A DNA stretch of 44,953 nucleotides from Acidimicrobiia bacterium (lineage in GTDB: Bacteria > Actinomycetota > Acidimicrobiia > Spongiisociales > JAHEDJ01): the NCBI GenBank assembly GCA_035471805.1, contig DATIPS010000027.1, forward strand, positions 1 through 44,953. Reading direction: 5' to 3'. Shown here piece by piece: positions 1-44,953 of the stretch. Within the stretch, counting starts at the first letter, position 1; every line of letters starts with the position of its first letter. The notes under the pieces are model-generated. The model was not told the origin of the DNA, ran no database searches, and was given only the letters and a program-made list of their open reading frames with translations. A program made the translations under genes and the position numbers.

Positions 1-894
1 CTGATCGATGAACACTGGGAGGTCCTGGTCGTCGACGATCTCAGCACCGGCCATGCCGACAACCTGCAAGAGGCCCGCCGGCGCGGACGGCTGAAGCTCC
101 ACACCATCGACGTCCGCGACGATGCCGTGATCGCGGCCGCCGAGCACTTCCGTCCCGACGTCGTATTTCATCTGGCAGCCCAGGTTTCTGTTCCACGTTC
201 CGTCCACGATGCCCGGGCCGATGCGGAGGTGAACATTCTGGGGACCATCAATGTGCTCGAGGCGGCGGTGCGGTCCGGAGCCGAACGCGTGGTCCTGGCC
301 GGTTCGGCCGCCACCTATGGGGGCAACGTGAAACTCCCGGCCAAAGAGTCGTACACGCGCCGGCCGGATTCACCGTACGGTGCCTCCAAGAACGCCGTCG
401 AGAGCTACGCCCGCGTCTACTCGTTCCAGCACGGCCTCGACTTCGTGGTCCTCACTCCGGCAAACGTTTACGGACCGCGTCAGAACGCGGCCGGCGAGGG
501 GGGAGTGGTCGCCGTGTTCTCTTCGACGATCGCCGCCGGTAGGCAGCCGACGATCTTCGGGGACGGCACGGCAACCCGGGATTTCGTCTACGTAGATGAC
601 GTCGCCGATGCGTTCTTGCGGGCGGCCTCGGGCGGCAAAGGCCGCAATCTCAATCTCAGCACCGGCGTCGAGACTTCGGTCCGCGACCTGTACGACCTGA
701 TTGCGAGAGCTGCAGGTTTCCGGAAGCAGCCGCGTTTCGCCGACCCTCGACCCGGCGACGTCCGGCGTTCGGTGCTCGACCCGTCCGCCGCCGAACGCCT
801 CCTCGGCTGGAAAGCGTGGACTCCTCTCGAAGAGGGACTGACCCGGACGCTGGAGTGGTTTGAGAACGAGGCGCGGACCTCAGGTCGATCGTAG
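1..894 (+). CDS. NAD-dependent epimerase (extended SDR, GalE-like), 5' end cut off by the window
   Basis: The frame is open from base 1 to the TAG at 892-894, so the N-terminus with the glycine-rich NAD loop lies outside the window. What remains starts near the 'VVDDLSTG' strand typical of UDP-glucose 4-epimerases, then shows HLAAQVSVPRSV, the catalytic Ser in SAATYGG and the YxxxK pair in YGASK. These are hallmarks of the extended short-chain dehydrogenase/reductase family acting on nucleotide sugars. The exact substrate (UDP-Glc, UDP-GlcNAc, dTDP- or GDP-sugar) cannot be read from the sequence. The sugar-envelope genes downstream fit a role in activated sugar supply. An internal GTG at 127 is not the real start. 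Confidence 0.85.
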   Translation: MIDEHWEVLVVDDLSTGHADNLQEARRRGRLKLHTIDVRDDAVIAAAEHFRPDVVFHLAAQVSVPRSVHDARADAEVNILGTINVLEAAVRSGAERVVLAGSAATYGGNVKLPAKESYTRRPDSPYGASKNAVESYARVYSFQHGLDFVVLTPANVYGPRQNAAGEGGVVAVFSSTIAAGRQPTIFGDGTATRDFVYVDDVADAFLRAASGGKGRNLNLSTGVETSVRDLYDLIARAAGFRKQPRFADPRPGDVRRSVLDPSAAERLLGWKAWTPLEEGLTRTLEWFENEARTSGRS

Positions 895-949
895 CGGGTC
901 GCGGGTCGCGAGTAGCGAGTCGCGAGTCGCGAGTAGCGAGTCGCGAGTA
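894..949. repeat. 7-bp tandem repeat, eight units
   Basis: Eight heptamers run head to tail with consensus GCGAGTM (two GCGGGTC, then GCGAGTA and GCGAGTC mixed), starting at the last base of the epimerase stop codon. The same heptamer recurs in opposite orientation at 997-1026 and again at 41919-41937. No gene is seen in the 140 bp up to cofE. Confidence 0.85.
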
Positions 950-1019
950 GCTCGTGGGCCATCGCCTGTAATGGCCCGACGCCGACATCCGGCCGGACTC
1001 GCGACCAGCTACTCGCGAC
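940..1019. repeat. 13-bp inverted repeat built from the heptamer
   Basis: Left arm GTCGCGAGTAGCT (940-952) is the perfect reverse complement of AGCTACTCGCGAC (1007-1019), with 54 bases between. It sits between the convergent ends of the epimerase and cofE, so it could fold into a bidirectional transcript end. There is no U-tract. Confidence 0.6.
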
Positions 1020-1034
1020 GAGCGACTCTCTCCA

Positions 1035-1736
1035 CTATCTGAACAGATCCTCTTCTGGTGGCCTGACTAGATCAGCGCCGCGCCCGGGCGGTGCTTGCAG
1101 ATCCAGTCCGCGCACGATGGAGACCGGGATCCCTTCGGCCTTTCCCATCACGAGATCGGCGGCTGCGGCGATCTCGTCGGCTATCCCCACCTCTGTGACT
1201 TCCATCACGCGGCCTTGCATGTCTTCGAGACCGCGGTAGTCGACGATCGATGCAACCCCCGAGATCCCGATGGCGAAATCGACTACGCCACGACGCCATG
1301 CGCGACCGAAGGTGTCGGTTATCACCACGCCGATCGATCTACCCGTCGTCTTCTCGAGCCTGTTGCGAATCTTGTGGGCAGAGCGGTCGGGGTCATCCGG
1401 GAGCAGCACGACGGTGCCGGGGGACGCGTTGGAGCGGTCCACTCCCGCATTCGCGCACACGAAGCCGTGGCGGGTTTCGGCGATCATCAGATCACCCCGC
1501 CTGCGCAGGACGGAGACGGCTTGCCGTTCGACGACCTGCCGGTACTCCGCTTCCGATTCGACTCCGGCGACCACCGCTCCCTCGGCTTTCGAGACGATCT
1601 TGTGGGTCACCACGACCACATCCCCGTCCTGCAGGGAGAGCCCGCCGGCAGCCATGGATTCGAGAATCACGGAGGCGAGGTCGTCGCCTTTCGTGATTTC
1701 GCCTATTCCTTCGACCGGTATCAGATGAACGGTCAT
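1035..1736 (-). CDS. cofE: Coenzyme F420:L-glutamate ligase
   Basis: Adds glutamate residues to F420-0 using GTP, the last step of F420 biosynthesis. The 233-aa product carries CofE signatures: THKIVSKAEG near the N-terminus, then ITDTFGRAWRRG, AIGISGV and the D-RG-ED segment. The ATG at 1736 overlaps the cofD stop (ATGA), so the two are translationally coupled and this start is preferred over an in-frame one 18 bases upstream inside cofD. The length matches a CofE domain alone. Mycobacterial FbiB has an extra C-terminal nitroreductase-like domain, and that is absent here. It ends 142 bp from the convergent epimerase gene. Confidence 0.92.
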   Translation of the reverse strand: MTVHLIPVEGIGEITKGDDLASVILESMAAGGLSLQDGDVVVVTHKIVSKAEGAVVAGVESEAEYRQVVERQAVSVLRRRGDLMIAETRHGFVCANAGVDRSNASPGTVVLLPDDPDRSAHKIRNRLEKTTGRSIGVVITDTFGRAWRRGVVDFAIGISGVASIVDYRGLEDMQGRVMEVTEVGIADEIAAAADLVMGKAEGIPVSIVRGLDLQAPPGRGADLVRPPEEDLFR

Positions 1737-2650
1737 ATGAGCTCGACCAGCCATTCGCCGAACTCACGTGCCGAGGGAAGGTCGGGAAACCGGGTGTTGC
1801 GCACATGGACTCCCACTCCGAGAGCGGTGAGCTTTCCGCGTTCGCCCGCATCGGACTGGTCTATGACCAGATCGCTGATTAGGCCGTCGTACGCCGCAAC
1901 CACCCCCTCGTTCCCTGCGGGCAGTCCGAGTGAGGCGAGAACTCGATCGGCCGGCCCTTTCAACGCCCGCCCACCGAAGAGCGGACTCACCGCCATCACC
2001 CGGTGGGCGGCGGCCACGAGATCTGAGATCCCCGGAACCGCCAGAATCGGCCAGATCGACAGAGGCGGATTGGACGGCCCGACGATCACTGCGTCGGCGC
2101 CGGCGATAGCTTCGGAGACGCCGGGTGCCGGAGCTGCGGAAGCCGCTCCGGTGAATCGCACGTCCCGTACCTCGTCCCCGTGACCCCTGAGGACGAAGTA
2201 GTCCTGGAAGGACAACCAGTGGCCTTCCTCGGTCAGGACCTCCGTGTGGAGCGGTTCGTCGGTGGCGGGGAGGATCCTGGCCGGGAGATCCAGGACGGCG
2301 GAGATCTCCCCGGTCACCCGACTCAGGGATGCCCCGTCTCGAAGACGAATCGTTCGATACAGGTTTGTGGCCAGGTCGCCGTCACCGATACGAAACCTGG
2401 TGTCCACCCCGAAGTCTTCCAGGTGGTTCATGACGATGTGGGAGTCGTCGGTGAGGCCCCAACCCTGCGGGCCCTCGATCCCCGCAAGGGTGTACGTGAC
2501 GGTGTCGATGTCGGGTGAGACACGCAGGCCGTAGAGTTCGTCGTCGTCGCCGACGTTCACGACGACGGTGAGCTCCACGCCGTCCAGGGCGGCGAGACCC
2601 CTGGCGAGGCGTGCTCCGCCGACTCCGCCGGATAGCATTACCAGTCTCAT
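1733..2650 (-). CDS. cofD: 2-phospho-L-lactate (or phosphoenolpyruvate) transferase of F420 synthesis
   Basis: Joins the activated three-carbon unit to the deazaflavin Fo, giving F420-0 (or dehydro-F420-0). The 305-aa protein starts MRLVMLSGGVGGARLARG, the glycine-rich nucleotide-binding start of CofD, followed by VVVNVGDDDELYGLRVSPDIDTV and the later LTDDSHIVMNHL and VIVGPSNPPLSIWPIL blocks, all typical of the family. A Shine-Dalgarno sequence (GAGGAG) lies about 7 bases upstream of the ATG at 2650. It is divergent from the large GT2 gene with about 50 bp between. In actinobacteria this gene is usually called fbiA. Whether the substrate is 2-phospholactate or PEP cannot be told by eye. Confidence 0.94.
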   Translation of the reverse strand: MRLVMLSGGVGGARLARGLAALDGVELTVVVNVGDDDELYGLRVSPDIDTVTYTLAGIEGPQGWGLTDDSHIVMNHLEDFGVDTRFRIGDGDLATNLYRTIRLRDGASLSRVTGEISAVLDLPARILPATDEPLHTEVLTEEGHWLSFQDYFVLRGHGDEVRDVRFTGAASAAPAPGVSEAIAGADAVIVGPSNPPLSIWPILAVPGISDLVAAAHRVMAVSPLFGGRALKGPADRVLASLGLPAGNEGVVAAYDGLISDLVIDQSDAGERGKLTALGVGVHVRNTRFPDLPSAREFGEWLVELI

Positions 2651-2702
2651 TCCGCTCCTCTCGAGCCGTCCGACATTGCGGCCGGCGCCCGTCCGTTCCA
2701 GA

Positions 2703-5510
2703 ATGGCCTTGATGTCCGTTCCTACGCGTCCAATCGTCCAGGACGCATCTACCGTACAAGCGAATATTGTCGCGGCGATCTCTGCCACCGGCGGAGATCA
2801 TCTTGCCGCCGTCCTCGACGCGATCTCCCGGCAAGTCTACGAACCGCAGAGTGTCGTTGTGGTGGGTGGCGGGGAAGAGGCGCGTTCGGGTGCAGCCGAG
2901 CGCGGTGTCCGCTGGGAAGCGACGCCCCGGTCCTTTCTGGATGGGCTCGATCGGGCCGTAACGCACGTCTGGTTGTTGCACGATGATGCGCGCCCGCGGC
3001 CGGATGCGCTCAAAGCGCTGGCTACAGAGTCGATAAGGGTCGATGCCTCGGTGGCCGGTTCCAAGCTCCTCAACGCCGATCATCCGGAAGTGCTGGAATC
3101 GGTCGGGGGAGCGACCGACGTCTTCTGCATGCCGTATACGGGCCTCGATGAGGGCGAGGTCGATCAGGAACAGTACGACGTGGTCCGCGATGTGGCATTC
3201 ATACCCGGTGCCTCGCTTCTCGTCAGGCGTGATCTCCTCCGTGGCCTGGGTGGACAGGACGCCTCGCTGCCTCCGCTCGAGGCCGGCATCGATTTCTCTC
3301 AGCGGGCCAGAGCAGCCGGCGGACGGGTCGTCGTTGTGCCGTCTTCCGAGGTTCTGCACGAGCCGACCTGCGGCGAGAGCGTCCCTCGATGGAGGAGTCG
3401 GGCCGGTCGAATTCGATCCGCTCTCAAGGTCTATTCGGTTCTGACACTGATCTGGCTGATCCCGGTGGGTGCCTTTATCGAACTCCTCGACGGCGTCGTC
3501 CGTCTCGCCATCGGACCGCGCACATCGATCGTCGACGTCTTTCGTTCGTGGGCGTGGAATCTCTCGAAGCTGGGATCGACAGTTGCCGCCAGGCGGGAGA
3601 TGAGGCGATCACGCCAGGTCGGAGATGCCGAGCTGTTCCGGTATCAGGTTCGGGGTTCGTCCTTCCTGCGGCGTCTTGGTGACGATCTCACCGAGACCGT
3701 ACGCGGACAAACCGTGACAGACGGTTCTTCGGCTATTGCGGACCTGGTGCAGCGCGGCAGGCAGGTATGGCAGCAGCCGGGGGTGGTCATCGGTCTGATC
3801 GGGTTCGTGCTCGTCGCCGCGGCGAGCAGGAGCATCATCATCGGCCGGCTGCCCGCGACCGGTTATGCCCTGCATTTGCCCGATGGTGTCTTGGAGACGC
3901 TGAAGGCGTACGCGGGGGGATGGAATCCCGCCGACCTGGGGAATCCACGGCCTCTGCATCCTTCCGTCGGCGGATCGGCGCTGGTTCAACTCGTTTTGCT
4001 CGGGCGAGCCGGTCTGGCCGAGATGGCTCTCACGGTCGGCGGAGCCGCCCTCGCCTTCGTGGGCACCTCCCGGTTGATGCGCTTGCTGGGAGTCGGGACT
4101 GGGGGGCGTTTCGTCGCGGCACTGGTTGCCATCGGCGGGCCGGCGACGCTGGCCATGACGGAGGCGGGCTTGTGGCCCGGGATACCCGCCCTGGCGGCAC
4201 TCCCATTTGCGATCGGCACCTTTCTGCTTCCCTGGCCCGAGACCCGGCTCAGGCGAGTGCGGCGGTTTGCCGGAGACGTTGTGCCGGTGGCGGTGGTGGC
4301 CGTTTTCGCTCCGCTGGCGGTGATCGTGCCGCTTCTCGCCACGGTGCTTTGGATGATCGTCGGCTTCGGCCGCCGTTGGAGTTCGCTGGCCCGGGCCGGT
4401 TTGGCCACCGTTGTAGCTCTGCCCGTGCTGGCACCCTGGATCATCTTCATCGATTTCGAGTACCTGTTGGAGACGGGTCGGCCGTTTTTCTGGGAGCCGC
4501 CGATCTGGACTGCCGTCGCCTTCGCTGTGGCTGCTGTTGTGTCTGTTCTCGCCGGATCATCCAAGACCGCCGCCATCGCCTCCTGGGGTGCCCTGCTGGC
4601 CGGTGTCGGAGCGGCGGCCGCCCGCACCTCCGAGTTGGGAGGAGGCGTAGAACCCGCGCTGGCCGGCCTGGCGACGGCGGCCGTAGGATTGGCGATCGTG
4701 GCCGGATCCGCAGTCGACTCGCTCCACCAACTCGACTCCCATCGGGCCTGGAGGAGACTCGGTGCCGTGCCTGCGCTGTTAGGCGGCATCGCCCTGACCG
4801 GGACTTCCCTTTTCGTCATGGCCGACGGCGCGCTGGGATTCGGGCCTGATCGGCTCGCACAATCATTTGAGTTCACATCGGCCCGACAGGCGGAGCACGG
4901 TCCCGATCGTGTTCTGTTCATCGGCGGCGGATTGCCGGGCGACGCGCGGACGGCGGGGGATGTCTCCTACCGGCTGTTTCAGGCTCCGGAACCGACCATG
5001 CTCGAAGCGAGGGTTCATCCGGTCTTGGAGGGCGACGTCGCCTTGAGAGAAGTGCTGATCGGGATGAGTGACGAGGAATCACTCCGACCGGGTGAGCTGC
5101 TGGCACCATTTGGGATCCGCTGGATCGTCTTCAGCGAACCGTCACCGCTCGAGCAGGCTTTCGCCTCGAAGCTGGACGTCAAGCCGCTTCCTCTCACGGG
5201 ATTCGAGGCCGTGTATGAGAACATCGTGCCGAGCCCCGTCGCGGCTGAGATCGAGGGAGATCCGTGGGTGAGAACCGGAAACGCTTATACCGGACCTCCG
5301 TCCGCAGGCCGGGTCCGAATCGCCTCCAACGCCGACGCGGGATGGCAACCCGACCCGGCCGCCTCCGATTGGGCGGTCACCGTGGCCGCCTCCGAAGGTA
5401 GCGCCGCATTCTCCCCAGACTCTGAGAAGGCACTGTACGCATGGTTCGCCGGAGGTCTGCTGGTCTTGCTCTCCGCGGTGGCCGTGCTCGGCAGGAAGAC
5501 GGGAAGATGA
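2703..5510 (+). CDS. Large membrane protein with N-terminal GT2 glycosyltransferase domain
   Basis: About 935 aa. Residues about 20-230 are a family 2 glycosyltransferase fold: an N-terminal Rossmann strand ending in VVVVGGG, a DDARPRPDAL segment in the DxD position and FIPGASLLVRRDLLRGLGG. From about residue 235 on there are many hydrophobic segments rich in Ala, Val and Gly, then a soluble extracytoplasmic part and a last membrane helix. Large GT2 proteins of this build sit beside cofD and a DUF5719 gene in many actinobacteria, presumably adding sugars to an envelope polymer. The start is uncertain: ATG 2703 or 2712, neither with a clear SD. It overlaps the next gene by 4 bp. Confidence 0.75.
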   Translation: MALMSVPTRPIVQDASTVQANIVAAISATGGDHLAAVLDAISRQVYEPQSVVVVGGGEEARSGAAERGVRWEATPRSFLDGLDRAVTHVWLLHDDARPRPDALKALATESIRVDASVAGSKLLNADHPEVLESVGGATDVFCMPYTGLDEGEVDQEQYDVVRDVAFIPGASLLVRRDLLRGLGGQDASLPPLEAGIDFSQRARAAGGRVVVVPSSEVLHEPTCGESVPRWRSRAGRIRSALKVYSVLTLIWLIPVGAFIELLDGVVRLAIGPRTSIVDVFRSWAWNLSKLGSTVAARREMRRSRQVGDAELFRYQVRGSSFLRRLGDDLTETVRGQTVTDGSSAIADLVQRGRQVWQQPGVVIGLIGFVLVAAASRSIIIGRLPATGYALHLPDGVLETLKAYAGGWNPADLGNPRPLHPSVGGSALVQLVLLGRAGLAEMALTVGGAALAFVGTSRLMRLLGVGTGGRFVAALVAIGGPATLAMTEAGLWPGIPALAALPFAIGTFLLPWPETRLRRVRRFAGDVVPVAVVAVFAPLAVIVPLLATVLWMIVGFGRRWSSLARAGLATVVALPVLAPWIIFIDFEYLLETGRPFFWEPPIWTAVAFAVAAVVSVLAGSSKTAAIASWGALLAGVGAAAARTSELGGGVEPALAGLATAAVGLAIVAGSAVDSLHQLDSHRAWRRLGAVPALLGGIALTGTSLFVMADGALGFGPDRLAQSFEFTSARQAEHGPDRVLFIGGGLPGDARTAGDVSYRLFQAPEPTMLEARVHPVLEGDVALREVLIGMSDEESLRPGELLAPFGIRWIVFSEPSPLEQAFASKLDVKPLPLTGFEAVYENIVPSPVAAEIEGDPWVRTGNAYTGPPSAGRVRIASNADAGWQPDPAASDWAVTVAASEGSAAFSPDSEKALYAWFAGGLLVLLSAVAVLGRKTGR

Positions 5511-6823
5511 AGCGACTGCTCATGCTCTTGCTGGCCGGTGGATTGTTCACGATCGTGTTCTTCATGCCGAAACCGGTAGTTGACGAGACTCCGACCGTCG
5601 CGACGACGATCCCGGATGTCGAACCATCGATTCAGGCCTTTGCCCTGTGCCCTTGGGCATCGACCGAAGGGGCTCTCGAAGGCCAGCTGGGAATCATGGC
5701 TCCCGACGATGCGGCCGCGACCCTCACGTTCCCGTCTTCGGGAGAGGTGCGCGATACACGCCGGCTCGACCTCGAAGGTCTGGCCGGAGTCACCTTCGAT
5801 CTCGGATCGATGCCGTTCGAGGGTCAGATGCCTCTCATCGTTGAGTTCACCGCCGACGCTTCGGTAGGGGTGCTCGCCTACGACGACGTCTCATTGTTGG
5901 GAGCCGGATGCCCTTCGTCGGTGCCGAAGATCTGGCTGCTCCCCGGAGGCTCGACCCGGCCGGGTGAAATACTGGAACTGCAGCTCTTCAACCCGTTCCC
6001 TGAGGACGCACGGGTCACCGTGGTGATGACGAACGAGAACGACTTCGAGCCGGAGCCGTCTCTCGAAGCCGTCACCGTGAATGCCCTCAGCTGGCGAACG
6101 ATCGACATCTCCGCCCTGCTTCCCTTGCGCGAGTCACTGTCGGCGACGGTCGAGGTCGAGAAGGGCGTCGTGATCCCCGCCTTCCTCCAGACCGGCCCCG
6201 AGGACTCAGCCCTGTGGGCCGGCGTAGAACGGTCGGAAGGGTGGGAGTTCCCGCTCGTGACGACGGGCGGGCTGGAAGCAACTCTCGTGCTGTCAAACCC
6301 GAACTCTCTGGACGTTGGTTTTGCTGTTGATCGATTCGGCACACGGAGCTCGGAAACCGATCTCATCGAAGGCGTGATCGAAGCCGGGAAACATGTTCGG
6401 ATCCGGCTATCCGAGCTGCTCACCGAACCATCCGGACTCCAGGTACGGGCCGAAGGCCTGATCGGGGCCGTCATGGTGGGCGAGAGCGAACAGGCTCGTG
6501 CCGTCACAGCAGGGGCCCCCACCCTGTCGGCCTCATGGCTCATACCCGGACTCGGGGCGCTCGCAGACGCCGAGCATGAACTCTGGATCCTCAACACGTC
6601 GGCGGAACAGGTGACGGTGACCTACGCTGCTCTGAATCCCAACGGAACAGACCGTTCCGGGAAGGTGGCGGTGGCGGCGGGGTCGGTCCGCCGGGTCAAC
6701 CTGGGAATCACAGACGTCGCCGGCATCTTCGTGCAGGCAACCGATCCGATCTCGGTGGGCGCAAGCATGCGACGTGGGAACGCGGTCGCCTACCTGTCGC
6801 CGGTCCCTCTCCCGGAGGGATAA
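5507..6823 (+). CDS. DUF5719-like secreted or membrane-anchored protein
   Basis: 438 aa. The N-terminus (MKRLLMLLLAGGLFTIVFF) is a hydrophobic signal or anchor segment after two basic residues. The rest is beta-rich and lacks further membrane spans, with strand patterns such as LVLSNPNSLDVGF and LWILNTSAEQVTVTY that resemble repeated immunoglobulin-like modules. I assign it to DUF5719 from this architecture and its position directly behind the large GT2 and ahead of a DUF3499 gene, a known actinobacterial order; no catalytic motif is visible. The ATG overlaps the upstream stop (ATGA), so the pair is co-translated and may form one envelope complex. Confidence 0.65.
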   Translation: MKRLLMLLLAGGLFTIVFFMPKPVVDETPTVATTIPDVEPSIQAFALCPWASTEGALEGQLGIMAPDDAAATLTFPSSGEVRDTRRLDLEGLAGVTFDLGSMPFEGQMPLIVEFTADASVGVLAYDDVSLLGAGCPSSVPKIWLLPGGSTRPGEILELQLFNPFPEDARVTVVMTNENDFEPEPSLEAVTVNALSWRTIDISALLPLRESLSATVEVEKGVVIPAFLQTGPEDSALWAGVERSEGWEFPLVTTGGLEATLVLSNPNSLDVGFAVDRFGTRSSETDLIEGVIEAGKHVRIRLSELLTEPSGLQVRAEGLIGAVMVGESEQARAVTAGAPTLSASWLIPGLGALADAEHELWILNTSAEQVTVTYAALNPNGTDRSGKVAVAAGSVRRVNLGITDVAGIFVQATDPISVGASMRRGNAVAYLSPVPLPEG

Positions 6824-7035
6824 GAGGACGCGGTTCGCGATTCGGGCAGCCGTTTATTGGTCGTCAATCCACGGTGCGCTCGGTCGGCTACCGGCTGCCC
6901 GCCACCGGCCGTTTGCCCCGTATTCGTGATCATCGAATCCGGTGATGATGGTATGGGTGGATGCTTCGAAGCCGCAGGCCGTAGGCCAGAACCGAGCAAC
7001 TCGCGACCGGCGACGGTCAACTCCAAATGACAAAA

Positions 7036-7067
7036 TCGTCTTACGCGCGATCGGGCGCGTAAGACGA
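7036..7067. terminator. Perfect 13-bp hairpin, U-tract only on the minus side
   Basis: Arms at 7036-7048 and 7055-7067 pair without mismatch around a 6-base loop. Forward transcripts would have AAAUCC after the stem; reverse transcripts would have UUUUG, yet no minus-strand gene lies to the right. It most likely ends the GT2-DUF5719 transcript without a U-tract, but an operator or RNA element cannot be excluded. Confidence 0.55.
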
Positions 7068-7072
7068 AATCC

Positions 7073-7101
7073 TTGGTGTCCGTGGGCTCAGCGCCTAACT
7101 T
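7073..7101 (+). promoter_or_regulatory. Promoter of the DUF3499 gene, probably leaderless
   Basis: TTGGTG (7073-7078), a 17-bp spacer and TAACTT (7096-7101), ending 7 bp before the ATG at 7109. That distance puts the transcription start at or next to the start codon. No SD is present. Confidence 0.55.
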
Positions 7102-7108
7102 GACCCCC

Positions 7109-7333
7109 ATGATTGGATCGTGTGCTCGATGTGGAACCGCCGCAGCTTCGATAATGTCCTACAACTACGGCGAACGTGCCATATGGCTGGACGACATCCG
7201 CGAGGGTGTGCCGCCCGGTGCCGGCTATCTCATGTGCGGTCAGCACTCAGATCGGATGACTCCGCCGCTCGGTTGGACGCTGACCGACCGTCGCACTGCC
7301 GCTCGGCTGTTTGCTCCGCTAGAGGTCGCCTGA
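7109..7333 (+). CDS. DUF3499 family small zinc-binding protein
   Basis: 74 aa with the family layout: CARCG at the N-terminus, an AxxSIMSYNYGERAIWL segment, then GYLMCGQHSDRMTPPLGW, giving two Cys and a Cys-xx-His that could bind zinc. DUF3499 genes lie just upstream of manB in many actinobacteria (Rv3258c in M. tuberculosis, from memory); function unknown. The ATG at 7109 was chosen because the conserved CxxC starts five residues in and a TANNNT box lies 7 bp upstream. Here manB is 4 kb further on, separated by the genes described next. Confidence 0.75.
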   Translation: MIGSCARCGTAAASIMSYNYGERAIWLDDIREGVPPGAGYLMCGQHSDRMTPPLGWTLTDRRTAARLFAPLEVA

Positions 7334-7339
7334 CGAGTT

Positions 7340-7609
7340 GTGGCTCTCGACCGAGACTTCATCGACGCGGTCCGGGATCTAGACCAGCATGAGCTTCGCC
7401 GCCTGCTGATCCTGGCGACCGCCCATCTGGAGCGTAAGGGGGCATTGCCGCCGGGTGCGAGGCAAGATGTGAAACTCCGCCAGCAGCATGTTCGCTGTGG
7501 CAAGCCGAACTGCGGTCGCTGCCCGCACGGTCCCTACTGGTACGCCTACTGGCGTGAAGACGGCCGCCGCAAGAGCAGGTATGTCGGCAAGTTGCTCGAG
7601 GAAGAGTGA
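7340..7609 (+). CDS. DUF6788-like small protein
   Basis: 89 aa from a GTG. The N-terminal half is predicted helical (FIDAVRDLDQHELRRLLILATAHLERKG). The C-terminal half has VRCGKPNCGRCPHGPYWYAYWREDGRRKSRYVGK, a Cys-rich, aromatic, basic motif I associate with DUF6788; the cysteines could bind zinc and the basic tail nucleic acid. Such proteins are scattered across unrelated genomes and often border variable DNA. It begins 6 bp after the DUF3499 stop, so the two are probably co-transcribed. Function unknown. Confidence 0.55.
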   Translation: MALDRDFIDAVRDLDQHELRRLLILATAHLERKGALPPGARQDVKLRQQHVRCGKPNCGRCPHGPYWYAYWREDGRRKSRYVGKLLEEE

Positions 7610-7670
7610 GATTCGCCCGACGGGCGACTATCGTTGTCGCCGGTCAGGCTCAAGGAAGGGACACACCAGC

Positions 7671-7847
7671 ATGCGTTGCCCGAGCTGCGGTGTCGAAGAA
7701 GTGATCGAGATCCACCAGAAGCTTCCGGATGGAACGGAGGTCGACTTCTTCTCGTGCCACAAATGTGATGAGAAGTGGTGGGATCGCGCCGGCAAGTCGA
7801 TCGAACTGCGCGACGTTCTCGAGCTGGTTCGCAAACCGCGTTCCTGA
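7671..7847 (+). CDS. Small zinc-ribbon protein
   Basis: 58 aa: MRCPSCG at the N-terminus and SCHKCDEKWW in the middle form a CxxC...CxxC zinc ribbon joined by a short beta segment, followed by a helix (IELRDVLELVRK). An AAGGAAGGG ribosome-binding site lies about 10 bases upstream of the ATG, which fixes the start. It resembles the zinc ribbons of transcription or RNA-binding factors, but no specific family is claimed. Confidence 0.65.
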   Translation: MRCPSCGVEEVIEIHQKLPDGTEVDFFSCHKCDEKWWDRAGKSIELRDVLELVRKPRS

Positions 7848-7857
7848 CCGGACCCGG

Positions 7858-7863
7858 TAGCCT
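7858..7863 (+). promoter_or_regulatory. -10 box of the PTPS-related membrane protein gene
   Basis: TAGCCT ends 6 bp before the ATG at 7870, the spacing expected for a leaderless transcript. No SD and no clear -35. Confidence 0.35.
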
Positions 7864-7869
7864 CCCGGC

Positions 7870-10191
7870 ATGACTTCATCGGGTCGCTCACCCTCAACCG
7901 TTTCTGATCCCACACCCACCTGGGTTCCCCTGGTCGGGATCGGCATCGTCAGTCTGGTGATTCTGGGAGTCATGCGCCCCGATCTGATCTTCTCCGCCAA
8001 CACACCGGCGGGTGGCGACATGGGCGCGCATGTGCTGGGCCCGGCATTCCTCCGCGACGAACTGCTTCCGTCCGGGCGCATACTCGGATGGAGCAACAGC
8101 TGGTTCGCCGGGTTCCCGATCTTCTACTTCTACTTCCCGCTTCCGTCGCTGGTGATCGTGTTCCTCGACCTCGCCCTGCCTTACGGAGTGGCTTTCAAGC
8201 TGGTGACTGTGGCCGGTTTGCTGGCAACGCCTCCCGCCGCTTACTTCCTGGCGCGGTCGATGGGTATCAGCCGGGCGATCTCCACGGTCGCCGGGGCGGC
8301 CGGGGGGAGCTTCGTGTTCATCGAGAGCTTCACGATCTACGGGGCGAACATCGCCTCGACCCTGGCAGGGGAGTTCTCGTTCTCGTGGTCGTTTGCCTTT
8401 TCGCTCGTCTACCTGGGGCTCTTGATCCGCGGGTTGCGGGACTCCCCGTCGCTTCTCCCCGTCGCTGCTCTCGTGCTGGGCCTCACAGCTCTCACCCACG
8501 TCATCTCGACGATCGTGATCGTGGTGGCGACTCTGCCGATGCTGGCTTGGCGACGGGCTGCAGGGCGGATCGTCTTCACCTGGATTGCCGGTTTCGCGGT
8601 TGCCGGTTTCTGGGCGCTTCCGCTCTTGACCAGATTCGGGATGACCGCCGACATGGCATGGTCTCCTCTCAAGGATTGGGACGAGCTGTTTCCGGTCGAG
8701 ATTTGGCCGATCATTCCGCTGGCGGTGGCCGGGATGGTGTGGGCGGTCCGGCGGACGGCCAGAGCCGTGCCCGTCGTCGGCCTGACCCTGATCCCGTTCA
8801 TCTATTTCTGGCTTCCGGTTGCGTTCGCCGACGAGCCGTGGAAGCTCTGGAACGGAAGGCTGCTTCCCTACTGGTTCTTCGGGCTCTCGCTCTTCGCCGG
8901 AGTCGCGGTCGGCTCGCTGCTGACGGCCGCGGCCAGGCGGATGCCCCGGAACATCTCGCTCTGGCAGCCGATCGCCGGTGTGGTCGTTATCGCCCTGCTC
9001 GTCGCAGCGGGAGCCGGCCTCGGTAGACCGGGGGACGGTAACGTTGCTCTCATCGTGGCGGGAGCTGCCGCACTGGCGGCATTAGCCGCAATGGCGTTTG
9101 CCGTCGAGGCGAGGACCGCCGTAGTCCTCGTGCTGGCCGGTTCTGTCGGTTTCGTTGCTGCCGGCGGTCTCGGAATCGCCTTCCTGTCCGGGTGGGCGAC
9201 CTGGAACTATTCCGGCTACGAGGGGAAGGGTCCCTGGCCCGAATACCAGGCGCTGATGGAGACGATCGACGAACTGCCGGATGGGCGGATTCAATGGGAG
9301 GTCGATTCCGACTACCTGGACCAGTACGGCACCTCGATGTCCTTGATGTTGTTCCCGTACTGGTCCGAAGGGCATCCTTCGATGGAAGGCCTGTTCTTCG
9401 AGTCGTCCTTGACGACCCCCTTCCACTTCCTCAACGCAGCCGAAATGAGCCGCAAGCCCTCGAACCCGATACCCGGGCTGAAGTACCACACCTTCGACTT
9501 CGCCCGTGGTGTCGAGCACCTGGAGACGTTCGGAGTCCGCTACTACGTCGCGTTCAGCGAGGAGGCGCTTGCCGCCGCGGCCGAGCAGCCCGACGTCTTC
9601 GAAGAGGTCGCATCGAGCGGTCCGTTCCGCGTCTTCGAGCTGCCCCGCTACGAACTCGTTGACGTCGCGACCCATCAACCTGCCGTTTACGAGGACGGCC
9701 GGGGGGCCAGTTTGTTCTCGCTCGTGTTGGGTGTGCCCCAGTCGATTCTCACAGGCGAGGAACGCGCTGCTCCTTTCAGTGATCTCGCTTTCGAATGGTA
9801 CGAAGAGATCGACTTGCTTGACCGATGGGTTGCCGCTGATGGTCCACCGGATTGGCCCCGGATAGAAAGCCTCGATGAGCTTCCCCTCGTGCCGCTGGGT
9901 GAGCACGATCCGGTTCGCGACACCGAGATCACCAACCACAGCCTCTCCTTCACGACATCGGCCGTCGGCGTGCCCCATCTCGTCAAGGTTTCGTACTTCC
10001 CGAACTGGAAGGCGGAGGGTGCCGACGGGCCCTACCGGGCGACGCCCTCGCTGATGGTGGTCGTACCGACGGATGAGCACGTCGAGCTGCGTTTCGAACG
10101 CACCTGGGCAGAGTGGTTCGGGATTGTCCTCACCGTCGTCGGCCTTGCGATCACGCTTCCGTTTGTGTGGCAACAGATCAGGCGAACGTGA
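7870..10191 (+). CDS. Large polytopic membrane protein, '6-pyruvoyl-tetrahydropterin synthase-related' type
   Basis: 773 aa. After a first membrane helix comes TPAGGDMGAHVLGPAFLRDELLP-GRILGWSNSWFAGFPIFYFYFPLP (broken here to stay short), a pattern I know from proteins annotated as PTPS-related membrane proteins, which look like GT-C glycosyltransferases with an acidic residue in the first outer loop. About ten or more hydrophobic segments follow to residue about 440, then a soluble domain of about 300 aa and a last helix (FGIVLTVVGLAITLPFVW). The PTPS name refers to similarity only; pterin chemistry is unlikely. It likely moves sugars from a lipid carrier in the envelope. Its stop overlaps the GtrA start (GTGA). 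Confidence 0.65.
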   Translation: MTSSGRSPSTVSDPTPTWVPLVGIGIVSLVILGVMRPDLIFSANTPAGGDMGAHVLGPAFLRDELLPSGRILGWSNSWFAGFPIFYFYFPLPSLVIVFLDLALPYGVAFKLVTVAGLLATPPAAYFLARSMGISRAISTVAGAAGGSFVFIESFTIYGANIASTLAGEFSFSWSFAFSLVYLGLLIRGLRDSPSLLPVAALVLGLTALTHVISTIVIVVATLPMLAWRRAAGRIVFTWIAGFAVAGFWALPLLTRFGMTADMAWSPLKDWDELFPVEIWPIIPLAVAGMVWAVRRTARAVPVVGLTLIPFIYFWLPVAFADEPWKLWNGRLLPYWFFGLSLFAGVAVGSLLTAAARRMPRNISLWQPIAGVVVIALLVAAGAGLGRPGDGNVALIVAGAAALAALAAMAFAVEARTAVVLVLAGSVGFVAAGGLGIAFLSGWATWNYSGYEGKGPWPEYQALMETIDELPDGRIQWEVDSDYLDQYGTSMSLMLFPYWSEGHPSMEGLFFESSLTTPFHFLNAAEMSRKPSNPIPGLKYHTFDFARGVEHLETFGVRYYVAFSEEALAAAAEQPDVFEEVASSGPFRVFELPRYELVDVATHQPAVYEDGRGASLFSLVLGVPQSILTGEERAAPFSDLAFEWYEEIDLLDRWVAADGPPDWPRIESLDELPLVPLGEHDPVRDTEITNHSLSFTTSAVGVPHLVKVSYFPNWKAEGADGPYRATPSLMVVVPTDEHVELRFERTWAEWFGIVLTVVGLAITLPFVWQQIRRT

Positions 10192-10646
10192 AGAACTACC
10201 TCAAGACCTTCATGAACCGAGAGTCGCTCAGGCAGTTCCTCCGGCTCGGAATGGTTGGCGGCATGAATACGGTCGTCGACTTCGGCATCTTCAACGTCCT
10301 GTTGCTCCTCCTGCCGGATGAGCGATGGGAGCCATCGGTCGCGGTGACGATCTCATACATCGCCGCCACGGCATTCTCGTATGTGCTGAACCGGCGCTGG
10401 ACCTTCGAACTCGACGGCACCTGGGGCTCTTCCCGGGAGACCGGGGCCTTCTACGTCGTCAACACGATCGCCCTGGCTGCGACGCTTGCGATCGTCGAGG
10501 GGGCACAGGTGCTGTGGGGGCCGTTGACCGTGCTGCAGCTCAACATCGCCAAGTTCGCAGCGGTGATCCTCATCCTCTTCCCGAAATACGCCGGCTACCG
10601 GGATCTGGTGTTCCGGCGTTCGATCGAGAAGGATCTACGCAACTGA
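10188..10646 (+). CDS. GtrA family membrane protein
   Basis: 152 aa from a GTG overlapping the upstream stop; an ATG at 10212 is an alternative. It shows the GtrA pattern: FLRLGMVGGMNTVVDFGIF in the first helix, then YIAATAFSYVLNRRWTF, and two more hydrophobic helices, four in all. GtrA proteins are thought to help flip or position polyprenyl-linked sugars for surface glycan modification, usually next to a GT2 enzyme. That enzyme is the convergent gene downstream. The last 52 bases overlap the tail of that opposite-strand gene, which is unusual. Confidence 0.85.
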   Translation: MKNYLKTFMNRESLRQFLRLGMVGGMNTVVDFGIFNVLLLLLPDERWEPSVAVTISYIAATAFSYVLNRRWTFELDGTWGSSRETGAFYVVNTIALAATLAIVEGAQVLWGPLTVLQLNIAKFAAVILILFPKYAGYRDLVFRRSIEKDLRN

Positions 10647-11305
10647 AGCAGGCCCTTCAAGGTTCGCGGTACCCGCTTCAGGAAGGATGAGCGTGCTTCC
10701 CGCAGTTCCTCGACGACGACGGGGACTTCGGCAATCGGGTACCCGGCCATTTCTGCCCGCAGCACCAGTTCGGTGTCGAAGAGGTCCTGAGTCCGGGTCG
10801 TGGTAGGTACGAGCTCACGGATGACCTCACCTCGGAAGCCTTTGATTCCATGAGTATCCGATACCCGCGAACCGAAGAGCGTCCTCAGCAGAGTGTTGAA
10901 GGTGAGCGTCCCGACCCGGCGAAACGCCGATCGGCGATCCTCTGATCCGGGTGCTCGTTTGGAGGCGATGACCACGTCGGCCGTCTCCTCGTCGAGCAGA
11001 TTGCGGATGAAAGGAACCGAGAAGTAGTCGATATCGAAGTTCACGACCCAGTCAGCATCCGAGACTTCCAGAAACCCGGAGCGCATCGCCGCCCCGTAGT
11101 CGGCCCGGTCGAGAGCAAGCACAGAGACCGAGGGAGCGTCGAGGCCCCGAGCGATCATCAGAGTGTCGTCCGTCGATCCGTTCTCCACGAGACACACTCT
11201 CACGTCGGCCTCGAGCGTTGCGAGTTCCGGGCTCAGGCGGTTCCACGCGTCGACGAGGAAGCCCGCCTCGTTGTGGATTGGAATGACTATCGCGATGCTG
11301 GTCAT
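10595..11305 (-). CDS. GT2 glycosyltransferase, dolichyl/polyprenyl-phosphate sugar synthase type
   Basis: 236 aa. The N-terminus IAIVIPIHNEAGFLVDA, then CLVENGSTDDT, the aspartates of NFDIDYFSVPF in the DxD position and later VSDTHGIKGFRGEVI match polyprenyl-phosphate mannosyl or glucosyltransferases. These charge a lipid carrier with one sugar on the inner membrane face. There is no C-terminal membrane part, so a GtrA-type partner, such as the neighbour it converges on, would supply the membrane step. The two coding regions overlap by 52 bp tail to tail. The start at 11305 is 76 bp from the divergent manB gene. Confidence 0.85.
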   Translation of the reverse strand: MTSIAIVIPIHNEAGFLVDAWNRLSPELATLEADVRVCLVENGSTDDTLMIARGLDAPSVSVLALDRADYGAAMRSGFLEVSDADWVVNFDIDYFSVPFIRNLLDEETADVVIASKRAPGSEDRRSAFRRVGTLTFNTLLRTLFGSRVSDTHGIKGFRGEVIRELVPTTTRTQDLFDTELVLRAEMAGYPIAEVPVVVEELREARSSFLKRVPRTLKGLLQLRRSFSIERRNTRSR

Positions 11306-11350
11306 GGGCGAAGGAAGTGTAGGGCAGAAACTGCAGGCGCATTCACGCCT

Positions 11351-11356
11351 TACAAT
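11351..11356 (+). promoter_or_regulatory. -10 box (TACAAT) of the manB transcript
   Basis: TACAAT is followed by an SD (CAGGAGA, about 11367-11373) and the ATG at 11381, giving a short leader of about 18 bases. I see no good -35. Confidence 0.45.
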
Positions 11357-11380
11357 CCGGGCTGAGCAGGAGATGTATTC

Positions 11381-12901
11381 ATGAGCGATTTCGGCAGGAT
11401 CTTCAAGGCCTACGACATTCGGGGACGGACGGATATCGGAGAGCTCGACGCCGGGGGAGCGCGCGGTATCGGCGCAGCCTTCGCCGCCTTCGTCGGGGCC
11501 GATCGGATCGCGGTCGGGCGTGACTGCCGCGCATCGTCACCGTCCATTGCCGGCGCCTTCATCGAAGGCATCACCGGGCAGGGCGTCGACGTCCTAGACC
11601 TCGGCGAGGTTGCCACCGACACCGTCTACTACGTTGCCGGCGCCGAGAACGTTCCGGGAGCCATGATCACTGCTTCGCACAATCCTCCCGAATACAACGG
11701 CATAAAACTGTGCCGCGCAGGCGCCGCACCGATCGGGCACGACACCGGTCTGCAGGAGATCCGGGCCATGGCGGAGCAAGGCGTCTCTGCCGCCGCCGCA
11801 ACGGGGTCCGTGGAGGCTTTCGACGCAAACTCGGGATACGTCGAGCACCTGTTCTCGATCGTGAATGGGCCTGCCATCAGTAACTTGCTGGTGGCGGTCG
11901 ATGGCGGCAACGGCATGGCCGGGGTCGTCTTGCCGGAGGTCTTCTCCCGCATCGGGGCGCAGTTGATCCCGCTCTATCTCGAACCTGACGGTACCTTTCC
12001 CAACCATCCGGCGGATCCGCTCAACCCGGACAACCTCGTCGATCTGATCGCGCTCATGGGCGAAGAGGGAGCGGACCTCGGCGTGGCTTTCGACGGCGAC
12101 GCCGACAGGGCGTTCTTCATCGACGATCAACTAATACCTCTGTCCGGCAGCACCACGACGGCGTTGATCGCCAGATGGTTCCTCGGTCGTGAGCCGGGAG
12201 CGGCGATCGTTCACAACCTGATCACCAGCCGCGCCGTGCCGGAGATAGTCTCCGCGGCAGGCGGCAGGCCGATCCGCACGAGGGTCGGTCACTCATACAT
12301 CAAACAGGTGATGGCCGAAACCGGTGCCGTGTTCGGCGGGGAGCACAGCGGCCACTACTACTTCCGGGACAACTACCGGGCCGATTCGGGAATGCTCGCC
12401 ATGCTCGTTCTCTTGCAGGTTGTCTCCGAGTCGGGCCGGCCCCTCTCGCAGTTGCGCCTCGAGGTCGAGCCGTACTCCGCCTCCGGTGAGATCAACCTCG
12501 CCGTCGACGATCAACCTGTTGCGATGGCAGCCGTCGAGAACCATTTCGCGGCAGCCGAACTCGACACGACGGACGGACTGACCGTTTCCTGGCCGGACCG
12601 GTGGTTCAACCTGCGTCCCTCGAACACCGAGCCGGTCCTGCGGCTGAACGTGGAGGGTCCCGATGACGTGGCGGTCGACGAGCTGGTCGGTCGGGTTCGC
12701 GCCGTTATCGGCGGAGCCGGCGGCGGGCCCGGACTGATCGCGCCGGAACTCAAAGCGATCCTCGTGTGTCCGAAGTGCCACGGCGATCTGCGCGAGGACA
12801 TCGAGAACTCGAAACTGGAGTGCACGCAATGCGGGCTCAGGTACCCGGTCGCCGACGGGATACCGGTCATGCTCATCGATGAGGCAGAATCTCCGAGTTG
12901 A
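11381..12901 (+). CDS. manB: Phosphomannomutase/phosphoglucomutase fused to a Trm112-like zinc domain
   Basis: 506 aa. Residues 1 to about 445 are an alpha-D-phosphohexomutase that interconverts sugar 6- and 1-phosphates for GDP-mannose supply: catalytic Ser99 in TASHNPPEYNG, the metal loop DGDADR near residue 238, the sugar loop GGEHSGHYYF and the phosphate loop RPSNTEPVLRLNVE. From about residue 455 a second domain follows: PELKAILVCPKCHGDL, then LECTQCGLRYPVADGIPVML, a CxxC...CxxC Trm112/YcaR-type fold of about 50 aa. In many actinobacteria this small protein is a separate gene directly behind manB; here the two are one frame with no internal stop. Confidence 0.9.
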   Translation: MSDFGRIFKAYDIRGRTDIGELDAGGARGIGAAFAAFVGADRIAVGRDCRASSPSIAGAFIEGITGQGVDVLDLGEVATDTVYYVAGAENVPGAMITASHNPPEYNGIKLCRAGAAPIGHDTGLQEIRAMAEQGVSAAAATGSVEAFDANSGYVEHLFSIVNGPAISNLLVAVDGGNGMAGVVLPEVFSRIGAQLIPLYLEPDGTFPNHPADPLNPDNLVDLIALMGEEGADLGVAFDGDADRAFFIDDQLIPLSGSTTTALIARWFLGREPGAAIVHNLITSRAVPEIVSAAGGRPIRTRVGHSYIKQVMAETGAVFGGEHSGHYYFRDNYRADSGMLAMLVLLQVVSESGRPLSQLRLEVEPYSASGEINLAVDDQPVAMAAVENHFAAAELDTTDGLTVSWPDRWFNLRPSNTEPVLRLNVEGPDDVAVDELVGRVRAVIGGAGGGPGLIAPELKAILVCPKCHGDLREDIENSKLECTQCGLRYPVADGIPVMLIDEAESPS

Positions 12902-12989
12902 AATCGGCCATCACCGACACAGCCGGTCTCAAATCGGGCCGCACAAGCGTCGCAGAAACCAGAGGCTTTCAATAGTGAGGAAAGAGAAC

Positions 12990-14237
12990 ATGGACTATGA
13001 CATCGCAGACCCCTCCCTGGCTGAGGCCGGAGCCAGGCGTATCGCCTGGGCGGGGCGCAGAATGCCGGTGCTCGAGACCATCCGGGAACGTTTTCGCTCC
13101 GAGCGTCCGCTGGAGGGCCGGACGGTTGCCGCCTGCCTTCACGTGACGGCGGAAACGGCCAACCTGATGCTGGCGCTCCGCGACGGCGGTGCCCGTGTAC
13201 TGCTCTGCGCGAGCAACCCACTCTCCACCCAGGACGATGTGGCGGCCGCGCTGGTGGAGGACAACATTCCCGTATTCGCCGTGCGCGGGGAGGACTCGGA
13301 CCGCTACTACCGGCACATACACGCGGTCCTGGACGCCGAACCCGATGTGACGATGGACGACGGCGCCGACCTCGCAACCATCTTGCACACCGAGCGCACC
13401 GAACTGAACCCGGTGGGATCGACCGAGGAGACCACCACGGGTGTGATCCGGCTGCGGGCGATGGCGGAGGACGGGACTCTCAGATTGCCGGTTGTGGCGG
13501 TCAACGACTCGGCGACGAAGCACCTGTTCGACAACCGCTACGGCACCGGGCAGTCGGCGATCGACGGAATCCTCCGGGCCAGCAATGTGCTCATCGCAGG
13601 GTCGACGGTCGTGGTCGTCGGGTACGGCGACTGCGGTCGCGGTGTCGCCGACCGGGCCGATGGGTTCGGCGCGAAGGTTGTCGTCGTGGAGGTCGACCCG
13701 ATCCGGGCCCTCGAGGCTGCGATGGACGGGTACCGGGTTCTCAACGCAGACGACGCGGCGGAGATCGGTGATGTGTTCGTTACGGTAACCGGGAACATGC
13801 ACGTGCTGCGCGGTCGCCATTTCGAGCGGATGAAGGACGGCGCGATCCTTTCCAACGCCGGGCACTTCGACATCGAACTCGATCTCGAGGGCCTGATCGG
13901 GATGGCGGTGTCGAGGAGGCCTCTCAGGGAGAACCTCGAAGAGTTCGAACTCGCAGACGGGCGGCGGCTCTGCGTTGCCGCGGAGGGCCGTCTGGTGAAT
14001 CTGGGAGCAGCCGAAGGCCACCCGGCAGACGTCATGGACATGTCGTTCGCCAATCAGGCGATGGCTGCCGAATGGCTGATTGCGAACGCCGGTTCTCTCG
14101 AACCGGGAATCTATACCCTGCCAGAGGAACTCGACGGCCGGGTCGCCGCCATCAAACTGGCAACTATGGGATGCGGGCTCGAAGTGCTGACCGACGAACA
14201 GAAGCGATACCTGGCCTCCTGGCAAGTCGGCACATGA
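12990..14237 (+). CDS. ahcY: S-adenosylhomocysteinase
   Basis: Splits S-adenosylhomocysteine into adenosine and homocysteine, clearing the by-product of methylation; cytosolic and NAD-bound. The 415-aa protein shows HVTAETANL, DDGADL, the VNDSATKHLFDNRYGTGQS active-site loop and the NAD fold VVVVGYGDCGRG. It lacks the roughly 40-aa insert of many bacterial and eukaryotic forms, so it is of the shorter type seen in archaea and some bacteria. ATG 12990 is preceded by GAGG about 10 bases upstream; an in-frame GTG at 12975 is possible. The 88-bp gap from manB holds no structure I recognise as an SAH riboswitch. Confidence 0.93.
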   Translation: MDYDIADPSLAEAGARRIAWAGRRMPVLETIRERFRSERPLEGRTVAACLHVTAETANLMLALRDGGARVLLCASNPLSTQDDVAAALVEDNIPVFAVRGEDSDRYYRHIHAVLDAEPDVTMDDGADLATILHTERTELNPVGSTEETTTGVIRLRAMAEDGTLRLPVVAVNDSATKHLFDNRYGTGQSAIDGILRASNVLIAGSTVVVVGYGDCGRGVADRADGFGAKVVVVEVDPIRALEAAMDGYRVLNADDAAEIGDVFVTVTGNMHVLRGRHFERMKDGAILSNAGHFDIELDLEGLIGMAVSRRPLRENLEEFELADGRRLCVAAEGRLVNLGAAEGHPADVMDMSFANQAMAAEWLIANAGSLEPGIYTLPEELDGRVAAIKLATMGCGLEVLTDEQKRYLASWQVGT

Positions 14238-14244
14238 TCATTCA

Positions 14245-14267
14245 GCCGTAGGCGATCGCCCTACGGC
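14245..14267 (+). terminator. Hairpin after ahcY, no U-tract
   Basis: GCCGTAGG (14245-14252) pairs with CCTACGGC (14260-14267) around a 7-base loop, 7 bp after the ahcY stop. A GC-rich tail rather than a U-tract follows. Confidence 0.55.
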
Positions 14268-14348
14268 CCGCGGCGGTTTGCCTGCCGCTCGTCATCTTCG
14301 CAGCCGTGAGCCGTGCCTTCTGTCCCAAGCGTCCTGTACGTTGCGCGC

Positions 14349-14966
14349 ATGATCTGCCTGGGATGCCGGAGTTGGAGCAAAGACGCCGTGTGCGAGAGTT
14401 GCACCCGCCGCTCGGCCCGAGGCGGCACGCAGCGTCTTCCCTGTGGCCTGCTGGTTCGTTCGGCTTTCGTTCACGACGGTGCACCACGCGACCTCGTTCA
14501 CAGGCTCAAGTTCGAGGGCCTGATTCCCGCGGCGCGCTGGCTCGCCCAGCACATGGCGCCGCTGCTCGACGGTCTTCCGGGTGTGCTGGTCCCGGTGCCG
14601 AGGACGCCGGTTCGGCGGCTCCGCTTCGGAGTCGACGCAGCCCTCGCCCTTGCAGAGGCGTTGGGCAGTGCAACCGGCCGGCCGGTCCGGAAGTGGTTGC
14701 GTGCGCCGGTTTGGGCACCCGGCCACACGGCCAGGAAGTCCACTCGCAGACGGTCGCCGTTCTTCTTCAGCAGGGCGGCAATCGGGCCGATACTTCTGAT
14801 TGACGACGTGATCACCACGGGGTCGACTCTGCAGGCGGCAGCGACGCAGTTGAACGGACTGGCCGTGGGTGCGGCAACCGCCACCCGCACCGTAAAAGTG
14901 ACTAGTCTCTTGGGTGAGGAGATTTCCGGGCCGTTGTATCAGTCGGAACTCCCAGATCGGAGGTAG
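14349..14966 (+). CDS. comF: ComF family phosphoribosyltransferase-like protein
   Basis: 205 aa. MICLGCRSW...VCESCTRR at the N-terminus is the CxxC...CxxC zinc finger of ComF proteins; the C-terminal half is a type I phosphoribosyltransferase fold with the PRPP loop ILLIDDVITTGSTLQ. ComF proteins take part in DNA uptake in competent bacteria, but the family is widespread in non-competent actinobacteria, where the role is unclear. The finger starts at residue 3 from ATG 14349, so this start is preferred over one 36 bases upstream. A comF gene ahead of hpf and secA matches Rv3242c-Rv3241c-Rv3240c of M. tuberculosis as I recall it. Confidence 0.85.
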   Translation: MICLGCRSWSKDAVCESCTRRSARGGTQRLPCGLLVRSAFVHDGAPRDLVHRLKFEGLIPAARWLAQHMAPLLDGLPGVLVPVPRTPVRRLRFGVDAALALAEALGSATGRPVRKWLRAPVWAPGHTARKSTRRRSPFFFSRAAIGPILLIDDVITTGSTLQAAATQLNGLAVGAATATRTVKVTSLLGEEISGPLYQSELPDRR

Positions 14967-14969
14967 AGC

Positions 14970-15515
14970 GTGGAAGTTCGAGTCCGCGGTAGAAATACCA
15001 CTGTGGACGAGCGACTTCGTGAGATGGCCGAGAGCAAGGTCGCTCACGCGGGTCGCTTTTTCGATGGTCTACTCGACGCCGACGTCGAGTTCACCGAAGC
15101 GCAGAACCCGCGGGTCGCCGAAGGGCGGTTCAAGGCGGAAATCACCAGCAGGGCGGCCGGCCAGATAATGCGGGTCGAATCCTCCGCGGAGACCGCTGAG
15201 GCTGCTCTCGACCTGGCCATCGACAAGATGGAGAAGCGACTGAGGCGCCTGAAAGAGAGGCTCATCGAGCGGTCCCGCAAGGGGCGCAGAGATGTCGAGG
15301 CCGGATTCGCGGCGTTGGACGACTCCGATGAGGGCGGCCCCGAGATCGTTCGCGTCAAGCAGTTCGTCATGAAACCCATGACGCCGGAGGAGGCAGCACT
15401 CCAGATGGACTTGCTCGGCCACAGTTTCTTCTTCTTCCAGAACGCCGAGAGCGACATGCCCAGCGTGCTCTATCGTCGGCGCGACGGTGCACTTGGATTG
15501 ATCGAGCCGGCATGA
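14970..15515 (+). CDS. hpf: Ribosome hibernation promoting factor, long form
   Basis: 181 aa from a GTG with a strong SD (GGAGG, 14959-14963). Residues 1 to about 100 are the S30AE domain (MEVRVRGRNTTVDERLREMAESKV...) that sits in the decoding centre and mRNA channel. A charged linker leads to the C-terminal dimerisation domain (VRVKQFVMKPMTPEEAALQ, then GHSFFFFQN, VLYRRRDGALGLIEP), which joins two 70S ribosomes into a 100S dimer. The length and both domains mark the long HPF. It overlaps the regulator gene behind it by 4 bp, so the two are co-translated. Confidence 0.95.
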   Translation: MEVRVRGRNTTVDERLREMAESKVAHAGRFFDGLLDADVEFTEAQNPRVAEGRFKAEITSRAAGQIMRVESSAETAEAALDLAIDKMEKRLRRLKERLIERSRKGRRDVEAGFAALDDSDEGGPEIVRVKQFVMKPMTPEEAALQMDLLGHSFFFFQNAESDMPSVLYRRRDGALGLIEPA

Positions 15516-16162
15516 CACGTGTGATCATCGTCGACGACGCCCCTCTCTTCTCCGCCGGAATGTCGGCAGCCCTGGAGAACGCCGGCTTCAAGGTGGTGGG
15601 ATCCGCCGAGAACGCCCTGGCCGGCGTGGAGGTTGCCAGAGAACACCAGCCGGATCTCGTGATACTCGACGTTCTGATGCCCGGGATCTCCGGTCTCGAG
15701 GTGGTCGACAAGCTCAAAGAGGCGGCACCGGCGACGAAAGTGGTTCTGCTGACTGCGAGCGAATCGGAGGAAGATCTCCTCAAGGCGATCAAGGCGGGCA
15801 GTGTCGGGTACATCACGAAGACGACCCCGCTTCCCCAGTTGGTCACGGCCATGCAGGATGTCGCAGCCGGCGGCGCCGTGGTGTCTCCGGCGATGGGTAT
15901 GAAGCTCTTCGAGACGGTTGCCCAAATGCTTCGCCACCGAGATGTGATCGTCGGTCGGAAGCCGGCGCTCACGGGTCGCGAGATCGAAGTACTTCAGGCA
16001 GTGGCGCGGGGCCGGACGAGTCGGGAGATCGGAGAGATGCTCTTCATCTCTGAGAACACGGTCAAGAACCACGTGAGGAACATTCTCGACAAACTGGGAC
16101 TGCACTCCCGCGGTGAGGCCGTGATGTATGCGCTGCGTGAAGACCTGATTCGTATCGACTGA
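15512..16162 (+). CDS. LuxR/NarL-type response regulator, no kinase nearby
   Basis: 216 aa. The receiver domain has acidic residues Asp8/Asp9, phosphorylation site Asp53 in ILDVLMPG and the conserved Lys in YITK near residue 103. The C-terminal quarter is a LuxR helix-turn-helix: LTGREIEVLQAVARGRTSREIGEML, then SENTVKNHVRNILDKLGL. It should bind DNA when phosphorylated. No histidine kinase is encoded anywhere in the window, so its partner is unknown. It overlaps hpf (ATGA) and the HEAT gene (TGATG), which puts it in a tightly coupled unit. Confidence 0.9.
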   Translation: MTRVIIVDDAPLFSAGMSAALENAGFKVVGSAENALAGVEVAREHQPDLVILDVLMPGISGLEVVDKLKEAAPATKVVLLTASESEEDLLKAIKAGSVGYITKTTPLPQLVTAMQDVAAGGAVVSPAMGMKLFETVAQMLRHRDVIVGRKPALTGREIEVLQAVARGRTSREIGEMLFISENTVKNHVRNILDKLGLHSRGEAVMYALREDLIRID

Positions 16163-18057
16163 TGCCGAAGGAGCGTCCCCCGCAGGTCGTCGCCGTGGAG
16201 GCACTGGGCACGGCCTGGACCGTTCACAGCCTCTACCCGGACCCTGAAGCGCAGCCGGCCTTTCGGCGCGCCGTGGAGGCGCTCATCGAGGTCGTCGAAT
16301 CCGACATGGCGATCGAGATCGAAGGCGCTCGCTTCTTGTTCGACGGCGCCGATATCGAGACCGAACGGGAAGGGGCCGAGCGCCTGGCGCGGCGCTGTTT
16401 CGTTCACCATGTCGAGTCGATTCGATTCGAGAGCGCTCCGACCGCCGTCGACGTCGCGAAGTTCTTCGGGTCGTTGGCGAAGGAGGAAGACGCCGTCCGT
16501 GCCGCCGGTGGGATAGGGGCCGCGCTCCGCCGCAGCGGAGTCGCCAGCATGTCGGTCGTCCAGCGCACCCAGCTGCGCACCGTCACGGAAGACACAACCG
16601 TCGATCGCAACGAGCGCGTGCAATCGGTGATCGAACACGGTGCCGATCCCAAAGAATTCGCCGCGGCACTGATAGAGAAGGCCGGTGGCGATCCAGAACT
16701 CCTGGCTGAGATGTTCCTCGATGAGTATCAGCAAACACTGGAGCTGGTCTCCGATGACGACTACCAGGGCCGGGAAGAGGTCGTCAAGGCTTTCGTCGAG
16801 GCTTTCTTTCACATTCCGGAACCGGCCAACCTGGCCGTCTTTGCGCGGTTCCTGGATCAGCGGGAATCAGATGACGAACGGGCATTCCTCGATCAGTTCG
16901 CCGGCAATGAACTGGCTCGACTCGCTCCACGGCTCGATCCGCAGGGATTGGCATTGCTGCTCGACTATGCCCGCGTTTCCACCGATCAGGCGGACGGCCG
17001 TCCGGAGGAACTCCTGGAGCTCCTCCAAACCACCGACGCCGTGCAGGCGGCGCGTGAAGTTGCGGCAGTGAGCGTTCACGAACGGCTCCGGGATCTGGCC
17101 GGCTCGGAGGTCAGCAAAGCCGCCTACCTGGAGGCGCTGCGGGCGGGGTTCCCGAATCCGCAGCATTTCTTCTACCACGCTCTCGAAGTCTTCCGCGGGT
17201 TGCTCCATGCCGAGGATCGCGATGATCGATTCCGCCGCTTGATGCGCATCTGGATTGGCAAGGTGGGAACCGCCGTGCGCCGCGGTCAGTACCGGCGAGC
17301 CGAGTTGTGGCTGCGCGCAGTGCTGGATGCCAGCACGTTCCCGGAGCGGCGGCGCCCGGAGATCGATGAGGCTCTCGCCCAGATCTCCTCCTCGGAGATC
17401 ATGAGCGCCGTCGTCCAGAAGGCGGCCGAGGGCGGAGATGCGGCTCCGGCCGTTCGCTTGCTCACGGCGCTCGGAACCGGCGCGGTGAACGTGCTGGTTG
17501 ATCTGCTGGCGGAAGAACAGGACGCCGCCAGGAGGCGCATGCTGGTCGACATCCTCTCGGACGTCGCTCGCAGCGATCCGGCTCCTTTGACTGCGCGGTT
17601 GAACGACTCCCGCTGGTACCTCGTTCGCAACATCGTGATCGTCCTCCGCCACACCGGTGACCGTGACGCCATCCGGTTGATGCGACCCGTTCTCTCGTAT
17701 TCCGACCACCGCGTTCGCCTCGAAGCCTTGCGAGGTCTGGCAATGCTCGGGGATGAAGCCGACCCATTCTTCGAGACGGCGCTCGGTGACGATCACGCCA
17801 GCGTCCGGCAGACTGCCATCGCCTTGCTGGGCACGCACGCTACCGAGACGGCGGAGCGCTTGCTGGTCGCCGCTTTGGACCGTCGTAATCTCGACCTCTC
17901 GGAGAAGGAGCGGGTGGTGGAACTGCTCGCCGAGCGGACGGGCCCGATGGCGCGGGCCGCGCTCGAAGAACTCGCCGCGAGGCGATTCTCGTTCAGCGCG
18001 ACGACGCGGGTATTGCGGCGGCGGGCTAGAGGTGCACTGAAGGGGAGCCCGGCATGA
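16162..18057 (+). CDS. HEAT-repeat protein with N-terminal domain shared with the HD-GYP neighbour
   Basis: 631 aa, no signal peptide or membrane helix. Residues about 20-135 (HSLYPDPEAQPAF..., IEIEGARFLFDGADI, HVESIRFES, AVDVAKFFGSL) line up by eye with residues 20-135 of the HD-GYP protein encoded next. The middle is helical and charged; from about residue 430 come alpha-alpha repeats of the HEAT type (LLTALGTGAVNVLVDLL; WYLVRNIVIVLRHTGDRDAI; RVRLEALRGLAMLGDEAD; SVRQTAIALLGTHAT). These usually form protein-binding scaffolds. Start and stop codons overlap both neighbours, which suggests equimolar production with the regulator and the HD-GYP protein. Precise function unknown. Confidence 0.75.
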   Translation: MPKERPPQVVAVEALGTAWTVHSLYPDPEAQPAFRRAVEALIEVVESDMAIEIEGARFLFDGADIETEREGAERLARRCFVHHVESIRFESAPTAVDVAKFFGSLAKEEDAVRAAGGIGAALRRSGVASMSVVQRTQLRTVTEDTTVDRNERVQSVIEHGADPKEFAAALIEKAGGDPELLAEMFLDEYQQTLELVSDDDYQGREEVVKAFVEAFFHIPEPANLAVFARFLDQRESDDERAFLDQFAGNELARLAPRLDPQGLALLLDYARVSTDQADGRPEELLELLQTTDAVQAAREVAAVSVHERLRDLAGSEVSKAAYLEALRAGFPNPQHFFYHALEVFRGLLHAEDRDDRFRRLMRIWIGKVGTAVRRGQYRRAELWLRAVLDASTFPERRRPEIDEALAQISSSEIMSAVVQKAAEGGDAAPAVRLLTALGTGAVNVLVDLLAEEQDAARRRMLVDILSDVARSDPAPLTARLNDSRWYLVRNIVIVLRHTGDRDAIRLMRPVLSYSDHRVRLEALRGLAMLGDEADPFFETALGDDHASVRQTAIALLGTHATETAERLLVAALDRRNLDLSEKERVVELLAERTGPMARAALEELAARRFSFSATTRVLRRRARGALKGSPA

Positions 18058-19394
18058 GCGAACGATTGGCACGAGCGGTGCTTGGGCAGCTGAGAGCGGC
18101 GGCCAAGCAGCTAACGCTGTACCCGCTGGATCATCCGGCGACCGGCGAGGTGCTGGGCAAACTCCAGCAGAGCGCCAACGATTTGGCGCGGGATGCGGTC
18201 GGCGAGATCGTTCTCTCGATCCTGGGCGACTCGCTCTATGAGAACCGCAGCCTGCTCGCCCATGCCTCACTCGAGTACAACAAGCTGTTGCGCGATCTGC
18301 AGAATCGGGGCATCGAGTCGATCTCCTTCGAGTTCCCCGTGTCGGAGGGCGATGTATACGACCTGGCCGCCTTCGCGTCCGGGCTCTCGGGCGATATTCC
18401 GGCGGGGGGGACGATCCGGCTGAACGAAGGCCCCTTCACCAGGGCGGAACTCGAATCCGACGAGGCCATCTCGGGCCTCCGCAGGTCGTATGCGCGTTCG
18501 CTGGACGTGTTGAGAGGGGTGGCGCTTGCGATCGACGTGGACGAGGGATTCGATCTCACGGGGGCGACCTGGGCAGTCGAGCAGTTGGTCGAGCACACCC
18601 TCGCTCAGCCGAGTGCATCTCTGCTCCTCTCGACGATGAAGAGTCACGATGAATACACGTTCTATCACTCTGTGAACGTTTGCATTCTCTCCATCGCACT
18701 GGCCCGCCTCGCCGGTCTGCCCGAAGACGAACTGAAACTGTTGGCGGTAGGAGCACTCTTGCACGACATCGGCAAGGTGCGGGTGCAGGCTTCGACTCTC
18801 CAGTATCCCGGTCGACTCAACCCGGAGCAGTGGGCAGAGATCAAGCTGCATCCGCAGGAAGGGGCGGCGGCCATTCTCGCCGCGGCAGCTCCCGGCCAGG
18901 AGGTAGCAGCGGTCGTGGCGTTCGAGCACCATGCCCGGTTCGACGGGGAGGGTTATCCGTCGCTGGTCTACGATCGCGAACGACATTTCTTCAGCCGCCT
19001 GGTCGCCACGGCAGACACCTACGATGCACTGACGACCCGCAGGTCGTATCGCCGTGCCGAAACTCCGAACCGTGCGCTGCAGGTGCTGTTGCAGGGTTCC
19101 GGCAGCTTCTACGATCCGAACATGGTCCACGCTTTCATCAAGATGGTGGGCGTGTATCCCACCGGTTCATTGCTGCGATTGGGCGGAGGGGAACTCGTGA
19201 TGGTCACGCGCAACAACGAAGAGGCGGCCGACCATCCCGAGGTGGTGTTGGTCCGGACGCCGGGCGGTGAACCTCTCGAGACGCCTGAGCCGTACTCGAT
19301 GATCGGGCGGGAAATCGTCGATCAGCTCACTCCGGCGGGAGCCGGCATCGATCCGGCCGCGTTGCTAGAGGTTTCGGGATTCGAGAGCGCCTGA
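18054..19394 (+). CDS. HD-GYP domain phosphohydrolase
   Basis: 446 aa. N-terminal domain about residues 10-150 (LTLYPLDHPATGEVLGKL, ILGDSLYENRSLL, RGIESISFEFPV, DVYDLAAFASGL), then a linker and the HD-GYP core: HSVNVCILSIALA, HDIGK near residue 237, the HH pair in EHHARFDGEGYP and ATADTYDALTTRRSYR. HD-GYP enzymes hydrolyse cyclic di-GMP or related cyclic dinucleotides with a bimetal centre. The usual HHE is HHA here; the two histidines and the DG-GYP part are kept, so activity is likely but not certain. A C-terminal region of about 80 aa follows (GSLLRLGGGELVMVTRNN). Confidence 0.88.
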   Translation: MSERLARAVLGQLRAAAKQLTLYPLDHPATGEVLGKLQQSANDLARDAVGEIVLSILGDSLYENRSLLAHASLEYNKLLRDLQNRGIESISFEFPVSEGDVYDLAAFASGLSGDIPAGGTIRLNEGPFTRAELESDEAISGLRRSYARSLDVLRGVALAIDVDEGFDLTGATWAVEQLVEHTLAQPSASLLLSTMKSHDEYTFYHSVNVCILSIALARLAGLPEDELKLLAVGALLHDIGKVRVQASTLQYPGRLNPEQWAEIKLHPQEGAAAILAAAAPGQEVAAVVAFEHHARFDGEGYPSLVYDRERHFFSRLVATADTYDALTTRRSYRRAETPNRALQVLLQGSGSFYDPNMVHAFIKMVGVYPTGSLLRLGGGELVMVTRNNEEAADHPEVVLVRTPGGEPLETPEPYSMIGREIVDQLTPAGAGIDPAALLEVSGFESA

Positions 19395-19434
19395 CGATGT
19401 TGGGCTGCAGGGTTCCGGTAAGCCCTGGCAGAGA

Positions 19435-19440
19435 TAGGAT
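19435..19440 (+). promoter_or_regulatory. Possible secA -10 box
   Basis: TAGGAT lies 9 bp upstream of the secA ATG in the 55-bp gap behind the HD-GYP gene. The AGGA inside it could instead act as a weak SD; the two readings are not separable by eye. Confidence 0.3.
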
Positions 19441-19449
19441 TGGTTTCTA

Positions 19450-22083
<2,634 letters not shown>

Positions 22084-22136
22084 TCCGGGGCCGGCGGAAA
22101 CTTGCCACCTGCTGATGGCTACCATCTGATAGACCC

Positions 22137-23256
22137 ATGAACATCACCGACCCCCGAGCCGCTCTTCAAGATCTCCGCTCCCGGCTCCACGACGCCAGGA
22201 GGTTCCTTTGACCTCGAGTCGAAGGAGCGCGAACTCGCCGAGCTGAGAGAGCAGGCGGCTTCGCCGGATCTCTGGGATGATCAGAACGCCGCAACGGTGG
22301 TGACGAGGAGACTTTCCCGTTTCGAGCGACTGATAGACCAGTTCGACCGTTTGAGGTCCGCGATCGAGGACGGCGAGTTGCTGCTGGAGCTGGCTGAGGA
22401 AGAATCAGACGCCGGTGCCGCCGAAGAAGTCACCAAGGAGCTGGCAGCCGTCGATGCCGAACTGGGGAAGCTGGAGATCGAGTCGCTGTACTTCGGCGAA
22501 CACGATGACTCGGCAGCCATCGTCTCGGTTCATGCGGGGGCAGGAGGCGTCGATGCCCAGGACTGGGCCGAGATGCTGCTGCGTATGTACTTGCGTTTCC
22601 TGGAAAACGAAGGGTTCTCCGTCGAGGTGGATGAAATCACCCCGGGAGACGAGGCCGGGATAAAGTCGGCCACCTTCACGGCCAAGGGCGAGTACGCATA
22701 CGGAACCATGGAAGGAGAGCGGGGTGTGCACCGTCTCGTGCGGATAAGCCCGTTCGACGCCAACTCGCGCCGCCATACCTCCTTTGCAGGAGTCGACGTC
22801 ATCCCCGAGGTGTCCGACGCCATCGAGATCGAAATCGGACCGGACGATCTTCGAATAGACACCTTTCGGTCTCAAGGCGCAGGCGGCCAGCACGTGAACA
22901 CCACCGACTCCGCCGTCCGTATCACACATCTGCCCACGAACACCGTCGTGGCCTGCCAGGCCGAACGCTCCCAAATCCAGAACCGGGCCAGGGCGATGAC
23001 GCTCCTCAAGGCCCGTCTGGCCGAACTCGCGCGACAGCAGCAGCGAGAGCAGATCGATGAGATTCGCGGAGAGCAGACGGAAGCAGGATGGGGCCGTCAG
23101 CTGCGTTCCTACGTGATGCAGCCGTACCAGCTCGTCAAGGATCTCAGAACCGAACTCGAGATAGGCAACGTGCAGGGAGTGCTCGACGGGGATTTGCGAC
23201 CGCTTGTGGAGGCTTATCTGCACTGGCGGAGAGCGCGTCAGGAAGCATCCAACTGA
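22137..23256 (+). CDS. prfB: Peptide chain release factor 2, made by programmed +1 frameshift
   Basis: Ends translation at UGA and UAA. The gene starts at ATG 22137 (MNITDPRAALQDLRSRL...) and meets an in-frame TGA at 22209-22211; slipping by one base gives DLESKERELAELREQ and runs to 23256, 372 aa in all: join 22137-22208 and 22210-23256. Downstream are the SPF tripeptide near residue 203 that marks RF2 and the GGQ hydrolysis motif (GAGGQHVNT) near residue 247. The continuation after the shift matches the usual RF2 start region. prfB directly ahead of ftsE-ftsX-smpB is the usual actinobacterial order. A TACCAT box at about 22120 may be its -10. Confidence 0.96.
22197..22212 (+). promoter_or_regulatory. 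RF2 autoregulatory +1 frameshift site
   Basis: AGGAGG TTC CTT TGA C: an internal SD-like AGGAGG three bases ahead of the slippery CTT and in-frame TGA followed by C. This is the same geometry as the E. coli prfB site. Low RF2 leaves the TGA unread, and the ribosome slips to the +1 frame, restoring RF2. Confidence 0.95.
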
Positions 23257-23377
23257 CCTTCAATGATTCGCATTCATCCGCCCTGTTGGTAACCTGCCGT
23301 TGGCGGGATGGAGTAGGGGTCCGAGTATCTAGGGGGTCTCGTCGCGCCCGGCGCGCAGACCCGGAGATTTAGAGAAG

Positions 23378-24196
23378 ATGATCCGACTTCAAGACGTCAC
23401 CAAGGTGTACGAGGGCGGCACCGTCGCCGTTCGCGACGCGACCCTCAACGTGCAAAAAGGTGAGTTCGTATTCCTGGTGGGGCCTTCGGGTTCGGGCAAG
23501 TCAACCCTCATTCGCCTGATGCTGCGGCAGGACGATGTGACCCGTGGGTCCATCTGGGTCGCCGGGAAAGATGTGACCAAGATGCCGTCCTGGAAGGTGC
23601 CCTTCCTGCGGCGTTCGATAGGCACCGTTTTCCAGGACTTCAAGCTCCTCCCCAACAAGACCGTGGCCGAGAACGTGGCGTTTGCGCTCGAGGTCCTCGG
23701 TCGGCCCCGATCGGTCATCAAGCGCCAGGTCGGGCAGGTTCTCGATCTCGTGGGCCTCGACGGCAAGGCCGACCGGAAACCAAAGCAGCTCTCGGGTGGC
23801 GAACAGCAACGTGTGTCCATCGCCAGGGCGTTCGTGAACAGGCCGCCGATCATGCTGGCGGACGAGCCAACGGGCAACCTCGATCCGGCCACTTCGGTCG
23901 GGATCATGCGGCTCCTCGATCGTATCAATCGAACGGGAACCACGATCGTCATGGCTACCCACGATCACGCCATAGTGGACGCTATGCGCCGTCGTGTCGT
24001 GCAGCTCGAAGCCGGCCGGATCGTTCGTGATCAATCGAGTGGCCGCTACGAACACATCCGTGACGAGATGTCCGAGGAGCCGGTCACCGCCGAAGTCATC
24101 GAGGTTGCGCCTGAGATTCCGGAGGTGGAAGCCCTGGAGCAGGATTCCGTCGAGGTCGAACCGGCCGAAGGCCGGGTCACGGAGCCCGAGTCGTGA
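23378..24196 (+). CDS. ftsE: Cell-division ABC ATPase FtsE with long acidic tail
   Basis: 272 aa. ATPase of the FtsEX complex that couples division to peptidoglycan hydrolysis. Walker [10 protein letters not shown] with Lys41, Q-loop [12 protein letters not shown], signature [15 protein letters not shown] near residue 138 and Walker [13 protein letters not shown]. The ABC domain is complete by about residue 225; the remaining 45 or so residues are an acidic extension ([20 protein letters not shown]...) that the family, usually about 220-230 aa, normally lacks. It overlaps ftsX by 4 bp. The 121-bp gap ahead of it, after prfB, probably contains a promoter that I cannot place. Confidence 0.95.
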
Positions 24197-25080
24197 GCAG
24201 GATCGCCTACCTTCTCCGCGAGGCCCTCGTCAACATGGGCCGCAACGCGCTGGTGGTCGTCGGTGCCATCCTGGCTGTGTTCGTTTCGTTGACGCTCGCC
24301 TTCAGTGCGCTGGTTCTCAACGAGCTCGTCAAGGCCAACACGCTGCAATGGCAAGACGGCGTGCACGTGATCGTCTGGTTGAAAGATGAGGTCCGCGATG
24401 GAGTGACCTTCGAGGCCCAGATGGGCTTGCTCGACGAGGTCAACGGATGGGAAGAAGTCGACACTGCCAGCTTCGTCGGCAAGGCCGAGGCATATCAGGA
24501 GTTCCAGGAGATGTTTGCCAGCAATCCTGCGATGCTGGAAAACGTCAATCCTGCGATCTTGCCCGCCTCCATTCGCATCAAACTCAACAACATCGAGGAG
24601 TACCGGGGTGTTCAGCTGCGTCTTATCGACCAGCCCGTGGTCAAGGAAGTCACTTCTCCGGGTGAGAGCATCGAACAACTCGCCGATTTGAGCAACGTCC
24701 TCAACATGATCGGCGTCGTCCTGGCGATCGTTCAGGGTGCGTCGGCGGTCGTTCTGATTTCCAATACCATCCGCATGGCCATCTATGCGCGCCGTGAGGA
24801 GATCGGCATCATGAAACTCGTCGGTGCGTCGAACTGGTTCATAAGGGTCCCGTTTGTCCTCGAAGGCATGTTGCAGGGTTTTGTCGGTGCGTTGTTCGCG
24901 GTTGTCATGGTTTTCTTTGCCAGAACGCGTCTGGAGGGAATCGATGACACGATCGGGCTTTTCGACTTCCAGGTCGCCGACTCGTTCTTCTGGCGGTGGA
25001 CCATACTCTTCCTGCTGTTCGGTGCTCTGGCCGGTTTTCTCGGTTCGGCCCTGGGCGTTCGCAGGTACCTGAAGGAATGA
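24193..25080 (+). CDS. ftsX: Cell-division protein FtsX
   Basis: 295 aa from a GTG overlapping ftsE. Layout: cytoplasmic N-terminus, first helix ([24 protein letters not shown]), an extracytoplasmic domain of about 120 aa, then three helices, including [22 protein letters not shown] and the last ([21 protein letters not shown]). That is the FtsX fold. Its outer domain contacts a peptidoglycan hydrolase or its activator and passes on the ATPase signal from FtsE. The gene two bases downstream encodes such a candidate partner. Confidence 0.95.
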
Positions 25081-25084
25081 TGTG

Positions 25085-26275
25085 ATGCGGCGATGGATGG
25101 TCCCCGTTGCGATGCTCCTGCTTCTTGCCCTCAGCGTGCCGGTCGGCGCTCAGTCGGACGAGGCGAGGTTGAGCGACGTCGAGCAGGAAATCGATGCTCT
25201 GAACCAGCGGATCAAGGCACAGAAGGAGATCAAGGACCAGCGGGCTGCCGCGGTTGCGGCTGTGGCCGGCCGGCTCGCAGAACTCCAGGCCCAGATCACA
25301 GAGGTGCAGGGGCGGGTCGACTCGAAGGAACTCGACATCGCCAATCAGGAATCTGAGCTGGTCGATCTCGAGACGTCGCTCTCGAGCTTGGAGGCGCAGA
25401 TCGCCAGGACGCAGCTGGAGGTTCGCCAGACCAAGGAAACCGTACAGGAGCGCGCGGTCGATCTGTACATGTCTCGCTCCCTGAACGTCGGCGGCGTGCT
25501 GCTGGCGGTGAACGAGATGGCAGACGTGAGCGTTGGCCTGGAGTACGCCGGTCAAGTGATCGAGGATTCGGAGGCGCTGATTCGTCGCCTCGAAGTTCTC
25601 GAACACCAGGAAGAACTCCAGCAGGAACAGGTTGAGGCGAACAAACGACGAACCGAGGAGATTCTCGCCGCCCTGGAGGTTGAGCGGGAGGGCCTCGTAG
25701 CAGACCGCACCCTTCTGGAGGAGAAAGAGGCAGAGGTAGCCGCCGAACTGGAAGCGGTGAAGGATCTGCTGGCGGAAGTCCAGTCCGACATCCGTGAGGT
25801 CGAAGGCGAGCTGACCGCCCTCGAACGAGAACAGGAGAAGATCGAAGCTGCGATCCGGGCTGCTCAATCGGCCGGCGGAGAGAAGCTCGGCTCCTTGCGC
25901 TGGCCGGTTGCCGGCTCCGTGTCTTCGCCGTTCGGCTTCCGGGTTCATCCCATCTCCGGCGTTCGCAAGCTCCACACCGGCATCGACATGTCGGCAGGCT
26001 CGGGCGTGAAGATCGTTGCCGCAGGAAACGGCGTCGTGATCCTGGCGAGCTGGTACGGGGGATACGGCAACGCGGTGGTCATCGATCACGGAGCGGGACT
26101 GTCCACCCTGTACGCCCATCAGAGCAAGCTGGCAGTCAGCGTCGGTCAGTCGGTGTCGGACGGCGAGGTGATCGGCTACGTCGGCTCGACCGGATATTCG
26201 ACCGGTCCGCACCTCCACTTCGAGACTCGCGAGTTTGGAACTCCGGTCGACCCGATGCCTTTCCTCAACGGTTGA
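25085..26275 (+). CDS. Secreted coiled-coil M23 (LytM) endopeptidase, likely FtsEX partner
   Basis: 396 aa. A signal peptide of about 22 residues ending near VGAQS is followed by long coiled coil to about residue 265 and a C-terminal LytM domain. The domain keeps the zinc-site pattern: HTGIDM, a tyrosine-alanine-His segment LYAHQSKL, and HLHFE. It should therefore cut peptide bridges itself. The coiled coil resembles EnvC and PcsB, which bind FtsX; E. coli EnvC has lost its metal site, while this one looks intact. Directly behind ftsX and overlapping smpB by one base, it is probably the hydrolase that FtsEX controls. ATG 25085 is preferred over GTG 25082. Confidence 0.88.
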   Translation: MRRWMVPVAMLLLLALSVPVGAQSDEARLSDVEQEIDALNQRIKAQKEIKDQRAAAVAAVAGRLAELQAQITEVQGRVDSKELDIANQESELVDLETSLSSLEAQIARTQLEVRQTKETVQERAVDLYMSRSLNVGGVLLAVNEMADVSVGLEYAGQVIEDSEALIRRLEVLEHQEELQQEQVEANKRRTEEILAALEVEREGLVADRTLLEEKEAEVAAELEAVKDLLAEVQSDIREVEGELTALEREQEKIEAAIRAAQSAGGEKLGSLRWPVAGSVSSPFGFRVHPISGVRKLHTGIDMSAGSGVKIVAAGNGVVILASWYGGYGNAVVIDHGAGLSTLYAHQSKLAVSVGQSVSDGEVIGYVGSTGYSTGPHLHFETREFGTPVDPMPFLNG

Positions 26276-26727
26276 TGAAGGTAGTCACCACCAACCGGCG
26301 GGCTCGTCATGATCACGAGATCCTCGAGACCTACGAGGCGGGGATTGTTCTGGTCGGTAGCGAGGTCAAGAGCCTTCGGGACGGGCAGGTAAACCTCAAG
26401 GACTCCTATGCGTCCATCCGCGCCGGTGAACTCTGGCTGATCGGATGTCATATCGCGCCGTACGCATTCTCCCGCCTGGGCGGGCACGAACCTGAGCGCG
26501 ATCGGAAACTCCTCCTCCATAGACGCGAGATCGATCGGATCGGGTCCAAGCTCGCCGAAAAGGGATTGACTCTGATCCCACTGCGCATCTACTTCAAGGA
26601 AGGCACAGCGAAGATCGAACTCGGGCTCGGAAGAGGCAAGCGCACCTACGACAAGCGCCAGTCTCTCAAGGCAAAAGAGCAAAAGCGCGAGATGGATAGG
26701 GCGATGCGCCGCAAGGGTAGGCAGTAG
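26275..26727 (+). CDS. smpB: SsrA-binding protein SmpB
   Basis: 150 aa. Binds tmRNA and brings it to stalled ribosomes. Typical segments: TTNRRARHDHEILETYEAGIVLVGSEVKSLR (in parts), NLKDSYASI, HIAPY and the basic C-terminal tail KRTYDKRQSLKAKEQKREMDRAM that probes the empty mRNA channel. Start ATG 26275 shares a base with the TGA of the peptidase gene. tmRNA itself is encoded 570 bp downstream on the same strand, beyond a small opposite-strand gene. Confidence 0.96.
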   Translation: MKVVTTNRRARHDHEILETYEAGIVLVGSEVKSLRDGQVNLKDSYASIRAGELWLIGCHIAPYAFSRLGGHEPERDRKLLLHRREIDRIGSKLAEKGLTLIPLRIYFKEGTAKIELGLGRGKRTYDKRQSLKAKEQKREMDRAMRRKGRQ

Positions 26728-26736
26728 CGGCGGGTA

Positions 26737-27195
26737 TCAGGTGGCTCCGTCCTCGGTGATCTTCCGATGCGTCGAGCCGAGAGCTCTGATGTATTCGTGC
26801 GGCAGTCCGTGTTCGGTGGCCCCGGCGAGGATGCTGGCGAGATACCTGGTGTCGGGCGGTCCTCCGTTTGGAGACGCGAGAGGAGCCTTGACCCGGTAGG
26901 TGGTCGCCGTCACCTCGAAGCCGTTCCGGACGACGTTGACCGGGTAACGGTCGTAACGCGCCTCGACGCGGTCGAGTGTGGCGAAGTCCGTGGTGGCCAC
27001 CTCCCACAGCACCCCCCAGACGGCCGAGCCTTCGGCCGTTTCGATGTCGGCGGCATACCCTCCCCAGCGGAGAGACGGCAGCGAGAATGCGAGCCGGTGG
27101 TCGTCCAGTCGGGCAGCTCCCAGAGAGAGCGCATTCGGGCACCGGTCGGCCATCACGGTTGACGACATGTTCGAGCCGTAGGCGAAATAGAACAC
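26737..27195 (-). CDS. Gamma-glutamylcyclotransferase-like (GGCT/AIG2) protein
   Basis: 152 aa from a GTG whose product starts VFYFAYGSNMSS, the family's hallmark loop. Further on: RLAFSLPSLRWGGYAADIE, VWGVLWEV and LDRVEARYDRYPV, the last carrying the acidic residue position used in catalysis. Members release 5-oxoproline from gamma-glutamyl compounds or cleave gamma-glutamylamines. The frame is open far upstream, but only this start begins at the domain edge. It lies between smpB and ssrA on the opposite strand, so it is not part of the trans-translation unit. Confidence 0.8.
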   Translation of the reverse strand: MFYFAYGSNMSSTVMADRCPNALSLGAARLDDHRLAFSLPSLRWGGYAADIETAEGSAVWGVLWEVATTDFATLDRVEARYDRYPVNVVRNGFEVTATTYRVKAPLASPNGGPPDTRYLASILAGATEHGLPHEYIRALGSTHRKITEDGAT

Positions 27196-27299
27196 AGTCC
27201 GGTGACGATAGCCTCCGCGGTTCTGCGACTCGTGAACCGCATTCCTCTTGCGGAATACCGCAGTCCCGGTAACGTTGTATCTGTGGGAACGCCCATTAT
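27196..27299 (+). promoter_or_regulatory. Presumed ssrA promoter region
   Basis: TTGCGG (27248-27253), 16 bp, TAACGT (27270-27275) is the best promoter-like pair ahead of tmRNA; a TATCTG at about 27279 is an alternative -10. Either would give a precursor trimmed at its 5' end. Confidence 0.3.
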
Positions 27300-27657
27300 G
27301 GGGGTGAAACGGTTTCGACGTTGAATGTTGAAGCGCCGGAAGCGAGCCGAGGTCCCCGGAGTCCTCGTTAAAGAGCCGGGAAACACCAATAGGTGCCGAA
27401 GATAACTTCGCCCTGGCTGCGTAACTAAACGCAGCTCGTCTGCCCGGAGGGTTCCTGCCCCGCCGGATCCAGGCGTCGCAATGCAGGATGCTCCCCGAGG
27501 GATTCCGGGACTGAGGGGCTAAGACCAACTCTGGATAGGGCAGCGGGAAACTAGCCATCAGAGTCCCGCCGTTCCGAAGGCTTGCTGAAGGCTGCGCTCG
27601 GAGATGCCGGCGCCGAAGATTCAGCGGACCGGGGTTCAACTCCCCGCACCTCCACCA
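27300..27657 (+). ncRNA. ssrA: tmRNA (SsrA)
   Basis: 358 nt. The 5' end GGGGGTGAAACGGTTTCGAC is the standard tmRNA opening; the 3' end GTTCAACTCCCCGCACCTCC is followed by ACCA. Bases 27300-27306 pair with 27647-27653 to form the acceptor stem (one G-U pair), and GGTTCAA is the T-loop. The tag frame starts with GCC at 27395 and encodes AEDNFALAA before TAA (27422-27424), with a second TAA nearby in another frame. The LAA end is the degradation signal read by ClpXP. The CCA is encoded, unlike most tRNAs in this window. Confidence 0.96.
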
Positions 27658-27659
27658 GC

Positions 27660-27693
27660 GAAAGGGCTCCGATTGTGGAATCGGGGCCCTTTC
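27660..27693 (+). terminator. 15-bp hairpin terminator of ssrA
   Basis: GAAAGGGCTCCGATT (27660-27674) pairs with AATCGGGGCCCTTTC (27679-27693) around GTGG, with one T-G pair. It begins 3 bases after the tmRNA CCA. No U-tract. Confidence 0.8.
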
Positions 27694-27721
27694 CGGCGTT
27701 CCGTCGAAGAACGTGTTTGCC

Positions 27722-28051
27722 TCAGCCGGGTGCTGTGTCGAGGAGCGACCGCATCCCGACCAGATAGCTCTCGAAGGCACCTCGACCCGGGGCCGTCAGC
27801 GAGTAGATCGTCCGGGGACGATTGTCGACGAACGTCTTGTCCACTTCGACATAACCGGCTTTGACCAGCTTGCCGATGTGAGCAGACAGGTTGCCCGGGG
27901 TCATGGCCGTCTGTCGTTGCAGGAACACGAAATCCACCTCATCGACGACCGCCGGTTGTGGAGACCTCCCCTGCGTCGGCGGCGATGGAGATGTTCTGTG
28001 TGCTCGAACCCGACATCGAACATGTGACCGAGACTCACTCAGGAGCGGCAC
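27722..28051 (-). CDS. Winged-helix transcriptional regulator, N-terminus probably degraded
   Basis: The last 75 or so residues match ArsR/MarR-like single-domain regulators: VDEVDFVFLQRQTAMTPGNLSAHIGKLVKAGYVEVDK, then the wing TFVDNRPRTIYSLTAPGRGAFESY. In relatives this is preceded by a helix with an HxPxRLxIL-type motif. That helix is not present in this frame; the upstream 35 residues are Arg/Ser/Pro-rich and look like non-coding sequence. I could not restore it from the other two minus frames either. So the gene is either truncated or starts at an internal codon near 27940. It is co-directional with plsC, 50 bp upstream. Confidence 0.5.
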   Translation of the reverse strand: MPLLSESRSHVRCRVRAHRTSPSPPTQGRSPQPAVVDEVDFVFLQRQTAMTPGNLSAHIGKLVKAGYVEVDKTFVDNRPRTIYSLTAPGRGAFESYLVGMRSLLDTAPG

Positions 28052-28101
28052 CGAGAGAGAATGAGGGAGCAGGCGAAGGCTTCGATCCGCCCTGCACCCG
28101 G

Positions 28102-28872
28102 CTATCGCGGATTCGCCCGCCAGTCCTCGATCGTGGCTGCGATGGTGGCCAGAGAGGTATCGATAAGGGTGCCTGAATCGCCCTCTGCGCGTTGGATCGG
28201 CTCGTGGAACCTGATCCGCACGCTTGTTCCGAAAGGAACCGGGAACATCTTGTTGCTCAGCAGCTTCCAGGAACCATCTATGGCAGTCGGTACTACCGGC
28301 AGTTTCGAGGCAGCTTCGAGCAGGACGGCCGTTCCGGCCTTCCTGAACTCCTGCAGGTTGCCGTCTCTGGATCGCGTTCCTTCCGGAAAGATGACGGCCG
28401 ACACGTCACGTTCCTGGCAGGTTGCACCGAACTCCGCGATGGCGCGCACCGCCCCGACTCGATTCCCGCGGTCGATCAGAACGTTGCCGCCGTGTTTCAG
28501 ATTGAATGAGATGAGCGGAATCCAGTTGGCCAGTTCCTTCTTCGCAACGTACTTCGGGTAGTTCGAGAAGAGGATCCCGCCGAAGATCGGAACGTCGAAC
28601 AGGCTCTGATGGTTCGAGAGGAAGACGAATCCCTTCCCGGCGACGACAGCGGGGTGGCGCTCGATGGTCAGCCGGACTCCTGATATGCGGAAGGTCCAGA
28701 TCAGTGCCCGCTGGGCGGCCCCGACCGCGATCTCCATCGGTCGAAGGCCGAACAGGCGTGCGACACGGGCACCTACGTCGCCCAGAACCAGGGTGGTGCC
28801 GAAGGCGATCACCATCGGGATTGTCGTGACCCAGTCAACGATCTTGAGCCACCAGGGCCTCGGCGTGTCCAT
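28102..28872 (-). CDS. plsC: 1-acyl-sn-glycerol-3-phosphate acyltransferase
   Basis: 256 aa. Adds the second acyl chain to lysophosphatidic acid in phospholipid synthesis, at the inner membrane. Motif I is SNHQSLFD (NHxxxxD), motif III is IFPEGTRSRDG, and between them lie KYVAKKELANWIP and GNVLIDRGNR. The N-terminal 40 residues hold one hydrophobic helix (TIPMVIAFGTTLVLG). ATG 28872 is chosen; a TTG 18 bases upstream is the alternative, and neither has a clear SD. Substrate preference within the PlsC superfamily cannot be settled by eye. Confidence 0.9.
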   Translation of the reverse strand: MDTPRPWWLKIVDWVTTIPMVIAFGTTLVLGDVGARVARLFGLRPMEIAVGAAQRALIWTFRISGVRLTIERHPAVVAGKGFVFLSNHQSLFDVPIFGGILFSNYPKYVAKKELANWIPLISFNLKHGGNVLIDRGNRVGAVRAIAEFGATCQERDVSAVIFPEGTRSRDGNLQEFRKAGTAVLLEAASKLPVVPTAIDGSWKLLSNKMFPVPFGTSVRIRFHEPIQRAEGDSGTLIDTSLATIAATIEDWRANPR

Positions 28873-29110
28873 GGCATTGATCGTACTCAAGACCGGATAC
28901 CCGCGATTCGCCTGATGGGAAAGGCCGCCGGCTGCGCCGGGGTGGCCACCCGATCAATCGACGTCCGTTCTCCGACCGCCGGAGACGTTCCGATCTCTGC
29001 GCCCGCACCTCCACTCGCGGCGATGACCCGGCCACTCGCGTTTATTCCCCCGCGCGCTTCGGCGAAATGCGATACATTGTTCGAGACCGCTCTCGAAAGG
29101 AGGTGCCGAC
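28873..29110. other. Intergenic region ahead of the small-ORF pair
   Basis: 238 bp without a convincing gene. Its right end holds a TACATT box (29073-29078), a 7-bp inverted repeat and a strong SD for the small ORF at 29111. Confidence 0.5.
29080..29097 (+). promoter_or_regulatory. Inverted repeat between a -10-like box and an SD
   Basis: TTCGAGA (29080-29086) CCGC TCTCGAA (29091-29097) is a perfect 7-bp inverted repeat. It starts just behind TACATT (29073-29078) and its right arm runs into the SD AAAGGAGGT (29096-29104). It could be a repressor operator over the transcription start or an RNA hairpin that affects ribosome access. Confidence 0.5.
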
Positions 29111-29176
29111 ATGATCAAGATCCCGATGACTTCCGGCGCCCCGGCCGGTTCGATGAGCGTCTCTTTCGCTCTCTAG
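29111..29176 (+). CDS. 21-residue peptide with near-perfect SD (possible leader peptide)
   Basis: ATG at 29111 stands 7 bases behind AAAGGAGGT, one of the strongest ribosome-binding sites in the window. The peptide begins MIKIPMTSGAP and ends SVSFAL before TAG. It has no run of a single amino acid, so classical amino-acid attenuation is not indicated. A 6-bp GC hairpin follows at 29205-29220, then a second SD-led ORF. It may be a real small protein or a leader controlling the ORF behind it. Confidence 0.45.
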   Translation: MIKIPMTSGAPAGSMSVSFAL

Positions 29177-29204
29177 CCGTTCTACGGCCCCGAGACCCCT
29201 GCAC

Positions 29205-29220
29205 CGGCGCGTTCGCGCCG
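29205..29220 (+). other. Small hairpin between the two short ORFs
   Basis: CGGCGC GTTC GCGCCG: six G-C pairs around a four-base loop, 25 bp ahead of the second ORF and clear of its SD. It could be an attenuator or just a spacer structure. Confidence 0.4.
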
Positions 29221-29244
29221 ACCACCTACCTGGGAAGGAACGTC

Positions 29245-29391
29245 ATGTACCCGTATGACACGCGCGCCGTCCGCGCCATCGCACAAGAACGCTACGCATC
29301 AGCCAAGCCCACCCGTGCGAAGACCGAACGAACGCCGAAACAACGACAGACATGGCCTCGCCGGGTTTCCGCCCGGCCACGGCCGACATGA
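29245..29391 (+). CDS. Small basic protein, 48 aa, unknown
   Basis: ATG 29245 follows GGGAAGGAA at good distance. The product begins MYPYDTRAVRAIAQERYASA and continues with a Lys/Arg/Pro/Thr-rich tail (KQRQTWPRRVSARPRPT in part); strongly basic, no membrane segment. I recognise no family; short N-terminal 'YPYDTR/YPHDTR' peptides occur in some actinobacterial small proteins as far as I recall. The frame is open far upstream, but the SD supports this start. A UUCG-capped hairpin follows the stop directly, marking it as the end of a transcript. Confidence 0.5.
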   Translation: MYPYDTRAVRAIAQERYASAKPTRAKTERTPKQRQTWPRRVSARPRPT

Positions 29392-29396
29392 GACGA

Positions 29397-29420
29397 TCGG
29401 ACCTCCTTCGGGAGGTCCGA
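29397..29420. terminator. Hairpin with UUCG tetraloop between convergent units
   Basis: TCGGACCTCC (29397-29406) pairs perfectly with GGAGGTCCGA (29411-29420) around TTCG closed by C-G, a very stable tetraloop. It sits between the 48-aa ORF (+) and azlD (-), so it can serve both strands. No U-tract. Confidence 0.8.
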
Positions 29421-29427
29421 ATCGCGT

Positions 29428-29763
29428 TCAGAAGACGGCTTCGAGGATCCAGAGAACCGTCATTCCCGAGACGATGGTCCACAGGACGCTCTTTGTGCGC
29501 GCCGCCACGAGGTAGGCGACGACTCCGGCGAACAGGCGCAGATTGCCGAACGAGACGTCGACTGCCCCCCCTTGCCGCAGAAATGCCGGCGCGGCGATCG
29601 CGGCGAGCACCGCCGGTGGGATGAATCGGAGGGCGCGAAGGGCAGGTTCCGGTATCCGGTCGTTCTTCCCCGCCAGGGCGATGAGCGAGAAGCGGAGCGC
29701 GAAAGTGCCGAGTCCGATTACGACGATCAAGAGCCAGATGGCGGTGGGGGAGTAGTCCGTCAT
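29428..29763 (-). CDS. azlD: AzlD family branched-chain amino acid exporter subunit
   Basis: 111 aa with three to four hydrophobic helices: IWLLIVVIGLGTFALRFSLIAL, then IPEPALRALRFIPPAVLAAIAAPAFL and the last two. This is the small partner of AzlC in the LIV-E exporter family. ATG 29763 overlaps the azlC stop. Substrate assignment is by family only. Confidence 0.88.
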   Translation of the reverse strand: MTDYSPTAIWLLIVVIGLGTFALRFSLIALAGKNDRIPEPALRALRFIPPAVLAAIAAPAFLRQGGAVDVSFGNLRLFAGVVAYLVAARTKSVLWTIVSGMTVLWILEAVF

Positions 29764-30455
29764 GCCGGTTGCTTTCTCCCGAGCGCCACGCCTGCCCCGA
29801 TGCCGGCAACCGCAGCAATGGGCAGCCCGAGGTTGTAGGGCAGGCCGGCTGCCGTGACGGCGAGAACTCCTGCCACGACGGCTGCTGCACCGTCTGCCCT
29901 GTCGCGAACGGCCGGGACGAGCAGAGCGAGGAACACCAGCGGAACGGCGAAGTCGAGCGACCACTCCGCCGGAAGGCTCGCGCCGAGAAGCACGCCCAGT
30001 ACCGTGGAGACTTGCCAGACGAGCCAGAGCGTGGTGCCGACACCGACGTAGTAGGCGAGCTTCTGAGAGACATCCCACGATTCATTCCGATAGCGGATGA
30101 TCGAAAACGCGTAGGACTGATCCGTTAGCAGGTAGGCAGCCATCACCCGGCGCGGCAACGGCAACCCCGCCAAGTGGGTTGCGAGTGAGGCGCTGTACAT
30201 GATGAACCGCGCGTTGATGATCAGCGCGGTCGCCACGATGACGATGAAGGTGGCGTTCTGGCCGATCAGTGCTATCGAAGCCAGCTGTGAAGCGCCCGCC
30301 AGGACGATTGTGGAGAATCCCACGGCGTGGAAGATGTCGAGGCCGGCGTCGATCGACGCGATCCCGGCAACCAATCCGAATGGGACGATGCCGAGGATGA
30401 TGGGAGCAAAGTCGCGTACACCCCGCAGGTAGATAGAGCGTGAACCTTCACTCAT
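29760..30455 (-). CDS. azlC: AzlC family branched-chain amino acid permease
   Basis: 231 aa with about six to seven hydrophobic helices. Family features: GVRDFAPIILGIVPFGLVAGIA at the N-terminus, GASQLASIALIG, INARFIMYSASLA and LTDQSYAFSI. With AzlD it forms a two-gene exporter of branched-chain amino acids or their analogues in the cell membrane. The aldo/keto reductase gene upstream is co-directional at 63 bp, with a hairpin in between. Confidence 0.9.
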   Translation of the reverse strand: MSEGSRSIYLRGVRDFAPIILGIVPFGLVAGIASIDAGLDIFHAVGFSTIVLAGASQLASIALIGQNATFIVIVATALIINARFIMYSASLATHLAGLPLPRRVMAAYLLTDQSYAFSIIRYRNESWDVSQKLAYYVGVGTTLWLVWQVSTVLGVLLGASLPAEWSLDFAVPLVFLALLVPAVRDRADGAAAVVAGVLAVTAAGLPYNLGLPIAAVAGIGAGVALGRKQPA

Positions 30456-30485
30456 GAAGAACGGAGGCTACTTGCCGGCACGGTC

Positions 30486-30516
30486 TGCCGTCCGCGGGCC
30501 GCCTCCGGAGACGGCA
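30486..30516 (-). terminator. Possible hairpin behind the aldo/keto reductase gene
   Basis: TGCCGTC (30486-30492) pairs with GACGGCA (30510-30516); the 17-base loop contains a further GC-rich palindrome. It lies 2 bp after the reductase stop and 31 bp ahead of azlC. Confidence 0.35.
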
Positions 30517-30518
30517 TC

Positions 30519-31505
<987 letters not shown>

Positions 31506-31561
31506 TGCGGCACCTCCTTCCCGGATAGTAGGCGGGTTGTTGCGACGGGCCGGCACGCGTT

Positions 31562-31567
31562 TATCGT
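31562..31567 (+). promoter_or_regulatory. -10 box of mtnA, likely leaderless
   Basis: TATCGT ends 8 bp before the mtnA ATG (31576); no SD lies between. Confidence 0.45.
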
Positions 31568-31575
31568 CTCAGCTG

Positions 31576-32649
31576 ATGGAACTCAACAGACCTGCCCCGT
31601 TCGGACAGATTCGATGGGACGACGATCGAACCGGCATCGTCATCCTCGATCAATCCCGTCTTCCCGCGGAGGTCGCAGAAGTGACTCTCAGCACGTTGGA
31701 GGGGATCGAGGAAGCGATCAAGTCGTTGCGAGTGCGCGGCGCCCCTCTAATAGGAATCGCGGGGGCCATGGGTCTGGCCGCCCTCGCCGGCGGAGAAGCC
31801 CGGCAGGGGTCCGGGTCGGAGGATTTGCGGACCAGCTTCGCCGGGTGGGCAGGCAGGCTTGCCGCGGCGCGGCCCACAGCCGTGAACCTGGCGTGGGCGA
31901 TCAACCGCATGCGTGTCGTGCTCGAAGCCCACGCGGGGAGCGCTACCGAGATCGCCGCGGCGCTCGTTGAAGAAGCCGGCCGGATCCTCAGCGAAGACGC
32001 CTCGATGTGCAGGGCCATCGGAGAGCACGGAGTCGGCCTTCTGGGGGAGTCTTCGGTTGTGCTCACGCACTGCAACGCCGGCGCTCTGGCCACCGGAGGA
32101 ATCGGCACTGCCCTCGCGCCCGTGTACGTCGGACACGAACGCGGGTTCAAGACTCGGGTGTTCGCGGACGAAACCCGCCCACTCCTGCAAGGAAGCAGGA
32201 TCACGGCATGGGAGCTGGATGCGGCCGGTGTCGATGTGACGGTGATCACAGACGGAATGGCCGGAACGCTCATGGCCGTCGACCCTCCCGACGTCGTATT
32301 CGTGGGTTCCGACCGCATCGCCGCCAACGGCGACGCGGCCAACAAGATCGGCACCTACGGCCTGGCCGTGCTGGCCGAACAACACGGAATCCCTCTATAT
32401 GTCCTGGCTCCCACATCGACGATCGATCTGGATGCTCCCGACGGGAGCGCGATTCCCATCGAGTTCCGATCTGCCGACGAGGTTCGACGGGGTTTCGGCA
32501 AGTTGACGGCACCGTCGAACGTTCCGGTGTGGAGTCCCGCGTTCGACGTGACACCGGCCAGGCTGATCAGTGGGATCATCACCGAACACGGCATACATGA
32601 ACCGCCCTACGCAGAGAGCCTCGGCGCGCTGGGAGCCGGATCCGCATGA
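31576..32649 (+). CDS. mtnA: Methylthioribose-1-phosphate isomerase
   Basis: 357 aa. Converts 5-methylthioribose-1-phosphate to the ribulose form in recycling of methylthioadenosine. Motifs: VRGAPLIGIAGAMGL, RPTAVNLAWAINRM, catalytic Cys in THCNAGALATGG, DETRPLLQGSRITAWEL and the catalytic Asp in VGSDRIAANGDAANKIGTY. The related eIF2B-like ribose isomerases share the fold, but the RGAP and GDAANKIGTY blocks fit MtnA. It overlaps the aldolase gene by 4 bp; no mtnC, mtnD or mtnK follows. Confidence 0.93.
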   Translation: MELNRPAPFGQIRWDDDRTGIVILDQSRLPAEVAEVTLSTLEGIEEAIKSLRVRGAPLIGIAGAMGLAALAGGEARQGSGSEDLRTSFAGWAGRLAAARPTAVNLAWAINRMRVVLEAHAGSATEIAAALVEEAGRILSEDASMCRAIGEHGVGLLGESSVVLTHCNAGALATGGIGTALAPVYVGHERGFKTRVFADETRPLLQGSRITAWELDAAGVDVTVITDGMAGTLMAVDPPDVVFVGSDRIAANGDAANKIGTYGLAVLAEQHGIPLYVLAPTSTIDLDAPDGSAIPIEFRSADEVRRGFGKLTAPSNVPVWSPAFDVTPARLISGIITEHGIHEPPYAESLGALGAGSA

Positions 32650-33209
32650 TCACCGAGGCCGTCGATGCGTTGCTGGAGGTGGGCCGTCAGCTCCACGAGT
32701 CTGGACTCAATGCCGGAACCGCGGGAAACCTCTCGGCCCGGTTGGCCGATGGGCGTGTCGTGATGTCGAAGCGTCGTGTCCGCAAGGCAACGATGACATC
32801 CGGCGATTTCGTCGTTTTCAGCCCGGACTATCCCGGCTCGGAGGCATTGGAACAGGCCAGCACCGAATACAGGCTGCACCTCGCCTCGTATCGGGCCGAC
32901 GAGGCAGTCCGTTGCGTGTTGCACACCCATTCTCCGGCGTTGACGGCGGTCGGGTTGCGAAGGAGTTCGTTTCCAAGACTCCTGCCCGAACTCGAAGACG
33001 TCGTCGGTTCGATTGTGATCAACCCGTTCGAGTCGAGTGGTAGCGAACGTCTCGCCGAGGACGTCGGGAGAGCGGTGGGTAGGGGAGCGAGTGTGGTCAT
33101 CCTCAAACGGCATGGGGTTGTCACCGTCGGCATGTCTGTGGCTCAGGCTCTCGACAGGTTGGAACTGGCCGAGAACGGGGCCCGGACGATTCTCCTTGCC
33201 GAGCGATAG
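32646..33209 (+). CDS. Class II aldolase/adducin family protein, likely methylthioribulose-1-P aldolase or dehydratase
   Basis: 187 aa. Zinc-binding HTHS near residue 96, NLSAR (AGNLSARL) and the C-terminal KRHGVVTVG are family marks shared by fuculose aldolase, ribulose-5-P epimerase and MtnB. Being translationally coupled to mtnA, it most likely acts on 5-methylthioribulose-1-phosphate. Two reactions are possible: dehydration (MtnB, leading back to methionine) or aldol cleavage to DHAP and methylthioacetaldehyde (the DHAP shunt). The absence of other mtn genes beside it favours the second, but they could be elsewhere in the genome. Confidence 0.8.
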   Translation: MITEAVDALLEVGRQLHESGLNAGTAGNLSARLADGRVVMSKRRVRKATMTSGDFVVFSPDYPGSEALEQASTEYRLHLASYRADEAVRCVLHTHSPALTAVGLRRSSFPRLLPELEDVVGSIVINPFESSGSERLAEDVGRAVGRGASVVILKRHGVVTVGMSVAQALDRLELAENGARTILLAER

Positions 33210-33231
33210 CCCAGAGGCCAACGGCTCCTGC

Positions 33232-34347
33232 TCAGTCGCCGAGCGACACTCCGAGGCTTCGGGCCGTGGCTACCCAGGGGTGATCCAGCGGCACGGTTCT
33301 GCGTTGCCCGGCTATGTCCTCGAGAGGCACCGCTACCGCCTCATCACCGAGGTTGGCGACCATGATCCCGTGGCGGCCCTCGGCGACGAAGTCTGCCGCG
33401 GCGGTCCCGAGCCGGGTGGCCAGAAGACGGTCGAGAGGGGAGGGTGTTCCGCCTCTCTGCACGTGGCCGAGGATCGTCACGCGTGCTTCGAGCCTGGTGC
33501 GCTCCTCGAGTTGTGCCGCCAGCCTGTGAGTTGCATCCGCAGCTGCGATCTTCAGATCCCGGAGTTCCTGCCTGGCCGTGTCCCGTTCGTCGGCGTCGTC
33601 GCCCGTCTTCTGAACCTCCTTCAGGCGGTTCCGGTCGGCGGCGTGATCGGCGGAGATTGCTCCCTCTGAGACGGCCACGATGCTGAACCGGCTTCCCGCC
33701 GCCTGCCTGGCCAGGATTGATTCCGCGATGGCTTCGGTGCGATAAGGAACCTCGGGGATGAGGATCACGTCTGCGCCGCCGGCCAGGCCGGCACCGAGTG
33801 CCAGCCATCCGGCGTTGTGGCCCATCACCTCGACGACGATGATGCGATGGTGAGAGTGCGCCGTTGAATGCAGACGATCGATTGCTTCCGTGGCGATGTC
33901 CATCGCAGTGTCGAATCCGATGGTTATGTCGGTTCCCGCCACGTCGTTGTCGATCGTTTTCGGCAACGTCACGATCTTCATACCTGCCTGAGCGAGGTGG
34001 AGGGAGTTCTTCTGAGTTCCCCCTCCTCCGAGGCACACGAGCGCGTCGAGATGATGGGCTTCGTACGTCTCGATCATGATGCCCGTCATGTCCATCTCGC
34101 GACCACCGACGTTCATGCGGGAGGGTTTGTCCCGGCTCGTCCCGAGAAACGTTCCACCTGCCGTCAGGATCCCAGACAAGTCGTCCGAGTCGAGGCGGAC
34201 GTGGCGGTTCTGCATCAAACCTCGAAAGCCATCCCGAAAGCCGATGACAGACATGTCGTGAGACCGGATCGCGGCCTTTCCAATGCCGCGAATGGCTGCG
34301 TTGAGGCCGGGTGAGTCTCCACCCGCGGTCAGGATGCCGATATTCAT
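33232..34347 (-). CDS. pfkA: 6-phosphofructokinase
   Basis: 371 aa. Phosphorylates fructose 6-phosphate in glycolysis. Start ATG 34347 ([21 protein letters not shown]) has AGGGGAA upstream. Sites: GGGGTQKNS where E. coli PfkA has GGDGS, catalytic [33 protein letters not shown] and HVQRGGTPS. The Gly at the E. coli Gly104 position points to ATP as donor; the Lys in PKTIDND (Gly in E. coli) is common in PPi-type and in the longer mixed group of actinobacteria. So ATP use is likely but not proven. The insert near residue 240 ([16 protein letters not shown]) is charged and helical. Confidence 0.93.
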
Positions 34348-34411
34348 GCTCTGGTTCCCCTCGGGAGTCACAAACCATACCCCGATGGTGCCGCTGCGGC
34401 GAAGGGGAACC

Positions 34412-34417
34412 TACTAT
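34412..34417 (+). promoter_or_regulatory. -10 box of dinG, likely leaderless
   Basis: TACTAT ends exactly 7 bp before the ATG at 34425; no SD. The 77-bp gap is shared with divergent pfkA. Confidence 0.5.
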
Positions 34418-34424
34418 CCCACGG

Positions 34425-36383
34425 ATGCCGTCCCTGCCATCTGATCCCGTCGAGCGCGTCGAGGTGCTCCTCGAGGCCGTCGTCGAAGCCAAGGAGGGTG
34501 GCGCCCGCCGGTCGGGCCAGGTCGAGATGGCCCGCGCGATCGCCGAAGCGCTCCAATCGGATTCCCATCTGCTTTGCGAGGCGGGCCCCGGAACGGGCAA
34601 GTCGTTCGGTTATCTCATCCCGGCCATTTCCTCAGGCAAGAGGATTGTCGTGTCGACCGCCACGAAGAGCCTTCAGGATCAGCTCTCGGCACGCGATCTG
34701 CCGTTTCTGGCCGGCGCGCTGGAACCGCTGGGAGTCTCGTTTTCGTGGGCGGCGATCAAGGGGCGACAGAACTATCTGTGCCTGTCCAAGCTCGCGGAAC
34801 TGCGGGAAGACACCGACCAGGGGGGACTGTTCGACGAAGAGGCCACAGACTCCGGCCTCATCGCGACGCTCATCGAGTGGGCCCAGGTGCACGACACGGG
34901 TGATCGCGATGATCTGCCGATGGCCGTTCCCGACGACATCTGGTCGGATGTGTCGGTCTCCGGCATGGAGTGCCCGGGCAGGGACGAGTGTCCGCAGGGT
35001 GCAGATTGTTTCGCCATGGCAGCGTTCGACAGAGCAGCCGTTGCCGACGTTGTCGTCGTGAATCACCATCTCTACGGTGCCGACATGGCTCTCGACGGAG
35101 GTGTTCTGCCGGAGCACGATGTCGTCATATTCGACGAGGCCCATCGCCTCGAGGACACAATGGCTTCGGCACTGGGAATCGAGCTCAATCCGGGGCGGAT
35201 CTGGCAGTTCCATCAGACGGCTTCGGCCTTCGTCAGGAGAGTCATGCCTCCTGCTGAAGCCCGCAAACTGCTCGAGCCACTTCGAGATCGCGCCAGGGCA
35301 CTGGAGGCCCAGCTCGGCGGAGCATCGGACGGGCACGTGCCCAGACCGGAGGACACCGCGGTGGGGGGCGAGTTCATCGCCTTGTCGACGGTCGTTTCCG
35401 AGATAAACGGACGGATTCGTGCCACCGAGCCTGCGACACCCGGGCTGAGGGGCGCGCGAGCGCGGGCTCTCAGGTTGGGTGGCCACCTGGCCGGGGATCT
35501 CGCAATGGGACTGGATCCGCCCGACTCCCATGTTTCCTGGGTTGAGCCCGACGGTGAGCGGAAACGTTTCAAGGTTGCGCCGATCGACGTCGGGCCCTTG
35601 ATGGCGGAACGATTGCTCGCGGAGCGACCTGCCATCCTGACCAGCGCTACCTTGTCGGTGGGCGGTTCCCTCGTGCCGCTCGCCCTACGTCTGGGATTCA
35701 GTGCCGATCCCGAGGAAGTCCCACTCGGTGCGGGAATGCTCTCGGTTGGAAGCCCGTTCGACTTCGAGACGCAGGGCCGTATCTACGTGGCCGCCGGGCT
35801 GCCGGACCCCAGGCAGCCGGAATGGAGAGAAGCGGCGGTCGGGGAGATCGCCACCCTGGTCGGGGCGGCCGGCGGAAGAGCGCTGGTCTTGACCACCAGC
35901 TATCGGATGCTCGAACTGGCGGTCGAGAAACTGAGAGAGCAAACAGATCTGGAAGTGCTCGCCCAGGGGGATCTTCCCAAGCGGCGACTCGTCGAGCGTT
36001 TCGAGCAGGAGGAGACTTCCGTGCTCGTGGCCACCATGGGCTTCTGGGAGGGTCTCGATGTTCCTGGTAGGGCGCTCGAACTCGTCGTGATCGATCGACT
36101 TCCGTTCCCGCGGCCCGATGATCCCCTTTGGGTGGCGCGCCGGGAACTCGCCGAGGGGCGCGGCCAGTCTGCCTTCCAGACGGTCGACCTTCCCAGAGCG
36201 ACGATGCTGCTCGCCCAGGGAGTCGGCCGCTTGATCAGGACAACCCACGACCGGGGGGTGGTGGCGTTGCTCGACGCCCGCCTCGCCAAGATGCGGTACG
36301 GCAGGGTTGTGCTCGGCTCCCTCCCGCCGATGCCGATCACTGCGGACCGGGAAGAGGTGCTTTCCTTTCTCCGGCGACCGTGA
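34425..36383 (+). CDS. dinG: DinG/XPD-type ATP-dependent DNA helicase
   Basis: 652 aa, superfamily 2 5'-3' helicase. In order: Q-motif region, Walker A EAGPGTGKSFGYL near residue 50, motif Ia VSTATKSLQDQL, four cysteines for a 4Fe-4S cluster (NYLC, GMEC, RDEC, GADC), DEAH box in FDEAHRLEDTMAS, motif III LTSATLS, motif IV/V ATMGFWEGLDVPG and motif VI QGVGRLIRTTHDRG. It unwinds R-loops, D-loops or G-quadruplex DNA during repair. A dinG gene upstream of a mec-type JAMM gene recalls Rv1329c-Rv1334. Confidence 0.94.
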   Translation: MPSLPSDPVERVEVLLEAVVEAKEGGARRSGQVEMARAIAEALQSDSHLLCEAGPGTGKSFGYLIPAISSGKRIVVSTATKSLQDQLSARDLPFLAGALEPLGVSFSWAAIKGRQNYLCLSKLAELREDTDQGGLFDEEATDSGLIATLIEWAQVHDTGDRDDLPMAVPDDIWSDVSVSGMECPGRDECPQGADCFAMAAFDRAAVADVVVVNHHLYGADMALDGGVLPEHDVVIFDEAHRLEDTMASALGIELNPGRIWQFHQTASAFVRRVMPPAEARKLLEPLRDRARALEAQLGGASDGHVPRPEDTAVGGEFIALSTVVSEINGRIRATEPATPGLRGARARALRLGGHLAGDLAMGLDPPDSHVSWVEPDGERKRFKVAPIDVGPLMAERLLAERPAILTSATLSVGGSLVPLALRLGFSADPEEVPLGAGMLSVGSPFDFETQGRIYVAAGLPDPRQPEWREAAVGEIATLVGAAGGRALVLTTSYRMLELAVEKLREQTDLEVLAQGDLPKRRLVERFEQEETSVLVATMGFWEGLDVPGRALELVVIDRLPFPRPDDPLWVARRELAEGRGQSAFQTVDLPRATMLLAQGVGRLIRTTHDRGVVALLDARLAKMRYGRVVLGSLPPMPITADREEVLSFLRRP

Positions 36384-36392
36384 CCGACGCCG

Positions 36393-37226
36393 TCACCGGG
36401 CCATCGTCGAATACGATCCATAGTGGTGGATCGAGATGCCGATGTAGCCGGGGCTGGACCCAAACTCGGCCTCGACAACTGCGAGTTCCTCTTCCATAGC
36501 TGCCGAACCCTCTTCTGCGAACGACACCTTGTCGAGAGCCGTCGGTCCCGTCTCGACGCCGATCACGATCTGCTTTCCCATGGAGGACGCCAGATCGACT
36601 TCCGATTGGGAGAGTTCGATGATCCCGTCGGCTCCGCGCGCCTGATCCCGGTATGCCATGACGATGATCCCGTCCGACATCGATAGCACTTGCTCGACAA
36701 GGGGGCGTTTCCTCGTGTTGAACGCCGGGTCATCCCACCAGAAAGGCACAGTTGTGAACGTGGGGAGCGCGCCTGCGCGAAGTACGGCATCCTCGAGAGA
36801 CTCCAGGTACGAGCGGATCAGGCGGTTGCGTTTTCTGGAGTTCCACTCGGCGAGGGTGTAGGGCTCAACGTCGAAGACCACGCCGTCGAAACCGCCCGCT
36901 TCGACTACTTCATCGACCCAGGTGCTCCAGGCGCCGGAGTCGGTCGCCCACGACGGGTCCCCGGCCATCGCCAGAACGAGGAGGCCGGCATCTCGTGCAT
37001 CAGTGACGAACGACCGGTAGTCGTCGACTGCGGAGAAACCGGGAGGTGTGTGAAGGTAGAGATCGGAGATGCCGTTCGACAGTGCGAACTCGATCACGGC
37101 CGGGTCGGGACCGTCCCAGACCCAGAGAGCCCGTTGGCCGGCCGCCTGCGCCGCCGGGGCGCTACCGAAAACCATGACCACCGCGGTCACCACCGCGGTC
37201 AACTTACTGACCAGCTTCACGAACAT
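36393..37226 (-). CDS. Secreted glycoside hydrolase-like TIM-barrel protein
   Basis: 277 aa with a signal peptide (AVVTAVVMVFGSAPAAQA, cut near residue 29). The mature part starts RALWVWDGPDP and has barrel-type strands: GISDLYLHTP, LLVLAMAGDPSWA, FDGVVFDVEPY, PTFTTVPFWWDD, IIVMAYRD, IVIGVETG, YIGISIHHYGS. FDGVVFDVEPY resembles the catalytic strand of GH18-like and related hydrolases with an acid at its end. No substrate can be named. SD GGGAGG precedes ATG 37226. It converges on dinG with 9 bp between. Confidence 0.7.
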   Translation of the reverse strand: MFVKLVSKLTAVVTAVVMVFGSAPAAQAAGQRALWVWDGPDPAVIEFALSNGISDLYLHTPPGFSAVDDYRSFVTDARDAGLLVLAMAGDPSWATDSGAWSTWVDEVVEAGGFDGVVFDVEPYTLAEWNSRKRNRLIRSYLESLEDAVLRAGALPTFTTVPFWWDDPAFNTRKRPLVEQVLSMSDGIIVMAYRDQARGADGIIELSQSEVDLASSMGKQIVIGVETGPTALDKVSFAEEGSAAMEEELAVVEAEFGSSPGYIGISIHHYGSYSTMAR

Positions 37227-37310
37227 TTCGCCTCCCGCCGGCAGAGTAACGAACACTCTAAGTGATGTCCAGGGAGTTATTGCGCGCCGAGAGTGATTGA
37301 ACTGTCTGGT

Positions 37311-37766
37311 TCAGGCGCTCTCGAGGTTCCGTCTTGCCCGTTCGATCTCCCGGTCTTCGAGCGGTCGTACCGCCAGGTCCATCGCAACCCAGATGGTGCG
37401 AGCGGATGAATAGGTGACCGCCGGGACGACACCGGTCACCGCCAGTGTGACGAGGAGTAGCACGTTCCATGGAACGTCGGGCCATGTGGCGACCAGGCCG
37501 CCCAGGAAGGCGGTGAGGAATCCGACAATCGAGAAGGCCGTCGCAACGATCATGGCCCCGATCCAATAGCCGTGGTCGCGTTCGAAGTGGTGGCCGCAGG
37601 TTGGACAGTCCTCGACCATGGTCAGGAAACCGGGAAAGATGTCCCGGCCACCACAGCGTGGACAACGGCGGGTCATGCCCCGCCGGAGCAGAGTTGGGAA
37701 GCGATCAGCGGGGTCACGCACTTCGGCTGAGTGTACGTTCGTGAACGGCGGTTTGCATCGGTTCAT
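37311..37766 (-). CDS. DUF983 family membrane protein
   Basis: 151 aa. An N-terminal zinc ribbon (RRCPRCGGRDIF, then CPTCGHHFERDHGYWIGAMIVA) is followed by two membrane helices (TAFSIVGFLTAFLGGLVA and LLLVTLAVTGVVPAVTY). This is the DUF983 layout; the family's function is not established, though some members sit near cytochrome oxidase genes. Divergent from the hemolysin-III gene with only 29 bp between, inside which lies an inverted repeat. Confidence 0.85.
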   Translation of the reverse strand: MNRCKPPFTNVHSAEVRDPADRFPTLLRRGMTRRCPRCGGRDIFPGFLTMVEDCPTCGHHFERDHGYWIGAMIVATAFSIVGFLTAFLGGLVATWPDVPWNVLLLVTLAVTGVVPAVTYSSARTIWVAMDLAVRPLEDREIERARRNLESA

Positions 37767-37785
37767 ACCCTCGACTTCAGGGTAT
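37765..37785. promoter_or_regulatory. 7-bp inverted repeat in a divergent promoter
   Basis: ATACCCT (37765-37771) and AGGGTAT (37779-37785) flank 7 bases, filling most of the 29-bp space between two divergent start codons; the left arm runs into the DUF983 ATG. The arms include -10-like sequences on both strands (TATCGT on plus at 37783-37788, TACCCT on minus), so one bound protein could control both genes. Confidence 0.5.
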
Positions 37786-37788
37786 CGT
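37783..37788 (+). promoter_or_regulatory. -10 box of the hemolysin-III gene, likely leaderless
   Basis: TATCGT ends 7 bp before ATG 37796 with no SD. Confidence 0.5.
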
Positions 37789-37795
37789 TAGACCC

Positions 37796-38458
37796 ATGGA
37801 GCGAATCACCCTCGGACGCATGCAGAACCCCGTCCGAGGTGGTCTGCACGGGACGGCCGCCCTCGCCTCGATCATCGGACTGGTGAATCTGATCGTTCGC
37901 ACCGCCGACAACCTCCCGAGCATGTGGTCGATGGTGTTCTTCGGAGTGAGTCTGATCGCGTTGTATACGACCAGCAGCCTCTATCACTCGGTCCCGTGGA
38001 ACGGCACCTGGAAGAAGCGCATGCAGCGGCTCGATCACTCGAGGATCTTCGTGCTGATTGCCGGGTCGTTCACGCCCATCGCCTACAACGTGCTGACGGG
38101 GGCATGGCGGACGACGACCCTTGCCACCATGTGGGGGATCGCCGCGGTCGGAGTCGGCCAGAAGTACCTGTTTCCCAAGGTGGGTACCTGGTTCTCGGTG
38201 ACGTTGCAGACGACCATGGGTTGGCTCGTCGTCGTGCCGATCGCACAAATTGCGAGACGATTGCCGCTTTCCGCGCTGCTGGTCCTGTTCCTGGGTGGTG
38301 TGTTCTACACGGTCGGAATGGTGATCTTCGCGACGAGCCGCCCGAAGCTCTTTCCCCGGGTGTTTTCTCATCACGAGTTGTTTCATGTGCTGGTCGTCGC
38401 CGGGTCCGTGGCTCACTACCTAGTCGTGTCGTTGTGGGTAGTCCCGCTGGTGGCATGA
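37796..38458 (+). CDS. Hemolysin III / PAQR family membrane protein
   Basis: 220 aa with about seven hydrophobic helices. The three metal-site motifs of the CREST/PAQR group are present: TSSLYHSVPW, LDHSRIFVLIAGSFTP and HHELFHVLVVAGSVAHYL. Adiponectin-receptor relatives act as zinc-dependent amide or ester hydrolases on lipids; the bacterial hemolysin-III name does not prove a toxin role. Confidence 0.9.
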   Translation: MERITLGRMQNPVRGGLHGTAALASIIGLVNLIVRTADNLPSMWSMVFFGVSLIALYTTSSLYHSVPWNGTWKKRMQRLDHSRIFVLIAGSFTPIAYNVLTGAWRTTTLATMWGIAAVGVGQKYLFPKVGTWFSVTLQTTMGWLVVVPIAQIARRLPLSALLVLFLGGVFYTVGMVIFATSRPKLFPRVFSHHELFHVLVVAGSVAHYLVVSLWVVPLVA

Positions 38459-38495
38459 ACCTGAGCTTCGACCGGTCCGGATTCCGTGTGGTTCG

Positions 38496-38888
38496 ATGCG
38501 CGTTCCGGCACTGATCTACGAGGCGATGATCGCGCACGCCCGATTCGAGTTTCCCAATGAGGCTTGTGGGCTGCTGGCGGCCGACGAGACCGGCGCTCTC
38601 CGCATGTGTTACAGCCTGACCAATGCGGACGGTTCACCGGTTTCCTACACGGTAGACCCGAACGAACACTTCCGGTCTTTGCAGCATGCAGAGCGAAACG
38701 GTTGGGAGTTGGCCGGCGTGTTCCATTCCCACACTGCAAGTCCGCCGGTTCCGTCGTCCACCGATCGTCGACAGGCTCTCGAGCCCGACTGGCTTTATGT
38801 GATCGTTGGGATGGCGGAGTTCTCCGCCCCCGAGGTCAGGGCCTATCGGATTCGCGATGGAGTGGTGACCGAAGAACCGCTGTCCTGA
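38496..38888 (+). CDS. JAMM/MPN+ metalloprotease, Mec-like
   Basis: 130 aa. Catalytic Glu in PNEACGLL, then the zinc motif HSHTASPPVPSSTD (HxHx10D) and GWELAGVFHSH ahead of it: a complete JAMM set. In M. tuberculosis and Streptomyces, Mec removes cysteine from the CysO carrier protein and is encoded with cysO and cysM. Neither is here, yet the genes that follow (MBL, rph, rdgB) are those found a few genes further on in mycobacteria. So it may be Mec with distant partners or act on another ubiquitin-like protein. Confidence 0.85.
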   Translation: MRVPALIYEAMIAHARFEFPNEACGLLAADETGALRMCYSLTNADGSPVSYTVDPNEHFRSLQHAERNGWELAGVFHSHTASPPVPSSTDRRQALEPDWLYVIVGMAEFSAPEVRAYRIRDGVVTEEPLS

Positions 38889-38952
38889 AAGGCCGCGCTC
38901 GCCGCAAGACCCAGAACCTATTTCCCAGTGACCGGGAGCCTCTCCCGCTCCC

Positions 38953-38958
38953 TACACT
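38953..38958 (+). promoter_or_regulatory. -10 box of the MBL gene, likely leaderless
   Basis: TACACT ends exactly 7 bp before the GTG at 38966; no SD. Confidence 0.5.
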
Positions 38959-38965
38959 TCACAGC

Positions 38966-39712
38966 GTGAAACTGACCGTCCTCGGATCCAACGGAACCTA
39001 CGGGACGCCGGGCCGGCCGGCCTCCGGTTATCTCATCGAGCACGAGGGAACCAACCTGTGGATGGACGCCGGTTCGGGGACGTTCGCGGCGCTGCAGGAT
39101 CGGATCGACCCGGGCGAAGTCGATGGGATAGTCCTCTCCCACGCCCACAGCGATCATTGCCTGGACATCTTTGGTTTCTATTACGCAACCCGTTATGGCC
39201 GCAACCCCCGGTCGGCGGTTCCTGCATTTGTACCGGAGGGTCTCGAAGACCGTCTGGCGGCTTTCCTGGGAGGAGGAGATCGCGACTTCTCGGACGTAAT
39301 CGGTTTTCGGGTGATGGGGCCGGGGAGCACAGCCGTGCTGGGATCGCTGGCGCTGACATTCGGGATTTCCGACCATCCGGTGCCCACGCTGTGCGTGCGG
39401 GTCGAGGCAGGAAACCGCTCGCTTACCTACAGCGCCGACACAGGAATCGGTGGGGGGTTGGCTGAGTTGGCCGCCGGTACCGACCTGCTTCTTTGCGAAG
39501 CGACCTATCAGGGACCGGGAACGGAGAAGCCGTGGCCGCATCATCTGACGGCGGGGGAAGCCGGGTCGCTGGCCCGGGCAGTCGGAGCACGCCGGTTGAT
39601 GCTCACTCACATCTGGCCGACGCTCGATCCGTCGCGGAGCGTTGCCGAGGCCGAGGACACCTTTGGGCGACCAGTCACTCCGGCGGTCCCCGGTATCACC
39701 GTCAAGGTCTAG
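38966..39712 (+). CDS. MBL-fold metallohydrolase, Rv1339-like (possible cyclic-nucleotide phosphodiesterase)
   Basis: 248 aa. Metal motif SHAHSDHCLDIFGFYY (HxHxDH), later ligands in DHPVPTLCV, the Asp in YSADTG and the His in LTHIWPT. The short N-terminus VKLTVLGSNGTYGTPGRPASGYLI fits the family. Rv1339 of M. tuberculosis, in the same place ahead of rph and rdgB, has been described as an atypical cAMP phosphodiesterase; the transfer of that role is inference. GTG 38966 is preferred because of the domain start and the upstream TACACT. Confidence 0.82.
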   Translation: MKLTVLGSNGTYGTPGRPASGYLIEHEGTNLWMDAGSGTFAALQDRIDPGEVDGIVLSHAHSDHCLDIFGFYYATRYGRNPRSAVPAFVPEGLEDRLAAFLGGGDRDFSDVIGFRVMGPGSTAVLGSLALTFGISDHPVPTLCVRVEAGNRSLTYSADTGIGGGLAELAAGTDLLLCEATYQGPGTEKPWPHHLTAGEAGSLARAVGARRLMLTHIWPTLDPSRSVAEAEDTFGRPVTPAVPGITVKV

Positions 39713-39755
39713 CGCTGCAAGAATGCCGGAATCGCCGCGTTGAGAAGGATGACCC

Positions 39756-40463
39756 ATGGGGCACCGTGAACGACCATCGACCGAACTTCGACCAGTCCGC
39801 ATAACTCGCGGCTACACAGACATGACACCCGGTTCGGTCCTGATCGAGATGGGTGAAACGCGGGTCCTGTGCACGGCCGGTGTGGACGAGGATGTCCCGA
39901 GGTGGATGCGGGATTCGGGGAAGGGATGGGTGACGGCCGAATACGGCATGCTGCCCGGCTCCTCACCCCAGCGGATTCGCCGCGACGCTTATACGGGCGG
40001 CCGGTCGAAGGAGATCTCCCGACTGATCGGCCGGGCGCTTCGGTCGGTCGTTCGGTTGGAGGGGATGGAGCAGCTGACGATTCGCGTCGACTGCGACGTG
40101 CTCCAGGCGGACGGCGGAACCCGGACGGCCGCCATCACCGGAGCCTGGGTGGCGCTCCACGACGCGTTGGCGTGGGCGAAGGAGCAGGGCCTCGTGAACG
40201 AGGTGCCGATTCTCGATCAACTGGCTGCGATCTCGGTGGGCCTTGTCGACGGACGGGTTCTGCTGGACCTCGAATACGTGGATGATGTTGCCGCCGAGGT
40301 CGACCTCAACGTCGTGATGACCGGGCGCGGATTGCTGGTGGAAGTGCAGGGAACTGCAGAGGGCCAACCGTTCACGCGCCGTGAACTCGAGCAGATGCTC
40401 GATGTCGCCGAGCAGGGAATCCGGGAGCTTGTCGCCGTTCAGCAGGAGATGGTTGGGGCATGA
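39756..40463 (+). CDS. rph: Ribonuclease PH
   Basis: 235 aa. Phosphate-dependent trimming of tRNA 3' ends. Sequence marks: RPVRITRGYTDMTPGSVLIEMGETRVLCTA, GWVTAEYGMLPGSS, RSKEISRLIGRALRSV, DCDVLQADGGTRTAAITGA. SD AAGGATGA precedes ATG 39756. It overlaps rdgB by 4 bp. Most tRNAs encoded 1-2 kb downstream lack a genomic CCA, so 3' trimming plus CCA addition is needed for them. Confidence 0.96.
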   Translation: MGHRERPSTELRPVRITRGYTDMTPGSVLIEMGETRVLCTAGVDEDVPRWMRDSGKGWVTAEYGMLPGSSPQRIRRDAYTGGRSKEISRLIGRALRSVVRLEGMEQLTIRVDCDVLQADGGTRTAAITGAWVALHDALAWAKEQGLVNEVPILDQLAAISVGLVDGRVLLDLEYVDDVAAEVDLNVVMTGRGLLVEVQGTAEGQPFTRRELEQMLDVAEQGIRELVAVQQEMVGA

Positions 40464-41032
40464 GGATCGAGCGACTCGTAGTCGCTTCGAAGAACCCGGA
40501 CAAGATCGCAGAGGTCGAGAAGGTGCTTGCCGACCTGGGGCTCGTCGGTCGGGTCGTTGGGGGCCTGGATTGGCCAGATGTCGATGAGACCGAGGACACC
40601 CTCGAAGGGAATGCCCTTTTGAAAGCGCGAGCCGTCGCCAGGGCGACGGGACTTCCCGCTCTCGCAGATGACACAGGACTGGAGGTCGAAGCACTCGGCG
40701 GGGCTCCTGGTGTCAACACCGCGCGTTTCGCCGGGCCCGAGGCAACGTATGCGGAGAACGTGGATCGATTGCTCGACCTCATGGATGGGCAGGAGAACCG
40801 TCGAGCCAGGTTCCGGACGGCGATCGCGCTGGTGGTCGGCGACACCGAACTGGTTGTCGACGGTGTCGTAGAAGGTCAGATCACCGGGGCTCGTCGGGGG
40901 AGTGGAGGCTTCGGCTACGACCCGGTCTTCGCGGTGGATGGAGTGACGTTCGCCGAGATGGGTGACCAGAAACACGAGATCAGCCACCGTGCCCGGGCCC
41001 TGAGAGCACTGGCGGAGAAGCTGGCCGATTGA
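40460..41032 (+). CDS. rdgB: XTP/dITP diphosphatase (RdgB/HAM1)
   Basis: 190 aa. Cleans the nucleotide pool by hydrolysing dITP and XTP to monophosphates. Features: ASKNPDKIAEVEKVL at the N-terminus, ALADDTGLEVEALGGAPGVNTARFAG, GFGYDPVF and the terminal HEISHRARALRAL, all standard. Translationally coupled to rph, as in mycobacteria. Confidence 0.96.
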   Translation: MRIERLVVASKNPDKIAEVEKVLADLGLVGRVVGGLDWPDVDETEDTLEGNALLKARAVARATGLPALADDTGLEVEALGGAPGVNTARFAGPEATYAENVDRLLDLMDGQENRRARFRTAIALVVGDTELVVDGVVEGQITGARRGSGGFGYDPVFAVDGVTFAEMGDQKHEISHRARALRALAEKLAD

Positions 41033-41065
41033 CCGGCTCGGGCCCATCTGGTCACCCGTCGAGCC

Positions 41066-41195
41066 GGAGGTTTCACGGGATGTTTGGGTCGGTGGGAGTT
41101 TGCCGGCGGCAAACTCGAACCTGTCGAGCTGGAGGTTTCACGGGATGTTTGGGTCGGCGGGAGTTTGCCGGCGGCAAACTCGAACCTGTCGAGCT
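41066..41195. repeat. 65-bp tandem duplication, two copies, each with a 9-bp hairpin
   Basis: Copies at 41066-41130 and 41131-41195 differ by one base (T/C at 41093 and 41158). Each contains GAGTTTGCC GGC GGCAAACTC (41096-41116 and 41161-41181), a 9-bp stem with a 3-base loop, and ends in CCTGTCGAGCT. A fragment resembling the unit's end (CGTCGAGCC) precedes copy 1. It fills the gap between rdgB and the tRNA-Leu gene; no ORF. Confidence 0.9.
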
Positions 41196-41207
41196 CTGCT
41201 CGACAGG
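41185..41207 (-). terminator. Hairpin behind tRNA-Leu
   Basis: CCTGTCGAG (41185-41193) pairs with CTCGACAGG (41199-41207) around 5 bases, 2 bp past the tRNA-Leu 3' end on the minus strand. Its left arm is the end of the second 65-bp repeat unit. Confidence 0.6.
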
Positions 41208-41209
41208 CG

Positions 41210-41292
41210 TGCGGGCGAGAGGACTCGAACCTCCACGGGCATTGCCCACCAGGTCCTAAGCCTGGCGCGTCTTCCAGTTCCGCCACGCCCGC
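41210..41292 (-). tRNA. tRNA-Leu (anticodon TAG)
   Basis: Acceptor GCGGGCG/CGCCCGC with discriminator A; anticodon stem CCAGG-CTTAGGA-CCTGG gives TAG; a long variable arm follows, and GGTTCGAGTCC is the T arm. 83 nt; CCA is not encoded. Confidence 0.95.
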
Positions 41293-41339
41293 GTGAACGT
41301 GGTGATCCCGGCACATTGTTACATGTGCCGGGATCGTTG

Positions 41340-41413
41340 TGGGTCGCCGGGGACTTGAACCCCGAACCTGCGGATTAAGAGTCCGTTGCTCTGCCGAATT
41401 GAGCTAGCGACCC
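41340..41413 (-). tRNA. tRNA-Lys (anticodon CTT)
   Basis: Acceptor GGGTCGC/GCGACCC with discriminator A; anticodon loop CTCTTAA gives CTT; T arm GGTTCAAGTCC. CCA is not encoded. It lies 47 bp upstream of tRNA-Leu on the same strand. Confidence 0.94.
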
Positions 41414-41764
41414 GGCGCAAGGATAGCGTTGGTTCCGCAGTCGTCGGAAACCAGCATTTCGGCAATGACTCCATCGATCCAACCCATGACCCGATGCCAA
41501 TCGTCGGTCGAGCGTTTCGCTCGCACCCGCAGGATCCCGTGGGCTAGATGGTTCTTGCGGTGTCCATCTGTAACTCGGATAGGGATCTGCCGAGGCAGAC
41601 AACGGTCCGGACCAGCACGAACGGTCGTACCGGGCTCCGGAAACCTTGCTGAGTTGCCGGTATTGCAACTCAACATGCGACAATGAGTGCCGCAGCGGCG
41701 AGCGGGGCAGGCCCGGGTTGATGGCAGGTAGCTCGACTACCGGTATCGTTGCTCCGAGAAGAGA
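41414..41764. other. 351-bp gap between divergent tRNA units
   Basis: I see no supported gene. A 90-codon minus-strand frame (41404-41676) runs into the tRNA-Lys gene and lacks an SD; it is not called. The right end should hold the promoter of the plus-strand tRNA genes. Confidence 0.5.
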
Positions 41765-41838
41765 CGGGCTGTAGCGCAGCTTGGTAGCGCACCTGCTTTG
41801 GGAGCAGGGGGTCGCCGGTTCGAATCCGGCCAGCCCGA
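41765..41838 (+). tRNA. tRNA-Pro (anticodon TGG)
   Basis: CGGGCTG/CAGCCCG acceptor, discriminator A; anticodon stem CCTGC-TTTGGGA-GCAGG gives TGG; T arm CGGTTCGAATCCG. CCA is not encoded. Confidence 0.95.
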
Positions 41839-41840
41839 CG

Positions 41841-41867
41841 CATGCTCAAACCAGAGGTTTGAGCATG
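41841..41867 (+). terminator. Perfect 12-bp hairpin behind tRNA-Pro
   Basis: CATGCTCAAACC AGA GGTTTGAGCATG, 2 bp after the tRNA. No U-tract. A second hairpin follows at 41870-41894. Confidence 0.65.
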
Positions 41868-41869
41868 TT

Positions 41870-41894
41870 GGAGTTTCGCCTCCGGAGAAACTCC
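41870..41894 (+). terminator. Second hairpin in the tRNA-Pro/tRNA-Gly gap
   Basis: GGAGTTTC (41870-41877) pairs with GAAACTCC (41887-41894), 9-base loop. The arm resembles the GAGTTTGCC arm of the 65-bp repeat. Confidence 0.5.
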
Positions 41895-41918
41895 AGTCCG
41901 GGATGAGAGGGTGCAGAT

Positions 41919-41937
41919 GACTCGCGACTCGCGACTC
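41919..41937 (-). repeat. Heptamer repeat, second locus
   Basis: GACTCGC twice plus GACTC: the reverse complement of the GCGAGTC unit repeated at 894-949. Confidence 0.75.
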
Positions 41938-41959
41938 TTGTTATCCTTGCGGACGCATT

Positions 41960-42031
<72 letters not shown>

Positions 42032-42033
42032 CG

Positions 42034-42063
42034 GCTATGAGGACGGTGGGCCGTCCTCATAGC
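42034..42063 (+). terminator. Perfect 13-bp hairpin behind tRNA-Gly
   Basis: GCTATGAGGACGG TGGG CCGTCCTCATAGC, 2 bp after the tRNA. No U-tract. Confidence 0.7.
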
Positions 42064-42081
42064 AACGCGGTAGCGACCTGT

Positions 42082-42154
42082 GCCCCTGTAGCTCAGTGGA
42101 CAGAGCAGGAGCCTTCTAAGCTCTTGGTCGGGGGTTCGAATCCCTCCGGGGGCG
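42082..42154 (+). tRNA. tRNA-Arg (anticodon TCT)
   Basis: GCCCCTG/CGGGGGC acceptor (one T-G pair), discriminator G; anticodon loop CTTCTAA gives TCT; T arm GGGTTCGAATCCC. CCA is not encoded. Confidence 0.94.
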
Positions 42155-42167
42155 CTTCCGCCACATG

Positions 42168-42242
42168 GTGGCCGTAGCTCAGCTTGGTTAGAGCACCTGG
42201 TTGTGGTCCAGGATGTCGCGGGTTCGAATCCCGTCGGTCACC
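42168..42242 (+). tRNA. tRNA-His (anticodon GTG)
   Basis: GTGGCCG/CGGTCAC acceptor with an extra G at 42167 opposite C73, the tRNA-His identity pair; anticodon stem CCTGG-TTGTGGT-CCAGG gives GTG; T arm GGGTTCGAATCCC. The next bases, 42243-42245, are CCA, so here CCA is encoded. Confidence 0.94.
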
Positions 42243-42287
42243 CCAAGTCGGGCGTCTGCGCGCCCGTTCGTCAGCTGAGGAGCACCA

Positions 42288-43673
42288 TTGAACACGACCA
42301 TCACCGACGCGGGACCCTTCGAGAAACTCGTCACCGTGCAGATAGCAGAGGCCGACATCGACAAAGCGAAGTCGACGGTCGCCCGCAAACTCTCCAGAGA
42401 TCTGAAGATTCCGGGATTCCGGCCGGGGAAAGCGCCTCGTCCGGTAGTCGAGGCAACCGTAGGCGCCGACAGGCTCCGGTCTGAGGCCATCGAGGAGGTG
42501 CTGCCTTCAGCCGTAACGGATGCCCTCGAAGAACTCGAACTCGAACCCGCCGCGACCCCCGCGGTGGAGAACATCCGTGATATCGACGAAGGCGTCGAAG
42601 TCGACGTCAAAGTCACTCTGTGGCCGGTCCTCGAGTTTGCTCCCGATTACCGAGGGAGGACCGTCGAGGTCACCTCCCCGGACGTGACCGACGAAGAGGT
42701 GAACCAGAACGTAGATCGGATGCGTGATCAGTTCGCCGAGTTGGAAACCGTCGGACGCGCCGCCTCTACCGGGGACTACGTGAGCATCAATCTTTCTGCG
42801 ACTCAGGATGGTGAGATCGTCGAGGAGGCCGCAGCTGAGGATCTTCTCTATGAGATTGGTTCCGGGTCCTTCATCGAGGGCATTGACACCGAACTGACGG
42901 GAAGCTCGGCCGGTGAGATCGTGTCGTTCGAAGGCCTGCTCCCGGACGGGTTTGGTGACAAAGCCGGTCAATCGGTGACCTACCGGCTTCTCGTGAAAGA
43001 GGTCAAGCAGAAGAAGCTGCCGGACATGACCGACGAGTGGGTCGACGACGTCACCGAGTTTTCCACGGTGGAAGAAATGACCGGGTCACTGCGCGCTCGC
43101 ATCCGCCAGATGAAGCTGAACTCGGTCAACAACGAGTTCCGTGTCAAGCTCCTCGATCTTCTCGCCGACGAAATGGAAATCGAGATCCCGGCGGCGATCA
43201 TCGACGGCGAGATGGAGTCGATCTTCCACTCTTTCTCGCACCGGCTGGAAGAGCAGAAGATTTCGATTGCCGACTACCTGCAGATCACCGGACAGGATCA
43301 GCAGGCTTTCATCGACGATCTCAACAGCCAGGCCAACCGCAACGTGAGGACCAATCTCTTGCTCGATGCCGTCGTGAAGCATTCGGAAATCGAGGTGGAA
43401 GATGCGGAATATGCAGAGCTCATCGGCGCGCTGGCCGCACAGACGGGTTCTGAGACCGACGAGTTGATCGCCCGGTTCGCGGAAACGAACCAGGAGAAAG
43501 AGCTGCGCAGTGATATCCTGAGACGAAAGGCGCTCGACGCGCTTCTAGAAGCTGCCGTAGCCGTAGATAGTGAAGGCAATCCAATCGACTTGTCACCGGG
43601 CGAAGAATCGGTAGAGGATTCCGGTGTCGAGCCTTCTGACGAAGAGCCCTCGGAGGCCGTAGATGACGAATGA
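42288..43673 (+). CDS. tig: Trigger factor
   Basis: 461 aa from TTG 42288, supported by SD GAGGAG at about 42277-42282. Ribosome-bound chaperone with prolyl isomerase activity. The N-terminal domain carries the ribosome loop GFRPGKAPR; the FKBP-type domain spans about residues 150-240 ([37 protein letters not shown] in parts); the C-terminal arms are helical, and the protein ends in a strongly acidic tail ([22 protein letters not shown] in part). It overlaps clpP by 11 bp, the common tig-clpP-clpX arrangement. Confidence 0.96.
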
Positions 43674-44283
43674 GAACTACCTGGTACCGACCGTTGTCGA
43701 GCAGACGAGCCGCGGTGAACGCGGCTACGACATCTACAGCCGCCTCCTGAAAGACCGGATCATCTTCCTCGGGACGCCCATCGACGACACCGTCGCCAAT
43801 CTGATAATGGCGCAGCTCCTCCACCTCGAATCCGAGGATCCAGACAAGGACATTTTCATCTACATCAACTCGCCCGGCGGCTCGATCACGTCGCTCTTCG
43901 CCATCTACGACACGATGCAGTACATCAAGCCCGATGTCAGCACCGTTTGCATGGGGATGGCCGCCTCGGCAGCAGCGGTGATTCTGGCCGGCGGAGCCAA
44001 GGGCAAGCGTTTCGGGCTTCCGCACAGCCGGGTCATGTTGCACCAGCCGCATGGTGGAGCCTCGGGACAGGCGACAGATATCGAGATTCAAGCCAAGCTG
44101 ATCATGCAGATGCGTGAGCAACTCAACCAGATCCTCGCCGATCACAGTGGCCAGGATGTCGAGAAGGTTGCCGACGACACGGATCGAGATTTCTGGTTGC
44201 TTGCAGACGAAGCCGTCGAATACGGTGTGATCGATGCGTTGTTGACTAGACGGGAACTGGCGGCCGTTACGGAAGAGAGCTGA
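43663..44283 (+). CDS. clpP: ATP-dependent Clp protease proteolytic subunit
   Basis: 206 aa. Serine protease of the ClpXP machine. Catalytic triad Ser102 ([12 protein letters not shown]), His127 (VMLHQPHGG) and Asp176 (DDTDRDFWL); the oligomer-handle segment [19 protein letters not shown] precedes it. Actinobacteria often carry two clpP genes in tandem; only one is here, followed 6 bp later by clpX. Start ATG 43663 lies inside the end of tig. Confidence 0.96.
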
Positions 44284-44289
44284 TCGTTC

Positions 44290-44953
44290 ATGGCGAAATT
44301 CGGTGAAGGTGGCGAACTTCTGAAATGCAGCTTCTGCGGCAAGTCCCAGAAGCAGGTTCGCAAGCTGATCGCCGGTCCCGGCGTCTACATATGCGACGAA
44401 TGCATCGATCTCTGCAATGAGATCATCGAGGAGGAGTTCGCCGGCACCGAGGAACTGGAGTTCACCGAACTTCCCAAGCCGACGGAAATCCTCGCCTTTC
44501 TCGACGACTACGTAGTCGGCCAGGAACGCGCCAAGAAGGTGCTGTCCGTAGCCGTGTACAACCACTACAAGCGGGTGCGGGCCGGACTTCAACTTCGCGA
44601 TGAAGTGGAGCTCCAGAAGTCGAACATCATGCTCATCGGTCCCACCGGATGCGGGAAGACGCTGCTTGCTCAAACCCTGGCCCGGATGCTCAACGTGCCG
44701 TTCGCCATCGCCGATGCCACCGCCCTCACCGAGGCCGGCTACGTGGGTGAGGACGTCGAGAACATCCTGTTGCGCTTGCTGCAGGCTGCCGATGGCGACG
44801 TGCAGCGCGCCGAACGCGGCATTGTCTATATAGACGAGATCGACAAGATCGCCCGCAAGAGCGACAACCCTTCCATCACACGCGACGTGTCCGGCGAGGG
44901 CGTGCAGCAGGCGCTATTGAAGATCGTCGAGGGCACGGTGGCTAACGTGCCTC
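44290..44953 (+). CDS. clpX: ATP-dependent Clp protease ATPase subunit, cut off by the window
   Basis: The first 221 residues are in the window. The N-terminal zinc domain ([11 protein letters not shown]...[10 protein letters not shown]) binds substrates and adaptors; then [23 protein letters not shown], Walker [30 protein letters not shown] pore-region and Walker [15 protein letters not shown]. ClpX unfolds substrates, including proteins with an SsrA tag ending LAA such as the one encoded by the tmRNA gene in this window, and feeds them to ClpP. Confidence 0.97.

Follow-up and report, generated by a model that had tools for sequence, protein, structure and literature searches.

Introduction

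Leaders that sense translation through a uORF are known from actinobacteria, as in the mycobacterial WhiB7 and cysteine attenuator leaders, and in the classical erm and cat leaders a ribosome on the leader ORF opens a helix that hides the downstream Shine-Dalgarno (SD) sequence. In Sinorhizobium meliloti, a uORF starting at nt 31 controls the duf1127-1 gene by uORF-dependent transcription attenuation (Kothe et al. 2025, PMC12218461). Experiments there showed that the RNA of the uORF matters and not its peptide. Pairing is predicted between the SD and C-rich uORF codons, an intrinsic terminator is lacking, and Rho is the factor that the authors propose. In Corynebacterium, the uORF of the ilvB-II motif is enriched in branched-chain residues and its target is a biosynthetic gene of known function (PMC10272879).

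Here we analyze a small unit in a 44,953-nt window, the whole stretch under study (contig DATIPS010000027.1, assembly GCA_035471805.1), from an uncultured lineage of Acidimicrobiia, where a short SD-led frame (ORF1) stands upstream of a gene for a small basic protein (ORF2). Unlike in the WhiB7 and cysteine attenuator leaders, neither a terminator/antiterminator pair nor a codon run was found in this one, and its target is not a WhiB gene or a cysteine operon. It shares with the ilvB-II motif a conserved uORF-bearing RNA upstream of a gene in one actinobacterial genus, whereas branched-chain residues make up only 4 of the 21 residues of ORF1 (5 of 23 in genome G001). The likeness to duf1127-1 (PMC12218461) extends to a uORF placed close to the 5′ end, which begins at nt 31 in S. 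meliloti and at nt 27 of the transcript predicted for this unit, to an SD that can pair with C-rich uORF codons, to the lack of an intrinsic terminator between uORF and gene, and to a downstream gene encoding a small arginine-rich protein. The two differ in leader length (279 nt there, ~160–187 nt here) and in phylum, and attenuation, which has experimental support in S. meliloti, is a proposal for the unit described here.

Results

An earlier sequence-only reading of the window had picked out 350 bp at 29071–29420 as suggestive of a real regulated transcript lying on one strand opposite to both neighbours, and a sequence check located all of its elements on the + strand at the proposed positions. 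The unit lies between a plsC-like acyltransferase gene (28105–28890, − strand) and azlD (29431–29763, − strand), which is convergent with ORF2 and adjoins azlC (29763–30455, − strand). A DNA search of 40 genomes detected the unit in four of the five genomes of the genus and in none of the 35 others; it was single-copy and occupied the same place between the plsC-like gene and azlD-azlC in these four, which bears out the proposal of a real conserved unit. When the SD and start were searched for together at ≤3 mismatches, they matched in 4 of 138 order genomes, every one of them in the genus. The fifth genus genome (G004), where the unit was not found, is uninformative because it is 56% complete and azlC was absent from it as well. 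azlD itself was found in 76 of 137 order genomes, and among the 30 azlD loci listed, all of which were checked, plsC and the unit accompanied it only at the four genus loci.

The four copies formed two clades, G000 (the genome of the window) with G003 and G001 with G002, and represent effectively two independent lineages because G001 and G002 are very close to each other. Since the unit is kept in four of five genus genomes despite a synonymous difference between clades of ~0.60–0.66 (pS 0.61 for azlD and 0.66 for plsC), its retention goes beyond chance. Conservation in close relatives was the test that the sequence-only reading had set for its two ORFs, and the unit survived it. An accidental assembly of motifs without any gene draws on the shortness of each motif taken by itself; this is extremely improbable given conservation across two clades at near-saturated synonymous divergence, and the exact length of ORF2 and the purifying selection on it refute it for ORF2. 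We conclude that the unit, a small gene restricted to this lineage and headed by a conserved uORF leader, is almost certainly real, as is ORF2.

Searches with Rfam covariance models found no family above the gathering score in the interval of the unit. A covariance model of the leader, run against the 138 order genomes, gave strong matches in four and weak ones (20–31 bits) in 12 others, with one more weak match in G002. Of six weak places taken up, five were inspected; by our reading each of the five falls within a protein-coding frame or at its beginning, and the weak matches were treated as chance. Beyond the genus, the searches described here recovered no relative of either ORF2 or the leader.

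ORF2 (MYPYDTRAVRAIAQERYASAK...; 29245–29391, + strand) encodes a 48-aa basic protein whose tail is rich in Arg, Lys and Pro; the protein as a whole has 10 R, 3 K and 3 acidic residues. It is exactly 48 codons long in all four genomes, and 24 of the 48 residues are invariant, 16 of them within the first 22. The dN/dS ratio was 0.26–0.32 in five of six genome pairs and 0.82 in the closest pair, G001/G002, where it rests on six changes; between clades, dS was 1.2–1.7 and dN/dS 0.27–0.32. The conserved head and the tail evolved at different rates, with between-clade dN/dS of 0.12–0.13 for the first 22 codons and 0.49–0.59 for the faster-evolving tail, and structure prediction placed a helix at residues 6–20 in the head (mean pLDDT 68, pTM 0.32), with a confidence too low to support a fold search. 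ORF2 is by these sequence comparisons a protein gene under clear protein-level selection, as the sequence-only reading had supposed for its 48-residue basic frame.

The same reading had recognized no family for this product, in agreement with searches of Pfam (four members) and NCBIfam, which gave no match at E up to 10; because Pfam returned none at that threshold, ORF2 is not a DUF1127 protein by sequence. The one match to PHROG (E 0.31) was at chance level. Beyond the genus, a tblastn-type search of 59 genomes with ORF2 and a profile search of 296 class genomes and the collected loci yielded weak matches only; these mostly covered the Arg/Pro-rich tail and in no case began at the conserved Met. 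Further genome contigs contained two loci, apparently the G003 and G001 copies, and none was found in viral contigs, phages or plasmids. The frame of ORF2 is open far upstream in G000, giving a 158-aa ATG ORF. We rejected this longer version as not conserved, because in G002 the open frame extends upstream for just 29 codons, and spacer length varies by 19–21 nt from one clade to the other. An RNA- or DNA-binding role is proposed for the 48-aa protein.

Upstream of the unit, the −10 element TACATT (29073–29078) lies within TGCGA-TACATT-GT (29068–29080, + strand), and the alignment retained a TANNNT −10 in all four genomes (TACATT, TACATT, TAGGTT and TATGTT). A simple promoter scan of the interval reported no σ70 consensus match. 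All four genomes keep TATTCCCCCGC upstream of the −10, and a block at 29043–29054 (TATTCCCCCGCG, + strand; approximately −42 to −31 relative to the predicted transcription start) has 11 of 12 bases invariant in a four-genome alignment in which the sequence around it is otherwise diverged. With ≤1 mismatch this block occurred at 27 places in five genomes compared to 20 for a reversed control, and thus no regulon was seen for it; nor was one seen when sought for the UTR.

Further downstream lies a 32-nt invariant block (GACCGCTCTCGAAAGGAGGTGCCGACATGATC, 29085–29116, + strand), which begins 7 nt past the −10 and takes in the predicted start, the 26-nt 5′ UTR, the SD and the first two codons of ORF1. 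Judging from this arrangement, transcription probably starts at ~29085. The sequence-only reading had also noted the palindrome TTCGAGA-CCGC-TCTCGAA (29080–29097, + strand), which overlaps the beginning of the ORF1 SD by two bases. The layout in that reading suggests an operator where a repressor would cover the start, and in favour of it the 7+7 repeat is perfect, is unique in the window (0.33 expected at ≤2 mismatches) and straddles the predicted start, with its left arm there. The left arm was changed in the three other genomes (TTCAAGA in G003, TCTGAGA in G002 and TCTGCGA in G001), which have no perfect repeat, and the right arm alone, inside the 32-nt block, is invariant. A conserved operator was rejected on these grounds; the palindrome is most likely not an operator, and we hold the operator reading to be very improbable.

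Among the exact runs that the window shares with the contigs of both distant relatives, G001 and G002, the 32-nt block ranks eighth in length. Of the seven that exceed it, four lie in tmRNA, one lies over the start of a gene that we take to be hpf-like, and the remaining two (20464–20501 and 24781–24815) appear to be coding. The tmRNA gene (27300–27657; tag AEDNFALAA) is close to smpB (26272–26724). At 14955–15033, the SD and first codons of a gene that is presumably hpf/raiA-like were conserved, in runs of 38 and 31 nt shared with G001 and G002. Elsewhere in the window, an intergenic inverted repeat at 7037–7066 (CGTCTTACGCGC / GCGCGTAAGACG, core CGTCTTAC / GTAAGACG) precedes a small ORF beginning near 7110 (MIGSCARCGTAAASIMSYNYGERAIWLDD), which we assume to resemble an actinobacterial DUF. 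The core and flanks of this repeat, which could be an operator or a terminator, are kept in G001 and G002, with diverging upstream sequence, and were not found in the stretch of G003 examined.

ORF1 (MIKIPMTSGAPAGSMSVSFAL, 29111–29176, + strand) has 21 codons in the window and 23 in the other clade, where it carries a 6-nt in-frame insertion; the stop is kept, as TAG or TGA. Its SD, AAAGGAGGTG (29096–29105, + strand), is a near-perfect 10-base match, invariant in the four genomes, and the SD, start, frame and stop are kept in all four genomes carrying the locus, confirming the near-perfect SD-led 21-codon ORF of the sequence-only reading. A conserved short SD-led ORF thus stands upstream of ORF2 on the same strand in all four, presumably on a shared transcript. 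Retention of SD, frame and stop through an insertion and a TAG/TGA change speaks for translation of ORF1, and we infer that it is translated.

The substitution pattern of ORF1 differed from that of ORF2. Between G000 and G002, changes by codon position were 8/5/4, with dN 0.33 and dS 0.36, and dN/dS between clades was 0.72–0.92. As there is no synonymous-site excess, ORF1 appears to be kept as nucleic acid. The sequence-only reading had named a synonymous-site excess in both ORFs as a check, which ORF1 does not bear out. ORF1 differed at 4.5 of 15.8 synonymous sites and ORF2 at 26.1 of 40.7 (5 of 16 against a rate of 0.64, binomial p = 0.008; ORF1 vs ORF2, Fisher p = 0.029), and synonymous divergence in ORF1 was also much less than in both flanking genes. 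These p-values come from G000–G002; the three other between-clade comparisons gave nearly the same numbers because their history is shared. The ORF1 sequences showed no stretch of codons specifying a single amino acid, and an amino-acid attenuator is not supported.

These data bear on a plain bicistronic operon, in which ORF1 and ORF2 would both encode functional small proteins without any switch, and conservation around the ORF1 start would reflect a strong promoter, UTR and SD. The retained SD, start, frame and stop, and 11 invariant residues in ORF1, are what such an operon predicts. The lack of a third-position excess, the between-clade dN/dS and the unusually conserved synonymous sites of ORF1 are not, and the 32-nt block continues upstream beyond the SD as far as the predicted start; we regard this operon as unlikely. 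Nucleotide-level selection, as judged from the alignments, very probably acts on the leader.

To describe the leader RNA, we propose two helices. P1 (29088–29159, + strand) pairs CGCUCUCGA (29088–29096) with UCGA-U-GAGCG (29150–29159), and its nine pairs are present in all four genomes with none varying. P2 (29102–29140, + strand) pairs GGUGCCG, the 3′ half of the SD (29102–29108), with CGGCGCC (29134–29140) in C-rich ORF1 codons; its seven pairs are present in all four genomes with one U-G to U-A change. In the MFE fold of the isolated leader, all four genomes shared one core, in which CGCUCUCGA pairs with UCGA-N-GAGCG around an inner helix of GGUGCCG and CGGCRCC. Paired ORF1 positions varied less than unpaired ones (one-sided p = 0.012, 0.029, 0.008 and 0.016 for the four reference folds); with the UTR included, the values were 0.067, 0.145, 0.0013 and 0.0037, two of the four folds being non-significant. 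Compensatory change was not found in P1 and P2, none of the 21 consensus pairs having changed on both sides, and the fold energies of the isolated leaders (z = −0.33, −2.01, −0.71 and −1.10) were ordinary for three of four. When the transcript was extended into ORF2, by our reading P1 was in the MFE fold of none of the four genomes and P2 in that of three. Opening of the ORF1 SD cost 7.2–9.2 kcal/mol, a cost reached by 48–98 of 300 shuffles and by 11–187 of 300 synonymous recodings; in these folding models, masking of the ORF1 SD is no stronger than chance. Nucleotide constraint on the leader is therefore better supported than any particular fold, because covariation is lacking, the energies are ordinary, P1 is lost in the longer transcript, and the SD masking is matched by controls.

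The leader might instead be a structured 5′ element or small RNA with ORF1 incidental to it, acting in cis, as a protein-binding site or as a released sRNA, with ORF2 as the downstream gene. Conservation at the nucleotide rather than the protein level, the core common to the four isolated leaders and the lower variability of paired sites all fit such an element. The 10-base SD match at proper spacing, the in-frame indel and the change from one stop to another do not, nor do the lack of an Rfam family in the interval and of covariation, and we consider this explanation quite unlikely.

The spacer between ORF1 and ORF2 (29177–29232, + strand) is C-rich (27 C, 14 G) and forms a candidate Rho-loading stretch. 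It contains a GC hairpin, CGGCGCG/CGCGCCG (29205–29220, + strand), followed by ACCACCTACC without a U-run. A terminator scan between ORF1 and ORF2 found no intrinsic terminator, and an attenuator of that type is not supported. The C-over-G excess of the spacer in the four genomes (0.23, 0.23, 0.17 and 0.13) was reached by 1.1, 0.9, 3.3 and 8.9% of same-length windows, respectively, placing it in the top 1.1% in G000 and making it weaker in G001 (8.9%) and weak for the G001/G002 clade; the C-rich bias extends through ORF2 too. Rho is encoded in four of the five genomes and was not found in G001, which is 87% complete. The C-rich spacer and the presence of Rho are compatible with Rho-type attenuation.

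The ORF2 SD, GGAAGGA (29233–29239, + strand), has its AAGGA kept in all four genomes. We considered coupling at this site as in the erm and cat leaders, where a ribosome on ORF1 would open a helix hiding the ORF2 SD. The C-rich stretch past the ORF1 stop can pair with the ORF2 SD, and at one of these pairs both bases differ between the clades, but in some sequences a pair of this post-stop helix is lost. Opening the ORF2 SD cost 1.2–1.5 kcal/mol in three genomes and 4.0 in G003. Modelling a ribosome on the stop codon of ORF1 shifted the cost by <0.4 kcal/mol in those three and by 1.2 in G003, so that folding tests in the four genomes showed no consistent release of the ORF2 SD by a ribosome on ORF1. 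An SD that is fairly open and not consistently opened by the ribosome speaks against classical translational attenuation, which we consider improbable here.

At the 3′ end of the unit, a 10-bp UUCG hairpin (29397–29420) lies between the convergent ORF2 and azlD. The sequence-only reading took it for a UUCG-capped terminator. The hairpin is present and is kept in G003 and in G001 (where both bases of one C-G pair have changed, giving U-A, and the loop is UCCG), but no U-run adjoins it on either strand, and the terminator scan reported no terminator. In G002 (locus L006, C23) the hairpin is cleanly deleted, and the ORF2 and azlD stops stand a few bases apart.

Discussion

Our best reading, held tentatively and at somewhat less than even confidence, is that the unit is a translation-sensing uORF leader controlling a lineage-specific basic protein, perhaps by Rho-type attenuation. 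A promoter with a TANNNT −10 would start the mRNA at ~29085, and its first 26 nt together with ORF1 would make up a leader that selection keeps at the level of nucleotide sequence and that comprises a near-perfect SD, a uORF of 21–23 codons and probably RNA pairing around the uORF. Translation of ORF1 would set the output of the 48-aa basic ORF2 protein. With good ribosome loading on ORF1, C-rich RNA in ORF1 and the spacer may become exposed to Rho, and transcription would stop before ORF2; with slow or blocked initiation on ORF1, the leader would fold or be covered and ORF2 would be transcribed. Both Rho termination and this direction of control are inferred. We give control of ORF2 by ORF1 an even chance, and place the Rho version of it on the unlikely side.

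A more far-reaching reading, which we offer as speculative and fairly unlikely, is that this is a ribosome-availability leader invented independently in an uncultured actinobacterial lineage, where a uORF kept as RNA would drive a novel protein family, small, basic and probably RNA-binding, convergent with the proteobacterial pairing of a uORF with DUF1127.

Genes as small as this one easily escape annotation, and the eighth-longest run that the 45-kb window shares with distant relatives puts the leader in the company of tmRNA. For a uORF as short as ORF1, synonymous-site rates can separate an RNA-level role from a peptide-level one. If the control proposed here is true, a uORF leader joined to a small arginine-rich protein would occur in a second phylum, which would suggest that the coupling of such proteins to translation status is recurrent.
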